From Streptomyces sp. NBC_01476 (GTDB lineage: Bacteria > Actinomycetota > Actinomycetes > Streptomycetales > Streptomycetaceae): a stretch of 64,000 bases of DNA. Position numbers and translations under genes: made by a program. Below the pieces are notes generated by a model. It had not been told where the DNA came from. It ran no database searches and saw only the letters and a program-made list of their open reading frames with translations. Below, one piece after another: positions 1 through 64,000 of this stretch. The stretch lies in contig NZ_CP109446.1 in assembly GCF_036227265.1 (NCBI RefSeq), positions 1,618,501 to 1,682,500 of the forward strand. The letters run 5' to 3'. Each line of letters opens with the position of its first letter. Positions within the stretch are counted from its first letter, which is position 1.

Positions 1-269
1 TCGCCGTCATGGGGTCCCTCGGTGTCGTGGTGGGGCCGCCGTCCGTCCGGGCGGGGACGCTCGGCGGCGGGGGGTCGTTTGTGGCCGCGGTGGCTGGTGT
101 CGCACCACGGGTAGCTGCGGCTGCGGCGGCAGGTGCAGATGGCGACGACGAACCGGTCGGAGGAGACCACCGTGCCGTCGTCCTTCACCACCTCGACCGG
201 GCCCTCGATCAGGATCGGGCCGTCCCGGTCGACGGTGACGCGACGGGGCCGGTCAGCTCCGTTCGGCAC
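1..269 (-). CDS. CDGSH iron-sulfur domain protein (3' end outside window)
   Basis: Partial gene running off the left edge; 89 codons are visible. It starts at a GTG (267-269) inside the last codons of the upstream methyltransferase, a 17-nt overlap implying co-translation. Residues 45-60 read CTCRRSRSYPWCDTSH. This fits the CDGSH pattern: Cys45, Cys47 and Cys56 plus His60, the 3Cys-1His ligand set of a 2Fe-2S cluster. Family knowledge: such small soluble proteins carry redox-active, pH-sensitive clusters. A basic, Arg/Pro/His-rich tail follows the motif. The partner methyltransferase gives no clear functional clue. The end of the protein and any second cluster motif cannot be seen. Confidence 0.8.
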   Translation of the reverse strand, partial: MPNGADRPRRVTVDRDGPILIEGPVEVVKDDGTVVSSDRFVVAICTCRRSRSYPWCDTSHRGHKRPPAAERPRPDGRRPHHDTEGPHDG

Positions 270-939
270 GGATGACCACCAGCTCTTCCTTGTCTTCGTC
301 AGCGCCGATCAGCCCCTGGGCCCGCAGCCACGGCAGCCGTTCGGTGAGCACCGGTCCGAAGGGCACGTACGCCCGTTCGGTGACCGAGCAGCGCAGGCCG
401 GCGTCGGTCAGCCGCCGCAGGGTCGGTTCGACGCCGCACAGGCCGGAGTGGACCATCAGCAGCACACCGTGCGGCCTGAGCACCTTGTGGGAGCGGGCGC
501 AGATGCGGTCCACGGCCTGCCGCCCGGTGTGGCCGGCGTTCCAGGCGACGGCCGCGCCCCGGGTGCGGACCTGCCGCGGATGCGGTGTCGGCACATACGG
601 CGGGTTGCTGATCACCAGGTCGTAGGTGCGGCCCGCCACCGGGTCGGCGAACTCACCGCGCCGCACCCGGATGCGCTGCCGGCTGCGGACCGCGTTGATC
701 CTGGTGGTCGCCACGGCCCGCCAGGAGACGTCGGTGGCCGAGACACGGGCGCCCATCCGGGCGGCGAGCAGGGCCAGTGCCCCGCTGCCGGTACCGATGT
801 CCAGGACGTCCATGTCCGCCGTGACCCCCTCGTTGTGAAGCGCCCGTGCGAGCAGATACGTGTCGGCCTGGGGCGCGTACACCCCGGGCAGTGTCCACAG
901 GGCGCCGAGATTGCGCGGGAGCGCGGCAGTGATCGTCAT
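253..939 (-). CDS. HemK/MTQ2-like class I SAM-dependent methyltransferase
   Basis: 228 residues starting at an ATG with a good site (GGAGGTAAC) 6-7 nt upstream. Motif I, DIGTGSG, lies at residues 47-53 and binds S-adenosylmethionine. NPPY at 112-115 is the signature of N-methyltransferases acting on the amide of Gln/Asn or on an exocyclic base nitrogen. Together they place it in the HemK2/MTQ2 branch (release-factor-type protein glutamine methyltransferases) rather than among small-molecule enzymes. There is no separate N-terminal substrate domain like that of PrmC, so it is probably not the main release-factor methylase. Its 3' end overlaps the CDGSH gene. The substrate is unknown. Confidence 0.82.
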   Translation of the reverse strand: MTITAALPRNLGALWTLPGVYAPQADTYLLARALHNEGVTADMDVLDIGTGSGALALLAARMGARVSATDVSWRAVATTRINAVRSRQRIRVRRGEFADPVAGRTYDLVISNPPYVPTPHPRQVRTRGAAVAWNAGHTGRQAVDRICARSHKVLRPHGVLLMVHSGLCGVEPTLRRLTDAGLRCSVTERAYVPFGPVLTERLPWLRAQGLIGADEDKEELVVIRAERS

Positions 940-1073
940 CTGTTACCTCCATCGGCGGCCGGGTGGCCGTAGCGAGCGCCTGCCCGCCACCTCCGGAAGT
1001 ACGCAAAACGGACGGACGCCCCCCTGTGCGGCCCGCCGGACTCCCGGACATCCCCCCGTGCCGGGAACGGGCG

Positions 1074-1445
1074 TCAGTCGCCGTAGGCGGCCCGCAGGGC
1101 CTCCTCGACCGCCTCACGGGCGGCGTCGCGGTCCAGGCCGAGGCGGCGGGTCCGCTCCACGTAGGCTGTCGCGGCGGCGGCGCTCTCGCGGGCGCGGGCG
1201 TCTCCTGCGGCGATGTACGTGCCGTTGCGGCCCCGGGTCTCGATCACTCCGTCCGCCTCCAGCGCGCGGTACGCCTTGGCGACGGTGTTCGCGGCGAGCC
1301 CCAGCTGCTCGGCCAGGCCCCGCACGGTGGGCAGCTTGTAGCCGACCGGGAGGCGGCCGGCCCTGGTCTGCGCCGCGATCTGCCCGCGCAGCTGCTCGTA
1401 GGGAGCGGCGGACGCGTCCTGATCGATGACGATCTTCAAGCTCAT
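1074..1445 (-). CDS. Short GntR-family (YtrA-type) transcriptional regulator
   Basis: 123 residues. The N-terminal winged helix-turn-helix (about 15-78) holds the typical GntR sequence GYKLPTVRGLAEQLGLAANT, the recognition helix and the wing RGRNGTYI. Only about 45 helical residues follow, so there is no large ligand domain. That is the YtrA-subfamily architecture, whose members usually repress an adjacent transporter operon; no transporter is adjacent here. The ATG shares an ATGA overlap with the stop of the upstream methyltransferase-NUDIX gene, so the two are translationally coupled and probably act together. Confidence 0.85.
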   Translation of the reverse strand: MSLKIVIDQDASAAPYEQLRGQIAAQTRAGRLPVGYKLPTVRGLAEQLGLAANTVAKAYRALEADGVIETRGRNGTYIAAGDARARESAAAATAYVERTRRLGLDRDAAREAVEEALRAAYGD

Positions 1446-2590
1446 ATGAGCGATCCTGGCACAGCGGACGGTGCCAGCGGGACCGCCCGGCCCGGCCCGT
1501 CGGGGTCGTGGGCGATACGGTCGCCGCTCTCGTGCAGGTGCAGCAGGAAGCGGTGGCCGGCGCACCAGGCGTCCAGGCCCGCCCTGCAGTACGCCACCAT
1601 GTCGTCGGGCAGCGCGGCCAGGGGATACCAGCCGAGCTCCGAGCACTTGTCGGGCTCGGCGTTCACCGGCTCGGCGCCTTCGGGGAGGCGGGCCTGGAAG
1701 AACCAGCCGATCCGCGAGCGGCCGTCCGGCGCCCGGTGCTGCATCACCAGCACCGCCTCCAGGTCCTCGGGTGCCAGGTCGAGGCCGATCTCCTCGCGGG
1801 TCTCGCGGATCATGCCGCTTCTGACGTCCTCGCCGTCCTCCAGATGTCCGGAGGGCGCGTGCAACAGCCCGTCGGCATAGCCCGTGTTCGCACGGCGGGC
1901 GAGCAGCACCTCGGCGCCGCGCAGCAGGACGAGGTGGACGTCCACGATCTCCGTGTGGCGCTGCCGGGCGGCGGGCGGCGCGGTGGGGGCCGGCCTGACC
2001 ACCGCGGCATACCGCTCGTCCTGGACCGGGCGTCCCCACAACGCCGGGTCGTGGCCCAGCTGTTCGATCCGGACCGAGCCGCCGAGGGGCGCGGCGAGTG
2101 CGGCGAGGGTGTCGGCGTCGAGTCCGACCGGCTCCACCGTGCCCCAGCGGCCCTCGATCAGCACCAGCCGGCCGCCGGGCCGCAGCAGCCGCACCCACTT
2201 CCGCAGGGCCGCCGCCGGATCGGGCAGCGCCCACAGCACATGCCGGACCAGCACCACGTCGGCGCAGCCGTCGGGGACCGGCGGGGACGCCGCGTCACCC
2301 GGCAGCACCTGGGCACTGGTGTCCGCCAGCTTCCGCCGGGCCCGTTCGACCATGCGGGGCGAGCTGTCGACCGCGGTGACCCGGTGTCCCTGCCCGGCCG
2401 CGAGCAGGGCGAGGCTGCCCGTGCCGCAGCCGAGGTCGAGCAGGTCGCAGGGCGCGGCGGGCAGCCAGCCGCGGAGCCGTATGTCCCACGCCTCCCGGAC
2501 CCGCGGGTCACGCAGACCGTGGTCGGGCTCCTCGTCGAACCGCTCGGCGGCGTCGTCCCAGAACTGGCGGCCGTCACTCTCAGTGCTCAT
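1442..2590 (-). CDS. Methyltransferase-NUDIX hydrolase fusion protein
   Basis: 382 residues in two domains. Residues about 10-200 are a class I methyltransferase, with DLGCGTG at 52-58 and the later strand VVLVRHVLWALPDP. Residues about 213-370 are a NUDIX hydrolase. The box at 248-270 (GHLEDGE, then RETREEIGL) is complete, with all catalytic glutamates. The start chosen is the ATG at 2590, since the methyltransferase fold begins just after it; in-frame codons further upstream encode unrelated Arg-rich sequence. The NUDIX part would hydrolyse a nucleoside diphosphate derivative. Whether the two domains share a substrate is unknown. The gene ends in an ATGA overlap with the GntR gene. Confidence 0.85.
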   Translation of the reverse strand: MSTESDGRQFWDDAAERFDEEPDHGLRDPRVREAWDIRLRGWLPAAPCDLLDLGCGTGSLALLAAGQGHRVTAVDSSPRMVERARRKLADTSAQVLPGDAASPPVPDGCADVVLVRHVLWALPDPAAALRKWVRLLRPGGRLVLIEGRWGTVEPVGLDADTLAALAAPLGGSVRIEQLGHDPALWGRPVQDERYAAVVRPAPTAPPAARQRHTEIVDVHLVLLRGAEVLLARRANTGYADGLLHAPSGHLEDGEDVRSGMIRETREEIGLDLAPEDLEAVLVMQHRAPDGRSRIGWFFQARLPEGAEPVNAEPDKCSELGWYPLAALPDDMVAYCRAGLDAWCAGHRFLLHLHESGDRIAHDPDGPGRAVPLAPSAVPGSLI

Positions 2591-2800
2591 GGGAACAGCC
2601 TGCCATCCACCTCTGACAATCGGCTGCGCCCGCCGCAGCCAGGCACCGCTCGCGCGCGGTACTGCGGCCTTCCCGGCTCCTCCGCGGGCGGCAGCGATCC
2701 CGGGGAGGAGCCGGCCACGGCGTGGATCGCGCCGCGACCGCCGGCAACGAAGCCTCGCCGGACGGCGGTTCGCGGACATGACCAGCCGTGGAGAGAACGG

Positions 2801-3655
2801 CTAGCTGAAGGCCGACAGGCAGGTGGACGGGGTGGCGTGCGCGGGGTCGAGCGCGTTGGCCGCCTCGTGGAAGGCGATGCGGTCGGTGAGGCCGATCGCG
2901 ACGTGCTCGGAGAGGTCGACCGCGCAGAGGTGCTGCAGCACCACGTTGCGCACGTCAGGCCCGGAGAGCGCCTGGGTCGTATACGGCGTGACCACCTCGT
3001 CGTAGACGGTGGAGATCACCGTGTAGTGCACGCCGGGCACCGTGTCGCCGCCGGCGTTGAGCGTCTGCTGGAAGGGCGATCCGGCCACCTGGTCGGTGAG
3101 TCCGGGGAGGTTGTCCCGCAGCAGGTCGGCGGCGCCGGGGAAGTACGGCAGGATCGCCGTCAGCCCGCTCAGCGTCGTGCCGTGGTTGTCCGGCGCCAGT
3201 CCGACCAGGGCGTTCACCTTGGCGGCGCCGCCAAGGAACTTCAGGTAGTAACGCGGCATCATGCCGCCCTGCGAGTGGCCGACGATGTCGACCTTGGCGG
3301 CGTGGGTGGCGGCGAGCACCCGGTCGGTGAAGTCCGAGAGCTGCTGGGCGGAGTCGGCGATCGGTCCGAGGCCGCCGATCAGCGTCTCGCCGGGCAGCAT
3401 GCCGTAGTCGAAGGAGAAGACGCAGTAGCCGCGGGCGACGAGGTAGGGGGCGAAGGCCAGCCAGTTGTCGGTGCCGTTGGCGAAGGTGCCGTGCACAAGG
3501 ACGACCGGGCGGGGGTGTTGGGCCGAGGGGTGGCAGGAGAAGTTGTTCCAGCCGCTGGTGGGTGCGGAGGTGGCCGAGGCGGCGGCGGCCGGGACGACCG
3601 TCATCGCCGCGGCCAGCGCGAACGCGGGCAGGAGACGTTTCCAGGGCAGCCTCAT
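2801..3655 (-). CDS. Secreted alpha/beta-hydrolase lipase/esterase
   Basis: 284 residues with a Sec signal peptide: MRLPWKR, a hydrophobic stretch to about residue 24, then an Ala-rich cleavage region near ASA. The oxyanion motif HG lies at 55-56. The nucleophile elbow GHSQG is at 126-130 (Ser128). Asp219 (YDEVVTPY) and His251 (SEHVAI) are the likely remaining triad members. Cys41/Cys78 and Cys244/Cys279 could form disulfides. The length matches small Streptomyces extracellular lipases of the LipA/EstA type, which cleave acylglycerols or short esters outside the cell. A Crp-type palindrome sits about 45 nt upstream, suggesting nutrient control. Confidence 0.88.
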   Translation of the reverse strand: MRLPWKRLLPAFALAAAMTVVPAAAASATSAPTSGWNNFSCHPSAQHPRPVVLVHGTFANGTDNWLAFAPYLVARGYCVFSFDYGMLPGETLIGGLGPIADSAQQLSDFTDRVLAATHAAKVDIVGHSQGGMMPRYYLKFLGGAAKVNALVGLAPDNHGTTLSGLTAILPYFPGAADLLRDNLPGLTDQVAGSPFQQTLNAGGDTVPGVHYTVISTVYDEVVTPYTTQALSGPDVRNVVLQHLCAVDLSEHVAIGLTDRIAFHEAANALDPAHATPSTCLSAFS

Positions 3656-3698
3656 GTGATCTCCTCACGGGTGGGGGGAACGCGTGGACGACACGCCC

Positions 3699-3714
3699 TG
3701 TGATCCGGATCACT
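3699..3714. promoter_or_regulatory. Crp-like operator upstream of the secreted lipase
   Basis: TGTGATCCGGATCACT contains the 14-bp perfect palindrome GTGATCCGGATCAC and fits the Crp/GlxR half-sites TGTGA-N6-TCAC. It lies 44 nt upstream of the lipase ATG in the lipase promoter region. Regulation by Crp is inference from the sequence match. Confidence 0.5.
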
Positions 3715-3890
3715 CGTACGGGGCTCATCACAAGTTACGCACGAGTAGTAAGCGATGCCTAGTTACGGGCGGGTAAAAAATCGCCGGGTTCCTGGACTGC
3801 GGCGGCCCGCGGCCGGGGGCGGGCGAGGGCCGGAAGTGCGGGGGGAGGAATTAGGAGTTGGCGCCGGGTCCGGCAGGAGAGCATGGGGGG

Positions 3891-4466
3891 ATGAGCGATG
3901 AGGAAGAGCCGCGGTGGGTGGCGGGCGAGACGGCACTGCTGATCACGGTGCCGGAGGCGGACCCGCTGGTGGGCGCGGTCCGCGAGAAGCACGACGCGTC
4001 GGCCAGGAGCGGGATTCCGGCGCATGTGACGGTGCTGTACCCGTTCCTGCCGGACGACCGGATCGACGACGGCGTGCTCGCGGAACTGCGGGAGATGTTC
4101 GCCGGGCATGAGGAGTTCACGCTGGACTTCACCGGGTTCGGGCGGTTCCCGGAGCTGCTCTGGCTGGCCCCGGAAGCGGACGGCCCGGTAAGGGCGCTGA
4201 CCGCGGCGGCCGAGGCTCGCTGGCCGGAAGCGCCGCCGTACGGCGGGGCGTTCGACGATGTGATCCCGCATCTGACGGTCGCGGTCAAGCTGCCGGTCGA
4301 GACGTTCGACGCGATGGAGCGGGAACTCGCCCCCGGGCTTCCGCTGCGTACCCGGGTCAGCGGCGTCCACCTCGTGGTCAACGACGGCGTCCGCTGGCAC
4401 CACCGGACCACCTTCGCGCTTCACGGCAGCGCACCACGCGGTACGGACCGTCCGCCGAACGGGTGA
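3891..4466 (+). CDS. 2H phosphoesterase (2'-5' RNA ligase/cyclic phosphodiesterase superfamily)
   Basis: 191 residues. Two HxT motifs, HVT at 45-47 and HLT at 127-129, are separated by about 80 residues, as in the 2H superfamily (LigT, ThpR, cyclic nucleotide phosphodiesterases). These enzymes act on 2',3'-cyclic or 2'-5' phosphodiester bonds in RNA or nucleotides. The ATG at 3891 was chosen because AGGAGA lies about 11 nt upstream and the fold starts immediately after. It reads divergently from the lipase and has no operon partner. The substrate cannot be decided from sequence. Confidence 0.82.
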   Translation: MSDEEEPRWVAGETALLITVPEADPLVGAVREKHDASARSGIPAHVTVLYPFLPDDRIDDGVLAELREMFAGHEEFTLDFTGFGRFPELLWLAPEADGPVRALTAAAEARWPEAPPYGGAFDDVIPHLTVAVKLPVETFDAMERELAPGLPLRTRVSGVHLVVNDGVRWHHRTTFALHGSAPRGTDRPPNG

Positions 4467-4649
4467 ACTCCCGGGCGACACGCCGATACGGGCGCCCGGC
4501 CGGAACAACCTCCGCCGGGGTCACGTTGGCCAGTACACCTGCGCGAATACCACGGAGTCCGGCCACCGAGGAGCCCGCCGCCGGACCCAGCCACTGACAC
4601 CGGCCACCCGGACCCGGCACCCCACCACTGAGACCACCACGGAGTGACC

Positions 4650-5114
4650 ATGAGCCAGCCACCCGCCACCGGCCCGCTGTTCGACCTGCTCAAGGAGCAC
4701 CACACCGGAGTGCTCGTCACTCTCAAGAGGGACGGCAGGCCGCAGCTGTCCAATGTCTCCTTCACCTACGACGACAGCACCAGGACCGTCCGGATCTCGG
4801 CGACCGACGACCGCGCCAAGACCCGCAATCTGCGCCGGGACCCGCGGGCCAGCTTCTACGTGTCCACGCCCGACCTCGGCGCCTATCTGGTCGCCGAGGG
4901 AGACGCCGAGGTCACCCCGGTGGCCGCCGATCCCCATGACGCCACCGTCGAGGAACTCATAGACGTCTACCGGGCGATCGCCGGCGAACACCCGGACTGG
5001 GACGAGTACCGGGCGGCGATGGTCTCCGACCGCCGGCTGGTCATCAAACTGCGCGCCGACCGCGCGTACGGCTGGGGACGCGGCCAGGGCAGTGTCAGCG
5101 GTCCGCTGGACTGA
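4650..5114 (+). CDS. PPOX-class flavin/F420-dependent oxidoreductase
   Basis: 154 residues forming a single split-barrel domain of the pyridoxamine-5'-phosphate-oxidase-like superfamily. It has the opening helix LFDLLKEHHTGVLVTLKRDG, the strand pair PQLSNVSF, and a KTRNLRRDPRASFYV segment that usually contacts the cofactor phosphate. Actinomycete members of this size commonly use F420, some FMN or heme; the sequence alone does not settle it. The ATG at 4650 is preferred over the in-frame GTG at 4644 because GGAG sits 5 nt before the ATG. The 3' end overlaps the convergent WYL regulator by 20 nt. Confidence 0.82.
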   Translation: MSQPPATGPLFDLLKEHHTGVLVTLKRDGRPQLSNVSFTYDDSTRTVRISATDDRAKTRNLRRDPRASFYVSTPDLGAYLVAEGDAEVTPVAADPHDATVEELIDVYRAIAGEHPDWDEYRAAMVSDRRLVIKLRADRAYGWGRGQGSVSGPLD

Positions 5115-6105
5115 CCGGCGGGAGAGCGCCGCGCCGGCCCGGCGCGGCCGGCCGGCTCTCCGCCGCGCGGGTCAGCCGGGCCGCCACCACCCGCAGGTGC
5201 GCGGCGAGTTCCGGCGGCTCCCTGACCTCGAAGTCCACCCCGAGCATCCCGAGGTACATCGCCAGGGAGTCCAGCGACTCGAAGCCGGTGACCAGTTCGC
5301 AGGAGTCGTCGCCGGCCGAGGTCACCGTGCCGAAGCCGGCCCAGGTGTGCTGGGTGACGACCTCGGCGGAGGCGCGCAGCAGCACCCGGGCCTGGAAGCG
5401 GTAGGTCCTGGTGGTGACGCCCTTGGCGACGTACTCGGCGGCGTCCTCGGGCAGTTCGCGGGGGGTGAAGCGCGGGCCGGTGGGCGTCTTGGGCTCGATC
5501 CGGTCGACCCGGAAGGTCCGCCAGTCGGCGCGGTCCACGTCGTGGGCGAGCAGGTACCAGCGCCGGCCGTGGTGCACCAGCCGGTACGGCTCCACCTCGC
5601 GGCGGCTGGCCGCGCCGCCGTGGTCGAGATAGTCGAAGCGGAGCCGTTCCCGGTCCCGGCAGGCGGCGCCGAGCACGGTCAGGACCTCCTGCCCGACCGT
5701 CGCTCCGGCGGTGCCCGGCCTGACGGTGACCGCCTCCATGGCCTGCAGCCGGTGCCGCAGCCGCGACGGCAGCACCTGTTCCAGCTTGGCGAGCGCCCGT
5801 ACCGACGTCTCCTCGATCCCCTCGACGCTGCCGCCGGCCCCGGTCCGCAGACAGAGCGCGACCGCCACCGCCTCCTCGTCGTCCAGGAGCAGCGGCGGCA
5901 GCGCGGCCCCCGCGCCGAGCCGGTAGCCACCGGCGGTGCCGGGGGCGGCATGCACCGGATAGCCGAGCGCCCGCAGCCGTTCGACGTCGCGCCGCACCGT
6001 GCGGGTGGTGACGTCGAGCCGCTCGGCGAGGTCCGGGCCGGTCCAGTCGCGCCGTGACTGGAGCAGCGAGAGCAGGCGCAGCAGCCGCGCGGACGTTTCC
6101 AGCAT
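5095..6105 (-). CDS. DeoR-type HTH / WYL-domain transcriptional regulator
   Basis: 336 residues. The N-terminal helix-turn-helix (residues 1-60) includes LAERLDVTTRTVRRDVERL, and a PGTAGGYRLG wing follows. The middle carries a WYL domain: RLRFDYLDHGG, then EPYRLVHHGRRWYLLAHD, then RTFRVDRI. A WCX-like C-terminal region ends the protein. YafY-type regulators bind ligands or nucleic acid through WYL and are often autoregulated. The ATG at 6105 opens the HTH directly; upstream in-frame sequence is Arg/Pro/Gly-rich intergenic DNA. There is no convincing target next door apart from the convergent flavoprotein. Confidence 0.85.
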   Translation of the reverse strand: MLETSARLLRLLSLLQSRRDWTGPDLAERLDVTTRTVRRDVERLRALGYPVHAAPGTAGGYRLGAGAALPPLLLDDEEAVAVALCLRTGAGGSVEGIEETSVRALAKLEQVLPSRLRHRLQAMEAVTVRPGTAGATVGQEVLTVLGAACRDRERLRFDYLDHGGAASRREVEPYRLVHHGRRWYLLAHDVDRADWRTFRVDRIEPKTPTGPRFTPRELPEDAAEYVAKGVTTRTYRFQARVLLRASAEVVTQHTWAGFGTVTSAGDDSCELVTGFESLDSLAMYLGMLGVDFEVREPPELAAHLRVVAARLTRAAESRPAAPGRRGALPPVSPADR

Positions 6106-6336
6106 GCGGCTCAGTCTGCCAGCCGTCGCGGACCGGATCTGTCCGCGATCCCCGGGGCCGTACGCCCTCCGGACCCCGGGCTTCCGGACACCCGGACTCC
6201 GGGCCTGCGGACGCCGGGCCTGCGGACGGCCGGTGGCCCCGCCGCGCGAGCAGGACGCGGCGGGACCACCGGGAAGCACCGTTCCGTCACGCCCGCGCGC
6301 GGCGGGACCGCGCACGGGCGGGGTGAAGCGGATCGA

Positions 6337-7362
6337 TCAGAAGACGCTGACTCCGTAAGCGCTCAGCGCCTCCGTGACGGGCTGGAAGTACGTCGTCCCG
6401 CCGGAGGAGCAGTTGCCGCTGCCGCCCGACGTCAGGCCGATCGCCTTCGCGCCGTCGTAGAGGGAGCCGCCGCTGTCGCCGGGCTCGGCGCACACGTTGG
6501 TCCTGATCAGCCCGGAGACGACGTCGCCTCCGCCGTAGTTGACGGTGGCGTTGAGCCCCTGGACGGTGCCGCTGTGGATCCCGGTGGTGGAACCGCGCCT
6601 TTTGACCGACTCACCGACGAAGGCGTTCGCCGCGCTGGTGATGTCCTGGCTGCCGACCGTGCCGTCATGGGCGACGCTCGAGTCGTAGCGGACGATGCCG
6701 TAGTCGTTGCCCGGGAAGCTGGTGCCGGTCGTCGGGCCGATGTACGTGCCCGAGCTGGTGTAGTACGCCGGGCTGCCCTCGGTGCAGTGACCGGCGGTCA
6801 GGAAGTAGTACGTGCTCCCGCTGCGGACGTTGAAGCCCACCGAGCAGCGCCACTGGGTGGTCTGCACGGAGTCGCCGCCGGAGAGCAGCTTGCTGAAGGT
6901 GCCGGAGACACGGCTGATGTGGACGGCGTCGCCGTAGCTCGCGGTGGACTGCCGCAGCTGGGCGAGCTGAGCTGCGGTCACCCGGCTGTCGATGTTGATG
7001 TCAAGGGTGTTGGTACGCGGGTTGACCGACCAGGCACTGCCGGCGATGTCCGCGCTCCGGGCCGCGCTGTCGGCCTGGGCCAGCTGGGCGGCACTGTGCG
7101 TCACGAGCCGTGGGGTGGCGCCCGCCGCGCGGACGGTGTCGGCCGCGGCCTGGGTGGTGACGTTGACGACGGTGGTCTTGCTCGCACTGTCGTAGTACGT
7201 GCCCGCGGTGGCGTTCGCGCCGAGGTGCGAGGCCACGGATGCGGCTGCTTCCGGAGTCGCCTTGGGGGTGGGGGCGGCGGTCGCGGACGGCAGCGCGAAA
7301 GCGGTCGCGGCGAGCAGGCCGGAGGTGACCGCGATCAGCTGTATGCGTCGGGTGGACTTCAC
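6337..7362 (-). CDS. Secreted streptogrisin-like S1 serine protease with prodomain
   Basis: 341 residues. A Sec signal peptide ends near residue 29 and an alpha-lytic-type prodomain spans about 30-165. The mature chymotrypsin-fold protease follows. The catalytic triad is visible: His192 in TAGHC, Asp220 in GNDYGIV and Ser297 in GDSGG. Paired cysteines at 173/193 and around 291 match the streptogrisin disulfides. There is no C-terminal chitin- or starch-binding domain, so this is the short A/B-type layout. It should be autoprocessed after export and degrade extracellular protein. AGGAGG lies close before the GTG/ATG region of the start. Confidence 0.92.
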
Positions 7363-7994
7363 TCGTTCCTCCTGTGGGGGTGGGAGGTAGGGGGCGGGTG
7401 ATTTGTCGGTGTACCGTCATGACCGCACCGATAAACGAACGCCTCATGCGGCTGACGAGTACTCATGGGAGTATTCAGACCTCACAGGCAACACACAAGA
7501 GGGCGTTTCGGCCCGGAACCCGGCGGGAGTTCGGCCGGAAGATCAGCCGGATGCCCCGGGCGCCGCACAATGCGCAGGCCGGGCGGAGTGCGGCCCCGGC
7601 GGCCGAAGGGGGCGGTAGGGCGGCGGAAAATGACGTCGGGTCAGGGTGTCTCAGGCCGTCTCACCCACTGAGAATCCGCCGCTCCTCCGGCCCCTCGCGG
7701 GAGACCGCGGTGGGCGGCCGGAGGGCGCGAGCGGACGGACGGACGCGGGCCGCGGGAACACTGGGGGGCAGCGCCGTACGGTTCGGGTCCACGGTCACCG
7801 GGCCGCACGGCGCCGGGGTCGGCACGGACCGGAAAACGGAATCGGATCGGAACCGGAAGAAGGTCTGCGCACGCGTCGCCGACAGGGGCGGCGGACGGGC
7901 CGGCGGTCCGCTCCGGCCGCTTCGTCCGCTCCGCCACGGCCCGCGCGTCCGGTCGCCTGCTCGCCCGCTCGGGCCGGGAGACCCTTCCGCACAG
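7363..7994. other. Long intergenic region between protease promoter and LLM gene end
   Basis: 632 nt with no gene I can support. The protease promoter must lie at its left end. At 7457-7476, GAGTACTC and GAGTATTC are separated by ATGG, a near-palindrome about 95 nt upstream of the protease start that could be an operator. The rest is GC-rich with short repeats of CGGACGGACGGACG type near 7734. Open frames across it lack ribosome-binding sites and recognisable domains. Confidence 0.4.
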
Positions 7995-9578
7995 TCACCG
8001 TCGGAACGGTTGCCCGGGGGGTGCCGGATGCGGGACGGGCCGCCGCAGGGCGAGGTGCTCCCGCAGCGTCGCGCCCGGGTGGAAAGAACGGAAGAGGCCC
8101 CGGTGCTGGAGCAGCGCCACCGTGCCGTTGACAAAACGTTCCAGGTCGCGGCGTGGCTCAACCGGCCGCACGTGGAAGCCGTCCACCGCGCCGGACCGCT
8201 GCCAGTCCGCGATGAGGTCGGCCAGGTCGACCGGTCCGCCGCTGAAGAGCACGCCGCCCGTGCCGTCGGGAGCGGGGGAGCTGTCGGCGCCAGGTTCGGG
8301 ACCGAGTTCGCCGCCGCCGAGGTCGATGGCGAGTTCACCGAGCACCAGCAGCCGGTCCGGGTCGCGGCCCGCCTCCATCGCGAGCCGGCGCAGGTCGTTC
8401 CGTATCAGCAGCGCCTGGTCCGGACGGGCGGCCCGGACGAAGGCGACGTCCGCGTGCCGGGCCGCGGTGGTCCTGGCCGCGGGTTCTGTGGCGTCCACCG
8501 CGATCACCGGCCGGCCCTGCGGCGTCCGCGAACCGGCGCCGCCGGCAAGGTCACCGTCCGCGTCCCACGCGAGGGAGACCGCAGCGGCCACTTCGTCCGC
8601 GTGCCGCCACCGCGCCTCGGCCCGCTCGGCCCTGCCCCGTCCCGCCGCCGCGCCCGGCACGGCCAGCGCCCATCCGGCCCGGCCCTGGCTCACCCGGTCC
8701 AGAGCGGCGACCGCGAGGGCGAGTTCGGCCGGAGGTGCGGAGGAGGCCGCCAGCGCCGGCACCACGCCGACCCGGTCGGTGGCCGGCGCGAGCCGGGTGA
8801 GGACCGCGAGGGCGTCGTCGCCGCTGTCACCCTCTCCCCCGGCCAGCGTCACGAAATCCAGCGCCCCGCGCTCAGCAAGCCGGACCAGCTCCAGATAGGA
8901 CCCAGCGGGCTCCTCCCCACCGTCGATCGCAGCGGCCAGATGAAGCGTCCGGGTCCGCCGCAGCGGCCACGCGGCCGCCCCCGGCGCACCAGAAGCCGGC
9001 GCCCCCGCCGAAGCCGCCGGCACGTTCCGCTCAACCGCCGCACCCGGCACGGCATGAGCCGCCGACCCCGCCGAACCGTCCGGCCCACTCGCCGCAGCCA
9101 CCCCGGCAGGAGCCGCAGGCGCAGCCGGCACCGCAGAAGGCTCAGGCACCGCCGACGCAACCGGCACCACCGAGGCGTCCGGCGCAGACGACTCCGCAAC
9201 AGCCGCGGGCACCGTCGGCACGGCCAGCGCAACCGGCACCGCTGAAGCGGCTGGCACAGACGGCACCGCAAGAGCCGCAGGCACCGCAGAAGCCGCCGAT
9301 GCAACCGGCACCACCGAGGCGGTCGGCGCAGTAGGCGCAGCCGACACTCCGGAACGGGCAGGCACCGCCGAAGCAGTCAGCCCGGTCGACACCGCGGAAG
9401 CCGCAGGCACCGTCGGCACGGCCCGCCCAACCGGGACCGCCGAAGCGGCCGGCGCGAACCGCACCGCAGGAGCCGCAGGCACCGTCGGCGCAGCCGAGGC
9501 CGCGGGCATCGGCGAGGCGGGCGGCGCTGGCACCGCGGACGGCGGCGGGGTGGGGAGGGGGGAAATATCAGCACGCAT
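7995..9578 (-). CDS. LLM-class flavin monooxygenase with long Ala/Pro/Val N-terminal extension
   Basis: 527 residues from an ATG with GGAG 7 nt upstream. Residues about 7-205 are low complexity, almost entirely Ala, Pro, Val and Ser in loose repeats of AVPTVPAA/ASAVPV type. The folded part begins near 210 with TLHLAAAIDG and continues LVRLAERGALDFVTLAGG, ATDRVGVVPAL and LDRVSQGRAGWALAV. This is the bacterial-luciferase-like TIM barrel of flavin (FMNH2)-dependent monooxygenases (NtaA/SnaA/DszA type). Relatives in actinomycetes act on organosulfur, nitrilotriacetate or alkanesulfonate-like compounds. The extension is not part of the fold. Its residues could be unstructured linker; function unknown. 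A plausible promoter lies at 9678-9706. Confidence 0.78.
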   Translation of the reverse strand: MRADISPLPTPPPSAVPAPPASPMPAASAAPTVPAAPAVRFAPAASAVPVGRAVPTVPAASAVSTGLTASAVPARSGVSAAPTAPTASVVPVASAASAVPAALAVPSVPAASAVPVALAVPTVPAAVAESSAPDASVVPVASAVPEPSAVPAAPAAPAGVAAASGPDGSAGSAAHAVPGAAVERNVPAASAGAPASGAPGAAAWPLRRTRTLHLAAAIDGGEEPAGSYLELVRLAERGALDFVTLAGGEGDSGDDALAVLTRLAPATDRVGVVPALAASSAPPAELALAVAALDRVSQGRAGWALAVPGAAAGRGRAERAEARWRHADEVAAAVSLAWDADGDLAGGAGSRTPQGRPVIAVDATEPAARTTAARHADVAFVRAARPDQALLIRNDLRRLAMEAGRDPDRLLVLGELAIDLGGGELGPEPGADSSPAPDGTGGVLFSGGPVDLADLIADWQRSGAVDGFHVRPVEPRRDLERFVNGTVALLQHRGLFRSFHPGATLREHLALRRPVPHPAPPGQPFRR

Positions 9579-9677
9579 GCGAAGGCTCCGTGGACACGCG
9601 GAAGAGGCGGAGGACGCCTTCACACAGTTGCCGCGTCCCTCAACGCGGCTGGGGCCCCGGGGGCCTTGACATGAGGC

Positions 9678-9706
9678 TATGCCGACGCCGTCGGCGACTG
9701 TCAAGC
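9678..9706 (-). promoter_or_regulatory. Probable promoter of the LLM monooxygenase gene
   Basis: On the minus strand TTGACA (near 9701-9706) is followed after about 17-19 nt by CATAGCCT, which contains a TAGCCT -10 candidate. This is close to the Streptomyces vegetative consensus. It lies about 100 nt upstream of the LLM start codon. Confidence 0.5.
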
Positions 9707-9739
9707 GTGTCCGGTCCGTGGACACGCGTCTCAGCTCGG

Positions 9740-9769
9740 TTGACGGATCGCCCGCCCGGCTGCTGCACT
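9740..9769 (+). promoter_or_regulatory. Promoter giving a leaderless cysteine-type leader ORF
   Basis: TTGACG (9740-9745), an 18-nt spacer and TGCACT (9764-9769). The expected transcription start, 6-7 nt after the -10 box, falls on the A of the ATG at 9776, so the short ORF would be translated leaderlessly. Confidence 0.5.
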
Positions 9770-9775
9770 GTCCGC

Positions 9776-9853
9776 ATGCGCAGCTGTCAGCTGGTCACCC
9801 GCGATCACATCGACTTCGGTCGGGTGTGGTCGGCCGCGTGTTGTAGCCGCTGA
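9776..9853 (+). CDS. Putative cysteine-attenuator leader peptide (orphan)
   Basis: 25 codons reading MRSCQLVTRD, then HIDFGRVWSAACCSR. This matches the short leader peptides annotated widely in Streptomyces: basic start, H-[IV]-D-x-x-R-V core and a Cys-rich end. In actinobacteria comparable leaderless poly-Cys ORFs act as cysteine-responsive attenuators for downstream sulfur genes. Here two consecutive Cys codons precede the end, and a CCGGCG/CGCCGG hairpin follows 25 nt after the stop. No plus-strand gene lies downstream: the next gene is convergent, and the LLM gene is divergent. It is therefore orphaned or acts in another way. There is no ribosome-binding site, as expected for a leaderless ORF. 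Confidence 0.7.
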   Translation: MRSCQLVTRDHIDFGRVWSAACCSR

Positions 9854-9878
9854 CCACCTCCGACAGACGCCCGACGGA

Positions 9879-9894
9879 CCGGCGTCCCCGCCGG
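9879..9894 (+). terminator. Small hairpin after the leader ORF
   Basis: CCGGCG-TCCC-CGCCGG, a perfect 6-bp stem with a 4-nt loop, 25 nt after the leader stop codon. It could be the attenuator hairpin. No T-tract follows. Confidence 0.3.
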
Positions 9895-10009
9895 CCGGCG
9901 GATCGTCGTTCCGTCGCCTTCACACAGGCACCCGATCGTTCGGCAGCTCCGGCCCCTCCCTCGGGCCACCCCACCGCAGAGCGCGGCCCGGCTCACCACC
10001 GGCCGGCCA

Positions 10010-11242
10010 TCAGGCCCCGCAGTTGAGACATTCGCAGCACTCACAGCAGTCACAACAATCGCAGCAGTCGCCGTCACAGCTGCCGCACCAGGAGTCCCGG
10101 CGCTGCCCGCTCCAGGCGTCGTCGTGCTCACGGCAGCACAGTTCGCAGGTGCAGCACATGCCCGTGTAGACCAGGCACCCCATCAGCAGTCCGCGCCGCC
10201 GCGGCGGTTCCGGCGGCGGAAATCCGCCGGGGCCGCCGGGGCCGCCCGGTGCGTACGGACTGCGCCCGGGGTCCTGCGGCGCGTACGGACTCCCGCGGAA
10301 CGGGTTGCCCGGCGGCGGCAGCTGGGCCGCCCGGTGGGTGCACCCGCCGGTGCCGAAGGCCCGGTCCACCGACCGTCCCAGCTCGTGGACGAGCAGCACA
10401 TGCGCCAGCCGCCCGGCCGCCGGGTCGGCGAACTCGGTGTCGTGCAGGGCGAGCCGGATGCCGTGCCGGGCGTCGTCGCAGAGCCGCCGCGCCTCGGCCA
10501 GGCCGGTACCGGTCGCGGTGAGCGGGTTCCAGGCACCGGTGCCGGTGTCGTCGGCGAGATCCTCGACCGCGTCCAGGAGATGGGCGAGCCGGCCGAAGAG
10601 CCGGCCCGCTTCCGCCAGCGGTGCCAGGTTGCCGGGCCGCCCGGTGAGGACGGCGGTGTGCGCGAAGGCCGCCGCGGTCGCCGTTTCGGTGGGTTCGGTG
10701 ACGGTGAGCAGCGGGGTGCCGGGCCCGGCCGCCGCCTCGATCCCGCCCTGCCGGCCGACCGCGTCGAGCAGCACGGCGGTGTCGAAACCGACGGCTTCCC
10801 CGCCGCGCGCGCCGGCCCGGTCCCAGCGGCGGGCGACGGTACGGGCCGCCGCGGCGACCGGCCGCCGGCCGAACGCGCCGTCCCGGTCGTCGACATGGTC
10901 ACGTATCTTCGCCGAGGCGAGCACCAGCGAGACCGCCGCGGCGAGCCGGGCACCCTCCCCCGTGGCGACCTGTGCGGTACGCATCCCCCGCAGCGGGCAC
11001 GGGCCCGCGGTGCGCAGCCGGCCGCCGGGCGTACGCCGCCCGCCGTCGTGCGCGGTGGACACCGGAGGGGACTGAGCCTCCGTCAGGACCGATATGACCA
11101 GTCCGTCATAGTTGGTTGCGATACGGGCGAACTGTCCGTGGCCGTCCCGCAGTGCCAGGCAGAGCCCGCACAGATGGGCGAGCCAGGACGCCGCCATCCC
11201 CTCTGACATGCGGTGACGACACGGTCTGATGATGCCGAACAT
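10010..11242 (-). CDS. DUF5685 family protein with cysteine-rich C-terminal tail
   Basis: 410 residues. The N-terminus (MFGIIRPCRHR, then HLCGLCLALRDGHG and a YDGLVISVL segment) is typical of DUF5685 and has a CxxC pair. A mostly helical Ala-rich middle follows, then a Pro/Gly-rich linker of about 50 residues. The last 60 residues contain 18 cysteines, many as CC pairs spaced by Asp or Glu (DCCDCCECCEC). That composition suggests metal or cluster binding, metallothionein-like, but no defined motif is recognisable. The ATG at 11242 is preferred over the GTG two codons earlier because GGGGG lies 8-12 nt upstream. Function unknown. It neighbours the cysteine leader. Confidence 0.8.
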   Translation of the reverse strand: MFGIIRPCRHRMSEGMAASWLAHLCGLCLALRDGHGQFARIATNYDGLVISVLTEAQSPPVSTAHDGGRRTPGGRLRTAGPCPLRGMRTAQVATGEGARLAAAVSLVLASAKIRDHVDDRDGAFGRRPVAAAARTVARRWDRAGARGGEAVGFDTAVLLDAVGRQGGIEAAAGPGTPLLTVTEPTETATAAAFAHTAVLTGRPGNLAPLAEAGRLFGRLAHLLDAVEDLADDTGTGAWNPLTATGTGLAEARRLCDDARHGIRLALHDTEFADPAAGRLAHVLLVHELGRSVDRAFGTGGCTHRAAQLPPPGNPFRGSPYAPQDPGRSPYAPGGPGGPGGFPPPEPPRRRGLLMGCLVYTGMCCTCELCCREHDDAWSGQRRDSWCGSCDGDCCDCCDCCECCECLNCGA

Positions 11243-11536
11243 GCCCACGTACCCCCGTCGAGCCGGCTACTTCACAGCGGCGGTCATGTTATCGGCCTGC
11301 CAACACGGGGCAGGGTACGGCCGTACGGCCCTGCGAATCACCCGCACGTGGAGCAAGTTCCCATCGATCCGTCACCCCGCTTACCCCTGCCGCGGCTTGA
11401 CGGTGCGCCACTATCGTGTGTGCCAGTACCGTCACAAGTCGCCTGAGTGGCGGCAATCCGCATGGCAGAGAATCCACGTCATGGACGACCATAGGAACAG
11501 CGGACGGTACGACCGCGTGTGAGAGAGGAGGCGTCC

Positions 11537-11980
11537 ATGGGTTCGGTACGACGGGCGAGTGCCTGGCTGGGCCTCGTCGACGACAACGGCGGCGAGGGTT
11601 ACTACGACGAGGAGTACGCCGACTACGGCGAGGGCTCCGAGCGTGCCGACACCTGGGTGACCGACCCACGGGTGCGGGTGGCCAGCGAGTCCGCCGAGGA
11701 GCAGGGCCGCCGGATCGCCACCGTCACCCCGGACGGTTTCCGGGACGCGCGCGGCATCGGGGAGCTCTTCCGGGACGGCGTACCGGTGATCGTCAACCTC
11801 ACCGGCATGGATTCGGCCGACGCCAAGCGCGTCGTCGACTTCGCGGCCGGGCTCACCTTCGGTCTGCGCGGCTCCATCGAGCGGGTGGCCACCCGGGTCT
11901 TCCTGCTGACCCCGGCCGACTACTCGGTGATGAACGCGGACTCCCGCCGTGGCGGGGACGGCTTCTTCAACCAGTCGTGA
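11537..11980 (+). CDS. sflA: SepF-like protein (SflA-type), cell-division associated
   Basis: 147 residues. An acidic, disordered N-terminus (about 1-60) is followed by the SepF fold: [21 protein letters not shown], then [25 protein letters not shown] and the glycine-containing [14 protein letters not shown] strand. The N-terminal amphipathic helix [12 protein letters not shown] would anchor it to membrane. SepF proper lies next to ftsZ, so a copy in this der/cmk neighbourhood matches the SepF-like paralogue SflA, which influences FtsZ use in Streptomyces hyphae. The paralogue assignment rests on remembered gene order. GAGAGGAG is well placed upstream. Confidence 0.85.
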
Positions 11981-11996
11981 CCCGAGGGGACTCCGG

Positions 11997-12071
11997 ATGA
12001 CAGAACAGGCCGAACCACCCCACCCGGGGTACGGGGACCGCTCCCCGGAAGACGGCGGCGACCGGTCGTGA
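11997..12071 (+). CDS. Possible 24-residue small ORF following sflA
   Basis: ATG 17 nt after the sflA stop, with GAGGGGA 6 nt upstream. It reads MTEQAEPPHPGY, then GDRSPEDGGDRS, acidic and Pro-rich. Its TGA abuts the first base of the terminator hairpin, so it would be the last cistron of the sflA transcript. No homologue is recognised and it could be chance. Confidence 0.3.
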   Translation: MTEQAEPPHPGYGDRSPEDGGDRS

Positions 12072-12108
12072 GGGCGGCTTCGCGTGATGGAGTCACGCGA
12101 AGCCGCCC
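12072..12108. terminator. Bidirectional terminator between sflA and acyl-CoA dehydrogenase
   Basis: Perfect 16-bp stem, GGGCGGCTTCGCGTGA against TCACGCGAAGCCGCCC, with a 5-nt loop, between convergent genes. It has no T-tract on either side, as is usual for Streptomyces hairpin terminators. Confidence 0.75.
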
Positions 12109-12198
12109 CCACGCCGCGCGGACGCCCCAACGCCGTGCCCGCCCCCGAAGGCCGCGCCGCCACCCGCACGCCGCGCCGCGCCCCACGCCGCGACCCGC

Positions 12199-13410
12199 TC
12201 AGCCGCGGAAGGCGTCGAGCCCGGTGAGCGCCTTGCCCAGGACCAGCTGGTGCATCTCCACCGTGCCCTCGTAGGTGAGCACGGACTCCAGATTCGTCGC
12301 GTGCCGCATCACCGGGTACTCCAGCGAGATCCCGTTGGCCCCCAGGATCGTGCGGGCGGTGCGGCAGATCCCGATCGCCTCGCGGACGTTGTTGAGCTTG
12401 CCGAAGCTGACCTGCTCGGGGCGCAGCCGGCCGGCGTCCATCCGTCCGCCCAGGTGGTGGGCGAGCAGGATCCCCTTGTGCAGTTCCACCGCCATGTCGG
12501 CGAGCTTGGCCTGGGTGAGCTGGAAGCCGGCGATCGGCCGGCCGAACTGCTCCCGGCCCTTGGCGTACTCCAGCGCCGCCTCGAAGCAGGAGCGGGCCGC
12601 ACCCATCGCGCCCCACACGATGCCGTAGCGCGCGTGGCTGAGACAGCTCAGCGGGCCGCGCAGTCCGACGGCCTCGGGGAGGACCGCGTCGGCGGGCAGC
12701 CGTACGCCGTCCAGCACCAGTTCGCTGGTGACGGAGGCCCGCAGGCTCCACTTGTGGTGGATCTCGGGGGCGGTGAAGCCGGGGGTGCCGGCCGGCACCA
12801 GGAAGCCGCGGACCCCCTCCTCGGTCTGCGCCCAGACCACAGCGACACCGGCCAGCGAACCGTTGGTGATCCACATCTTGCGGCCGTCCAGCACCCAGTC
12901 GGTGCCGTCGCGCTTGGCGTACGTCCGCATCCCGGCGGGATCGGAGCCGTGGTCGGGTTCGGTGAGCCCGAAGCAGCCGATCACCTCGCCGGCCGCCATC
13001 GGCGGCAGCCAGCGCTCCTTCTGTTCGGGTGAGCCGTAGCGGTGGATTGCATACATCGCCAGCGAACCCTGGACCGAGACCAGGGAGCGGATGCCGGAGT
13101 CGGCGGCCTCCAGTTCCAGGCAGGCCAGGCCGTACTGCACCGCGCTGGCGCCCGCGCAGCCGTAGCCGGTCAGCGGCATGCCGAGCGCTCCGATGGAGCC
13201 GAGTTCGCGGGCGAGTTCGCGGGCCGCGGGGAGTTCGCCTGCCTCGTACCAGCCGGCGACATGGGGCAGCACCCGGTCGGCGGCCCATGCCCGTACGGTG
13301 TCGCGGACCGCCCGGTCCTCCTCGGTGAGCAGGTCGTCCAGGCCCAGCGGGTCGTACGGATCGAAGGACGGCCTGGACGCGGGTGCGGGGGATGCGGGGG
13401 ATGCGGACAT
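12199..13410 (-). CDS. Acyl-CoA dehydrogenase, glutaryl-CoA dehydrogenase-like
   Basis: 403 residues with the full acyl-CoA dehydrogenase fold. There is an N-terminal helical domain, then the FAD/substrate segment CFGLTEPDHGSDP with KMWITNG. A C-terminal helical domain holds RYGIVWGAMGAA, REQFGRPIAGFQL and TYEGTVEMHQLVLG. The Glu in YEGT (about residue 381) is the catalytic base position of glutaryl-CoA dehydrogenase-type enzymes, as are GSDP and the early LDDLLTEEDRAVRD. It likely oxidises glutaryl-CoA or another short acyl-CoA, passing electrons to ETF. GGAGGTCCAGCC precedes the ATG. It is a single gene with no pathway neighbours. Confidence 0.88.
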   Translation of the reverse strand: MSASPASPAPASRPSFDPYDPLGLDDLLTEEDRAVRDTVRAWAADRVLPHVAGWYEAGELPAARELARELGSIGALGMPLTGYGCAGASAVQYGLACLELEAADSGIRSLVSVQGSLAMYAIHRYGSPEQKERWLPPMAAGEVIGCFGLTEPDHGSDPAGMRTYAKRDGTDWVLDGRKMWITNGSLAGVAVVWAQTEEGVRGFLVPAGTPGFTAPEIHHKWSLRASVTSELVLDGVRLPADAVLPEAVGLRGPLSCLSHARYGIVWGAMGAARSCFEAALEYAKGREQFGRPIAGFQLTQAKLADMAVELHKGILLAHHLGGRMDAGRLRPEQVSFGKLNNVREAIGICRTARTILGANGISLEYPVMRHATNLESVLTYEGTVEMHQLVLGKALTGLDAFRG

Positions 13411-13474
13411 GGCTGGACCTCCGGCCCGGAAACGAGCAGTGGTAGCAGCGGCGGCTCGGCGCCGACGTTACGGC

Positions 13475-15058
13475 TCACTCCCCCGTGCGTCCAGAGCGTA
13501 CGGCCGCGGCCTGTCCCTGGCGCGCCGTGTGCGGCGGGCCGGCCGCCGCCGGGGTGCCGTCCTCGGGTCTCTCGCACTCCATCACCCGGGGCAGCCGCAT
13601 CGCCGCGCACGCCCCACCGACCAGCAGCACCGCGCTGACCAGCAACGTCATATGCATGCCGTGCACATAGGAGTGCCGGGCGGCCTGCCGCAGGGCGGCT
13701 CCCGACCCGCCGCCCAGCCGGTCGGCGACGTCGTACGCCTCGCCGAGCGACTTCCCTGCGGCGGCGTTGTCGGCGCTGCTCACTCCGGCGGCGTGCGGGC
13801 CGTAGGCGGCGTTCATCACCGTGCCGAGCAGCGCGATGCCAAGACCCGCGCCGAGCTGGTACGAGGTCTCGCCGATCGCGGCGGCGCCACCCGCCTGGTG
13901 CGCGGGGACCTCGCTGAGCATCGACTCGTAGGCGCCGAAGAGCGTGGTCTCCAGGCCGAACCCGAGCAGGACGAAGGCGGCGGTCAGCAGGCCCGGGCGG
14001 TCGGTCTGGCCCATTCCGGTCAAGGTGAGCACGGCCAGCGCGGTGAGCAGGAAGCCGACCCCGACGGTACGGCGGGGTCCGAAACGCCGCAGCAGCCGGG
14101 CGCCGGCAAGGCCCGCCGCCATCGCGGCGAAGGTGAGCGGCAGCAGTCGCAGCCCGGTCTGCAGGGGGCTCAGGCCGAGCACGAGCTGGAGGTACTGCAC
14201 GGCGACGAGTTCCAGGCCGACCAGCGCCAGCATGGCCAGCACGATGCAGCCGACCGAGGTCGAGAAGGCGATCCGGGAGAACATCGTCACATCGACAAGG
14301 GGATGCGGATGCCGGCGCTGGCGGCGGACGAAGAGGACCAGGAGGACCGCGCCGGCCAGCAGCGGAACACCGACGGAGGTGTCCATCGGGGCGGCGCCCG
14401 CGCCGATGCGTTTGACCGCGAAGACCACGCCGAGCAGACCGGCCGCCGCGGTGACGGCGCCGAGTACGTCCCAGGGCCCGTCGCAGGCGCCGCGCGACTC
14501 CGGCAGCAGCAGCCGGCCGAGCGGCAGCATCACCGCCATCAGCGGGATGTTGACCAGGAAGACCGAGCCCCACCAGAAGTGCTCGACCAGGAAGCCGCCG
14601 AGCACCGGCCCGACCGCGGCGCCGACCGCGGCGACCGCGCTCCACAGGCCGATGGCCATCGCCCGCTCGCGCCGGTCGGGGAAGACCTGCCGCAGGATCG
14701 ACAGTGTGGCCGGCATGATCATGGCGCCACCGGCGCCGAGCAGCGCCCGGGCCGCGATCAGCGCGTGCGGGCCGGGTGCGAAGGCCGCCGCCGCGGAGGC
14801 GGCGCCGAAGAGCGCGTACCCGGTCAACAGCACCCGGCGGCGGCCGATACGGTCCCCCAGCGTGCCGAAGAGGATCAGCAGGGAGGCGGCGATCAGCGGG
14901 TACACGTCGACGATCCAGAGGAGCTCCTGGCCGCCGGGGTGCAGGTCCTCGGTGAGCGCGGGCACCGCGACGTGCAGGACGGTGGCGTCCAGCGCCACGA
15001 CGAGCAGGCTGACGCAGAGCAGGACCAGTACGGTCCACCGGCTGACCGGTCGCGTCAC
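13475..15058 (-). CDS. MFS drug exporter of the DHA2 (14-TMS) family
   Basis: 527 residues from a GTG with GGAGG 7 nt upstream. It begins with SRWTVLVLLCVSLLVVALDATVLHVAVP, whose LDxTVxxVA pattern marks motif D1 of QacA/SmvA-type 14-helix exporters. Motif A follows (GTLGDRIGRRRVL), then the motif C-like stretch ALLGAGGAMIMPATLSIL and WWGSVFLVNIPL. About 14 hydrophobic segments are countable. It would pump toxic cations or antibiotics out using the proton gradient. There is no regulator next to it. The C-terminal 50 residues are hydrophilic and polar. Confidence 0.88.
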   Translation of the reverse strand: MTRPVSRWTVLVLLCVSLLVVALDATVLHVAVPALTEDLHPGGQELLWIVDVYPLIAASLLILFGTLGDRIGRRRVLLTGYALFGAASAAAAFAPGPHALIAARALLGAGGAMIMPATLSILRQVFPDRRERAMAIGLWSAVAAVGAAVGPVLGGFLVEHFWWGSVFLVNIPLMAVMLPLGRLLLPESRGACDGPWDVLGAVTAAAGLLGVVFAVKRIGAGAAPMDTSVGVPLLAGAVLLVLFVRRQRRHPHPLVDVTMFSRIAFSTSVGCIVLAMLALVGLELVAVQYLQLVLGLSPLQTGLRLLPLTFAAMAAGLAGARLLRRFGPRRTVGVGFLLTALAVLTLTGMGQTDRPGLLTAAFVLLGFGLETTLFGAYESMLSEVPAHQAGGAAAIGETSYQLGAGLGIALLGTVMNAAYGPHAAGVSSADNAAAGKSLGEAYDVADRLGGGSGAALRQAARHSYVHGMHMTLLVSAVLLVGGACAAMRLPRVMECERPEDGTPAAAGPPHTARQGQAAAVRSGRTGE

Positions 15059-15361
15059 AGGCCCACCTCCACGAACGAGTGAAACAGCAGCGTACGTGAG
15101 GCTCGAACGTCCCTCCGGCCTCCGGCGGCGGCCCGTCCGGCTATCGGCAGGGAAACATCGCAGAAAGTCCGGGGAAATAAGAAATAAATAAGAAGCCGAC
15201 AGTGTGAGTATCAACACCCGAACATAAACTCCACGGGCTTCCCGCATTCACCCCAATCCGGCCGCTCCAAAGGGCCCGTGAGACCGACTCCACATCACAT
15301 CGTCATTACAAAGCGGTCCGTTCCGCCGATCCATGCCGTCACACGCTGTAACGTCGATTAA
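15059..15361. other. Divergent promoter region with an AT-rich patch
   Basis: 303 nt between the MFS gene (leftward) and the PAP2 gene (rightward). Around 15175-15200 the sequence GGGGAAATAAGAAATAAATA is strikingly AT-rich for this genome and could be a promoter or a DNA-bending site. A TAACGT hexamer at the right end sits 7 nt before the PAP2 GTG. No ORF is supportable. Confidence 0.45.
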
Positions 15362-16387
15362 GTGCGTACCGATGAGAGGCTTCACCCCACGGTGGAGCGC
15401 CCGACCAGACGGGGTCTGCCGCGTATGAGCCGAACACGCGTCTGGTTGTTGGGACTGACGCTTGCGGCTTACGTGGCGATCGTCGTCGGCGTTGTGACCA
15501 CCTCCAAACTGGTGACGCTCGACTGGCAGGTCATGCTCTGGCGGCCCTACAAGCAATGGCCGCAAATCCACGCGTTCCTGGACTATTTCGTGGTGCTCGG
15601 TCAGCGCGGTCCCACCGCGGTGATAGTGCTCGCCTGGCTCGGCTGGCGCGCCTGGCGCCGCCGGACCCTGCACCCCCTGCTGGTGCTCGGCACCTCCCTC
15701 CTCTTGCTCAACGTCACCGTGGGCGCCGTGAAATACGGCCTCGGACGGCTCGGCCCGCATTACGCGACGACCGTCGGATCCTCGGAGATGTTCGCCGGCG
15801 GGGATATATTTCCGTCCGGCCACACCGCCAACGCGGTGGTGACCTGGGGCGTACTCGCTTACCTGGCCACCACGCAGCGGGCCCAGCGGTGGGGATCGGT
15901 GGCCAGCGCGCTGCTCGCCCTCGGGGTGGGCGCGACGACCGTCTACCTCGGCACACACTGGGTCAGCGACGTGCTGCTCGGCTGGGCGGCCGGCCTGTTG
16001 ATCCTGCTGGCCCTGCCGTGGTTCGAACCGATGATGGCGCGCGCGGAGGACTATCTGGTGGCCGGCTGGGCGCGGCTGCGGAAGGGTTCGCACCGGGGCA
16101 CCACCCTCCCGGTGGCCGGTCCCTCGCTGGTGGGCCCCCGGGGTTCGGAGGAGACCGAGCCGAGCCGCGAGCCCGTCGGCGCGGGCACGGCGCAGAGCAG
16201 CAGCACGCAGGCGGGCGCCGTGGCGGCCGCCCCGCCGCCGTATCCTCCCGGCCGGCCCCCCGCCGGCCGCAACGAGCGCACGCCGCTCACCCCGGTCGGC
16301 AGCCGCCGGCCACCGGTCGACCGCACCGGCAGACCGGCGGCCCCGCTGGTCCAGCAGGCACGCGGCAGCCGGGGCAACGGCAGCTGA
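15362..16387 (+). CDS. PAP2-family membrane phosphatase
   Basis: 341 residues, about 5-6 transmembrane segments, then a disordered Pro/Ser-rich C-terminal tail of about 90 residues. The phosphatase motifs are visible: KYGLGRLGP (variant of KX6RP), PSGH in IFPSGHTANA, and TVYLGTHWVSDVLLG with the catalytic His and Asp. The arrangement suits dephosphorylation of undecaprenyl pyrophosphate, phosphatidic acid or a similar lipid phosphate on the outer membrane face. The GTG at 15362 is taken as start because TAACGT lies 7 nt upstream (leaderless). An ATG at 15425 just before the first helix is an alternative. Confidence 0.82.
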   Translation: MRTDERLHPTVERPTRRGLPRMSRTRVWLLGLTLAAYVAIVVGVVTTSKLVTLDWQVMLWRPYKQWPQIHAFLDYFVVLGQRGPTAVIVLAWLGWRAWRRRTLHPLLVLGTSLLLLNVTVGAVKYGLGRLGPHYATTVGSSEMFAGGDIFPSGHTANAVVTWGVLAYLATTQRAQRWGSVASALLALGVGATTVYLGTHWVSDVLLGWAAGLLILLALPWFEPMMARAEDYLVAGWARLRKGSHRGTTLPVAGPSLVGPRGSEETEPSREPVGAGTAQSSSTQAGAVAAAPPPYPPGRPPAGRNERTPLTPVGSRRPPVDRTGRPAAPLVQQARGSRGNGS

Positions 16388-16434
16388 CGCCGTCGTCGCG
16401 GGTCATTCGTACGGCCGGGTCGCGCGGCTGCCGC

Positions 16435-16653
16435 TCAGCCGAGCCAGCAGCGCCGCACCCGGCCGTGGTCCACGGTGAAGTTCAGCCGTCCGGCCTGGTA
16501 CTCCATCGTCACCACGCCGTCGGTCGGCAGCGTGCGGACCGTGGTCCAGCCGTGCTCACGGGCCCGCGCCACGGCCACCTCTTCCTCAAGGCCGGGATAG
16601 GCGTCCAGGTCGTCGTGCGGATTACTGGCGGAGAAGTTCCCTCGCGGCTCCAT
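16435..16653 (-). CDS. I78-family peptidase inhibitor-like protein
   Basis: 72 residues ending VTMEYQAGRLNFTV, then DHGRVRRCWLG. This matches the C-terminal signature of the I78 (Aspergillus elastase inhibitor) family: RLN then a basic stretch ending in a Cys-Trp-x-Gly. There is no signal peptide, so it would act in the cytosol or has another role. The ATG at 16653 was chosen as the point where conserved sequence begins. It is convergent with the PAP2 gene, 47 nt apart. Confidence 0.78.
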   Translation of the reverse strand: MEPRGNFSASNPHDDLDAYPGLEEEVAVARAREHGWTTVRTLPTDGVVTMEYQAGRLNFTVDHGRVRRCWLG

Positions 16654-16804
16654 AGAGCCACCGTATGCGCCCCGGGCGCGGCTCGGGCGCTGCTCTGGCG
16701 TGAATACCGGTCGGTACCGCATGCGAGGTGCACACAATTCGCGCACATATTCCGCGCGGGATCTCCTGATCGCCGGCCCGGGGAAGCGGTCGGCGCCGGC
16801 TCGT

Positions 16805-18070
16805 TCAGGCGATGTGGCGCCTGACGTTGCGCACCGCCGCCCCGGCGGTGTCCGCCGCCGAGAGCACCGCGCCGAGCCCGCGCCCTGCTCCGGCGTACAG
16901 CCCGGCTCTGGCCCGGTGGCCGGGCCTGGCCCGCTCGGCGAGCAGTGCGCGGAAGAGCCGCAGATGGCGCTCGGCGATCAGCGCCGGGTCGTAGGCCCCG
17001 GCGGCGGTCAGCGCCGCCTGCCCCATCCGCCGCCGGCGGTCGTCGTCCTCGATCAGGGTCAGCAGCGCGGCGGTGATGGCCGCGGTGTCGCGCGGCGGCA
17101 CCAGCAGACCGGTCACCCCGTGCCGGATGATCTCGCGTGGACCCAGCGGGCAGTCCGTGGAGACCACCGGGAGGCCGGCCCGCATGCCCTCGACGACGGT
17201 CATGCCGAAGGACTCGGTGGTGGAGGTGACCGCGAGCAGGGACGCCTTGGCGAGTTCGGGTTCCAGGTCGGCGACCGCACCCATCAAGGTGACGTGGTCG
17301 CCGAGACCGAGCTCGGTGATCAGCGCGGCCAGACTCGCCCGCCGCTCACCGCTGCCGTAGAGCCGCAGCGTCCAGTCGGGGCGGGCGGCACGGACACCGG
17401 CGAAGGCGCGGATCAGGTCGTCGTAGCGCTTGGCCTCGGTGAGCCGGCCCGCGGCGACCACCACGGGCGCGGTGCAGTCGGAGGGCGGGGTGGTCACGGC
17501 CGGCACCCCGTTGGGGATCGCGACGACCCGGGTGCCGGGCATCCTGCGGCGGTAGACCGCGGCGTCGGCGCGGGTGGTGGTGGTGACCGCGTCCAGGCCC
17601 GGGTAGCTGCGGCGCAGCGCGAGCACCAGCCGGGTGGAGTGGGTGTCGAGCGTCAGATGCTCCTGGGCGACCCGGACCAGGCGGCGCGGGGCCTGCCGGG
17701 CGAGGTGCACATTGAGGCCGGGCCGGGTGCCGATCACCACGTCGGTGTCCAGGGAGGTGAGGCAGTCCCCGATGAGTCCGTCGGTGAGCGCGCTGTACAT
17801 CGCGTGCCGGCGGTCGGAGGCCGGGAAGATCGCGGAGGGCCGCTGCCGCCGCGGGTCGTCGCGGACACCGGCCGGGCTGTCCGGCCGCAGGTCGGCGAGA
17901 TACCTCAGCCGGATCTGCGGGTGGTAGGTGAAGTGCGGTTCGTCACGGTCCCGGAAGACCGAGACCACCTCCACCTGGTGCGGGCCGGCGAGCCGGCCGG
18001 CGAGGGTGCAGACGGTGCGGATGGTGCCGCCGATGCCGTAGGCGTTGTTCAGCAAGAAGGCGATACGCAT
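16805..18070 (-). CDS. Family 4 glycosyltransferase
   Basis: 421 residues, GT-B fold. The N-terminal domain opens MRIAFLLNNAYGIGGTIRTV, the Gly-rich acceptor loop. The C-terminal nucleotide-sugar domain has VVVAAGRLTEAKRYDDLI, RLYGSGERR and the ESFGMTVVEGMRAGLPVV motif with the EX7E glutamates. It transfers a sugar from a nucleotide donor to an unknown acceptor, retaining configuration. No other sugar genes are adjacent. The start ATG coincides with the first beta strand, so it is secure. Confidence 0.87.
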   Translation of the reverse strand: MRIAFLLNNAYGIGGTIRTVCTLAGRLAGPHQVEVVSVFRDRDEPHFTYHPQIRLRYLADLRPDSPAGVRDDPRRQRPSAIFPASDRRHAMYSALTDGLIGDCLTSLDTDVVIGTRPGLNVHLARQAPRRLVRVAQEHLTLDTHSTRLVLALRRSYPGLDAVTTTTRADAAVYRRRMPGTRVVAIPNGVPAVTTPPSDCTAPVVVAAGRLTEAKRYDDLIRAFAGVRAARPDWTLRLYGSGERRASLAALITELGLGDHVTLMGAVADLEPELAKASLLAVTSTTESFGMTVVEGMRAGLPVVSTDCPLGPREIIRHGVTGLLVPPRDTAAITAALLTLIEDDDRRRRMGQAALTAAGAYDPALIAERHLRLFRALLAERARPGHRARAGLYAGAGRGLGAVLSAADTAGAAVRNVRRHIA

Positions 18071-18202
18071 GATGGTCCGGGCCCCCGACTCCGATGTCCC
18101 CGAGCCGTCGGATCGCGCCGAGGGCCGGCGGGGCTCACCGCCGACCCTGGCAAGGATGTTTGATTCCTCAGCGGCCGCTGGGGGCCGCGGGGTCCGCGGG
18201 GA

Positions 18203-18925
<723 letters not shown>

Positions 18926-19163
18926 CTAAGCACGCCTCCGCCCCGTAACGGTGGCAACACGACCCGGCGCGGAGCGTGCCCCACCCGGGTGGACCACACT
19001 CGGGCGGGGCACGGACAGGGCACCTGCGGGGCGGCTGGTCACCCGATGGGCGGCCGGGCGCTCACCCCGCCCGTCGCGGGCCCGGCGGCTCGGGTGCGAA
19101 GGACCCGGAGGGCAAGGACTCAACGGGCCCGGAGCACGCGGAGGAGCGGAGGACGCCGCCGGA

Positions 19164-19856
<693 letters not shown>

Positions 19857-19871
19857 TCACTTCGTCAAAGA

Positions 19872-19905
19872 ACGGGCGCCGCCTCCCTCATGAGGCGGCG
19901 CCCGT
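19872..19905 (-). terminator. Perfect 14-bp hairpin in the 5' leader of the Rpf gene
   Basis: ACGGGCGCCGCCTC and GAGGCGGCGCCCGT form a perfect stem with a 6-nt loop. On the minus strand it is followed by TTCTTTG. It lies between the putative promoter (TAGATT at 19942-19947) and the start codon at 19823, so it would sit inside the mRNA leader as an attenuator-like structure. Alternatively it may be a terminator for transcription arriving from upstream. Confidence 0.55.
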
Positions 19906-19941
19906 CCGAACCCGGGCGGTGCACTCTGCACACGGCGGGCG

Positions 19942-19971
19942 AATCTAGGCACGGCCACCGCAGCGGGGCAA
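19942..19971 (-). promoter_or_regulatory. Probable promoter of the Rpf gene at 19164-19823
   Basis: Minus strand TTGCCC (19966-19971), an 18-nt spacer and TAGATT (19942-19947). The -10 box is a good Streptomyces match, while the -35 box shares only TTG and one further base. Confidence 0.4.
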
Positions 19972-20269
19972 ACAATTCCTTTTCGCCGCAGGCCAGTTGG
20001 CGTTTACCGGCGGTAACAAGCGTCGGTTTACGACTCCTTGACGCGCGCGTATCGTCGTATGTACGGAAACTCCGGGCGCTGACCGTGAGTCACCTCACAG
20101 GCCCAATTCGCCCCGCCCATACGTTCGTTCGACGCTCGGTGAGCAAAACGGCCACATTCTCACCGACCGCGACAAGTGGTGGAATGAGATACACCACAAA
20201 CCGTGACTCCTGCCACAGACCATCCGTTGTCACTCAGTGACCGCTGCACCGCACTTCAAGGAGACTCCC
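19972..20269. other. Intergenic region upstream of the 20270 gene
   Basis: About 300 nt less GC-rich than its surroundings. It contains the near-palindrome TTACCGGCGGTAA (near 19996-20008). Promoters for the rightward gene are expected here. I found no riboswitch; specifically, the conserved core of the ydaO-type c-di-AMP switch seen ahead of some rpf genes was not recognisable. Confidence 0.35.
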
Positions 20270-21091
20270 GTGGCGCCCCTGCTCGACGTGAGTGACGAGG
20301 TACGAGCCGAGATCGGCGAGGAGGAGACCGCGCGTCTCCTCACCGGCGAGAACGCGCCGGGCACTTATGACTGCACCTCCTGCCGCACCCCCGGGGACAC
20401 CGGTCAGGAGCCCACCAGCACCGTGCTCTTCGTGGGCGACGAGACGGCCGTACTGGCCTTCGCCCATGCCGCCTGCATCCCGTCCCAGGTGGTGCCGGTC
20501 GCCGAGGCACAGCTGCAGGGCGCGGTGCGCAGCGCCGGGGCGGTGGCGGGCACCCCGGCCGACGCGGGCCCGCACAGCCACCACACCGCCCCTCAGGCAC
20601 CCCCGGAGGCCGGGCCCCGGCAGGCCGTGCTGGGCATCACCTGCGGGCTGATCATCGTCGAGGACCAGCTCCGGCCGGCGCTCGTGGTCGAGCCGACCGG
20701 CCCGGTGTCCCGGGTGGGCTCCGAAAGCGGCGGCGACGACTTCCTGCCGCTGCTGATCGAGCAGGGCTTCGTACCGCAGCTCGATCTGGACGTGCGTCCT
20801 TCGCCGCTGAACGGGTGGTCGGTGCTGCTGGCGATGGGCAAGCTCCACGCCGTGCTGCAGCCCGGCGTGAACGGCGCCCCGGGCACCGCGTGGTGGCAGG
20901 CGCACCAGCCGCTCCAGGTGAGCGACGGCTGGCGGGCCGCGGTCAGCCGCAGCAACGAGGTGTACGTCTACGCCGGGCCGTCCGGCTCCATCGGCCGCCA
21001 GCCCCGCGAGGACCTGATGCGGGACGCGCTGGCGCGCGCCTGTTCCCGCGGCCGGCTGGTGGCCGCGACCATGCCGCTCGCGGGCACCTGA
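20270..21091 (+). CDS. Conserved hypothetical protein
   Basis: 273 residues from a GTG with AAGGAG 6 nt upstream. No signal peptide or membrane span. Near the N-terminus a CTSCRTPG element (a single CxxC) is followed by TSTVLFVGDETAVLAFAHAAC. The middle is a His/Pro/Ala-rich linker, and the C-terminal half has strands such as LGITCGLIIVEDQLRPALVVE and WSVLLAMGKLHAVL. I do not recognise a named family; similar proteins seem restricted to Streptomyces-like genomes. An 8-bp tandem repeat and a strong hairpin follow the stop. Confidence 0.72.
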   Translation: MAPLLDVSDEVRAEIGEEETARLLTGENAPGTYDCTSCRTPGDTGQEPTSTVLFVGDETAVLAFAHAACIPSQVVPVAEAQLQGAVRSAGAVAGTPADAGPHSHHTAPQAPPEAGPRQAVLGITCGLIIVEDQLRPALVVEPTGPVSRVGSESGGDDFLPLLIEQGFVPQLDLDVRPSPLNGWSVLLAMGKLHAVLQPGVNGAPGTAWWQAHQPLQVSDGWRAAVSRSNEVYVYAGPSGSIGRQPREDLMRDALARACSRGRLVAATMPLAGT

Positions 21092-21104
21092 GCGGCATCC
21101 GGCG

Positions 21105-21150
21105 GCTGAGCCGCTGAGCCGCTGAGCCGCTGAGCCGCTGAGCCGCTGAG
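21105..21150. repeat. 8-bp tandem repeat, 5.75 copies
   Basis: Unit GCTGAGCC repeated head to tail between the stop codon of the 20270 gene and its terminator. Exact copies suggest recent slippage, so copy number may vary between strains. Confidence 0.9.
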
Positions 21151-21163
21151 CGGGAACGACCCA

Positions 21164-21196
21164 GGGGGCGTGCACGGGAGTACCGTGCACGCCCCC
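21164..21196. terminator. Strong hairpin terminator
   Basis: Perfect 14-bp stem, GGGGGCGTGCACGG against CCGTGCACGCCCCC, with a GAGTA loop, about 70 nt after the stop of the 20270 gene. No T-tract. Confidence 0.75.
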
Positions 21197-21287
21197 TCGT
21201 CGTGCCGCGCATCCTTGAACCGGTCAAAGATGCGCAATTCAACCGGGCGGCCCGCATCCCGCGGGATCTCCCCTCGTTGGCAGATAC

Positions 21288-21572
21288 GTGCACACCTTTG
21301 ACGCCTCCGCCCGAGCCCCCTACCAGCGCTACATCCCGTCCATGCGCACCGCGCAGGACTCCGCAGGAGGCAGTGGCACCCCGATCTACGACGCGTTGTA
21401 CTCCGAGTACCGCCGCCTCTTCCGTACCCTGCCGGGCGACCGCAGCGACGAGGAACAGCTGGACTTCAGCGGCATCGCCGCCTGGTACAGCGAGTATCAG
21501 CCGGGCGGGCGGCACCGCGGCAACGGCCCGGCGGCACTGCCGCCGGGCCGGGGTGACAACCGGCTCCGCTGA
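21288..21572 (+). CDS. Conserved hypothetical protein near der
   Basis: 94 residues. The central segment RYIPSMRTAQDSAGGSGTPI, then YDALYSEYRRLFRTLPGDRS, is a conserved-looking actinomycete small protein of unknown function, which I recall beside der in Streptomyces. It is hydrophilic with no signal peptide. The GTG at 21288 has no clear ribosome-binding site; an ATG at 21342 is an alternative start. It is convergent with der. Confidence 0.6.
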   Translation: MHTFDASARAPYQRYIPSMRTAQDSAGGSGTPIYDALYSEYRRLFRTLPGDRSDEEQLDFSGIAAWYSEYQPGGRHRGNGPAALPPGRGDNRLR

Positions 21573-21624
21573 GCCGCCGGGGCCGTCCGCCGGCCGGGGA
21601 AGCAGGCGCCCGTCAAGGGCGCCG

Positions 21625-23082
21625 CTACTTCTTGCGGCCGCGCTTCTCCCGCACGCGCACCGACACCTGGATCGGGGTGCCCTCGAAGCCGAACTCCTCG
21701 CGCAGCCGGCGCTCCACGAAGCGCCGGTAGCCCGCCTCCAGGAAGCCGGAGGCGAAGAGCACGAACCGCGGCGGCCTGGTGCCCGCCTGCGTCCCGAAGA
21801 GGATCCGGGGCTGCTTGCCGCCGCGGATCGGGTGCGGGTGGCCGGCCACCAGCTCGCCGAGGAAGGCGTTGAGCCGCCCGGTGGGCACCCGGGTCTCCCA
21901 GCCGGCCAGCGCGGTCTCGATGGCCGGCACCAGCTTCTCCATGTGCCGGCCGGTACGCGCCGAGACATTGACCCGCGGCGCCCACTGCACCTGGACCAGG
22001 TCGCGCTCGATCTCCCGCTCCAGGTAGTAGCGGCGCTCCTCGTCCAGCAGGTCCCACTTGTTGTAGGCGATGACCACCGCCCGGCCCGCTTCGACGGCCA
22101 TGGTGATGATCCGGGTGTCCTGCTCGGCCAGCGACTCGCTGCCGTCGATCAGGATGACCGCGACCTCGGCCTTCTCCAGCGCCGCAGCCGTCCGCAGGGA
22201 GGCGTAGTAGTCGGCGCCCTCGGCCAGGTGCACCCGGCGGCGGATGCCCGCGGTGTCGATGAACTTCCAGGTGACGCCGCCGAGTTCGATCAGTTCGTCG
22301 ACCGGGTCACGGGTGGTGCCCGCAACCTCGTTGACGACCACCCGGTCGCTGCCCGCCACTCGGTTCAGCAGCGAGGACTTGCCGACGTTGGGGCGCCCGA
22401 TCAGGGCCACCCGGCGCGGGCCGCCGACGGTGTCGCCGAACGACATCGCGGGCGCCTCGGGCAGGGCCTCCAAGATGGCGTCGAGCAGGTCGCCGGTGCC
22501 GCGGCCGTGCAGCGAGGAGACCGGGAAGGGCTCGCCGAGGCCGAGATTCCACAGCGCCGCCGCGTCCGCCTCGCCGGAGGGGCCGTCCACCTTGTTGGCG
22601 GCGAGGACGACCGGCTTGCCGGCCCGGCGTAGCAGCTTCACCACGGCCTCGTCGGTGTCGGTGGCGCCGACCGTGGAGTCCACCACGAAGACCACCGCGT
22701 CGGCGGCCTCGATGGCGAACTCGGCCTGCGCGGCGACCGAGGCGTCGATGCCGAGGACGTCCTGCTCCCAGCCGCCGGTGTCCACGATCTTGAAGCGGCG
22801 GCCGTTCCAGTTCGCCTCGTACGTGACCCGGTCGCGGGTGACGCCCGGCCGGTCCTCGACGACGGCCTCGCGGCGGCCGATGATCCGGTTCACCAGCGTC
22901 GACTTGCCGACATTGGGCCGGCCGACGACGGCCAGCACCGGCAGCGGGCCGTGGCCCGCCTCGGCGAGGTCACCGGCCACCTCGTCCAGATCGAGGCCCT
23001 CTTCGGCGGCGAGCTCCATGAACTCGGCGTATTCGGCGTCGCCGAGGGCGCCGATGTCGCCGTGCTCGTCCTGCTGGTCCAT
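21625..23082 (-). CDS. der: Ribosome-biogenesis GTPase Der (EngA)
   Basis: 485 residues with two tandem Ras-like GTPase domains, the hallmark of Der. Domain 1 has [17 protein letters not shown] and NKVDG; domain 2 has [20 protein letters not shown] and NKWD. A KH-like C-terminal domain ends in the basic [10 protein letters not shown]. An acidic N-terminal extension of about 50 residues is typical of actinobacterial forms. It acts in 50S subunit maturation. It lies downstream of cmk-plsC, with GGAGAG before the ATG. Confidence 0.96.
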
Positions 23083-23208
23083 GAGGTCTCTCCGTCGGTC
23101 GGCGGTGGTGGCTGCCGTAACCAGTGTGGCGGCAACCGGAGCGGTTCCGCGGTCTGCGGCGCCCGGTGTGGGTTCAGGGGGCCCGGCCGGTATCGGCGGG
23201 CCGGGGGT

Positions 23209-23868
23209 TCAGCGGCCGGTGGTCCGCCTGGCGTCGGCCAGGTGCGCGGTCAGCCGCTCCTGGATGCGCGCGGTGGCGGCGTCCAGCGCGCTGCGGGTGC
23301 GGCGCCCGCTGCCGTCGCCCGCTTCGAAGGGTTCACCGAAGACGACGTCGATCCGGGCGCCCAGCGGTGGCAGCGCGCCGACCACCTTGCCCTTGCGGGC
23401 GCTGCCGAGCACCGCGACCGGCACCACGGGCGCGCCGGACCTGACCGCGAAGTACGCCAGGCCCGCCCGCAGCTGGGCGAAGTCGCCGACGCCGCGGGTG
23501 CCCTCGGGGAATATGCCGAGCACGCCGCCGCGCTCCAGGACGCCCAGCGCGTTGGCGATGGCGGTGCGGTCGACGCTGTCCCGGTCGATCTCGATCTGGC
23601 CGATGGAGCGCAGGAAGGGGTCGAGCGGGCCGACGAACGCCTGCTTCTTCACCAGGAAGTGGATCGGGCGGGGGGTGGTGCCGATCAGCATCGGGCCGTC
23701 GACGTTGTGGCTGTGGTTGCCGGCCAGGATCACCGGGCCGTGGGCGGGCACCCGCCAGGCGCCGAGCACCCGGGGCCGCCACAGGCCGTTCATCAGGCCG
23801 ATCCCGATGCCGCGGGCGACAGCGGCGCCGCGCGGGCCCGGCGGCGCGGTGGCGTGCTGGGTGGTCAC
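23209..23868 (-). CDS. plsC: 1-acyl-sn-glycerol-3-phosphate acyltransferase (PlsC-like)
   Basis: 219 residues. The acyltransferase motif I is NHSHNVD (HX4D), and motif III is FPEGTRG, with ILAGNHSHNVDGPMLIG and PVVPVAVLG around them. These catalyse acyl transfer to lysophosphatidic acid in phospholipid synthesis. The GTG start overlaps the cmk stop by 4 nt (GTGA), so translation is coupled to cmk. This cmk-plsC-der order is a recurrent actinobacterial arrangement. One amphipathic N-terminal segment could attach it to the membrane. Confidence 0.9.
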   Translation of the reverse strand: MTTQHATAPPGPRGAAVARGIGIGLMNGLWRPRVLGAWRVPAHGPVILAGNHSHNVDGPMLIGTTPRPIHFLVKKQAFVGPLDPFLRSIGQIEIDRDSVDRTAIANALGVLERGGVLGIFPEGTRGVGDFAQLRAGLAYFAVRSGAPVVPVAVLGSARKGKVVGALPPLGARIDVVFGEPFEAGDGSGRRTRSALDAATARIQERLTAHLADARRTTGR

Positions 23869-24560
23869 CGGGTCGCCCGCTTCTCCTCGACCAGCGTCAC
23901 GACCTGCTCTATGACCTGCTCCAGGGTGAGCGCGGTGGTGTCGACCTCGATCGCGTCGTCGGCCTTGGCCAGCGGGGAGGTCTTGCGGCCGGAGTCGGCG
24001 GCGTCCCGGCGGATCAGCGCGGCCTGGGTGGCGGCGACGCTCTGGGCACCGTTCAGCTCGCCGCTGCGGCGGGCCGCGCGCGCCTCGGCGGACGCGGTGA
24101 GGAAGATCTTCACGGTGGCGCCGGGGAGCACGGTGGTGCCGATGTCGCGGCCCTCCACGACGATGCCGGCGGGGGCGGCGGCAGCGGCGCTGCGCTGATA
24201 GGCGACCATGCGGGCGCGCACCTCGGGCACCGCGCTGACCGCGCTGACCGCGGCGGTGACTTCCTGGGTGCGGATCGGGGCGGCCACGTCCACGCCGTCG
24301 ACGCTGATCGCGGGGTCGCCGGGGTCGGTGCCGGAGACGATCACCGGCTTGTCCACGGCGTCGGCGACCGCGATGGGGTCGTGCACGTCCACGCCATTGC
24401 TGAGCATCCACCAGGTGATCGCCCGGTACTGGGCGCCGGTGTCCAGGTAGCTCAGCCCGAGCTTGGCGGCGACCGCCCTGGAGGTGCTGGACTTGCCCGT
24501 GCCGGAGGGGCCGTCGATGGCGACGATCACCGGGTTCACCGGACTTACCGGATTTTCCAC
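23865..24560 (-). CDS. cmk: Cytidylate kinase
   Basis: 231 residues. The P-loop GPSGTGKSS lies near residue 18, followed by LDTGAQYRA (CMP-binding region). VVEGRDIGTTV and RRDAADSGRKTSPL complete the nucleoside monophosphate kinase signature. It phosphorylates CMP/dCMP to the diphosphates. The GTG start has GGAAGG upstream. The gene is between tyrA and plsC in a probable transcript ending with der. Confidence 0.95.
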   Translation of the reverse strand: MENPVSPVNPVIVAIDGPSGTGKSSTSRAVAAKLGLSYLDTGAQYRAITWWMLSNGVDVHDPIAVADAVDKPVIVSGTDPGDPAISVDGVDVAAPIRTQEVTAAVSAVSAVPEVRARMVAYQRSAAAAAPAGIVVEGRDIGTTVLPGATVKIFLTASAEARAARRSGELNGAQSVAATQAALIRRDAADSGRKTSPLAKADDAIEVDTTALTLEQVIEQVVTLVEEKRATR

Positions 24561-24745
24561 AGGGGTGGACCTTCCTCGTGCACGTAACGTCGGGGGCGCG
24601 GGACTGCCCGGATCGGACGGGCACCCATCCCCCCAAGGTTACCGGCCATGCGGGGGACGGCGTGCCACGGGTTTCCCCCGCCCCTTGCGCGGCCCCGCGC
24701 ACCGCCCGGCGCCGGGGCGCTCCCCGGGCTCCGGACCGGCCGGCC

Positions 24746-25834
24746 TCACGGCTGCCGCAGCGCCCACCCGCGCTCGCGCAGCGCCGCCGTCAGCTTCGGG
24801 GCGCTGCGCGGTTCGACCATGAGCTGGACGAGGCCCGCCTGCCGGCCGGTGGAGTGCTCGATACGGACGTCCTCGATGTTCACACCGGCCGCGCCCGCGT
24901 CGGCGAAGAGGCGGGCGAGTTCGCCGGGCTGGTCGCCGATGAGGACGGCGACGAGCTCGTACGGCTTGGGAGCGCTGCCGTGCTTGCCGGGCACCTTGGC
25001 ACGGCCGGCCTTGCCGCGGCGGAGGACGTCCTCGATGCCGGCCGCGCCGCCGCTGCGCTTGTCGCCGTCGCCGCTCTCCAGGGCGCGCAGCGCGCTGACG
25101 GTCTCGGCGAGGTCGGTGGCGAGGTCGGCGAGGATGTCGGCGACCGGGCCCGGGTTGGCGGCCAGGATGTCCATCCACATGCCCGGCTCCGAGCCGGCGA
25201 TCCGGGTCACATCCAGGATGCCCTGACCGCAGAGCCGTACGGCGGCCTCCTCGGCGTGCTCCAGCCGGGCCGCGACCAGGCTGGAGACGAGCTGCGGGGT
25301 GTGCGAGACCAGGGCCACCGCGCGGTCGTGCGCGTCGGCGTCCATCACCACCGGGACGGCCCGGCACAGGGCGACCAGTTCCAGCGCGAGGTTGAGCACC
25401 TCGGTGTCGGTGGCCGCGGTGGGGGTGAGCACCCAGGGACGCCCCTCGAAGAGGTCGGCGGTGGCCGCCAGCGGCCCGGAGCGCTCCCGGCCGGCCATCG
25501 GGTGCGTGCCGATGTAACGGCCGAGGTCGCAGCCGAGCGCCTCCAGCTCGCGGCGCGGGCCGCCCTTGACGCTGGCGACGTCGAGGTAGCCGCGGCCGAG
25601 CCCGCCGGAGATGGCGTCGGCGAGGGCGGCGGCGACGTGGGCCGGCGGCACCGCGACGATCACCAGGTCGACCGGGGCCCCGGGGCTGCCGGACGTGCCG
25701 GCGCCGAGCGCTTCGGCGGTACGGACCGCGGACTCGTCGTGGTCGGTGAGGTACACGTCGACGCCGCGGGCGGTGAGCGCGAGGGCGGCGGAGGTGCCCA
25801 TCAGCCCGGTTCCGATGACGAGCGCGGTCCTCAC
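24746..25834 (-). CDS. tyrA: Prephenate dehydrogenase with ACT domain
   Basis: 362 residues. The NAD-binding GIGxxG-type motif VIGTGLMGTSAALAL opens the protein. GTHPMAGRERSG and VSHTPQLVSS are hallmark prephenate dehydrogenase segments. A C-terminal ACT domain (about 293-355, YELVAVLIGDQPGELARLFA) suggests allosteric control by tyrosine. It converts prephenate to 4-hydroxyphenylpyruvate. The GTG at 25834 was chosen because the Rossmann fold starts at once and GAGGA lies upstream; a second GTG at 25849 is possible. Confidence 0.93.
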   Translation of the reverse strand: MRTALVIGTGLMGTSAALALTARGVDVYLTDHDESAVRTAEALGAGTSGSPGAPVDLVIVAVPPAHVAAALADAISGGLGRGYLDVASVKGGPRRELEALGCDLGRYIGTHPMAGRERSGPLAATADLFEGRPWVLTPTAATDTEVLNLALELVALCRAVPVVMDADAHDRAVALVSHTPQLVSSLVAARLEHAEEAAVRLCGQGILDVTRIAGSEPGMWMDILAANPGPVADILADLATDLAETVSALRALESGDGDKRSGGAAGIEDVLRRGKAGRAKVPGKHGSAPKPYELVAVLIGDQPGELARLFADAGAAGVNIEDVRIEHSTGRQAGLVQLMVEPRSAPKLTAALRERGWALRQP

Positions 25835-26103
25835 TGTGGCGATCCTCACTGCACGGGGGCACACCGGAGCGGCGGCCCGGTGTCTGGCGGCGGTGTCCTG
25901 CGACGGACGTCCTGGCACACGCGCCCCGCGACAGCGGTCCCGCGGCGGTGTCCTGTGACAAAGGTAATGATGCGCGCCCGCGGGACCGGCCCGCGCCCGC
26001 AGGGCGAGACGCGGGTGTCCGCGGGCCCCGCCTGTCCCTCCGCTCCCCGCAGGAAGCAGCGGTTTCCCCGCGCCGTTCGTACGGCATGGCGATAATCGCC
26101 CTC

Positions 26104-26835
26104 ATGCGCGACTCCCTGGGCCACGCCCTCGTCAGGGACCACACGGTCTACGCCTGTGTCATGGGCTCGCGCGCCTTCGGGCTCGCCACGGACGGCAGCG
26201 ACACCGACCGGCGCGGGATCTTCGTGGCGCCGACCCCGCTGTTCTGGCGCTTCGAGAAGCCGCCGACCCATGTCACCGGGCCGCTGGACGAGCAGTTCTC
26301 CTGGGAGCTGGAGCGGTTCTGCGTGCTCGCGCTGCGGGCCAACCCCAATCTGCTGGAGTGCCTGCACTCACCGCTGGTGGAGTACGCCGACGCGACCGGC
26401 CGCGAACTGCTCGACCTGCGGGGGGCGTTCTTGTCCCGGCGGGCCGAGAGCAGCTTCCGCGGCTACGCGGCCCAGCAGCTGGGCAAGCTGGAGGCCGATC
26501 TGCGTACCCGCGGCGAGCTGCGCTGGAAGCACGCGATGCATCTGCTGCGGCTGCTGATCAGCTGCCGTGACCTGCTGCGGACCGGCCGGCTCACGGTGGA
26601 CGTGGGCGAGCACCGTGAGCGGCTGCTGGCGGTGAAGCGGGGCGAGGTGGGCTGGGAGGAGTTCCAGGCGCGGATCCGTACGCTGCACGAGGAGACGGAC
26701 GCCGCCGCGGCCCGGACGCCGCTGCCGCAGGAGCCGGACCGGGCCCGGGTGGAGGACTTCCTGCTCCGGGTCCGGCGCGCCTCCGCCTCAGCCCCGGTCG
26801 GTGTCCTGGTCCCAGAGTCCGCCCAGCGCCCGTAG
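26104..26835 (+). CDS. RlaP-like DNA polymerase beta-type nucleotidyltransferase (copy 1)
   Basis: 243 residues. MGSRAFGL, then SDTDRRGIFV, gives the GS...DxD active site of the polymerase-beta nucleotidyltransferase superfamily in the YcgL/RlaP branch (RNA-ligase-associated nucleotidyltransferases). The helical C-terminal half carries FRGYAAQQLGKLEADL and KHAMHLLRLLISCRDLL. A GATAAT -10 box ends 7 nt before the ATG at 26104, so I take this leaderless start; an ATG at 26086 overlaps that box. The 3' end overlaps the convergent ADP-ribosylglycohydrolase by 48 nt. The target is unknown: RNA-end modification or a small molecule. Confidence 0.82.
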   Translation: MRDSLGHALVRDHTVYACVMGSRAFGLATDGSDTDRRGIFVAPTPLFWRFEKPPTHVTGPLDEQFSWELERFCVLALRANPNLLECLHSPLVEYADATGRELLDLRGAFLSRRAESSFRGYAAQQLGKLEADLRTRGELRWKHAMHLLRLLISCRDLLRTGRLTVDVGEHRERLLAVKRGEVGWEEFQARIRTLHEETDAAAARTPLPQEPDRARVEDFLLRVRRASASAPVGVLVPESAQRP

Positions 26836-27816
26836 CTCCTCGCCGTACTCGATCCGCTCCGCCCAGCGGGCCGGCCAGGCGTCCGCGCCCAGGTACGCGC
26901 CGGCGAAGGCCCCGGTCAGGCAGGCGATCGAGTCCGAGTCGCCGGAGCTGTAGGCGGCCCGCCGCAGCGCGGTCACCGGCTCCTCGGGGAAGAGCAGGAA
27001 GCAGAGCAGCCCGGTGGCGAACGCCTCCTCCGCCACCCACCCGGCCCCGGTGACCAGGCAGGGGTCGGCCTCCTCGTCCCGCTCCCGCAGTGCCTGCTCC
27101 AGGCGGACGAGCACCTGCGCGCACTCGTCCCAGCCGCGCTCGGCGAAGTGGGCGGGTGTGGGGTCCTGGGCGTACGTCCACAGGTCGCCGAGCCAGTACT
27201 CGTGGTAGTACGACCGGTTCGCGGCCACGTACTCCCGCAGCAGCGCGAGCAGTTCGCCGGGGCGGGCGCCTTCGGCGAGGAGCCGTACCGTGTACGCCGT
27301 CAGGTCGGACGCGGTGAGCCCGGTCGGGTGGCCATGGGTGAGGGCGGCCTGGAACTGGGCGATGCCGGAGCGGGTGCGCTCATCCGTCCCGGGGACGAGC
27401 GCGGCGGGCGCGACCCGCATATTGGCCCCGCAGCCCTTGGAGCCGGTCTGGCTGGCCTCCTGCCAGATCCGCCCCGGCCGGCTGAGCAGTTGGCACGCGA
27501 CCATGCAGGTCCGGCCGGGGGCCCGGTTGTTCTCCGGGGAGCGCCACCACTCGACGTACTCCTCGCGCAGCGGCCCGAGCAGCCCCAGCGGTGTCAGCCG
27601 GCCGCGTTCCGAGGCGGTGCGCAGGGCCCGCGCGAAGGCGAGCGTCATCTGGGTGTCGTCGGTGACGATGGCGGGCCGCGGCAGCTCCATCCCCCGCCAG
27701 GGCCCGAACGTCGCCCCGATCATCGCCACCGTGTTGAACTCGGTCGGAAACCCGAGCGCGTCCCCGAGCGCGAGCCCGGTCATCACCCCACTCGCCGCCC
27801 GCTTCCCACCCTTCAT
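26788..27816 (-). CDS. ADP-ribosylglycohydrolase (DraG/ARH family)
   Basis: 342 residues. The N-terminal GVMTGLALGDALGFPTEF, then TDDTQMT, and the C-terminal SSGDSDSIACLTGAFAGAYLG supply the acidic residues that bind two magnesium ions in this family. They remove ADP-ribose from protein side chains or nucleic acid. The ATG overlaps the stop of the upstream nucleotidyltransferase (ATGA), so the two are coupled. An opposing nucleotidyltransferase of the same type overlaps its 3' end. This suggests a small module handling modified ends or nucleotides, but that is inference. Confidence 0.87.
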   Translation of the reverse strand: MKGGKRAASGVMTGLALGDALGFPTEFNTVAMIGATFGPWRGMELPRPAIVTDDTQMTLAFARALRTASERGRLTPLGLLGPLREEYVEWWRSPENNRAPGRTCMVACQLLSRPGRIWQEASQTGSKGCGANMRVAPAALVPGTDERTRSGIAQFQAALTHGHPTGLTASDLTAYTVRLLAEGARPGELLALLREYVAANRSYYHEYWLGDLWTYAQDPTPAHFAERGWDECAQVLVRLEQALRERDEEADPCLVTGAGWVAEEAFATGLLCFLLFPEEPVTALRRAAYSSGDSDSIACLTGAFAGAYLGADAWPARWAERIEYGEELRALGGLWDQDTDRG

Positions 27817-28598
27817 ACCCCCGCCTCCCGAACCCGCACGACGAAGTCATGCAGCGCGTCATAGCCCCCCACCCGCCCCGGCAACCCCGAACCGGCCTGC
27901 GCCTGGCTGAGGGCGGCGTGCAGGGCTTCGACGTCGGTACGCAGCCGGTCGGCGTCGAGAGCGCCGGCCGGACCGTGTTCGGCGTCCGCCTTGCGGGCGA
28001 TCAGGTCCGGAAGATAGGCCGGGGCGTCGACGAGGGTGAGCAACGTCGGCAGATGCGCCTGGAGTTCGCCGGTACGCATCAGGTGGATACCGGTGAGCAG
28101 CACCCGGAAGGTGTAGAGCAGCGGCTTGAGTTCGCCGTTCTTCTCGTACAGCCGCCACTGGGTGTTGGCGAAGCCGCGGTAGTGGTGGGCGTGCTCGGAG
28201 GTGAGCACCCCCGGGGCCAGCGCGACGAGTTCGGCGTGCGCGTCGGTGGTCTGCACGACCAGCGGGGAGAGCAACTGCTCCAGCACGTAGCCATTGCGGC
28301 GCAGCATCATCCGGACGAACTTCAGCACGTCGTGCGTGACGAGGTCGAGGTCGAGGCCGTCACGGTCCCACATCCGGCTCTGGGTCGCCTCACCCTCACG
28401 CAGGCCGATCACCTCGCGCAGCGGCAGCAGGTGGACGCCGCGGAGGTCGATGTCGGAGTCGTGGGAGGGGAAGCCGTAGAGGTGGGCGCCGGAGATGGTG
28501 GTGAAGAGGAGGGGGTCGGGGCCGGCGAGGAGTTCGGGCAGTAGGGGGGTGAGGTCGGGGACGCCCGCGGCGGAGAGGGGGTCGGCTTGGATGGTCAT
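27813..28598 (-). CDS. RlaP-like DNA polymerase beta-type nucleotidyltransferase (copy 2)
   Basis: 261 residues. The site reads SGAHLYGFPSHDSDIDLRG, the same family as the copy at 26104, but with Gly-Ala in place of Gly-Ser before the DxD. LVTHDVLKFVRMMLRRNGYVLEQLLSPLV and YRGFANTQWRLYEKNGELKPLLYTFRVLL follow in the helical region. The ATG at 28598 is used rather than an upstream TTG. It is translationally coupled to the ADP-ribosylglycohydrolase. The Ser-to-Ala change may alter phosphate binding, although DxD is intact. Confidence 0.8.
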   Translation of the reverse strand: MTIQADPLSAAGVPDLTPLLPELLAGPDPLLFTTISGAHLYGFPSHDSDIDLRGVHLLPLREVIGLREGEATQSRMWDRDGLDLDLVTHDVLKFVRMMLRRNGYVLEQLLSPLVVQTTDAHAELVALAPGVLTSEHAHHYRGFANTQWRLYEKNGELKPLLYTFRVLLTGIHLMRTGELQAHLPTLLTLVDAPAYLPDLIARKADAEHGPAGALDADRLRTDVEALHAALSQAQAGSGLPGRVGGYDALHDFVVRVREAGV

Positions 28599-28685
28599 GC
28601 TGTCATCCAAGCCGCCCGGAGCATCCGCACGCGAGAGGTTTCCCGCGTTCCGGTTCCGGGCCGGCAGGCCGCGGAACCGGTCGGG

Positions 28686-29897
28686 TCAGAGGTCGACCTC
28701 CTGCATCAGCATGCCGACCTCGGTGTTGGTCAGCCGGCGCAGCCAGCCGGACTTCTGGTCGCCCAGCGGGATCGGGCCGAAACTGGTACGGACCAGCTTG
28801 TCGACCGGGAAGCCGGCCTCGGCCAGCATCCGCCGCACGATGTGCTTGCGGCCCTCGTGCAGGGTGACCTCGACCAGGTAGTTCTTGCCGGTGTTCTGCA
28901 CGATCCGGAAGTGGTCGGCGCGTGCCCACCCGTCCTCCAGCTCGATGCCGCTCTTGAGCTGCTTGCCGAGATCGCGGGGCAACGGGCCCTGGATCGCGGC
29001 GAGATACGTCTTCTGCACGCCGTACCGCGGGTGGGTCAGCCGGTGCGCGAGCTCGCCGTGGTTGGTGAGCAGGATCAGACCCTCGGTCTCGGTGTCCAGC
29101 CGCCCGACGTGGAAGAGCCGGGTCTCGCGGTTGGTGACGTAGTCGCCGAGGCACTGCCGCCCGTCGGGGTCCTCCATGGTGGAGACGACACCGGCCGGCT
29201 TGTTCAGCGCGAAGAAGAGATACGTCTGGGTGGCCACGGTCAGCCCGTCGACCTTGACCTCGTCGTGGTTGGTGTCCACCCGCAGGCCCTGCTCGGTGAC
29301 GACCTTGCCGTTCACCTCGACCCGGCGCTGCTCGATCAGTTCCTCGCACGCGCGGCGGGAGCCCATGCCGGCCCTGGCGAGCACCTTCTGCAGACGCTCG
29401 CCCTCCTGCTCGGCGCCGGGGAAGGTCTTGGGCAGGTTCAGCTTGGGCTTGCTGTGCCGCTCCCGGTTGCGCTCCTCGATCTGGGCGTCCAGCTCGCGGG
29501 GGCGGGCCGGAAGGGTCCGGCCGCCGCGCTTGCCGCGGTTGCCTGGCTGACCCTCCGCCTTGGTGCGGGGCATGCCGCCGGGCCGGTTCGCGCCGGACTG
29601 GCCGGTGCTGCCGACGTCGTAGCGGCGCTCCTCCGGGCGCGGCTTGCTCGGGCGCTGCGGGCCCTGGCCCTGCGGCTGGGACTGGCCCTGCCCGCGGCCC
29701 CGGTCGTCGCCGCGGCGCTGGTCGCCGGCGCCACGCCGGTCCTGACCGCCACCGGACCCACGCCGGTCCTGACCGCCACCGGCGCCACGCCGGTCCTGAC
29801 CGCCACCGGACCCACGCCGATCGGAGCCGCCGGTGCCACCGCCGCCGCCACCGCGGGAGTTCCGGCCGCCGCCGCTGTTCCTGTCGCTGCTTCGCAT
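28686..29897 (-). CDS. rluB: Large-subunit rRNA pseudouridine synthase RluB-like
   Basis: 403 residues. Residues 1-135 are disordered Gly/Arg/Gln-rich sequence with 9-residue repeats of GGGQDRRGS type. Then come an S4 RNA-binding domain (ERLQKVLARAGMGSRRACEELI) and the catalytic domain with GRLDTETEG (catalytic Asp), RKHIVRRMLAEAGF and FFALNKPAG. This matches the RluB/RluE/RsuA group, which isomerises a uridine of 23S rRNA. Its start shares one base with the scpB stop (TGATG). The scpA-scpB-rluB order is conserved across many bacteria. Confidence 0.93.
   Translation of the reverse strand: MRSSDRNSGGGRNSRGGGGGGTGGSDRRGSGGGQDRRGAGGGQDRRGSGGGQDRRGAGDQRRGDDRGRGQGQSQPQGQGPQRPSKPRPEERRYDVGSTGQSGANRPGGMPRTKAEGQPGNRGKRGGRTLPARPRELDAQIEERNRERHSKPKLNLPKTFPGAEQEGERLQKVLARAGMGSRRACEELIEQRRVEVNGKVVTEQGLRVDTNHDEVKVDGLTVATQTYLFFALNKPAGVVSTMEDPDGRQCLGDYVTNRETRLFHVGRLDTETEGLILLTNHGELAHRLTHPRYGVQKTYLAAIQGPLPRDLGKQLKSGIELEDGWARADHFRIVQNTGKNYLVEVTLHEGRKHIVRRMLAEAGFPVDKLVRTSFGPIPLGDQKSGWLRRLTNTEVGMLMQEVDL
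29734..29826. repeat. 27-bp in-frame tandem repeat in rluB
   Basis: About 3.4 copies of a 27-bp unit beginning CGCCGGTCCTGACCGCCACC, starting at 29734, 29761 and 29788. It encodes the 9-residue GGGQDRRG(S/A) repeats of the RluB tail. Confidence 0.85.
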
Positions 29898-30613
29898 CAA
29901 GTTTCCGTAATCGAGGTGGTCACTACGTCGTCGTCCGGGGCATCGGGATCGAAGGACGGCAGCCCCTCCTGGGACTCCGCCTCGATCGCGTCCGCCTCCG
30001 GCAGGAACGGGGCGAGCTCCGGCAGCTCATCAAGGCTGCGCAGGCCCATACGTTCCAGGAAGTAGTTGGTCGTCCTGTACAGGATCGCACCTGTCTCGGG
30101 TTCCGTCCCACCTTCGGCCACCAGCCCCCGCTGGAGCAGGGTGCGCATCACACCGTCACAGTTCACGCCGCGCACCGCGGAGACCCGGGAGCGGCTGACC
30201 GGCTGACGGTACGCGACCACCGCCAATGTCTCCAGCGCGGCCTGCGTGAGACGGGCGTGCTGGCCGTCGAGCACGAACTTCTCCACCGCCGGGGCGAAGG
30301 CGGGCCGGGTGTAGAAACGCCAGCCGCCCGCCACCAGCCGCAGGTCGAAGCCGCGGTTCTCGCGGGTGTAGTCGTCGGAGAGTTCGCGCAGCGCCTTGGT
30401 GACGCTGCGGCGGGGGCGGTCGAGCACCTTGGCGAGGTGCTCCTCGGTGGCCGGTTCGTCGATCACCATCAGGACCGCTTCGAGAGCGGGCTTCAGCTCC
30501 AGCCGGGCCAGGTCCGCGGTGAGCAGGCCGGCCGGGGCCGGGGCGGTGCCCTCGGGTGTGCCCGGGTCCAGTTCCGCGGTGGCGGGTTCCGCCGGGTCGG
30601 CCGCCTGGGTCAT
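29897..30613 (-). CDS. scpB: Segregation and condensation protein B
   Basis: 238 residues. Two winged-helix domains are preceded by an acidic, Pro-rich N-terminus. LKPALEAVLMVIDEPATEEHLAKVL opens the first. RLTQAALETLAVVAYRQPVSRSRVSAVRGVNCDGVMRTLLQRGLV is the most conserved ScpB block, here split across two turns. ScpB binds ScpA and the SMC ATPase to form condensin. The ATG overlaps the scpA stop by 4 nt and its own stop overlaps rluB, so the three are one operon. Confidence 0.94.
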   Translation of the reverse strand: MTQAADPAEPATAELDPGTPEGTAPAPAGLLTADLARLELKPALEAVLMVIDEPATEEHLAKVLDRPRRSVTKALRELSDDYTRENRGFDLRLVAGGWRFYTRPAFAPAVEKFVLDGQHARLTQAALETLAVVAYRQPVSRSRVSAVRGVNCDGVMRTLLQRGLVAEGGTEPETGAILYRTTNYFLERMGLRSLDELPELAPFLPEADAIEAESQEGLPSFDPDAPDDDVVTTSITET

Positions 30614-31782
30614 CGCTCTTCTCCCTCGTCCTCGTCGTCGGTACGTCCCGCACCGCCGCCTGTGCCCGTGCCCGCGGCGCCGCCGGTCTTCTTGCCGCCC
30701 TCAGGTTCCGCGGCCGGCTCCCGGTCGAACTCGTCGGTCACCAGCGCGGCGGCCTCCTCGACGGCGGCGCCGGTCCAGCGGACCTGGAGGTCGCCGAGCG
30801 CCTCCTCCTGATCGAGCGTGATCGCCTTCTCGCGGTACAGCTCCAGCAGCGCGAGGAAGCGGGCGACCACGGTGAGGGTGTCCGGGGCGTCCCGGGTCAG
30901 CTCGCCGAAGCTGGCCACGCCGAGCGCCCGCAGTATCGCGATCACATGCTCGGCCTGCTCCCGTACGGACACCAGCGGGGCGTGGATGTGGTCCACGTAG
31001 ACCTGCGGCTTCGGCTTGGGCTGCATCGCCTTCACCGCGAGCTGGGCGAACCGCTCGGGGCCGATGCTCAGCACGACCTCGGGCAGCAGCTCGGCGTGCT
31101 GCGGTTCCAGGCCGACGGTGCGGGGGTGGCGCAGTGCCTCCTGCTCCAGCCGTTCGGCGAAGATCGCGGCGATCTGCTTGTACGCGCGGTACTGCAGCAG
31201 CCGGGCGAAGAGCAGGTCCCGCGCCTCCAGCAGCGCCAGGTCCGCCTCGTCCTCCACTTCGGCGGACGGCAGCAGCCGGGCCGCCTTCAGGTCGAGCAAG
31301 GTGGCGGCGACCACCAGGAACTCGGTGGTCTGGTCGAGGTCCCAGTCCGGCCCCATCGCGTGGATGTACGCCATGAACTCGTTGGTGACCTTCGACAGTG
31401 CGACTTCGGTCACATCGAGCTTGTGCTTCGAGATCAACTGCAGCAGGAGGTCGAACGGCCCCTCGAAGTTCACCAGCCGCACGGTGAACCGGCCGCTGTC
31501 GGCGGCCTCACCGGGCGGTGCCGCGGAAGCGTCCGCGACCGCAGGTCCCGGCTCGTCCTGCGCCGGCGCGGCGGCCCCCTCCGGCACACCTGGCTCGACC
31601 GGTTCGACCGGTTCGGCCGGCTCGACCTGCTCGGCCGGCTCCACGAGGGGCGCGCCGACGTCCGGAACCGGCTCCGCCGTCGCGTGCTCCGTCGTCACCG
31701 GCTCCGCCGTCACGGGGCCGGGGTCGTCGGGGAGCGGCGCGGAGCCGCGTCCGAGCGGGCGGCGGGGGTGGGTGGGTGGCAT
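30610..31782 (-). CDS. scpA: Segregation and condensation protein A
   Basis: 390 residues, long for ScpA because of about 95 N-terminal residues of Pro/Glu/Val-rich low complexity. The kleisin core starts at FTVRLVNFEGPFDLLLQLI and continues with TEFLVVAATLLDLKAARLLP. The C-terminal winged helix (about ELTRDAPDTLTVVARFLALLELY) contacts SMC. Condensin compacts and segregates the chromosome, acting here with ScpB. The last 30 residues are Gly/Glu-rich. Confidence 0.93.
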   Translation of the reverse strand: MPPTHPRRPLGRGSAPLPDDPGPVTAEPVTTEHATAEPVPDVGAPLVEPAEQVEPAEPVEPVEPGVPEGAAAPAQDEPGPAVADASAAPPGEAADSGRFTVRLVNFEGPFDLLLQLISKHKLDVTEVALSKVTNEFMAYIHAMGPDWDLDQTTEFLVVAATLLDLKAARLLPSAEVEDEADLALLEARDLLFARLLQYRAYKQIAAIFAERLEQEALRHPRTVGLEPQHAELLPEVVLSIGPERFAQLAVKAMQPKPKPQVYVDHIHAPLVSVREQAEHVIAILRALGVASFGELTRDAPDTLTVVARFLALLELYREKAITLDQEEALGDLQVRWTGAAVEEAAALVTDEFDREPAAEPEGGKKTGGAAGTGTGGGAGRTDDEDEGEER

Positions 31783-31869
31783 CGGGGGTCCAAGGGGCGG
31801 GGAGGTCCAGGACCGCAGGCTATCCTCCCCGGGCGCCGGGGCCCGGGCCCCACGCCTGGAGGTGAGCGG

Positions 31870-32505
31870 TCAGCGACCGCGCAGGCGGCGCACGAGAATG
31901 CTCGCGTCGCCGCGGGATTCGAGGTCGGCGAGGACGACGGCGACGGCCTCACGGACGATACGGCCGCGGTCGATGGCCAGCCCGTGCTCGCCGCGCAGCA
32001 CCAGGCGGGCGTGCTCCAGGTCCATCAGCTCCTCGGCGGAGACGTAGACGGTGATCTTCTCGTCGTGGCGTTCGCGCCCGCTGGGGCGGCGGTTCTGCCG
32101 GGGCGCCTTGCGGCGGCCCTGGGGCGGCTGCTGCTGGGACGGGCTCTGCAGGGGCGGCGGGACCTGGGGGGTGACCGTCGCGGTCACGGTGGGCATCCCG
32201 GCCGAGGCCGGCTTCACTCCGGCGCGTTCGGCGGTCAGCGGCCTGCGAGGGCCTGGCGCCCCGTCACGGCCGCCGTGCTCCACGGCCCCGGACCGGGGGT
32301 CCGCCTCGCCCTCGCGGCTCTCCTGGGCCTCTTCCGCCCGTGACTCCGCCCGTTCGTCCTGCCGTTCGTCCTCCCCGCCCGGGGGGACCGGCCGCAGCTG
32401 TGTCTCGCCGCCGGGGTGCTGCCGTGGCTGCGGGGCCTGGAGCGCTGCTCCCCCGGTGGTCCGGAACAGTTCGTCGGCGCCCGGCAGACTCACTCGGCGT
32501 GGCAC
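31870..32505 (-). CDS. ParA-partner-like protein with ribbon-helix-helix-like C-terminus
   Basis: 211 residues. Residues 1-140 are disordered and rich in Gln, Arg and Pro. The only ordered block is the last 65 residues: KITVYVSAEELMDLEHARLV, a linker, then GRIVREAVAVVLADLESRGD. That pattern, one strand followed by two helices, resembles ribbon-helix-helix DNA-binding proteins. The GTG at 32505 overlaps the parA 3' end by 16 nt and has GGAGG 10 nt upstream. An alternative GTGA-coupled start is at 32493. By position it may be the DNA-binding partner of the ParA-like ATPase, but no experiment is known to me. Confidence 0.7.
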   Translation of the reverse strand: MPRRVSLPGADELFRTTGGAALQAPQPRQHPGGETQLRPVPPGGEDERQDERAESRAEEAQESREGEADPRSGAVEHGGRDGAPGPRRPLTAERAGVKPASAGMPTVTATVTPQVPPPLQSPSQQQPPQGRRKAPRQNRRPSGRERHDEKITVYVSAEELMDLEHARLVLRGEHGLAIDRGRIVREAVAVVLADLESRGDASILVRRLRGR

Positions 32506-33578
32506 CGGGCGAGCACCTCCCTGGCGAGCTGGCGATAGGCGGCGGCACCGACGGAGTTGGAGGCGTAGGTGGTGATCGGCTCACCGGCCACGGTGGTCTC
32601 GGGGAACCGTACGGTCCGGCCGATGACGGTGTGGAAGACGTGGTCGTCGAACGCCTCGACCACCCGGGCCAGCACCTCGCGGCTGTGCACCGTGCGGGAG
32701 TCGTACATCGTGGCGAGGATGCCGTCGAGTTCGAGTTCGGGGTTGAGCCGCTCGCGGACCTTCTCGATGGTCTCGGTGAGCAGCGCCACTCCGCGCAGCG
32801 CGAAGAACTCGCACTCCAGCGGCACGATCACCGAGTGCGCCGCGGTCAGCGCGTTCACGGTGAGCAGGCCGAGCGAGGGCTGGCAGTCGATGACGATGTA
32901 GTCGTAGTCGGCCATCAGCGGCTTGAGCGCGCGGGCCAGCGCGGACTCACGCGCCACCTCGCTCACCAGCTGCACCTCGGCGGCCGACAGGTCGATGTTG
33001 CTGGGCAGCAGGTCCATGCCGGGCACCGCGGTCTTCAGCAGCACCTCGTCCGCCGCCAGCCCGCGTTCCATCAGCAGGTTGTAGACGGTGATGTCCAGTT
33101 CCATCGGGTTGACGCCGAGGCCGACCGAGAGCGCGCCCTGCGGGTCGAAGTCGACGAGCAGGACCCGGCGGCCGTACTCGGCGAGCGCGGCACCCAGGTT
33201 GATGGTCGAGGTGGTCTTGCCGACCCCGCCCTTCTGGTTGCACATCGCGACGATCTTCGCCGGGCCGTGGTCGGTCAGCGGGTTGGGGATCGGGAAGTAC
33301 GGCAGCGGCCGGCCGGTGGGCCCCACCCGCTCGCGGCGCTGCCGGGCGGCGTCGGGGGCCAGCGTGGCGGCATACTCCGGATCGGGCTCGTACTCCGCGT
33401 CCGGGTCGTAGAACTGGCCGTCCTGCAGGTCGTCGTTGTTGTCGTAAGGCGCCATGGCGTAAGAGGGTTGCGTCTCTGTGCTCGACTCGGGGCGGCGGGA
33501 CTCGAAGGTGTGGACCGCGACCGAACCGACGGTCATTCCTGGTTGACCACCCCCGGGAGCAAATGTCGACTCATTCAC
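32490..33578 (-). CDS. ParA/Soj-family chromosome-partitioning ATPase
   Basis: 362 residues. A disordered acidic N-terminus of about 105 residues precedes the deviant Walker A CNQKGGVGKTTSTINLGAAL. VLLVDFDPQGALSVGLG and YDYIVIDCQPSLGLLTVNAL complete the MinD/ParA fold. The canonical parAB pair of Streptomyces lies near oriC, so this is a second, orphan ParA linked to scpAB. It could load or position condensin or another cargo. The GTG start is preceded by AAGGAGG. The downstream RHH-like gene overlaps it. Confidence 0.88.
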   Translation of the reverse strand: MNESTFAPGGGQPGMTVGSVAVHTFESRRPESSTETQPSYAMAPYDNNDDLQDGQFYDPDAEYEPDPEYAATLAPDAARQRRERVGPTGRPLPYFPIPNPLTDHGPAKIVAMCNQKGGVGKTTSTINLGAALAEYGRRVLLVDFDPQGALSVGLGVNPMELDITVYNLLMERGLAADEVLLKTAVPGMDLLPSNIDLSAAEVQLVSEVARESALARALKPLMADYDYIVIDCQPSLGLLTVNALTAAHSVIVPLECEFFALRGVALLTETIEKVRERLNPELELDGILATMYDSRTVHSREVLARVVEAFDDHVFHTVIGRTVRFPETTVAGEPITTYASNSVGAAAYRQLAREVLARCHAE

Positions 33579-33751
33579 AAGTCGTCTTACCTCCTTGGTG
33601 ACCAGGAAACTTCTAGACAGGTCAGCGTGACTACAGCCGACGCTTCGCGACTCTATGGCGTGTCAGTGGTCCGCAGCAACACAATCCGCCGGACACGGCA
33701 CGATGTGTCGGCAACCGAACGCCCCTCTGTCAAGGGCGTAACCACGCGATC

Positions 33752-33780
33752 GGCCGGGTCTCAGCTGCCAAGACCCGGCC
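33752..33780. terminator. Hairpin downstream of ald
   Basis: Perfect 10-bp stem, GGCCGGGTCT against AGACCCGGCC, with a 9-nt loop, 44 nt past the ald stop and before the parA promoter region. It is a likely terminator for ald. Confidence 0.65.
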
Positions 33781-33823
33781 GGATAAACGGAGTTGACACC
33801 GGCTGCCAGAAACCGGCGCCCGA

Positions 33824-34948
33824 TCAGCCCAGCAGGGCTTGCAGGTCGGCGGCCTGCAGGCCGTGCGCCTCGGCGACCGGGCCGTAAACGACCTGTCCCT
33901 CATGGGTGTTGAGACCGAGCGCGAGCGCCACGTCCCGGCGCAGCGCCTGGCGCCAGCCCCTGTCGGCGACCTCCACGATGTACGGCAGCGTGGCGTTGGT
34001 CAGCGCGTACGTCGAGGTGTTGGGCACCGCGCCGGGCATGTTGGCGACGCAGTAGAAGACCGACCCGTGGACGGTGAAGGTCGGCTCCGCGTGCGTGGTG
34101 GGCCGGGAGTCCTCGAAGCAGCCGCCCTGGTCGATGGCGATGTCGACAAGTACCGAACCCGGCTTCATCCGGGACACCAGCTCGTTGCTGACGAGCTTGG
34201 GGGCCTTCGCGCCGGGGATGAGCACCGCGCCGACCACCAGATCGGCCTCCAGCACGGCCTGTTCGAGCGCGTATGCGTTGGAGGTGATGGTCTGCACGCG
34301 GTTGCCGAACACCTTGTCGGCCTCGCGCAGCTTGTTCACGTCCTTGTCGAGCAGGGTGACGTGGAAGCCGAGGCCGAGCGCGATGGTGGTGGCGTGCCAG
34401 CCGGAGACACCGGCGCCGATGACGACCGCCCGGCCGGAGCGGACGCCGGGCACGCCGCCGGGCAGCACCCCGCGGCCGCCGGCCGAACGCATCAGGTGGT
34501 AGGCGCCGACCTGCGGGGCCAGCCGGCCGGCCACCTCGGACATCGGGGCGAGCAGCGGCAGCTGCCGGTTGGGCAGCTCGACGGTCTCGTAGGCGATGGC
34601 GGTGGTACCGGACTCCAGCAGCGCGTCGGTGCACTCCCGGGAGGCGGCCAGGTGCAGGTACGTGAAGAGGGTCAGGTCCTTGCGGAGGCGGTGGTACTCC
34701 TCGGCGACCGGCTCCTTCACCTTCAGCAGCAGCTCGGCCCCGGCCCACACCTCGTCGGCGGTGGGCAGGATGGCGGCGCCGGCCGCCAGGTACTCCTGGT
34801 CGGGGATGGACGAACCGTCGCCGGCGCCCTCCTCGACGAGGACCTGGTGTCCGTTGCGGACGAGCTCGTGCACACCGGCCGGGGTGATGGCCACACGGAA
34901 CTCGTTGTTCTTGACCTCGCGGGGGATGCCCACCTTCACGTCGATCAC
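33824..34948 (-). CDS. ald: L-alanine dehydrogenase
   Basis: 374 residues, the family length. VKVGIPREVKNNEFRVAITP is the N-terminal signature. YLHLAASRECTDALL and VVIGAGVSGWHATTIALGLG (NAD site) follow, with DIAIDQGGCFEDSRPTTH in the substrate region. It interconverts alanine with pyruvate and ammonia, feeding carbon and nitrogen metabolism. The GTG at 34948 (VIDVKVGIPRE) has AAGGA 5 nt upstream. The gene is monocistronic, followed by a hairpin. Streptomyces ald is usually alanine-inducible, but I see no clear operator. Confidence 0.95.
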   Translation of the reverse strand: MIDVKVGIPREVKNNEFRVAITPAGVHELVRNGHQVLVEEGAGDGSSIPDQEYLAAGAAILPTADEVWAGAELLLKVKEPVAEEYHRLRKDLTLFTYLHLAASRECTDALLESGTTAIAYETVELPNRQLPLLAPMSEVAGRLAPQVGAYHLMRSAGGRGVLPGGVPGVRSGRAVVIGAGVSGWHATTIALGLGFHVTLLDKDVNKLREADKVFGNRVQTITSNAYALEQAVLEADLVVGAVLIPGAKAPKLVSNELVSRMKPGSVLVDIAIDQGGCFEDSRPTTHAEPTFTVHGSVFYCVANMPGAVPNTSTYALTNATLPYIVEVADRGWRQALRRDVALALGLNTHEGQVVYGPVAEAHGLQAADLQALLG

Positions 34949-35225
34949 GGTCCTTGCACTCAGGGAGAACTGGCGGGATCCGGCAGGCCCTGAGGGAGCG
35001 CATGCCGAAGGACGTCCTGACATGGTGCGGGATGGCACGACACGTCGGACCTGACCGCGTTGTGTGCGGCCGTGCCCAGTTTAGTGAAGGAGTTGCCGCT
35101 GTCCAGCCTTACAAAGTGGTGGGTTCAGTCGAAGACATTGGCAGTTTCGTAGGCTGGTCGGCGGCTGGGGTGCCATGGGGAGCCGCCGAACCCGACGAAG
35201 GGGCGCCGGGCCGGCGGGCCGTCCC

Positions 35226-37604
35226 TCAGAAGGCCGGGAACTCGCCGGGGCGGAAGAGCCGCTGGGCGGCGGCGCGCTGCAGGCCCGCGCCGCCGGAGTC
35301 GCCGAGCCGGTCCAGGGCGTCGGCGAGCCGCAGCAGCACCGCCGCCTCCAGCCGCCGCTCGCCCGCCTGCCGGGCCCAGTAGAGCGCGTCACGGCAGGTG
35401 CGCAGGGCGTCCTCCGGGTGTCCCGCGTACTCCTGGACCCGGGCGGCCTCGGTGAGGGCGCGGGCCTGTGAGGGCAGGTCGCCGAGCCGCCGGTAGACGC
35501 CGGCCGCGGAGCGCCATTCGCGCAGCGCGGGGCCGTAGCGGCCCAGGTAGGTCAGCACCGCGCCGATCCTGGCGTGCAGCCGGGCCTGGTCGGCGAGTTC
35601 GCCGCGGGCCTGGCGCAGGGCCAGCGCCCGGCCGAACCAGTCCGAGGCGCGCGGCAGGTCCTGCTGGGCGAGGTAGGTGCCGCCGAGTGCCTCCAGCACC
35701 CGCCCCTCGGCCTCGGTGTCGTCGCCGTCCCGCGCCGCGCCGAGCGCCTGCCGGTACCTCTCCACCGCGTCCGCGGGGCGGCCGGCCTCGGCGTCCAGGT
35801 CGGCCAGGTTGATCAGGGCGGCGGCCCTCTCCCGGTGCAGGCCCCGGCGCTCGGCGACACCGAGGACGAGGCGGTGCAGTTCGTACCGTTCGGCGAGCGC
35901 GGGGGTGGCCGCCGGGGCGGCGGTCAGGGCCCGGACCAGGGCGGCCACCAGACGGCGGGCCAGCGTGTCGAGTTCGCCGTCGGCGACGGCCATCCGGGCC
36001 GCGGCCATCAGCCCGGGCAGCCGGGCGTCGAGCCATCCGGCGGCGACCGCGGGGGTGGCGAACCGCAGCGTACGGGGCAGCCCGTCGGCCGGTTCCTCGC
36101 CGGCGAGCGCGGCCCGGCAGGAGACCAGCAGCCGTACGGTCCGCTCCAGCATCCGGGCCCGCGCCAGCCGTACGTCCTCGGGCCGGTCCCGGGTCTCCAC
36201 CAGCCCGCGCAGCAGCGGCTCCAGGCACCCGGGCACGCGGTAGCGCCCCTGCTCACTCCCCGGGGCGAGCAGCCCGCCGGTGACGAAGTCGTCCAGGGTG
36301 CCCTGGGCGGCGGGCACCGAGCACCCGGCGAGCGCGGAGGCCGACTGGGCGTCCACCAGGCCGGCCGGGGCGAGGGACAGCAGGCGCAGTATCCGGGCGG
36401 CGGTGCCCGGCAGGGACTCGTACACCAGCCGGAAGGCCCGGACGAGCTCGCCGGGGGCGGCGGGGGGCGCGGGGGCGTGCGGCGGCTCGGGGGCGGGGTC
36501 CGGGGTGGACGCGGGAGCGGATTTCGGCGTGGATTTCGGCGTGGGCTTCGGCATGGATTTCGGTGTGGGCTTCGGCCCGGTGGTGGGGGCCTTGGCGGCG
36601 GGCCCGGAGGCTTCCCCGGCCGTGGGTTCTCCGCCCGGCGTGCCGTCCTTCGCCTCCCCGGCCTGCTCGCCTTCCTTCGCCGGCCCGGCTCCCTTCGCTG
36701 CCAGGTCCGGCGGGGCCAGGCCGTCGGTGGCCCTGGGGGCGGGCGGGAACGGGGTGTCGGAGGCCGCCCGCAGCCGGGCTGCGGCCTCCGACAGCGACAG
36801 GCGCGGCTGGGCGGCGAGCCAGGCGCCGACCAGGCGGAGCGCGGTGGGGTGCCCGGCCGCTTCCTGGACCAGCGATTCGGCGCCCCGCGGGTCGTTGGTG
36901 ACCCGGGTCTCCCCCACCGCCTGTCCGAGCAGTGCCACCGCCGCCGCGGAGTCCAGGCCGCCCAGCGTGCTGGGCCGTACATCGGCCACTCCGGCCAGCG
37001 GACCCCCGGAGGTCACCACCACCAGGCTGCCCGCCGTCTGAGGCAGCAGGCCGGTCAACTGGCCCGCGTCCACCACGTCGTCCAGCACGATCAGCACCCG
37101 CCGCCCGGCCAGTGCCTCGCGCAGCGCCGCCGGGGCGTCGGCCGGCTGTGACTCCCCGGCGGGCGCGACGGCTTCGGGGCCCTGTCCCTGGGGCACGACC
37201 GCCGTCGCGGACCGGTGCCGCTGCTCGCCGACCGCGGCCAGCAGCGTGGCCGCCACCTGCTGCGGCGGGAGGGCGTCGCCGTGGTCGCCGGTGAGCCGGA
37301 GGAAGAAGTGGCCGTCCGGGTAGTCCGCGGCGACCTGCCGGGCGAGTTCGAGGGCCACCGCGGTGCGGCCGATCCCGGGCCGGCCGACCACGAGCAGGAC
37401 CCGGGGGCGGGCGGGGGGACTGGTGCGGGTGGCGCCGAGGCCGGGGCGGCTGATCTCGGCGCGGAGTTCGGCGAGTTCGCGGGCGCGGCCGACGAAGCGG
37501 GGGGCCGGCGGGGGGAGAGCGGAAGGAGAGGCGGACGTCCGGGCCGGCACATCGGGAGCTTCCGCGGGCCGTGCCGGAGGCGGATCGAGTGCCTGGTCCG
37601 TCAC
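35226..37604 (-). CDS. STAND-type ATPase with C-terminal TPR repeats and altered P-loop
   Basis: 792 residues. Residues about 36-290 are an NB-ARC/AAA-like module: FVGRARELAEL, the P-loop GRPGIGRT at 74-81 and Walker B VLIVLDDV. The P-loop lysine is replaced by arginine (Arg80), which may weaken ATP hydrolysis. Residues about 290-385 are a low-complexity Lys/Pro/Thr linker of PKPTPKSTPKS type. A helical module follows, then TPR repeats at about 580-770 (AALINLADLDAEAGRPADAV, and so on). STAND proteins are switch-like sensors, but no effector domain is attached. The role is unknown. Confidence 0.8.
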   Translation of the reverse strand: MTDQALDPPPARPAEAPDVPARTSASPSALPPPAPRFVGRARELAELRAEISRPGLGATRTSPPARPRVLLVVGRPGIGRTAVALELARQVAADYPDGHFFLRLTGDHGDALPPQQVAATLLAAVGEQRHRSATAVVPQGQGPEAVAPAGESQPADAPAALREALAGRRVLIVLDDVVDAGQLTGLLPQTAGSLVVVTSGGPLAGVADVRPSTLGGLDSAAAVALLGQAVGETRVTNDPRGAESLVQEAAGHPTALRLVGAWLAAQPRLSLSEAAARLRAASDTPFPPAPRATDGLAPPDLAAKGAGPAKEGEQAGEAKDGTPGGEPTAGEASGPAAKAPTTGPKPTPKSMPKPTPKSTPKSAPASTPDPAPEPPHAPAPPAAPGELVRAFRLVYESLPGTAARILRLLSLAPAGLVDAQSASALAGCSVPAAQGTLDDFVTGGLLAPGSEQGRYRVPGCLEPLLRGLVETRDRPEDVRLARARMLERTVRLLVSCRAALAGEEPADGLPRTLRFATPAVAAGWLDARLPGLMAAARMAVADGELDTLARRLVAALVRALTAAPAATPALAERYELHRLVLGVAERRGLHRERAAALINLADLDAEAGRPADAVERYRQALGAARDGDDTEAEGRVLEALGGTYLAQQDLPRASDWFGRALALRQARGELADQARLHARIGAVLTYLGRYGPALREWRSAAGVYRRLGDLPSQARALTEAARVQEYAGHPEDALRTCRDALYWARQAGERRLEAAVLLRLADALDRLGDSGGAGLQRAAAQRLFRPGEFPAF

Positions 37605-37909
37605 GGGGCACGCTCCCGGCTGGTGTGGTCGTCGTCGCTGCCGCCACCTGCGCGAGGGGCGTGCGCCGAGCCTAGTTCACGCGGTGCGCCCGTTCCCCTG
37701 GCCCGACGCGGCCAACAGCGTCAATGATCACCCCATCGGATCATCGCACCGCCGACCACGGACCACCGGCCACGGACCACCGACCGCCGCCCACGGACGC
37801 CCGGCACCCGGCGCCGGCTACCCACCCGGGCCACGTGCGCTGCCGCGGACCCACCGGCCGGTCCGCCCTTTACGGCCTTACCGCCTCACGCCCTCACGCC
37901 CTCACGCCC
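37605..37909. other. Intergenic region with short repeats between STAND and NUDIX genes
   Basis: 305 nt. Near 37750-37800 a degenerate CCACGGACCACCG motif occurs at least twice. The right end holds an 8-bp tandem repeat running into the NUDIX stop codon. No gene is supportable. The upstream promoter of the STAND gene must lie at its left end. Confidence 0.5.
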
Positions 37910-37915
37910 TCACGC
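37884..37915. repeat. 8-bp tandem repeat, 4 copies, spanning a stop codon
   Basis: Unit TCACGCCC. On the minus strand each copy begins TGA: the rightmost copy supplies the NUDIX stop codon, and the leftward copies lie downstream of it. Confidence 0.85.
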
Positions 37916-38533
37916 GGTGAACGGCCGGGCCGGCCACGGCGCCTCGGCCGGCCGCAGTGCCTCAAGCCCGTCCCCGGCGAGCGCGGCGGTGACCGCCAGC
38001 ACCCCGGTGACCAGGGCGTTGTTGTGCAGATCCCCGGTGAGCACCCCGTGGACCAGGTCGGTCAGCGGCACCCGGGAGGTCTCCATGTCGGCCTCCTCCT
38101 CGGCGACCTCGAACCGCGCGCCGTCCGCCTCCGAGAGGTCACGGGCCAGGAAGATCCGGATCGCCTCGTCCGAGCCGCCCGGCGAGGGGTACACATCGAC
38201 CAGCACCCGCCAGTCGCCCGCCTTGACGTGTGCCTCCTCGTACAGCTCCCGCTGGGCGGCGTGCAGCGGGTTCTCGCCGGGGATGTCGAGCAGCCCGGCC
38301 GGGATCTCCCAGAGCTTGTGCCGTACCGGGTGCCGGTACTGCTTGATCAGCAGGACCCGGCCTTCCCCGTCCAGCGCCAGGATGGCGACGGAGCCGGGGT
38401 GGACCTGGTAGTCCCGGACCGCCGTCCCCCCGTCCGGCATGACGACCTCATCGCTGCGGACACCGGTCTTCTTGCCGGTGAACGGCGTGGAGGTCGCGGT
38501 GATCCGCCATTCCTGCGGGGTGTCCTGGAGCAT
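37910..38533 (-). CDS. NUDIX hydrolase, ADP-ribose pyrophosphatase-like
   Basis: 207 residues. The fold opens with SDEVVMPDGG and VLLIKQYRHPVRHKLWEIPAG, typical of ADP-ribose pyrophosphatases. The NUDIX box GLLDIPGENPLHAAQRELYE, then EAHV, has one extra residue before the first Glu and Ala in place of the usual Gly after EE. Both are seen in actinobacterial relatives. It hydrolyses ADP-ribose to AMP and ribose phosphate. It begins 33 nt after the pyrG stop and probably belongs to its transcript. Confidence 0.87.
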   Translation of the reverse strand: MLQDTPQEWRITATSTPFTGKKTGVRSDEVVMPDGGTAVRDYQVHPGSVAILALDGEGRVLLIKQYRHPVRHKLWEIPAGLLDIPGENPLHAAQRELYEEAHVKAGDWRVLVDVYPSPGGSDEAIRIFLARDLSEADGARFEVAEEEADMETSRVPLTDLVHGVLTGDLHNNALVTGVLAVTAALAGDGLEALRPAEAPWPARPFTA

Positions 38534-38566
38534 GTGCGCCTTCCGGGAAGGAGGTGGGAGAGGGGT

Positions 38567-40219
<1,653 letters not shown>

Positions 40220-40660
40220 AGGGGGGCTCCCGTGGTCGCGAGGTGAGGGTCGAAACGGCGTTCTTGCCTGGGAGCGCCGTTGCGGCGGTTCAGTGGTTCA
40301 GCCCACCGGCCCACGGGCTACCAGGGTAACAGCGCCGACGCCATGCCCTCCCGATGGCACACGCCACCAGGCGTTGTATACGTTCTGCGAACGGTTACGG
40401 CCTTTCTGCGGCCAAGTGCCCAGGTCCACCCGTCCGGCGCAGCGAAGATCACCGGAAGATCGCCGAGAGATGCGCACCAGTCCTTCCGAAGACGTATTCT
40501 GCTCGGACGCATTGCGCGAGCAGACCGGCACGGCACCATCCCCGCCCTCTTCCGGATCATTGGGCTCGTTCAAGATCCAGAAAAGTTCCAGAACCAGGTT
40601 GTTCCCTAGACCGCAAGACCGTCCCAGCGGGGGCGGCGCCGTGTTCGACTGGAGTTGCTC
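40220..40660. other. Divergent intergenic region between pyrG and the GH15 gene
   Basis: 441 nt carrying both promoters. Near 40376-40405 the sequence contains CGTTCTGCGAACG-like inverted half-sites (GTTC/GAAC) and GTATAC. AT-richer DNA (GATCCAGAAAAGTTCCAGAA) at 40573-40600 precedes GH15. No ORF with a plausible start and domain was found. Confidence 0.4.
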
Positions 40661-42475
40661 GTGGCCGGGCGTATCGAGGACTACGCACTCATCGGAGACA
40701 TGCAGACCGCCGCACTGGTCTGCCGGGACGGCACAGTCGACTGGCTGTGCCTGCCCCGCTTCGACTCACCGGCGGTCTTCGCCGGGCTGCTCGGCACGGA
40801 CGAGCACGGTTTCTGGCGGCTGGGGCCCGCCCATCCCGAGGGCAGCGGGACCCCGGACGCCACCCGCCGCCGTTACCGCGGCGACTCCTTGGTGCTGGAG
40901 TCCGAGTGGGACACCGACCGGGGTACGGTCCGGGTCATCGACTTCATGCCGCCGCGCGACGGCGCCCCCCAGCTGATCCGGATCGTGGAGGGCGTCAGCG
41001 GCCGGGTGCCGATGGTCTCCACCCTGCGGATGCGCTTCTCCTACGGCCAGGTCACCCCGTGGGTGCACAAGGTCGGCGACCGTACGGTGGCGGTGGCCGG
41101 GCCCGACTCGGTCTGGCTGGACACCGAGGTCGACACCTTCGGCGAGAACCTGACGACGTACTCCGAGTTCACCGTCGCGCCCGGCGACCGGGTGGCCTTC
41201 ACGATCAGCTGGGAGCCTTCGCACAAGCCCCAGCCCTCCCTGCCCGAGCCCGAGGTGGCGCTCAGCAACACCGAGGACTTCTGGCGCGAGTGGGTCGAGC
41301 AGTGCACCTACTCCGGCCCGTACCGGGAAGCGGTCGTCCGCTCCCTCATCACGCTCAAGGCGCTCACCTACGCGCCGACCGGCGGGATCGTGGCGGCGCC
41401 CACGACATCGTTGCCCGAGGACATCGGCGGGGTCCGCAACTGGGACTACCGCTTCACCTGGCTGCGGGACGCGGCGATCACGCTCTCCTCGCTGCTGCGC
41501 ACCGGCTACCGCGACGAGGCCCGCGCCTGGCGGGAGTGGCTGCTGCGCGCGGTGGCCGGCGACCCGGAGAACCTGCAGATCATGTACGGCATCGCCGGCG
41601 AGCGGGAACTGGGCGAGAACGAACTGCACTGGCTGCCCGGCTACGAGGGCTCCGCGCCGGTCCGGATCGGCAACGGGGCCGCGCACCAGCTCCAGCTGGA
41701 CGTCTACGGCGAGGTCACCGAGGCGCTGCACCTGGCCCATATGACCGGGCTGGCCCGCAACGACTACGCCAGCATCCTGCAGCTGAAGCTGATCCGCTAT
41801 CTGGAGAAGCACTGGAACGAGCCGGACGAGGGCATCTGGGAGGTGCGCGGCCCGCGCCGCCACTTCGTGCACTCCAAGGTGATGGCCTGGGTGGCGGTCG
41901 ACCGCACGGTCAAGCTGATCGAGTCCGGCGAGGTGGACGGTCCGCTGGAGCGGTTCAAGGAACTGCGCGAGGACATCCACTACGACGTGTGCGAGAAGGG
42001 GTACGACCGGGAGCGCAACACCTTCACCCAGTCGTACGGCTCCCGCGAGCTGGACGCGTCGCTGCTGCTGATCCCGCAGATGGGCTTCCTGCCGCCGGAC
42101 GACAAACGGGTGATAGGCACCATCGAGGCGATCCAGCGTGAGCTGTCGACCTCGGACGGTTTCGTGCTGCGCTACCCGACGTCCAGCGGCGCCGACTCGG
42201 GTGAGGAGAATCTGGACGGCCTGCCCGGTGACGAAGGCGCCTTCCTGGCCTGCTCGTTCTGGCTCGCCGACGACCTGGCGATGATCGGCCGGGTGGACGA
42301 GGCACGGCGGCTCTTCGAGAAGCTGCTGGCCCTGCGGAACGACCTCGGTCTCCTCGCGGAGGAGTGGGACCCGCGCCGCAAGCGCCAAGTGGGCAACTTC
42401 CCGCAGGCGTTCAGCCATGTGCCGCTGATCGACACGGCCCTGCGACTGACCGCGGCCGGCGCCTTCCGCGCCTGA
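40661..42475 (+). CDS. Glycoside hydrolase family 15 (trehalase/glucoamylase-like)
   Basis: 604 residues with no signal peptide, so cytosolic. The N-terminal beta domain starts RIEDYALIGDMQTAALVCRD. The (alpha/alpha)6 barrel has EDIGGVRNWDYRFTWLRDAA, MYGIAGERELGE, LPGYEGSAPVRIGNGAAHQL and the general base region LPGDEGAFLACSFW. Cytosolic actinobacterial members of this size often hydrolyse trehalose, consistent with spore or osmotic sugar use, but maltooligosaccharides are possible. The GTG at 40661 has GGAG 6 nt upstream. Confidence 0.88.
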   Translation: MAGRIEDYALIGDMQTAALVCRDGTVDWLCLPRFDSPAVFAGLLGTDEHGFWRLGPAHPEGSGTPDATRRRYRGDSLVLESEWDTDRGTVRVIDFMPPRDGAPQLIRIVEGVSGRVPMVSTLRMRFSYGQVTPWVHKVGDRTVAVAGPDSVWLDTEVDTFGENLTTYSEFTVAPGDRVAFTISWEPSHKPQPSLPEPEVALSNTEDFWREWVEQCTYSGPYREAVVRSLITLKALTYAPTGGIVAAPTTSLPEDIGGVRNWDYRFTWLRDAAITLSSLLRTGYRDEARAWREWLLRAVAGDPENLQIMYGIAGERELGENELHWLPGYEGSAPVRIGNGAAHQLQLDVYGEVTEALHLAHMTGLARNDYASILQLKLIRYLEKHWNEPDEGIWEVRGPRRHFVHSKVMAWVAVDRTVKLIESGEVDGPLERFKELREDIHYDVCEKGYDRERNTFTQSYGSRELDASLLLIPQMGFLPPDDKRVIGTIEAIQRELSTSDGFVLRYPTSSGADSGEENLDGLPGDEGAFLACSFWLADDLAMIGRVDEARRLFEKLLALRNDLGLLAEEWDPRRKRQVGNFPQAFSHVPLIDTALRLTAAGAFRA

Positions 42476-44655
<2,180 letters not shown>

Positions 44656-44697
44656 TACCCGGTCACCGGGCAAGAACTCCGCAGCTCACCTGCAGCC

Positions 44698-45822
44698 CTA
44701 CCGGCCCTGGATCAACTCGTCGTAGACGCTGAGGACTTGGGCCACCGTGTCGTCCTCGGTGGGCCAGGTGGCGGCCTGGGCGCGGCCGGCCGCGGTGAGT
44801 GCGGTACGGCGGGCCGGGTCGGCGAGCAGCGCGGTGATCGTGCCGGCCAGCGCGGCTGCGTCGCCGTACGGCACCAGGGCGGCGGCCTCGCCGACGAGTT
44901 CGGGGGTGCCGCCGACCGCGGTGGCCACCAGCGGCACCCCGGCGTGCAGGGCCTCCTGCGCGATCAGGGCGCGCGCCTCCCAGCGGCTGGGCAGCACCAC
45001 CAGGTCGGCCGCGGAGAGCAGTTCGGGGATGTCGTCCCGCCGGCCGAGCAGCAGCACGGGCAGCCGCTCGGCCGAGATCCGCCGTTCCAGGGCCCCGCGT
45101 TCCGGTCCCTCCCCGGCGATGGCGATCAGCGGTCGCGGGTCGAGGCCGGCCCAGTGACCGGCCGCGTCGAGCAGCAGGTGATAGCCCTTGCCCGGCTCCA
45201 GCCGGCCCACCGACAGCAGCAACGGCCGGTCGACCGCGCCGAATTCGGCCCGGGTCTTCTGCCGGTGCCGCTCTCCGTCGGCCGGCGGGCGCGGGGGCCG
45301 CGCGGTCGGCCGGGGCACCGCGACCGGCGCCAGCCGGACATCACGGGCGCCGTGGGCACGGGCCCGGTCCACCAGGTCGGAGGAGACCCCGAGCACCACG
45401 GCGGCGCCGCGAACCGCCCGCCGCTCCAGCCAGCGCAGTATCGGGCCGCCGTCGGTGGGCGCGTCGGAGCCGTGCCAGGTGACGACCAGCGGGGTGCGGC
45501 GTCCGCCGAGCGCGAGGGTGGCCAGCAGTCCGGCCCGCAGCCCGTGCGCGTGCACGACGGCCGCCCCGGTGAACGCCGCTCGCAGCGAACCGACCGCGGG
45601 TGCGTCGGTGCTGGTGCTCCGGCCGATGTCGAGCGGCAGGAAACGGGCGCCGGATCTCGTGAAGGCGTAGTCCCGCTCGGTCGTCGCCGGCCCGCACACG
45701 GTGACCTCGACCCCGCGGGCGACCAGCCCGCCGGCCAGCGAGCTGACATGCGCTCCCGCGGCCGTGCTCAGGACGTGCACGGCGTGCAGCGTCCCCTGGG
45801 CGGGGTGCGAGGTGCTGCTCAC
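44698..45822 (-). CDS. Family 4 glycosyltransferase
   Basis: 374 residues, GT-B fold. HVLSTAAGAHVSSLAGGLVARG opens the acceptor domain. VVTWHGSDAP, LLLSVGRLEPGKGYHLLLDA, IAGEGPERG and SRWEARALIAQEALHAGVPLV follow, with the EX7E-like donor site. The GTG at 45822 has AGGAG about 12 nt upstream. It follows the MraY-like gene in the same direction, so the pair may build a lipid-linked sugar. The acceptor and donor are unknown. Confidence 0.87.
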   Translation of the reverse strand: MSSTSHPAQGTLHAVHVLSTAAGAHVSSLAGGLVARGVEVTVCGPATTERDYAFTRSGARFLPLDIGRSTSTDAPAVGSLRAAFTGAAVVHAHGLRAGLLATLALGGRRTPLVVTWHGSDAPTDGGPILRWLERRAVRGAAVVLGVSSDLVDRARAHGARDVRLAPVAVPRPTARPPRPPADGERHRQKTRAEFGAVDRPLLLSVGRLEPGKGYHLLLDAAGHWAGLDPRPLIAIAGEGPERGALERRISAERLPVLLLGRRDDIPELLSAADLVVLPSRWEARALIAQEALHAGVPLVATAVGGTPELVGEAAALVPYGDAAALAGTITALLADPARRTALTAAGRAQAATWPTEDDTVAQVLSVYDELIQGR

Positions 45823-45923
45823 GCGGGGAAGGGCTCCTGACTCGGCGCCGGACGTCTCGGATCGGGGGATGGTGCGGTGACCCGTCAAGGATGCCAGCCG
45901 GGCCCGCTCACCCGGGCCGGGCA

Positions 45924-46757
45924 TCACCCATACGGGTGTGCCACCCGGCCCCAGGAGTCAAGGTGCCGTATTCCGGGCGCGTTCCACAACCGCCCCCGGG
46001 TGGAGATACGGTCACCGGCCGCCGTCATGACGACCAGCAGGGCGGCGTGCAGCACCAGCCCGGTACGTCCATTGGCGGTGACGATGGCGGTACCGAGAGC
46101 GGCGCCCAGCGCGTGCGCGCCCGCGTCGCCGAGCATCGTCCGCTCGCTCAGCTCGTCCCCGAGCACGGCCGCGGCGGCGCCCACGGAGGCTGCGGTCAGC
46201 ACCGCGCCGGGGCCCTTGCGCAGCAGCGCCGGGGCGCCGGCCGCGATCACGGCTTTGGCGGCGCGGCCGGGGGCGACGTCGATGAGGTTCACCGCGTGGG
46301 CGGCGCCGGCGATGACCGTGCCGGCCAGCAGCCGGTCCACCGGCCGCGCCTTGAGCAGGGCGCCCGCGGCGAGGCCGGCGGCGCCGATACCGAGGAGTCT
46401 GACCCCGCCCGAGGTGAGCCGGCCCGCGCGCAGGGCGCCCAGATGGGCGGCGAACCCCCGGACGTGCGGGCTGCCCTTCTGGTCGTCGTACGCCCCGCAG
46501 GCGCCGGCCGCCAGCGCGGCGCCGACCGCGGCGAGGCGGGTTCTGACGCCGACGCCGCCGGCCAGGCCCATCGCGGCTGCCGCGCCCGCGGCCGCCGCGA
46601 GGCCGCCGTACAGTTCCACGCCGCGGCCGGCGTGGTTGGTGCGCTGCCAGAGCCGTGCCTCCACCGGGGGGTACCGGCGCAGTTGCTGGTACGCCGCCCT
46701 GGTCGCCGCGGCTGCGGCGGCCCCCGCGGACAGCCGCCCGCTCCTGCGTATCCTCAT
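45924..46757 (-). CDS. MraY/WecA-like polyprenyl-phosphate sugar-1-phosphate transferase homologue
   Basis: 277 residues, mostly hydrophobic with about 7-8 Ala/Gly/Val-rich membrane segments. Family landmarks are present but degenerate: GAYDDQKGS (DD motif), NLIDVAPGRAAK (normally NxxDGxxG) and GDAGAHALGA (GDxGSLxLG). That points to a MraY/WecA-superfamily member shorter than the true enzymes (about 320-360). Whether it is active on polyprenyl phosphate is uncertain. GGAGG precedes the ATG at 46757. It lies between recN and a glycosyltransferase. Confidence 0.78.
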   Translation of the reverse strand: MRIRRSGRLSAGAAAAAATRAAYQQLRRYPPVEARLWQRTNHAGRGVELYGGLAAAAGAAAAMGLAGGVGVRTRLAAVGAALAAGACGAYDDQKGSPHVRGFAAHLGALRAGRLTSGGVRLLGIGAAGLAAGALLKARPVDRLLAGTVIAGAAHAVNLIDVAPGRAAKAVIAAGAPALLRKGPGAVLTAASVGAAAAVLGDELSERTMLGDAGAHALGAALGTAIVTANGRTGLVLHAALLVVMTAAGDRISTRGRLWNAPGIRHLDSWGRVAHPYG

Positions 46758-46803
46758 GACCGGACCTCCCTGCCCGCCGTGTGCGGGGGGATCCCCCGCG
46801 CGG

Positions 46804-48555
46804 TCAGCGGGCGGCCTTGGCAGCGGCCAGGAGCTCTTCGGCGTGGGCGCGGCCCAGTTCGGAGTCCTCCAGACCGGCCAGCATCCGCGAGAGCTCCCGC
46901 ACCCGCGCCTCACCTTCGAGCACGGTGACCCCGCTGCGCGTCACGGACCCGTCGTTGGTCTTCTCGACCAGCAGCTGCCGGTCCGCGAAAGCCGCCACCT
47001 GCGGCAGATGCGTGACCACGATCACCTGCGCGGTACGGGCCAGCCGGGCCAGCCGCCGCCCCACCTCGACCGCCGCCTTGCCGCCGACCCCGGCGTCCAC
47101 TTCGTCGAAGAGGTACGTCGGCACCGGATCGGACCCGGCGAAGACCACCTCCACCGCCAGCATGACCCGGGAGAGCTCACCGCCGGACGCCCCCTTGGCG
47201 ATCGGCCTGGCCGGTGAGCCGGGGTGCGGTGCGAGCAGCAGCTCGACCTCGTCCACCCCGTTCGGACCGTAGACCACCGCCCGCCCGCCGACGTCCACGC
47301 CGGCCGCCGGGTCCGCCGCCTCCGTCTGCCCGATGGCCACCGTGACCCGCGCATGCGGCATCGCCAGCTCCGCGAGTTCCGCGGTGACCGCGGCCGCGAA
47401 GCGGTCCGCCGCCTCCTCGCGCGCGTCGGTCAGCGCCTGCGCCAGCCCGCTCAGCTCGGCCCGCAGCGCGTCGCGTTCTGCGGTGAGTTCGGCGATCCGG
47501 TCGTCGTCGCCCTCGAGTTCGGCGAGCCGGGCGGCGCTCTGCGCGGCCCAGGCCACCACGCTGTCGATGTCCTCGCCGTACTTGCGTACCAGGTGGGCCA
47601 GGACCGACCGGCGCTCCTCGACCGCCGCGAGCCGCAGCGGGTCCGCGTCCAGGTTGTCGGCGTATCCGGCCAGTTCCCCTGCGACGTCGCCGAGCAGGAT
47701 GCCGATCTCGCCGAGGCGGGCGCCCAGCGCCGAGAGCACCGGGTCGTGCCCGCTCACCGCGTCCAGTGCCCGCTGCGCCCCGGCCACCAGGGTGGTGGCG
47801 TCGACGCCCTCGGGGTCCTCGGGGTTCCCGGCCAGCGCGGCGTGCGCGATGGTGGCGGCGGAGGCGAGGGCCTCGGCGTGCCCGAGCCGTTCGGCTTCGG
47901 CGGAGAGCTCCGCGTCCTCACCCGGCAGGGGCTCGGCCGCGGAGACCTCCTCTATGCCGAAGCGCAGCAGGTCGGCCTCCTGGGCGCGTTCCCTGGCCCG
48001 GGTGGTGAGTTCGTCCAGTTCGGCCGAGATCTCCCGCAGCCGCCGGTAGGCGTGCCCGTACTTGGCCAGCGGTACGGCGACCGCGTCGCCCGCGTACCGG
48101 TCGAGGGCTTCCCGCTGCCGGGCCGGCCGGAGCAGGCCCTGCTGGTCGGTCTGGCCGTGCACCGCGACCAGGTCGTCGGCGAGTTCGCCGAGCAGCCCGA
48201 CCGGGACCGTACGGCCGCCGACGTGGGCCCGGGACCGGCCTTCGGCCGACACCGTGCGGCTGATCAGCAGTTCGCCGCCGTCCAGCTCGGCCCCCGCCTC
48301 TTCGGCCCGGACCGCGGCCCGGGCCTCGGGGTCCATTGTCAGCCGGCCCTCGACCAGCGCCTGCTTGGCGCCGATCCGCACCAGCGCCGGGTCGGCCCGG
48401 CCGCCGAGCAGCAGGCCGAGACTGGTGACGACCATGGTCTTGCCCGCGCCGGTCTCGCCGGTGACCGCGGTGAAGCCGGGCGAGAGTTCCACCACGGCGT
48501 CCTCGATGACACCCAGCGACCGAATCCGCATTTCCTCCAACACGGATACGACCAT
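46804..48555 (-). CDS. recN: DNA repair protein RecN
   Basis: 583 residues. SMC-like architecture: N-terminal Walker A TGETGAGKT, two coiled-coil arms (about 150-370, Glu/Ala/Arg heptads) and the C-terminal signature KGASGGELSRVMLA with YLFDEVDAG (Walker B). It promotes double-strand break repair by holding DNA ends. It follows nadK and tlyA in the same direction, a common actinobacterial arrangement. The ATG is the first codon before EEMRIRSLGVIEDA. Confidence 0.96.
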   Translation of the reverse strand: MVVSVLEEMRIRSLGVIEDAVVELSPGFTAVTGETGAGKTMVVTSLGLLLGGRADPALVRIGAKQALVEGRLTMDPEARAAVRAEEAGAELDGGELLISRTVSAEGRSRAHVGGRTVPVGLLGELADDLVAVHGQTDQQGLLRPARQREALDRYAGDAVAVPLAKYGHAYRRLREISAELDELTTRARERAQEADLLRFGIEEVSAAEPLPGEDAELSAEAERLGHAEALASAATIAHAALAGNPEDPEGVDATTLVAGAQRALDAVSGHDPVLSALGARLGEIGILLGDVAGELAGYADNLDADPLRLAAVEERRSVLAHLVRKYGEDIDSVVAWAAQSAARLAELEGDDDRIAELTAERDALRAELSGLAQALTDAREEAADRFAAAVTAELAELAMPHARVTVAIGQTEAADPAAGVDVGGRAVVYGPNGVDEVELLLAPHPGSPARPIAKGASGGELSRVMLAVEVVFAGSDPVPTYLFDEVDAGVGGKAAVEVGRRLARLARTAQVIVVTHLPQVAAFADRQLLVEKTNDGSVTRSGVTVLEGEARVRELSRMLAGLEDSELGRAHAEELLAAAKAAR

Positions 48556-48609
48556 ACGAGGTTTGCCACCCGCCGCGCGACGGACGGCCCCCCTACCGGT
48601 CCGTGAGGT

Positions 48610-49608
48610 TCACTGCGGGGCGCCCCGCCAGCCCGCGACGGGCAGCGCGAACTTCGCCACCAGGCGGTCGGTGAAGGACGCGTGGTGCAGCCGGGCCAGC
48701 CGTACCGGCACCGCCCCGCGCCGTACTTCCACCCGGGCGCCGGCCGGCAGCGGTACGGTCCTGCGGCCGTCGCACCACAGCACGCCGTGCGGCGTCTCGG
48801 GCTGCACCTCGACGGCGAGTACCGAGCGCGGCGAGGTGACCAGTGGCCGGGCGAAGAGCGCGTGGGCGCTGATCGGTACCATCAGCAGCGCCTCGACCTC
48901 GGGCCAGACCACCGGCCCGCCGGCCGAGAAGGCGTACGCGGTGGAGCCGGTGGGGGTCGCGCAGACCACGCCGTCGCCGCCGAACCGGGAGACCGGGCGG
49001 CCGTCGACCTCGGTGACGACCTCCAGCATCCGCTCGCGGGACGCCTTCTCCACCGATGCCTCGTTCATCGCCCAGTCGGTGTGCACGACGCGGCCGCCGT
49101 TGCGGACCAGCACATCGAGAGTCATCCGCTCCTCGACCTCGTACTCGCGGGTGACCACCCGGTCCACGACCTTGTCGAGGTCGTCGCGTTCGGCCTCGGC
49201 GAGGAAGCCGACCCGGCCGAGGTTGACGCCGAGCATCGGCACCCCGGAGGCGCGGGCGAACTCGGCGGCCCGCAGCAGGGTGCCGTCGCCGCCCAGCACG
49301 ATGATCAGTTCGCAGCCCCGGACCGAGCCGGGGCCGATCTCGCCGACCAGTTCCACGCTCGGCGGCAGCTCCAGGTCGGCGGCCTCGTTCCCCAGCAGCC
49401 GTACGCCGATGCCGCTGGCCAGCAGACCGTGCACCACCCGCTCGGCGCTGCGGACGGCTGCCTCGCGCCCGGTGTGGGCGAGCAGGAAGACGGTGCGGTC
49501 CTGATGGGGAGCGTGCGGCGCCGGGGCGGCAGCCGGTGACGCCGCGGTCACCTCTGAAGACAGCGAAGACTGCGAAGTCTGTGAAGACTGTGAAGACTCG
49601 GACGACAT
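48610..49608 (-). CDS. nadK: NAD kinase
   Basis: 332 residues. GGDGTLLRAAEFA holds the GGDG motif binding ATP/polyphosphate, and NLGRVGFLAE and TPTGSTAYAFSAGGPVVWPEV are conserved NAD-site segments. It phosphorylates NAD to NADP. An unusual Ser/Gln-rich N-terminal stretch (SSESSQSSQTSQSSLSSE) precedes the fold and is encoded by short repeats. The ATG at 49608 follows the tlyA stop by 2 nt. Confidence 0.93.
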   Translation of the reverse strand: MSSESSQSSQTSQSSLSSEVTAASPAAAPAPHAPHQDRTVFLLAHTGREAAVRSAERVVHGLLASGIGVRLLGNEAADLELPPSVELVGEIGPGSVRGCELIIVLGGDGTLLRAAEFARASGVPMLGVNLGRVGFLAEAERDDLDKVVDRVVTREYEVEERMTLDVLVRNGGRVVHTDWAMNEASVEKASRERMLEVVTEVDGRPVSRFGGDGVVCATPTGSTAYAFSAGGPVVWPEVEALLMVPISAHALFARPLVTSPRSVLAVEVQPETPHGVLWCDGRRTVPLPAGARVEVRRGAVPVRLARLHHASFTDRLVAKFALPVAGWRGAPQ

Positions 49609-49610
49609 GG

Positions 49611-50417
<807 letters not shown>

Positions 50418-50424
50418 GTACGTT

Positions 50425-50706
50425 TCAGCCCCTGTTCTCGTCCAGCGCGGCGAGTGCGTCCCGCAATCCGCGGTGCACATCCTCGTACACCTCGATGTGC
50501 GCCTGCGTCGGCAACTCGTCGGCGTCACCGAGCCGGACAACCGCGGTGTCGACGTCAGCATTCCCCGTGGCCGCGACGACGACTCCCAGCGGCTGCGGCC
50601 CGGCCAGCTCCGGGGCCCCGCTTTCGGCCATGTCGGGCGCGGCACCGGGGGCTTCCACGGGGGCTTCGCCGTACGGCCGTTCTCCGATGCCGGCCGGCTC
50701 ACTCAT
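50425..50706 (-). CDS. Conserved small protein between tlyA and PhaF-like gene
   Basis: 93 residues: a Pro/Glu/Ala-rich front, then a folded half GVVVAATGNADVDTAVVRLG, then DELPTQAHIEVYEDVHRGL. The sequence ends RDALAALDENRG. It is conserved in position in Streptomyces as I recall. The ATG overlaps the stop of the PhaF-like gene by 8 nt. No family name is known to me; the helical C-terminus might bind a partner. Confidence 0.7.
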   Translation of the reverse strand: MSEPAGIGERPYGEAPVEAPGAAPDMAESGAPELAGPQPLGVVVAATGNADVDTAVVRLGDADELPTQAHIEVYEDVHRGLRDALAALDENRG

Positions 50707-51823
50707 CGGTGGATCCGGACGCTCCGGAGGACGGCTGGGGGCCGGGTGCCTTCCTCGCCGGGGCCTTCTTCGCCGCAGCGCCCGAGGTCGTGGTGCGCCT
50801 GGGGTTCGCGGTCTTCTGGGCCGCGGTCGCCTTCTTGGCCGTGGCCCTGGTCGCGCTCTTGGCGGGCGCGGTGGGGGCCGGCGCGGTGCGGGCCGGGGTG
50901 GTCCCCGCGGCGATGGTCTCGGCCGCGGTGGCCCTGGTGGCCGTCGCCTTCTTGGCGGGAGCCTTCTTCGCGGGGGCTGCCTCCTTGGCGGGGGCGGCCT
51001 TCTTCGCCGGAGTCGCCTTCTTCGTAGCCGCGGTCTTCGCGGCGGCGGCCTCCTTGGCCGGAGTGGCCTTCTTCGCGGCCGTGGTCTCCCCCGCGGGTGC
51101 GGCCTTCTTCGCGGCCTGGGCTTTCTTGGCCGGCGCGGCCTTCTTGGCCGTCTTCTTCGCCGGGGCCGACTTCTTCGCCGCGACCGTGGTCCTGGTCGTG
51201 CCGGAAGCCGCGTCGGACGCGGCGGCCTTCCGGGTGGTGGCCGCCTTCCTGGCCGCGGTCTTACGGCTCGCCGCGGCCTTCTTCGCCGCAGCGGCCGAGG
51301 GCGCCGGGGCGGCCGGCGGCTCACCGGCGGGCGCCGCCGGACGGACCGTGGACGCCGGCTTCCTGGTGGTACGGGCCGGCTTCGCGGCGGCCTGGCCCGG
51401 CTCGGGCTCGACGGTGACGTGCTCGACCGTGGGCGACGAGGACGGACCCTTCGGCTTCCGCTCCGGCTTGGCGGCCGGGGCGGAGGGCCGCTCCAGGTCG
51501 TGGATGCGCCGCTCCAGCGTCTCCAGCACGACGCCGACCTTGGTCACCTCGTCGGCAAGGCGCCCGACCCGGCTCATTCCCTTGTCGACCTCTTCACGGA
51601 TCAGCCCGAGCAGCAGGTCGCGGTTGGCGCGGCCGGACGCCATCAGCTCGTCGGCGAGGGTCTGCACCTCGGTCGGAATGGCGTCGCCGATCCGCTGCTG
51701 GACGGCGCCGACGTCGATTCCGGCCTGACCGAGCAGGTCCCTGGCGGCGTCGACCGTACGGCGGCGGGTGGCCTCGGTCAGGCCGCCCGCGATCTGCAGA
51801 CAGGTACGCAGCGCGTCCCTCAT
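50699..51823 (-). CDS. PhaF-like protein with histone H1-like Lys/Ala/Pro tail
   Basis: 374 residues. Residues 1-110 form a phasin-like helical coiled coil: RDALRTCLQIAGGLTEATRR, then VDKGMSRVGRLADEVTKV. Residues about 130-340 are Lys/Ala/Pro-rich repeats of KKAAPAKKA and KKATPAK type, like the C-terminal tails of histone H1 and PhaF-type nucleoid proteins. Such proteins bind DNA by charge and, in the phasin family, coat polyhydroxyalkanoate granules. It may organise the nucleoid or link it to storage granules. GGAG lies 9 nt before the ATG. Confidence 0.8.
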   Translation of the reverse strand: MRDALRTCLQIAGGLTEATRRRTVDAARDLLGQAGIDVGAVQQRIGDAIPTEVQTLADELMASGRANRDLLLGLIREEVDKGMSRVGRLADEVTKVGVVLETLERRIHDLERPSAPAAKPERKPKGPSSSPTVEHVTVEPEPGQAAAKPARTTRKPASTVRPAAPAGEPPAAPAPSAAAAKKAAASRKTAARKAATTRKAAASDAASGTTRTTVAAKKSAPAKKTAKKAAPAKKAQAAKKAAPAGETTAAKKATPAKEAAAAKTAATKKATPAKKAAPAKEAAPAKKAPAKKATATRATAAETIAAGTTPARTAPAPTAPAKSATRATAKKATAAQKTANPRRTTTSGAAAKKAPARKAPGPQPSSGASGSTDE

Positions 51824-51962
51824 CGCTCTCACTCCTCGCCTTGCCGTTGACACATGTGGTCACGACGCTACCGCCTCCAGCCGCCCGGCCCCGCTCAGCG
51901 CACCTGCGGTACGGTCATCCGGACGCATCACCCGATGAGGAGACCCGGGGGAGAACGCACCG

Positions 51963-52310
51963 ATGGCCACCATCGAGGAGTGCCGCGCCGCGCTCGACGA
52001 ACTGTCCCTGAACCTCGCGGAGGCGGACGGGCAACTGCGTGCCGCGGCGGCGCTGGACCGGTCGCTGAGCTGCCGGATCACCGATCTCGACACCACGTTC
52101 GTGGGCCGGCTCAGCGACGGCCGGATCACGCAGGTGACCACCGTGTCCGGCACACCCGCCGACAAGGCGCAGATCCGGCTGTCGATGAAGGGCGACGATC
52201 TGGTGGCCCTGGTCGGCGGCGAGTTGAACTTCGCCCGGGCGTGGGCCGGCGGGCGCGTCAGGGTGCAGGCGAGCCTGCGGGACGTGCTGCGGCTGCGTTC
52301 GCTGCTGTAG
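51963..52310 (+). CDS. SCP2 sterol-transfer domain protein
   Basis: 115 residues with the SCP2-like fold: RRLSDG-like loop (VGRLSDGRITQVTTVSG), then IRLSMKGDDLVALVGGELNF and WAGGRVRVQASLRDVLRLRSLL. Such small proteins bind lipophilic ligands or form subunits of larger enzymes. It diverges from the PhaF-like gene and overlaps the convergent ABC ATPase gene by 53 nt at the 3' ends. The ligand is unknown. Confidence 0.8.
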   Translation: MATIEECRAALDELSLNLAEADGQLRAAAALDRSLSCRITDLDTTFVGRLSDGRITQVTTVSGTPADKAQIRLSMKGDDLVALVGGELNFARAWAGGRVRVQASLRDVLRLRSLL

Positions 52311-53199
52311 CGCCCGCCGGGTCCGACGGTGCAGCCAGTGCGGACGGTGCAGACGGTGCGGACGGTGCGGTCGGGACACCGAACGGCCGGCGCGCCGCCG
52401 GCACCACCAGCGGCGTACCGCTCTCCGGGTCCTCGATGATGCGGCAGCGCACCCCGAAGACCCGCTCCACCAGTTCGGCGGTGATGATCTCGGCGGGCGG
52501 GCCCTGCGCCTCGATCCGGCCCTCGCGCATGGCGATCAGATGGGTGGCGTAGCGGGCCGCCTGGTTGAGGTCGTGCAGCACGGCGACCAGGGTCCGGCCG
52601 CGCTCCTCGTGGAGGTGCGCGCACAGGTCGAGTACGTCGATCTGGTGCTGGATGTCGAGGAACGTGGTGGGCTCGTCGAGCAGCAGCAGCGGGGTCTGCT
52701 GGGCCAGCGCCATGGCGATCCAGACGCGTTGCCGCTGCCCGCCGGAGAGTTCGTCGACATAGCGATCGGCGAGTGCGGCCACCCCGGTGGCGGTCATCGA
52801 TTCGTCGACGATCCGCTCGTCGTCCGCCGACCACTGCCGCAGCAGCCCCTGGTGCGGGTAACGGCCGCGGGAGACCAGCCCGGCGACGGTGATGCCGTCC
52901 GGTGCCACCGAACTCTGCGGCAGCAGGCCCAGGGTCCGCGCCACCGCCTTGGCCGGCAGCGAGCCGATCGCGTGGCCGTCCAGCAGCACCCGGCCCTGGG
53001 ACGGCTTGAGCAGCCGGGACAGGGCCCGCAGCAGTGTCGACTTGCCGCACGCGTTGGGGCCGACGATGACGGTGAACGAGCGGTCGGGTATCGCCACCGA
53101 CAACTCCTCGGCGATGACCCGCTGGTCGTAGGCGAGGGTGACGGTCTCGGCGCGCAGCCGGCTCTCCGGTGCGTCGGTCGACTTGTCGCTGCGGGTCAT
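52258..53199 (-). CDS. Iron-siderophore ABC transporter ATP-binding protein
   Basis: 313 residues. The FepC/FhuC-type ATPase core: Walker A GPNACGKSTLLRAL, signature LSGGQRQRVWIAMAL, Walker B LLLLDEPTTFLD and the H-loop VAVLHDLN. The last 40 residues are Ala/Pro/Ser-rich. It powers import through the two permeases upstream in the same operon. The ATG at 53199 has GGGAG upstream. The gene follows the permeases by 117 nt. Confidence 0.9.
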   Translation of the reverse strand: MTRSDKSTDAPESRLRAETVTLAYDQRVIAEELSVAIPDRSFTVIVGPNACGKSTLLRALSRLLKPSQGRVLLDGHAIGSLPAKAVARTLGLLPQSSVAPDGITVAGLVSRGRYPHQGLLRQWSADDERIVDESMTATGVAALADRYVDELSGGQRQRVWIAMALAQQTPLLLLDEPTTFLDIQHQIDVLDLCAHLHEERGRTLVAVLHDLNQAARYATHLIAMREGRIEAQGPPAEIITAELVERVFGVRCRIIEDPESGTPLVVPAARRPFGVPTAPSAPSAPSALAAPSDPAGATAANAAAARPAGSPAP

Positions 53200-53316
53200 G
53201 CGGTGCTCCCGTGGTTCCTGGGTCGTCGCGGCACGTGGTGCGGGCGGTGCCCGTCGCTGTGTCGTCGTGTCGTCGTGTCGTCGTGTCGGCAAGGGACCGG
53301 GCGGCCGGCGCCGTCC

Positions 53317-54375
53317 TCATATCCGGCCCGCCTTCCGTTCGGTGATCAGCAGCCACAGCAGATAGCCGCCGCCGAGCACTCCGGTGGCCACGCCGACCGG
53401 CACCTGCCCGGAGCCGAAGGCGCGCTGGGCGGCCAGATCGGCGATGACCAGCAGGGCCGCGCCCATCAGGGCGGACGGCAGCAGGCTGACGCCCGGCGAG
53501 CGGGTGAGCCGGCGGGCGAGCTGGGGCGCGGTGAGCGCGACGAAGGCGATCGGCCCGGCCGCGGCGGTCGCCCCCGAGGTGAGCAGGACCGCGGCGAGCA
53601 CCGTGACCAGCCGGGTGCGCTCCACCCGTACGCCGAGCGCGGCTGCCGCGTCGTCCCCCATCTCGGTGATCCGCAGCGCCCGGCTGTGCAGCAGCAGCAC
53701 CGGCATCAGCACCGCGCAGAGGATCAGCAGCGGCCACACCTGGTCCCAGTCACGGCCGTCGAGCGACCCGGTGATCCAGACCACCGCCCGGGCGGCGTCC
53801 ACGAAGTCCGCCTTGACCAGCAGATAGCTGTTGACCGCGGCGAGCACCGCGGAGGCGCCGATCCCGACCAGCACCAGCCGGTAGCCGTGCACCCCACGCT
53901 TCCATGCCAGCAGGTAGACGCCGAGCCCGGTGAGCAGGCCGCCGGCCACCGCGCCGGCCGACACCTCGAACGTCGAGCCCTTGAGCAGCACGATGACGAT
54001 CAGCGCGCCGGCCGCCGACCCCTGCCCGAAGCCCACCACGTCGGGGCTGCCCAGCGGGTTGCGGGAGACGGTCTGGAAGGCGGCGCCCGCCATCCCCAGC
54101 GCCGCGCCGACCAGCAGCGCCACCACGACCCGGGGCAGCCGCAGCTGGCGGACGATGAACTCCTGGCCCGTGTCGCCGTTCCCGGTGAGGGAGCGCAGCA
54201 CGTCCAGCGGGCCGATGCGGTAGTCGCCGGTGCCGATGAGCACCACCGACACCGCGAGCGCGACGGCCAGCAGCACCACGGAGACCAGCAGGGTGCGCCG
54301 GTCGACGCGTACCGGGAACGTCCGGTGGACGGCGGCGGCCTGAGCGCGGTCCCGGTCCTTGACGGCGGGGCTCAC
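53317..54375 (-). CDS. Iron-siderophore ABC transporter permease (FecCD family, second)
   Basis: 352 residues with about 9-10 membrane helices. The family landmarks are VRQLRLPRVVVALLVGAALGMAGAAFQTVSRNPL (written here in parts), GSPDVVGFGQGSAAGAL and the ATPase-contact loop ARLTRSPG-like region. The GTG start shares a GTGA overlap with the first permease. The two form a heterodimeric channel for a ferric siderophore. Regulation is expected through the iron box at 55453-55467. Confidence 0.9.
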   Translation of the reverse strand: MSPAVKDRDRAQAAAVHRTFPVRVDRRTLLVSVVLLAVALAVSVVLIGTGDYRIGPLDVLRSLTGNGDTGQEFIVRQLRLPRVVVALLVGAALGMAGAAFQTVSRNPLGSPDVVGFGQGSAAGALIVIVLLKGSTFEVSAGAVAGGLLTGLGVYLLAWKRGVHGYRLVLVGIGASAVLAAVNSYLLVKADFVDAARAVVWITGSLDGRDWDQVWPLLILCAVLMPVLLLHSRALRITEMGDDAAAALGVRVERTRLVTVLAAVLLTSGATAAAGPIAFVALTAPQLARRLTRSPGVSLLPSALMGAALLVIADLAAQRAFGSGQVPVGVATGVLGGGYLLWLLITERKAGRI

Positions 54376-55445
54376 AGTTCGGCCATCCTTCGGCGCCGGA
54401 CCAGCAGGATGAAGACGGGCCCGCCGAGCACCGCGGTGACGATGCCGACCTGGAGTTCGGCGGGCCGGGTGACCAGCCGCCCCACCACGTCGGCGCCGAG
54501 CAGCAGCACCGGCGAGAGCACCGCCGCGTACGGCAGGATCCAGCGCATGTCGGGTCCTGTGATGCCGCGCACCACGTGCGGCACCATCAGGCCGACGAAG
54601 ACGATCGGCCCGCAGGCGGCGGTGGCCGCCCCGCACAGCAGGGTGATGGCGAGCATGCACACCACCCGGGTGCGGGCCAGCCGCGCACCCAGACCCCGGG
54701 CGGTGTCGTCGCCGAGCGCCACCGCGTTGAGCGGCCGGGCACAGGCGAGCGCCAGTACGGTGCCGGCGGCTATGAAGAGCACCACATGCCGGACGGTGGC
54801 CATGTCGGCGGCGGCGAGCGAGCCGACCTGCCAGAAACGCATCCGGTCCAGGGCCGCGTTGTCGGTGAGTTCGACCGCGTTGGTATAGCCCTGCAGCAGC
54901 GCGGTCGCCGCGGTGCCGGCCAGCGCCAGCCGGACCGGTGTGGCGGCCCGGCTGCCGCCGACGGCGTAGACGAGAGTGGCGACGATCGCGGCGCCGGCCA
55001 GCGCGAACCACACATATCCGGTGACCGAGGTGATCCCGAAGAAGCTGATCGCGGTGACCACCGCGGCGGCGGCGCCGGCGTTGACCCCGAGCAGCCCGGG
55101 GTCGGCCAGCGGGTTGCGGGTCAGCGCCTGCATGGCGGCGCCGGCGATGCCCAGGGCCGCGCCGACCAGCAGGCCGAGCAGCGTACGCGGCAGCCGGACC
55201 TGGCGGATCACCACATCGTTGTCGGTGCCGGCGTAGTGGAACAGGCCGTGCCACACCTGGTCGAGCGGGATCTCCTTCGCACCCAGCCCGATGCTCGCCA
55301 GCGCGACGAGGACGAGGAGCCCAACGGACAGCAGCAGTCCCGCCGTTCGTTTCGCGTTCGCCCGGGAGACGCTGCCGCCGGGCGGTCCTGAACCCTTCGC
55401 TGCCGGGAGCGAAGGGGCGGCAGGGGAGTGACGGTCGACCAACAC
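54372..55445 (-). CDS. Iron-siderophore ABC transporter permease (FecCD family, first)
   Basis: 357 residues with about 9-10 membrane helices. VRLPRTLLGLLVGAALGIAG, then MQALTRNPLADPGLLGVNAG is the FecCD signature. The GTG at 55445 is the only start available. The minus-strand TAACCT (55458-55463) lies inside or next to the iron box close upstream, so the message is probably leaderless. It pairs with the second permease in a GTGA-coupled operon. Confidence 0.9.
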   Translation of the reverse strand: MLVDRHSPAAPSLPAAKGSGPPGGSVSRANAKRTAGLLLSVGLLVLVALASIGLGAKEIPLDQVWHGLFHYAGTDNDVVIRQVRLPRTLLGLLVGAALGIAGAAMQALTRNPLADPGLLGVNAGAAAAVVTAISFFGITSVTGYVWFALAGAAIVATLVYAVGGSRAATPVRLALAGTAATALLQGYTNAVELTDNAALDRMRFWQVGSLAAADMATVRHVVLFIAAGTVLALACARPLNAVALGDDTARGLGARLARTRVVCMLAITLLCGAATAACGPIVFVGLMVPHVVRGITGPDMRWILPYAAVLSPVLLLGADVVGRLVTRPAELQVGIVTAVLGGPVFILLVRRRRMAEL

Positions 55446-55452
55446 GAGGATT

Positions 55453-55467
55453 AGGTTAGCCTAACCT
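55453..55467. promoter_or_regulatory. Iron box (DmdR1/IdeR-type operator) between divergent uptake genes
   Basis: AGGTTAGCCTAACCT, a near-perfect 15-bp palindrome matching the core of the actinobacterial iron box TTAGGTTAGGCT. A TAACCT -10 candidate on the plus strand (55462-55467) is followed 6 nt later by GTG (55474). A TAACCT-type element on the minus strand is a short distance before the permease GTG (55445). A DtxR-family repressor bound here would block both promoters. Confidence 0.85.
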
Positions 55468-55473
55468 TCGCTA

Positions 55474-56565
55474 GTGCACCTTCGAGCAGAGCGGCAGTTT
55501 ATGCATACCCCCCGTTTCGCAACCATGCCCGGAATCTCGCGTCGTGGCGTACTCGCCGCCGGCGGCTCCCTCGGTCTCGGAGCCCTCCTGGCCGCCTGCG
55601 GTTCCGACTCCCCGGACTCCGGCGCCGGGTCGGCCAAGGGCGGTACGACGACCGGCGCCGCACCCACGACCCCGGGAGGCCCCTGGTCGTTCACCGACGA
55701 CCGCAAGCAGACCGCGAAGAAGGGCAGTACGCCGGCCAAGCTCGTCGCGTACATCGGCTCGGCGGCCGCCCTGCACGACTACGGCATCGAGTGCACCGGC
55801 GTCTTCGGCCCCACCACCCTCAAGAACGGCTCCCCCGACGCCCAGGCCGGCGGCGTGGACGTCCACAAGGTGACGGTCATCGGCAACACCTGGGGCGAGT
55901 TCAACATCGAGAAGTACGCGGCCCTCTCCCCCGACCTGCTGATCAGCCACATGTACGAGGCGCCGACGCTCTGGTACGTCCCCGACGAGAGCGCCAAGAA
56001 GATCCTGGCGCTGGCCCCCAGTGTCGGGATCAACGTCGCAGGAGTCCCGCTGACCACCCCGCTCCAGCGGTACGCCGAACTCGCCAGCTCGCTCGGCGCC
56101 GACATGTCCTCGGGCCCCAACGCGGCCCAGAAGGCCCGCTTCGAGAAGGCGTCCGCCGATCTGCGCGCCGCGGTCAAGGCGCACCCGGGCATCAAGGTCC
56201 TCGCCTCCTCGGCGAGCGCCGACTCCTTCTACGTCTCCACCCCGGCCGCGGCCTGCGACCTCAGCTACTACAAGAGCCTCGGCGTCGACTTCATCGTCCC
56301 CGACAAGGTGGAGGGCGGCTTCTTCGAGACCCTCAGCTGGGAGACCGCCGACAAGTACAAGGCCGACGTCGTCATGCTGGACAACCGCACCGCCACCCTC
56401 CAGCCCAAGGACCTGACCGCCAAGCCCACCTGGGCGCAGCTCCCGGCGGTCAAGGCCGGACAAGTGCTGGGCTGGCCGAGCGAGCCGATCTTCTCCTACG
56501 ACAAGTGCGCCGCCCAGATCGAGGTGCTCACCCAGGCCATCACCTCGGCGAAGAAGGTGAGCTGA
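55474..56565 (+). CDS. Iron-siderophore ABC transporter substrate-binding lipoprotein
   Basis: 363 residues from the GTG at 55474, which is leaderless after TAACCT. ATGs at 55501 and 55528 are alternative starts. SRRGVLAAGG is a Tat-like signal and LLAAC the lipobox. The mature protein has the two-lobed FecB/FhuD-type fold (VVMLDNRTATLQPKDL, GEFNIEKYAALSPDLLISH). It binds the ferric siderophore outside and delivers it to the permeases across the iron box. The siderophore reductase follows by 4 nt. Confidence 0.9.
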   Translation: MHLRAERQFMHTPRFATMPGISRRGVLAAGGSLGLGALLAACGSDSPDSGAGSAKGGTTTGAAPTTPGGPWSFTDDRKQTAKKGSTPAKLVAYIGSAAALHDYGIECTGVFGPTTLKNGSPDAQAGGVDVHKVTVIGNTWGEFNIEKYAALSPDLLISHMYEAPTLWYVPDESAKKILALAPSVGINVAGVPLTTPLQRYAELASSLGADMSSGPNAAQKARFEKASADLRAAVKAHPGIKVLASSASADSFYVSTPAAACDLSYYKSLGVDFIVPDKVEGGFFETLSWETADKYKADVVMLDNRTATLQPKDLTAKPTWAQLPAVKAGQVLGWPSEPIFSYDKCAAQIEVLTQAITSAKKVS

Positions 56566-56569
56566 CGGC

Positions 56570-57370
56570 ATGTCGCAGATGCCTTACGGCTTCTTCCATC
56601 CGCGGGTGGTCCGCGTCGAGCACGTCTCGCCGACGCTGCGGCGGGTCGTGCTCGGCGGTCAGGAGATCGCCGGCGTGGTCAGCGGCGGCCTCGACCAGCG
56701 GCTCAAGATCTTCCTCCCGCACCCCGGCCAGGACGCCCCGGTGCTGCCGGACGTGCTCGACCTCGACTGGTACGCGCGCTGGCGCCAACTCGACCCGGAC
56801 GTCCGCGGCATCATGCGCACCTACACCGTCCGCGCCGTCCGCCAGGACCCGCCCGAACTGGACATCGACTTCGCCCTCCACGGCGACCTCGGGCCCGCCT
56901 CGCGCTGGGCCCAGCACGCCCGGCCCGGCGACCGCCTCTCCCTGCTCGCGCCCGTCGTCGCCGACAACGGCGGCGTCGACTTCCGCCCGCCCGAGGACAC
57001 CGACTGGATCCTGCTGACCGCCGACGTGACCGCGCTGCCCGCCCTCGCGGCGATCCTCGGCTCGCTCCCACCGGGCACCCCGGTCCGCGCGTTCATCGGC
57101 GTCCCGCACCCCGACGACCGCATCGCGCTCCCCACCGAGGCCGACGCCCGCATCTCCTGGGACCCCGCCGACCTCACCACCGCCGCCTTCCCGCCCGGCA
57201 CCCCCTACGCCTGGCTGGCCGGCGAAGCCGCCACCGTCCGCGGCCAGCGCCGCCACCTGGTCAACGACCGCGGCTTCTCCCGCGCGGCCGTCACCTTCAG
57301 CGGTTACTGGCGCCGCGGCACCACCGAGGACGACCTGCTGGAGGCCGCCGCCGCGGAGGCCGCCGCCTGA
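56570..57370 (+). CDS. Siderophore-interacting protein (FAD-dependent ferric reductase)
   Basis: 266 residues. The FAD-binding barrel carries RTYTVR, and the NAD(P)H-domain end has AGEAATVRGQRRHLVN followed by SGYWRRGTTEDDLL, both hallmarks of the ViuB/SIP family. It reduces ferric siderophores in the cytosol so that iron is released. It is co-transcribed with the binding protein (4 nt apart) and shares the iron box. It is a strict functional partner of the uptake genes. Confidence 0.93.
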   Translation: MSQMPYGFFHPRVVRVEHVSPTLRRVVLGGQEIAGVVSGGLDQRLKIFLPHPGQDAPVLPDVLDLDWYARWRQLDPDVRGIMRTYTVRAVRQDPPELDIDFALHGDLGPASRWAQHARPGDRLSLLAPVVADNGGVDFRPPEDTDWILLTADVTALPALAAILGSLPPGTPVRAFIGVPHPDDRIALPTEADARISWDPADLTTAAFPPGTPYAWLAGEAATVRGQRRHLVNDRGFSRAAVTFSGYWRRGTTEDDLLEAAAAEAAA

Positions 57371-57463
57371 CGGGGGCCACCGGTCCAGCGCGTCATCGCC
57401 GGCCCGGCGTACGGCCGTCCGCCGGTCGCCGGCCTCCCGCCACCGGTCCGCGGGCGGGGCCCT

Positions 57464-58483
57464 TCACAGGCCGAGGCGCGCCAGCGCGGGACCGGCGTCG
57501 AGCCCGCACGACCCCGCCCCGCCCGCGGTCCACGCCGCACCGCACAGCGCCCGCAGCCCGTCGATCGCGTCCCCCCGCCCCTCCAGCGTCAGCGCGTCGG
57601 AGGAGGCAGAAGCGGTCCACCCCCCGCAGGTGAAACCCGTGTCCGCCGCCTCGACCCGGGGGTGCGGGACGAGCAACCCGCGCAGGTCCGCCGCCACATA
57701 CGCCGGCCGGTGCTTCGGCTCCGCCGCCACCAGCTGTGCGGCCGTCGTCACCCCGGTGAGCACCAGCAGCGCGTCGACGCCCCCCGCGTACGCCCCTTCG
57801 ATGTCCGTGTCCAGCCGGTCCCCCACCACCAGCGGCCGCTTCGCCCCGGTCCTGATCACCGTCTCCCGGTGCATGGGAGGCAGTGGCTTCCCCGCGACCT
57901 GCGGGTTCCCCCCGGTGGCGATCCGTACGACCTCCACCGCCGCGCCGTTGCCCGGCGCGATCCCGCGCCCGCTGGGGATCGTCAGATCGGTGTTGGACGC
58001 GAACCACGGCACCCCGCCATTGACGGCGTACGCCATCTCCATCAACTGCGACCACCGCAGGTCCGGCGAGTACCCCTGCACCGCGGCGGCCGGCTTCTCC
58101 TCCGCCGAGTCCACCGGCACCAGCCCGCGTTCACGTACCGCCGCCAGCAGCCCTTCCCCGCCGACCACCAGCACCTTCGCACCGGCCGGCACCTGGTCGG
58201 CGATCAACCGGGCCACCGCCTGCGCGGAGGTGATGACGTCCTCGGCCCCGGCCGGCACACCCAGCCGCGTCAGGTGCTCGGCGACGGTCTGCGGGGTGCG
58301 CGCCGCATTGTTGGTGACGTACGCCAGCCGCATCCCCTGCCCGCGCGCCGCCTCCAGCGACTCCACCGCGTGCGCGATCGCGTCCCCGCCGGCGTACACC
58401 ACGCCGTCGAGGTCGAGCAGCGCCGTGTCGTAGGCCGCGTCGAGCGCTTGTTCGCTGCTGTCCGGCAGGGTCCGCTGGGTCAT
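57464..58483 (-). CDS. HAD-superfamily phosphatase (NagD/PGP-like)
   Basis: 339 residues. HAD motif I is LLDLDGVVYAGG; motif II is VTNNAARTP; motif III/IV include KPLPPMH and VVGDRLDTDIEGAYAGGVDALLVLTGV. This is the IIA-type cap (NagD, p-nitrophenyl phosphatase, phosphoglycolate phosphatase). The final 60 residues resemble a small extra domain rather than cap. The ATG at 58483 has GGAG 10 nt upstream. The substrate is unknown. It diverges from the DUF1015 gene. Confidence 0.87.
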   Translation of the reverse strand: MTQRTLPDSSEQALDAAYDTALLDLDGVVYAGGDAIAHAVESLEAARGQGMRLAYVTNNAARTPQTVAEHLTRLGVPAGAEDVITSAQAVARLIADQVPAGAKVLVVGGEGLLAAVRERGLVPVDSAEEKPAAAVQGYSPDLRWSQLMEMAYAVNGGVPWFASNTDLTIPSGRGIAPGNGAAVEVVRIATGGNPQVAGKPLPPMHRETVIRTGAKRPLVVGDRLDTDIEGAYAGGVDALLVLTGVTTAAQLVAAEPKHRPAYVAADLRGLLVPHPRVEAADTGFTCGGWTASASSDALTLEGRGDAIDGLRALCGAAWTAGGAGSCGLDAGPALARLGL

Positions 58484-58550
58484 GGCGGGGTCGCTCCTCG
58501 TCGTGGTGTCGATGGCCTGATCATCCCTCATCGCCGCCCGGCGCAGGACG

Positions 58551-58556
58551 TAGCAT
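58551..58556 (+). promoter_or_regulatory. -10 box giving a leaderless DUF1015 transcript
   Basis: TAGCAT ends 6 nt before the ATG at 58563. No ribosome-binding site is present, consistent with leaderless translation. The -35 region is weak. Confidence 0.45.
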
Positions 58557-58562
58557 GCGCTG

Positions 58563-59852
58563 ATGAGCATCACCGGTCCAGAAAGCCCCGCATGTCCTGG
58601 TCACGAGCCGGGTCTGCGACTGGCGCCCTTCCGCGGCCTGCGCTACGTACCGGAGCGCGTCGGCAGCCTCGCCGCGGTCACCTCACCGCCGTACGACGTC
58701 GTGGTCCGGCCCGACGGCCAGCGGCACCTGGAGTTCGCCGACCCGCACAACGTGGTCCGGCTCATCCTGCCCGACGCCGCCACCCCGGCCGAGCAGCACC
58801 GCAAGGCCGCCCGCGCCCTCTCCGACTGGCTGGAGCAGGGCGTACTCGCCGCCGACCCGGTACCCGCGCTCTACATCTACGAGCAGCTCGACGGCGACCA
58901 CCTGCAGCGCGGCGTCATCGGCGCGCTGCGCATCACCGCACCGGAAGAGGGCATCGTCCTGCCGCACGAGGACGTCATGCCCGGCCCGGTCGCCGACCGC
59001 GCCGCCCTGATGCGCGCCACCCGCGCCAACCTCGAACCCCTGCTGCTCGCCTACCGCGACGGCGACCCCACCGCGCAGGTCATCAACCGCGTGGTGGCCA
59101 CCGGGGATCCGCTGCTCGCCACCACCACCGAGGACGGCGTCCAGCACCGGTTGTGGGCGCTGACCGGCCCCGCCGACGTGGCCACCGTCCAGGCCGACCT
59201 CGCCACCCGGCAGGCCCTGATCGCCGACGGCCACCACCGCTGGGCCACCTACCGCCTCCTCAAGTCCGCCCACCCGCCCGGCACTCCCTGGGACTACGGC
59301 CTGGTACTGCTGGTCGACACCGCCCACTACCCGCTGCGGGTACGGGCCATCCACCGTGTCCTGCCGCGCCTGCGACTGGACACCGCGCTCAAAGCGGCCC
59401 AGGGTGCCTTCCGGGTCAGGGCGCTGGCCCGCCCGCTGGACCACGCGCTCGCCGCCCTGGCCGAGGCGGCAGCCGAGGGCAACGCGTTCCTGCTGGCGGG
59501 CGACGGTTTCCACCTGCTGGACCGGCCGCACCCCGACCTGCTCGCGTCCGCCGTCCGGCACGACCGCCCCGAGCAGTGGCGCGGTCTTGACGCGACCGTG
59601 CTGCACAGCCTGCTGCTCGACCGGGTCTGGCAGATCCCCGACTCCCCCGACGACATCCGCTACATCCACGACACCGCCGCGGCCGTCGAACTCGCCGAAC
59701 GAGAGGGCGGCACCGCGGTGCTGATGCACCCGGTACGGGAGCACGTCGTCATGGAACTGGCCCGGGCCGGCGTGATGATGCCCCGCAAGTCCACCTCCTT
59801 CGGTCCGAAACCGGCGGGCGGACTGGTCATCCGGAGCCTGGACCTGGACTGA
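58563..59852 (+). CDS. DUF1015 family protein
   Basis: 429 residues. FRGLRYVPERVGSLAAVTSPPYDVV at the N-terminus and DGHHRWATYRLL in the middle are hallmark DUF1015 blocks; ELARAGVMMPRKSTSFGPKPAGGLVIR is the C-terminal one. The family is widespread, its function unknown, although a role in a cofactor or amino-acid pathway has been suggested. A 20-bp hairpin follows the gene. The leaderless ATG is the natural start. Confidence 0.9.
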   Translation: MSITGPESPACPGHEPGLRLAPFRGLRYVPERVGSLAAVTSPPYDVVVRPDGQRHLEFADPHNVVRLILPDAATPAEQHRKAARALSDWLEQGVLAADPVPALYIYEQLDGDHLQRGVIGALRITAPEEGIVLPHEDVMPGPVADRAALMRATRANLEPLLLAYRDGDPTAQVINRVVATGDPLLATTTEDGVQHRLWALTGPADVATVQADLATRQALIADGHHRWATYRLLKSAHPPGTPWDYGLVLLVDTAHYPLRVRAIHRVLPRLRLDTALKAAQGAFRVRALARPLDHALAALAEAAAEGNAFLLAGDGFHLLDRPHPDLLASAVRHDRPEQWRGLDATVLHSLLLDRVWQIPDSPDDIRYIHDTAAAVELAEREGGTAVLMHPVREHVVMELARAGVMMPRKSTSFGPKPAGGLVIRSLDLD

Positions 59853-59880
59853 GCGCCGGTCGCGCTCCTCCCGGCAGAAC

Positions 59881-59923
59881 GCTGAGGGCGGCACCCCCGG
59901 GATCCGGGGGTGCCGCCCTCAGC
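59881..59923. terminator. Strong bidirectional terminator
   Basis: A perfect 20-bp stem, GCTGAGGGCGGCACCCCCGG against CCGGGGGTGCCGCCCTCAGC, with a 3-nt loop, between the convergent DUF1015 and TPR genes. It is the longest inverted repeat I see in the window. Confidence 0.9.
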
Positions 59924-59958
59924 GGTGTTATGCCCGCCCCTGTGCCGAGGCGGTCCGG

Positions 59959-62259
59959 TCAGTCCTCGTCGCGGTCGTCCCGCGCGGGCTCACGGAAGGG
60001 CGCGAGGAAGGAGGAGGGGACGCCGGTCTCGGCGGCCGTGGCGGCGGATTCAGCCGCCTCGGCCTCGCTGTCGTCGTCTTCCTCGTCCTCGTCATCGGCC
60101 GCGACGTCCTCGGCTGCCTTGGCGGCTACGTCGTCGGTCGTGACGTCGAGGTCGTCGTCCTCGTCTTCGTCGTCCTCATCGTCTTCATCGTCCTCGATGT
60201 CCTCGATGTCCTCGATGTCCTCATCGTCTTCGTCATCGGCGTCGTCCGCCGCTGCGACGGCGTCGGCGGCGGCCGGGGTCGTGGCTCCGTCCGTCACCGC
60301 CTCGTCGTCCTCGGTCTCGTCGGCGTCATCGGCGTCGTCGGTGACATCGACGTCATCGGTGACATCGACGAACTGCAGGCCGTCGAGCTGGGCGAGCCGG
60401 TCCGACGCGTCGGTGGTGCCGTCGTGGTCGGCCTCCAGTGCCTTGGCGAACCAGTCACGGGCCTCGGACTCCCGGCCGACCGCGAGCAGGGCGTCGGCGT
60501 AGGCGTAACGCAGCCGCGCGGTCCAGGGGTGGATCGCGTTGGCCGCCAGCTCGGAGCTCTGCAGGGTGACCACGGCCGCCTCGGCCTGGCCCATGTCCTG
60601 CCGGGCACCTGCCGCGACCAGCCGCATCTCCACCTGGCCGGCCTTGTCCAGCTTCTGCACCTCGGGGGCACCGGCCATCTCCAGCGCCCGCTCCGGCCGG
60701 CCGAGCCCACGCTCGCAGTCCGCCATCACGGGCCAGAGGTCGACGGTGCCGGTCATCCGCCGGGTCGCCCGGAACTCCGCCAGCGCCTCGGCGTACCGCT
60801 CACTGGCGTAGGAGGCGAATCCCGCCGCCTCTCGTACGGCCGCCACGCGCGACGCCAGCCGCAGCGCGACGCGCGAGTACGCGTATGCCCGTTCCGGGTC
60901 CTCGTCCAGCAGTTGGGCCACCATCACGAGGTTGCGCGCCACGTCGTCGGCGAGTGTCTTGGGCAGGCTCATCAACTCCTGCCGCACGCTCGGGTCGATC
61001 TCCTGGCCGGTCACCTCGTCCGGGATCGGCAGCCGCCTGATCGGCTCCCGGTCGTCACGGCGCTCGTCCCGCCCGCCACGGTTCTCGAACCGGCCACGCC
61101 CCTGCACGGCCGGGCGCCGGCCGCCGAAGTCACGGTCGTCGCGGCGCGGCCCGCCGCGGTCGTCGTCCCGCCGCGGCCCACGCGGACGGTCATCACGACG
61201 GTCGTCACGGGGACGATCGTCCCTGGGCCGCTCGTAACGCGGACGGTCATCACGCGGCCTGTCCTCGCGGGGACGGTCGTAGCGCGGCCTGTCGTCACGG
61301 CGGTCGTCGCGCGGCCGGTCGTCCCTGGGCCGGTCATAGCGCGGGCGATCGTCGCGGGGACGGTCATAACGGGGCCTGTCGTCACGACGGTCGTCACGCG
61401 GACGGTCGTCCCTGGGCCGGTCATAGCGCGGGCGATCATCGCGACGGTCGTCACGGGGACGATCGTCACCGCGGAAGCCGCCACCCCCGCCACCGGGGCG
61501 GTCGTCGCGACGGAAGCCAGCGCGCTGGTCGTCGCGGGGACGGTCATAACGGGGCCTGTCGACACGACGGTCGTCACGGGGACGATCGTCCCTGGGCCGG
61601 TCGTAACGCGGACGGTCATCGCGAGGGCGGTCATCGCGAGGACGGTCATCACGAGGGCGGTCGTCACGACGGAAACCACCGCGCTGATCGTCGCGCGGGC
61701 GGTCGTAACGCGGGCGGTCCCCACCGGGACGGTCGTCACGACGGAACCCACCAGGCCGGTCATCGCGACGCGGAGCACCGCCACCGGAACGGTCATCACG
61801 GCGGAAACCACCGCCACCACCGGGACGGTCGTCCCTGCGCGGGCCACCGCGGTCGTCCTCGCGGCGCGGACCGCGCGGACGGTCACCGCCGGGACGGTCG
61901 TCACGGCGGAAACCGCCTCCCCCGCCACTGGGGCGGTCGTCGCGGCGGAAACCACCGCCGCTCGGACGGTCGCCGCCGGCCGGGCGGTCATAACGCGGGC
62001 GGTCCCCACCGGGACGGTCGTCACGACGGAACCCACCAGGCCGGTCATCACGACGCGGACCCCCACCGGAGCGGTCGTCACGGCGGAAGCCGGCGCCCCC
62101 ACGGTCGTCACGCCGGGGGCCACCGCGGTCGTCGTCGCGACGCGGGCCGCGGGGACGGTCGTCACGACGGCCATCACGCCGATCGTCGCGGCGGTTGTCG
62201 CCGCCGCGCGAGTCCCGACGCCCAGGGCGTTCGGGCCGTTCTTCGGGTGAGTTGGACAT
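59959..62259 (-). CDS. TPR protein with Arg/Asp-repeat N-terminus and acidic C-terminus
   Basis: 766 residues. Residues 1-405 are an Arg/Asp mixed-charge repeat (RDDRPRDDRPRYDRP, RRDDRPGGGGGF). Residues about 406-626 are TPR-type helices (QELMSLPKTLADDVARNLVMV, YASERYAEALAEF, PERALEMAG, ARDWFAKALEADHDG). The last 140 residues are Asp/Glu-rich, with runs such as DDEDEEDDD. The TPR region resembles the conserved actinomycete proteins found near rrn and DUF1015 genes. The repeats suggest an RNA- or protein-binding disordered region, possibly forming condensates. GGAG precedes the ATG at 62259. Confidence 0.78.
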   Translation of the reverse strand: MSNSPEERPERPGRRDSRGGDNRRDDRRDGRRDDRPRGPRRDDDRGGPRRDDRGGAGFRRDDRSGGGPRRDDRPGGFRRDDRPGGDRPRYDRPAGGDRPSGGGFRRDDRPSGGGGGFRRDDRPGGDRPRGPRREDDRGGPRRDDRPGGGGGFRRDDRSGGGAPRRDDRPGGFRRDDRPGGDRPRYDRPRDDQRGGFRRDDRPRDDRPRDDRPRDDRPRYDRPRDDRPRDDRRVDRPRYDRPRDDQRAGFRRDDRPGGGGGGFRGDDRPRDDRRDDRPRYDRPRDDRPRDDRRDDRPRYDRPRDDRPRYDRPRDDRPRDDRRDDRPRYDRPREDRPRDDRPRYERPRDDRPRDDRRDDRPRGPRRDDDRGGPRRDDRDFGGRRPAVQGRGRFENRGGRDERRDDREPIRRLPIPDEVTGQEIDPSVRQELMSLPKTLADDVARNLVMVAQLLDEDPERAYAYSRVALRLASRVAAVREAAGFASYASERYAEALAEFRATRRMTGTVDLWPVMADCERGLGRPERALEMAGAPEVQKLDKAGQVEMRLVAAGARQDMGQAEAAVVTLQSSELAANAIHPWTARLRYAYADALLAVGRESEARDWFAKALEADHDGTTDASDRLAQLDGLQFVDVTDDVDVTDDADDADETEDDEAVTDGATTPAAADAVAAADDADDEDDEDIEDIEDIEDDEDDEDDEDEDDDLDVTTDDVAAKAAEDVAADDEDEEDDDSEAEAAESAATAAETGVPSSFLAPFREPARDDRDED

Positions 62260-62333
62260 CGACGTGACTCCTGTCGGATCGTGCTGCTGTAGTGCAAGTC
62301 TCCCGTACCGTCCAGGAGATCGCGCTTCGAGGG

Positions 62334-62382
62334 AAAACAAAAGGACCCCCGGTCCCAGCGCTTAGGCCAGGACCGAGGGTCC
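62334..62382 (-). terminator. Intrinsic terminator of the rRNA operon
   Basis: Stem GGACCCTCGGTCC against GGGACCGGGGGTCC-type sequence (62343-62355 and 62370-62382), followed on the minus strand by TTTTGTTTT. It lies just after 5S. Confidence 0.9.
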
Positions 62383-62392
62383 AAAAAGATTG

Positions 62393-62510
62393 TTCGGCGG
62401 TGTCCTACTCTCCCACAGGGTCCCCCCTGCAGTACCATCGGCGCTGAAAGGCTTAGCTTCCGGGTTCGGAATGTAACCGGGCGTTTCCCTAACGCTATGA
62501 CCACCGAAAC
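62393..62510 (-). rRNA. rrf: 5S ribosomal RNA
   Basis: The minus strand begins GTTTCGGTGGTCATAGCG and ends with ACACCGCCGAAC. It holds the conserved internal ACATTCCGAACCCGGAAGCT (loop B/C region). Length is about 118 nt, and ends are good to 2-3 nt. It lies 132 nt after 23S. Confidence 0.95.
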
Positions 62511-62642
62511 GCTATCGGGTAACCCGCAGAAGCGGGATATCGACAGTGTCCTAGCGAACAAGCACACTTTTCAGTTGTGTGACTGGTTCAACCGGTGCGA
62601 CTGTTCGCAACCCGGGAACCAAACAGTGGACGCGAGCATACA

Positions 62643-64000
<1,358 letters not shown>

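Follow-up and report, generated by a model that had tools for sequence, protein, structure and literature searches.

An orphan cysteine leader conserved beside a divergent monooxygenase gene in a streptomycete genus, and its possible action on the structured 5'UTR of that gene

The window, meaning the whole stretch of DNA that was analysed, is 64,000 nucleotides long and comes from the 8.4 Mb genome of Streptomyces sp. NBC_01476. It contains a short reading frame of the cysteine-leader type that has no client gene on its own strand and adjoins a divergent gene for an LLM-class flavin monooxygenase (Table 1). The -10 element of the predicted leader promoter ends 7 bases before the ATG, so the predicted transcription start is the A of the ATG itself and the transcript would be leaderless. 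The first-pass annotation of this DNA had placed a promoter and start here, on the ATG of a 25-codon ORF. The promoter elements and the ORF were found there, and the spacing of the -35 and -10 elements from which the leaderless start is predicted is kept in all 26 orthologous loci described below. The -35 element is TTGACG in each of these, 35–36 bases upstream of the ATG, and Shine-Dalgarno-like words (GGAG, GAGG, AGGA) are absent before the ATG in 25 of them. A scan with the sigma-70 consensus reported no promoter at the leader or elsewhere in the sequence scanned, and a scan for intrinsic terminators found no such site in 9000–11500.

Table 1. Genes and sequence features at the leader locus, in window coordinates
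Feature	Position	Strand	Basis or detail
LLM-class flavin monooxygenase gene, divergent partner	7995-9578	-	TIGR03860, E 2.4e-31 (below cut-off)
Conserved structured LLM 5'UTR (model R1)	9573-9672	-	Alignment of 26 loci; no Rfam family
UTR hairpin GUGUGAAGGC (9616-9625) with GCCUUCGCAU (9577-9586)	9577-9625	-	GCCUUCGCAU holds the AU of the LLM start codon
UTR hairpin GCCGCGUUGAGGGACGCGGC	9630-9649	-	All cells paired (100%); both sides changed in 2 pairs
Predicted LLM promoter	9674-9704	-	TTGACA 9704-9699, TAGCCT 9679-9674
Inverted repeat TGTCC-N7-GGACA, operator-like, between the divergent promoters	9708-9724	.	23/26 loci, with variants
Predicted leader promoter	9740-9769	+	TTGACG 9740-9745, TGCACT 9764-9769, 18-nt spacer
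Leader ORF, 25 codons, MRSCQLVTRDHIDFGRVWSAACCSR, Cys codons 4, 22, 23	9776-9853	+	Intact in 26/26 orthologues
Hairpin within leader ORF, UUCG loop in the window genome	9802-9832	+	RNAalifold, 20/26 orthologues
Tail block CGCCTTCACACAG, complementary to LLM 5'UTR	9915-9927	+	Leader transcript tail
Tail stretch GGCCCCTCCCTCGGGCC, C-rich, complementary to UTR GAGGGA	9951-9967	+	CTCCCTC in 22/26 tails
DUF5685 gene, convergent, judged outside the module	10010-11248	-	Presence/absence
SepF-family gene, next recognised gene on the leader strand, judged outside the module	11537-11980	+	Presence/absence

The same annotation had described a cysteine leader with no plus-strand gene to control, between a divergent LLM gene and a convergent next gene, and this arrangement was borne out. 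No plus-strand ORF of at least 20 aa starts between the leader and 10010; further plus-strand ORFs overlie the DUF5685 gene or sit more than 1 kb away, ahead of the SepF gene. The small hairpin that it had seen after the ORF is missing from the consensus structure. In an RNAalifold consensus of 20 of the 26 loci (L046, L047, L049, L050, L051 and L052 were omitted for their long or diverged tails), no hairpin forms 3' of the ORF, and the conserved hairpin lies inside it, with a UUCG loop in the majority of the 20. The folding energy of a 125-nt leader piece is ordinary relative to shuffled sequences (z −1.4).

Searched against NCBIfam, the leader ORF had a single match, to NF042936 (the Ms4527A Cys-rich leader), with an E-value of 1.1e-5 and a score of 24.9 bits, which is below the cut-off of 45. 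Judged by this profile match and by its intactness in all 26 orthologues, the ORF is more than a chance reading frame. In the window genome the profile gave 16 matches at E ≤10, none of which passed its curated cut-off, and 11 at E <0.3, the window leader among them. Eight of the 10 other leader-like ORFs have a same-strand client ORF with a Pfam match, at distances ranging from overlapping frames to ca. 270 nt: four LLM proteins, a PLP enzyme, an ABC permease, a sulfite/nitrite reductase and a DUF1684 protein. L077 and L084, which are outside these eight, have no convincing client. As far as these predicted neighbours show, the cis arrangement is the rule for Cys leaders in this genome, and LLM genes are the commonest clients.

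When 201 bases from the locus were searched against 61 genomes, 38 gave matches, and 26 of these are orthologues of the stretch: the source genome itself and 25 of its 34 congeners. The other 12, which belong to other families or gave one short match, were excluded. A repeat search with 288 bases returned the same 26 of the 35 genomes analysed for the genus. The leader ORF has 24–25 codons in all of them. Cys22 is kept in every locus and Cys23 in 23, and a single codon is used throughout for each of His11, Ile12, Asp13, Val17, Trp18 and Cys22. Among 20 aligned peptide sequences – 19 of the 20 distinct peptides from the 26 loci, and one from another family – 12 of the 25 columns are invariant. 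Because the ORF is intact, the promoter spacing and several codons are fixed, and a hairpin lies within the ORF, selection appears to act on the leader, in part at the RNA level, in an orphan arrangement across the genus. The leader pattern gave one chance match (L154) when run on the corresponding loci of congeners that lack the leader, and plasmid records contained nothing similar.

On the other strand, the region from the predicted LLM transcript start to the ATG was aligned for all 26 loci, and the alignment has long invariant stretches. Two hairpins were modelled in it, the second from an RNAalifold stem that was lengthened by hand to GUGUGAAGGC/GCCUUCGCAU. Counted on the same alignment from which the structure was derived, 96.6% of the 468 cells in the helices pair, as against 27–59% when the helices are slid. 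None of 500 shuffles reached this number of paired cells, and 5 reached the covariation score. Four cells in two pairs are changed on both sides; the number of cells was reached by 6 of 500 shuffles and the number of pairs by 174. Ten further pair types were reached by 385 of 500. The element hardly varies, which keeps covariation modest. Several of the pairs are U-G in most sequences, and so fit a minus-strand RNA and not its complement. An Rfam search of 9400–10300 returned a chance snoRNA match alone (E 3.5, at 9887–9947). On this structural model, the LLM 5'UTR is a conserved structured RNA with its AUG held in one of the hairpins, new here and with no Rfam match.

Model R1, built from this alignment, matched 26 of the 61 relatives at E <1e-10, and these are the 26 with the leader, which the model recovers by construction. 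Beyond them nothing was better than E 0.015 in the 61 genomes, under filters whose strictness may lose weak matches. The nine genomes of the genus that lack the leader also lack the UTR; in the 61 genomes the UTR was never seen apart from the leader or outside this one genus. Scanning the genomes collected by GTDB with the UTR core gave 25 stretches, 18 of them apparently already represented in the analysed set; the two examined of the other seven, in Streptomyces avicenniae and Mycobacterium kyogaense, have no leader-like ORF by pattern and no UTR. The UTR of L052 contains an insertion. Translated on the plus strand, the UTR copy of L035 gives a leader-like ORF starting MRRLRRHAEVARV, a frame that is not kept in the window (9574–9627, plus strand). 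Going by this frame, duplication of a leader may have given rise to the UTR element.

The whole LLM protein has no Pfam match, and its C-terminal 321 aa match PF00296. It is 527 aa long in the window, and relatives with a complete frame have 296–423 aa, except for 697 in L052. The window protein begins with a low-complexity stretch of ca. 200 residues rich in Ala, Val and Pro (8960–9578, minus strand), which is missing or far shorter in the orthologues.

In 22 of the 26 loci the LLM frame begins at the start codon that ends the conserved UTR (two cut by contig ends, and L033 with GUG for AUG). The remaining four have varied contents. In L050 the UTR ATG opens a 70-codon ORF, the LLM gene comes next, and a DUF1684 gene is located between it and a protease gene. 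In L055 and L056 the start codon opens an FAD-NAD(P)-binding gene instead of the LLM gene (PF13454 in L055), and in L055 the LLM and DUF1684 genes come after it. In L040 the LLM gene is missing while leader and UTR stay, and similarity to a neighbour's region ends 216 bases upstream of the leader. At all 26 loci the leader is divergent from the conserved UTR. The first-pass annotation had raised an inversion that parted leader and operon as one of its two explanations; at none of the 26 do leader and LLM gene share a strand, and no ancestral same-strand order was found. The first-pass annotation had proposed comparing their orientation across relatives, and had counted consistent divergence, if coupled with a lack of attenuation, against its own proposal. 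The orientation turned out as that statement had it. Taken with a structured 5'UTR complementary to the leader tail (see below), consistent divergence points to a partner on the opposite strand and not to an absence of function.

Nine congeners lack the leader, and none has an orthologue of the LLM gene. In six, the best match has 37–39% identity and is another LLM protein; in three, there is none at 1e-15. Three control genomes (G000, G008, G031) gave 71, 100 and 67% identity in the same search. Eight of the nine have synteny at the locus, with the DUF5685 and SepF genes present and neither LLM gene nor leader. Mapped on a 33-row tree built from a neighbouring protein (L056, G035 and G036 lack the protein, and G029 was left out), presence of the leader is most simply explained by four changes, of which at least two are forced by well-supported branches. 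From this distribution, leader and LLM gene seem largely to share their fate, while DUF5685 and SepF do not share it. Leader, UTR and LLM gene adjoin, so a joint loss can be a single deletion, and adjacency alone could contribute to the shared fate. The DUF1684 gene was considered as a client and rejected: it stands beside the DUF5685 gene, with neither leader nor LLM gene, in three of the genomes that lack the leader.

In plus-strand reading, CCTTCACACAG with a CCCTC stretch after it occurs both in the UTR copy (9615–9657) and in the tail of the leader (9915–9967). The pattern CCTTCACACA-N(3–33)-CCCTC, itself drawn from these two copies, occurs twice in the whole genome – at the UTR and at the tail, in the same orientation – and has no occurrence in the other orientation or when reversed. 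As the LLM gene is read from the opposite strand, two blocks of the leader tail have their complements in the LLM 5'UTR, and their order is correct: CCUUCACAC and CUCCCUC in the tail and GUGUGAAGG and GAGGGA in the UTR are ordered in a way that suits an antiparallel duplex. The stretch at 9951–9967 forms a small hairpin in the cofold of the window sequences and is unpaired in the RNAalifold consensus.

The tail blocks are kept while their surroundings diverge. Of the 26 tails, taken at 150 bases, 22 carry CTTCACAC with at most one mismatch (mean in shuffles 3.7, maximum 8), 18 carry CCTTCACAC with at most one mismatch (mean 1.7, maximum 7) and 22 carry exact CTCCCTC (mean 2.5, maximum 7), with motifs that were picked after the tails had been viewed and in rows that are related. 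The tails of the 10 other leader-like ORFs of the genome carry CCTTCACAC at 2–3 mismatches only. In L052 the UTR block was not found by pattern, and there is no tail block in the first 200 bases.

Several statistics bear on pairing of UTR and tail. The best ungapped match between the two is the shared block in 22 of 26 species. In 11 species, no more than 3 of 60 shuffles reach this best match when it is taken by itself; in the other 15 it is not clearly above shuffles, and in four of these it is not the block. Agreement within a species, at 10.96 of 14, is just slightly above the 10.43 seen across species (25 species), with a permutation p of 0.0009, or 0.016 on 19 distinct pairs, neither of them tree-aware. 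In the clade of L046, L047, L049 and L051 the UTR copy has CACGC for CACAC, and the tails have CACGT, CCCGC, CACGT and CACGC, respectively; in L050, L055 and L056 the UTR block is altered and the tail has no matching change. When cofolded, the tail and UTR of the window are predicted to bind better than 100 of 100 shuffles. Across species, the best 5% takes in 9 of 25 tails (the window included), and 5 are worse than the shuffled mean. RNAduplex on whole tails and UTRs gave long duplexes that are probably driven by G+C content and are uninformative. With a modelled ribosome masking the RNA at Cys22, accessibility of the tail shifts in no consistent direction: it goes up in 12 of 25 species and down in 6, and the mean unpaired fraction is 0.62 free and 0.69 stalled. 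As a set, these sequence-based statistics are only suggestive.

The joint distribution, the shared blocks, the conserved orphan leader and the structured UTR are most economically accounted for by one two-part regulator. The favoured reading, held tentatively, is that the leader RNA is a cysteine-leader antisense regulator of the divergent mRNA, its tail pairing with the 5'UTR; the pairing, its direction and the response to cysteine are all presumed. Retention of the leader at the 4 loci without DUF5685 and at the 2 where an FAD-NAD(P)-binding gene replaces the LLM gene counts in favour of this reading. Ribosomes would translate the leaderless ORF and, at low cysteine, lose speed on its terminal Cys codons, and the slowing would alter the amount of tail that is made or exposed. 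The tail could then invade the GUGUGAAGGC/GCCUUCGCAU hairpin, free the AUG and raise LLM translation, and a sulfur-scavenging-type enzyme would be made when cysteine is short. The sign, activation over repression, is the weakest step of this presumed sequence, and folding leaves it either way. A more specific version is more doubtful: a two-piece cysteine switch in which the leader gave up its cis operon and acts from the opposite strand, with a tail that is a diverged second copy of its partner's UTR element and opens the LLM start-codon hairpin by strand exchange.

The main rival, control at the DNA level, is unlikely. Here the two divergent promoters would be controlled together, by a regulator on the inverted repeat or by supercoiling from one of the promoters; cysteine sensing by the leader would do no more than curb transcription leading away from the locus, and RNA pairing would not be the use of the shared blocks. 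The repeat looks, from its sequence, like the operator of a regulator, it lies between the promoters in most loci (Table 1), both promoters are conserved, and the shared blocks could be protein sites. Such control leaves unexplained a UTR that forms hairpins and has G-U pairs suited to the minus strand. Nor does it account for the placement of the blocks: those of the tail persist at a variable distance from the leader ATG (100–198 nt), and the UTR block keeps to 151–171 nt before that ATG. At 15 other leaders the repeat does not rise above background, and it was therefore rejected as a general operator of Cys leaders.

The first-pass annotation had suggested that a short RNA from the leader is antisense to the 3' end of the DUF5685 mRNA. 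As a rival to the favoured reading, this would mean that the leader attenuates an antisense transcript into that mRNA and so lowers a Cys-rich protein when cysteine is scarce. The gene does end on the opposite strand, 156 bases past the leader stop, and its product has 18 Cys in its last 60 residues, but its distribution makes the idea improbable, and the gene was rejected as the client. It is present at 22 of the 26 leader loci, one of the other four has a 46-aa remnant, and it persists at 74–81% identity in 8 of the 9 congeners without the leader. The Cys-rich tail of the product (gene end, 10010–10160, minus strand) is perhaps metal-binding; the DUF5685 proteins of those eight congeners align nearly up to this end.

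Slightly less probable again is that the leader peptide, of 24–25 aa, itself acts in trans in the manner of peTrpL of Sinorhizobium, as far as that system is set out in the available part of its report (PMC7298713). The invariant peptide columns would be in keeping with this, but the conserved core is common to cis-acting leaders, and several codons are fixed at the DNA level within the RNA hairpin, which favours a role for RNA or ribosome movement over one for the peptide alone. It is very improbable that the leader is a relic with no present function, left over from a leader-operon pair split by rearrangement. A cis client, the usual arrangement at the other leader-like ORFs of the genome, is not seen here, as a relic would lead one to expect; yet across the genus the ORF, its promoter spacing and the tail blocks have been kept amid diverging flanks, and the ancestral same-strand order was not found in the loci compared. 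Least probable of all, and rejected, is control of the distant SepF gene through a very long plus-strand transcript: SepF is downstream on the plus strand in 25 of the 26 loci (L056 has none in the 12 kb examined) and 482–818 nt from the leader ATG in the 3 of these without DUF5685, but at least 1.7 kb including an opposing gene separates the two in the other 22, and SepF is present in all 8 leaderless congeners with synteny.

The polycysteine leaderless sORFs of mycobacteria (Ms4527A, NF042936) regulate genes downstream in the same operon, according to the available parts of reports that cite Canestrari et al. 2020 (PMC9031893, PMC9094748, PMC13236596), and are described there as sensing cysteine through the speed of the ribosome (PMC9031893, PMC13236596). 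The leader in the window resembles this type in its predicted leaderless start, in the shortness of the ORF and the neighbouring Cys codons close to where it ends, in its NF042936 match (below the cut-off) and in the sulfur-related kinds of genes nearby. It differs in having a likely partner that is divergent and no client operon directly downstream on its own strand. As its presumed way of working is that of Cys leaders and it lacks their defining feature, the cis operon, it is better called a variant than a member of the type. The other Cys leaders of the genome, with their LLM, sulfite/nitrite reductase, ABC permease, PLP enzyme and DUF1684 clients, have the peptide core in common with it; unlike it, they lie on the same strand ca. 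270 nt or less 5' of a gene and lack the CCTTCACAC/CTCCCTC tail.

A parallel for action in trans is rnTrpL of Sinorhizobium meliloti, an attenuator RNA that begins with the leader ATG and acts on another mRNA, and that also has its own cis operon and terminator, as described in the part of that report available (PMC7298713). The proposed action in trans of an RNA starting at the leader ATG is shared with that system, so far as described there. In the window, by comparison, no cis operon or terminator was found, the proposed signal is cysteine, and the proposed target is encoded on the opposite strand ca. 200 bp away. The LLM UTR can be likened to the structured 5'UTRs and riboswitches of streptomycetes, among which the available text of one survey gives SAM-IV, Streptomyces-metH and Streptomyces-metK RNA (PMC8079986). 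These too are conserved RNA structures of actinobacteria, and some of them precede sulfur-related genes; set against that text, the LLM UTR differs in having no Rfam match and in occurring only with the leader, in one genus of 61 genomes.

The usual view of leader-peptide attenuators is that they work in cis, and it is easy to write off an orphan as a relic. In this case an orphan leader is kept genus-wide, and with it, on the opposite strand, a structured 5'UTR that has the sequence of the leader tail in common with it, and a conserved candidate regulatory RNA with no Rfam family is identified before an LLM monooxygenase gene. Should the pairing prove real, rewiring of amino-acid leaders for control in trans is possible, and the fate of other orphan leaders becomes testable. 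Titles and abstracts in the literature searched included none on an orphan or opposite-strand cysteine leader; within that literature this would, if true, be the first leader-peptide attenuator with its only client on the other strand.

Related leaders occur elsewhere in the genus. A close relative of the leader (HIDFGRVWSAACR) is found in L065 and L066 (genomes G015 and G003), and in L065 it sits 49 nt ahead of a 149-aa ORF that resembles a membrane protein. From L065, the leader subfamily may have ordinary cis clients of its own in the genus. Another leader (MCCSIGYVNAQQRLVTRDHIDFGRVWSAACCT) is present in L062 and L063 (G028:C146) as two identical copies ca. 16 kb apart, directly 5' of an LLM-like ORF; a duplication or an assembly effect are the suggested alternatives for the twin copies. 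The reannotation of S. lividans lists eight leader peptides, none of them named for cysteine in the available part of that report (PMC8079986). One of these, metL of strain TK24, stands before methionine import genes and ends in CMCRRMCAF, with three Cys codons (PMC8079986), and going by that description it might respond to cysteine.
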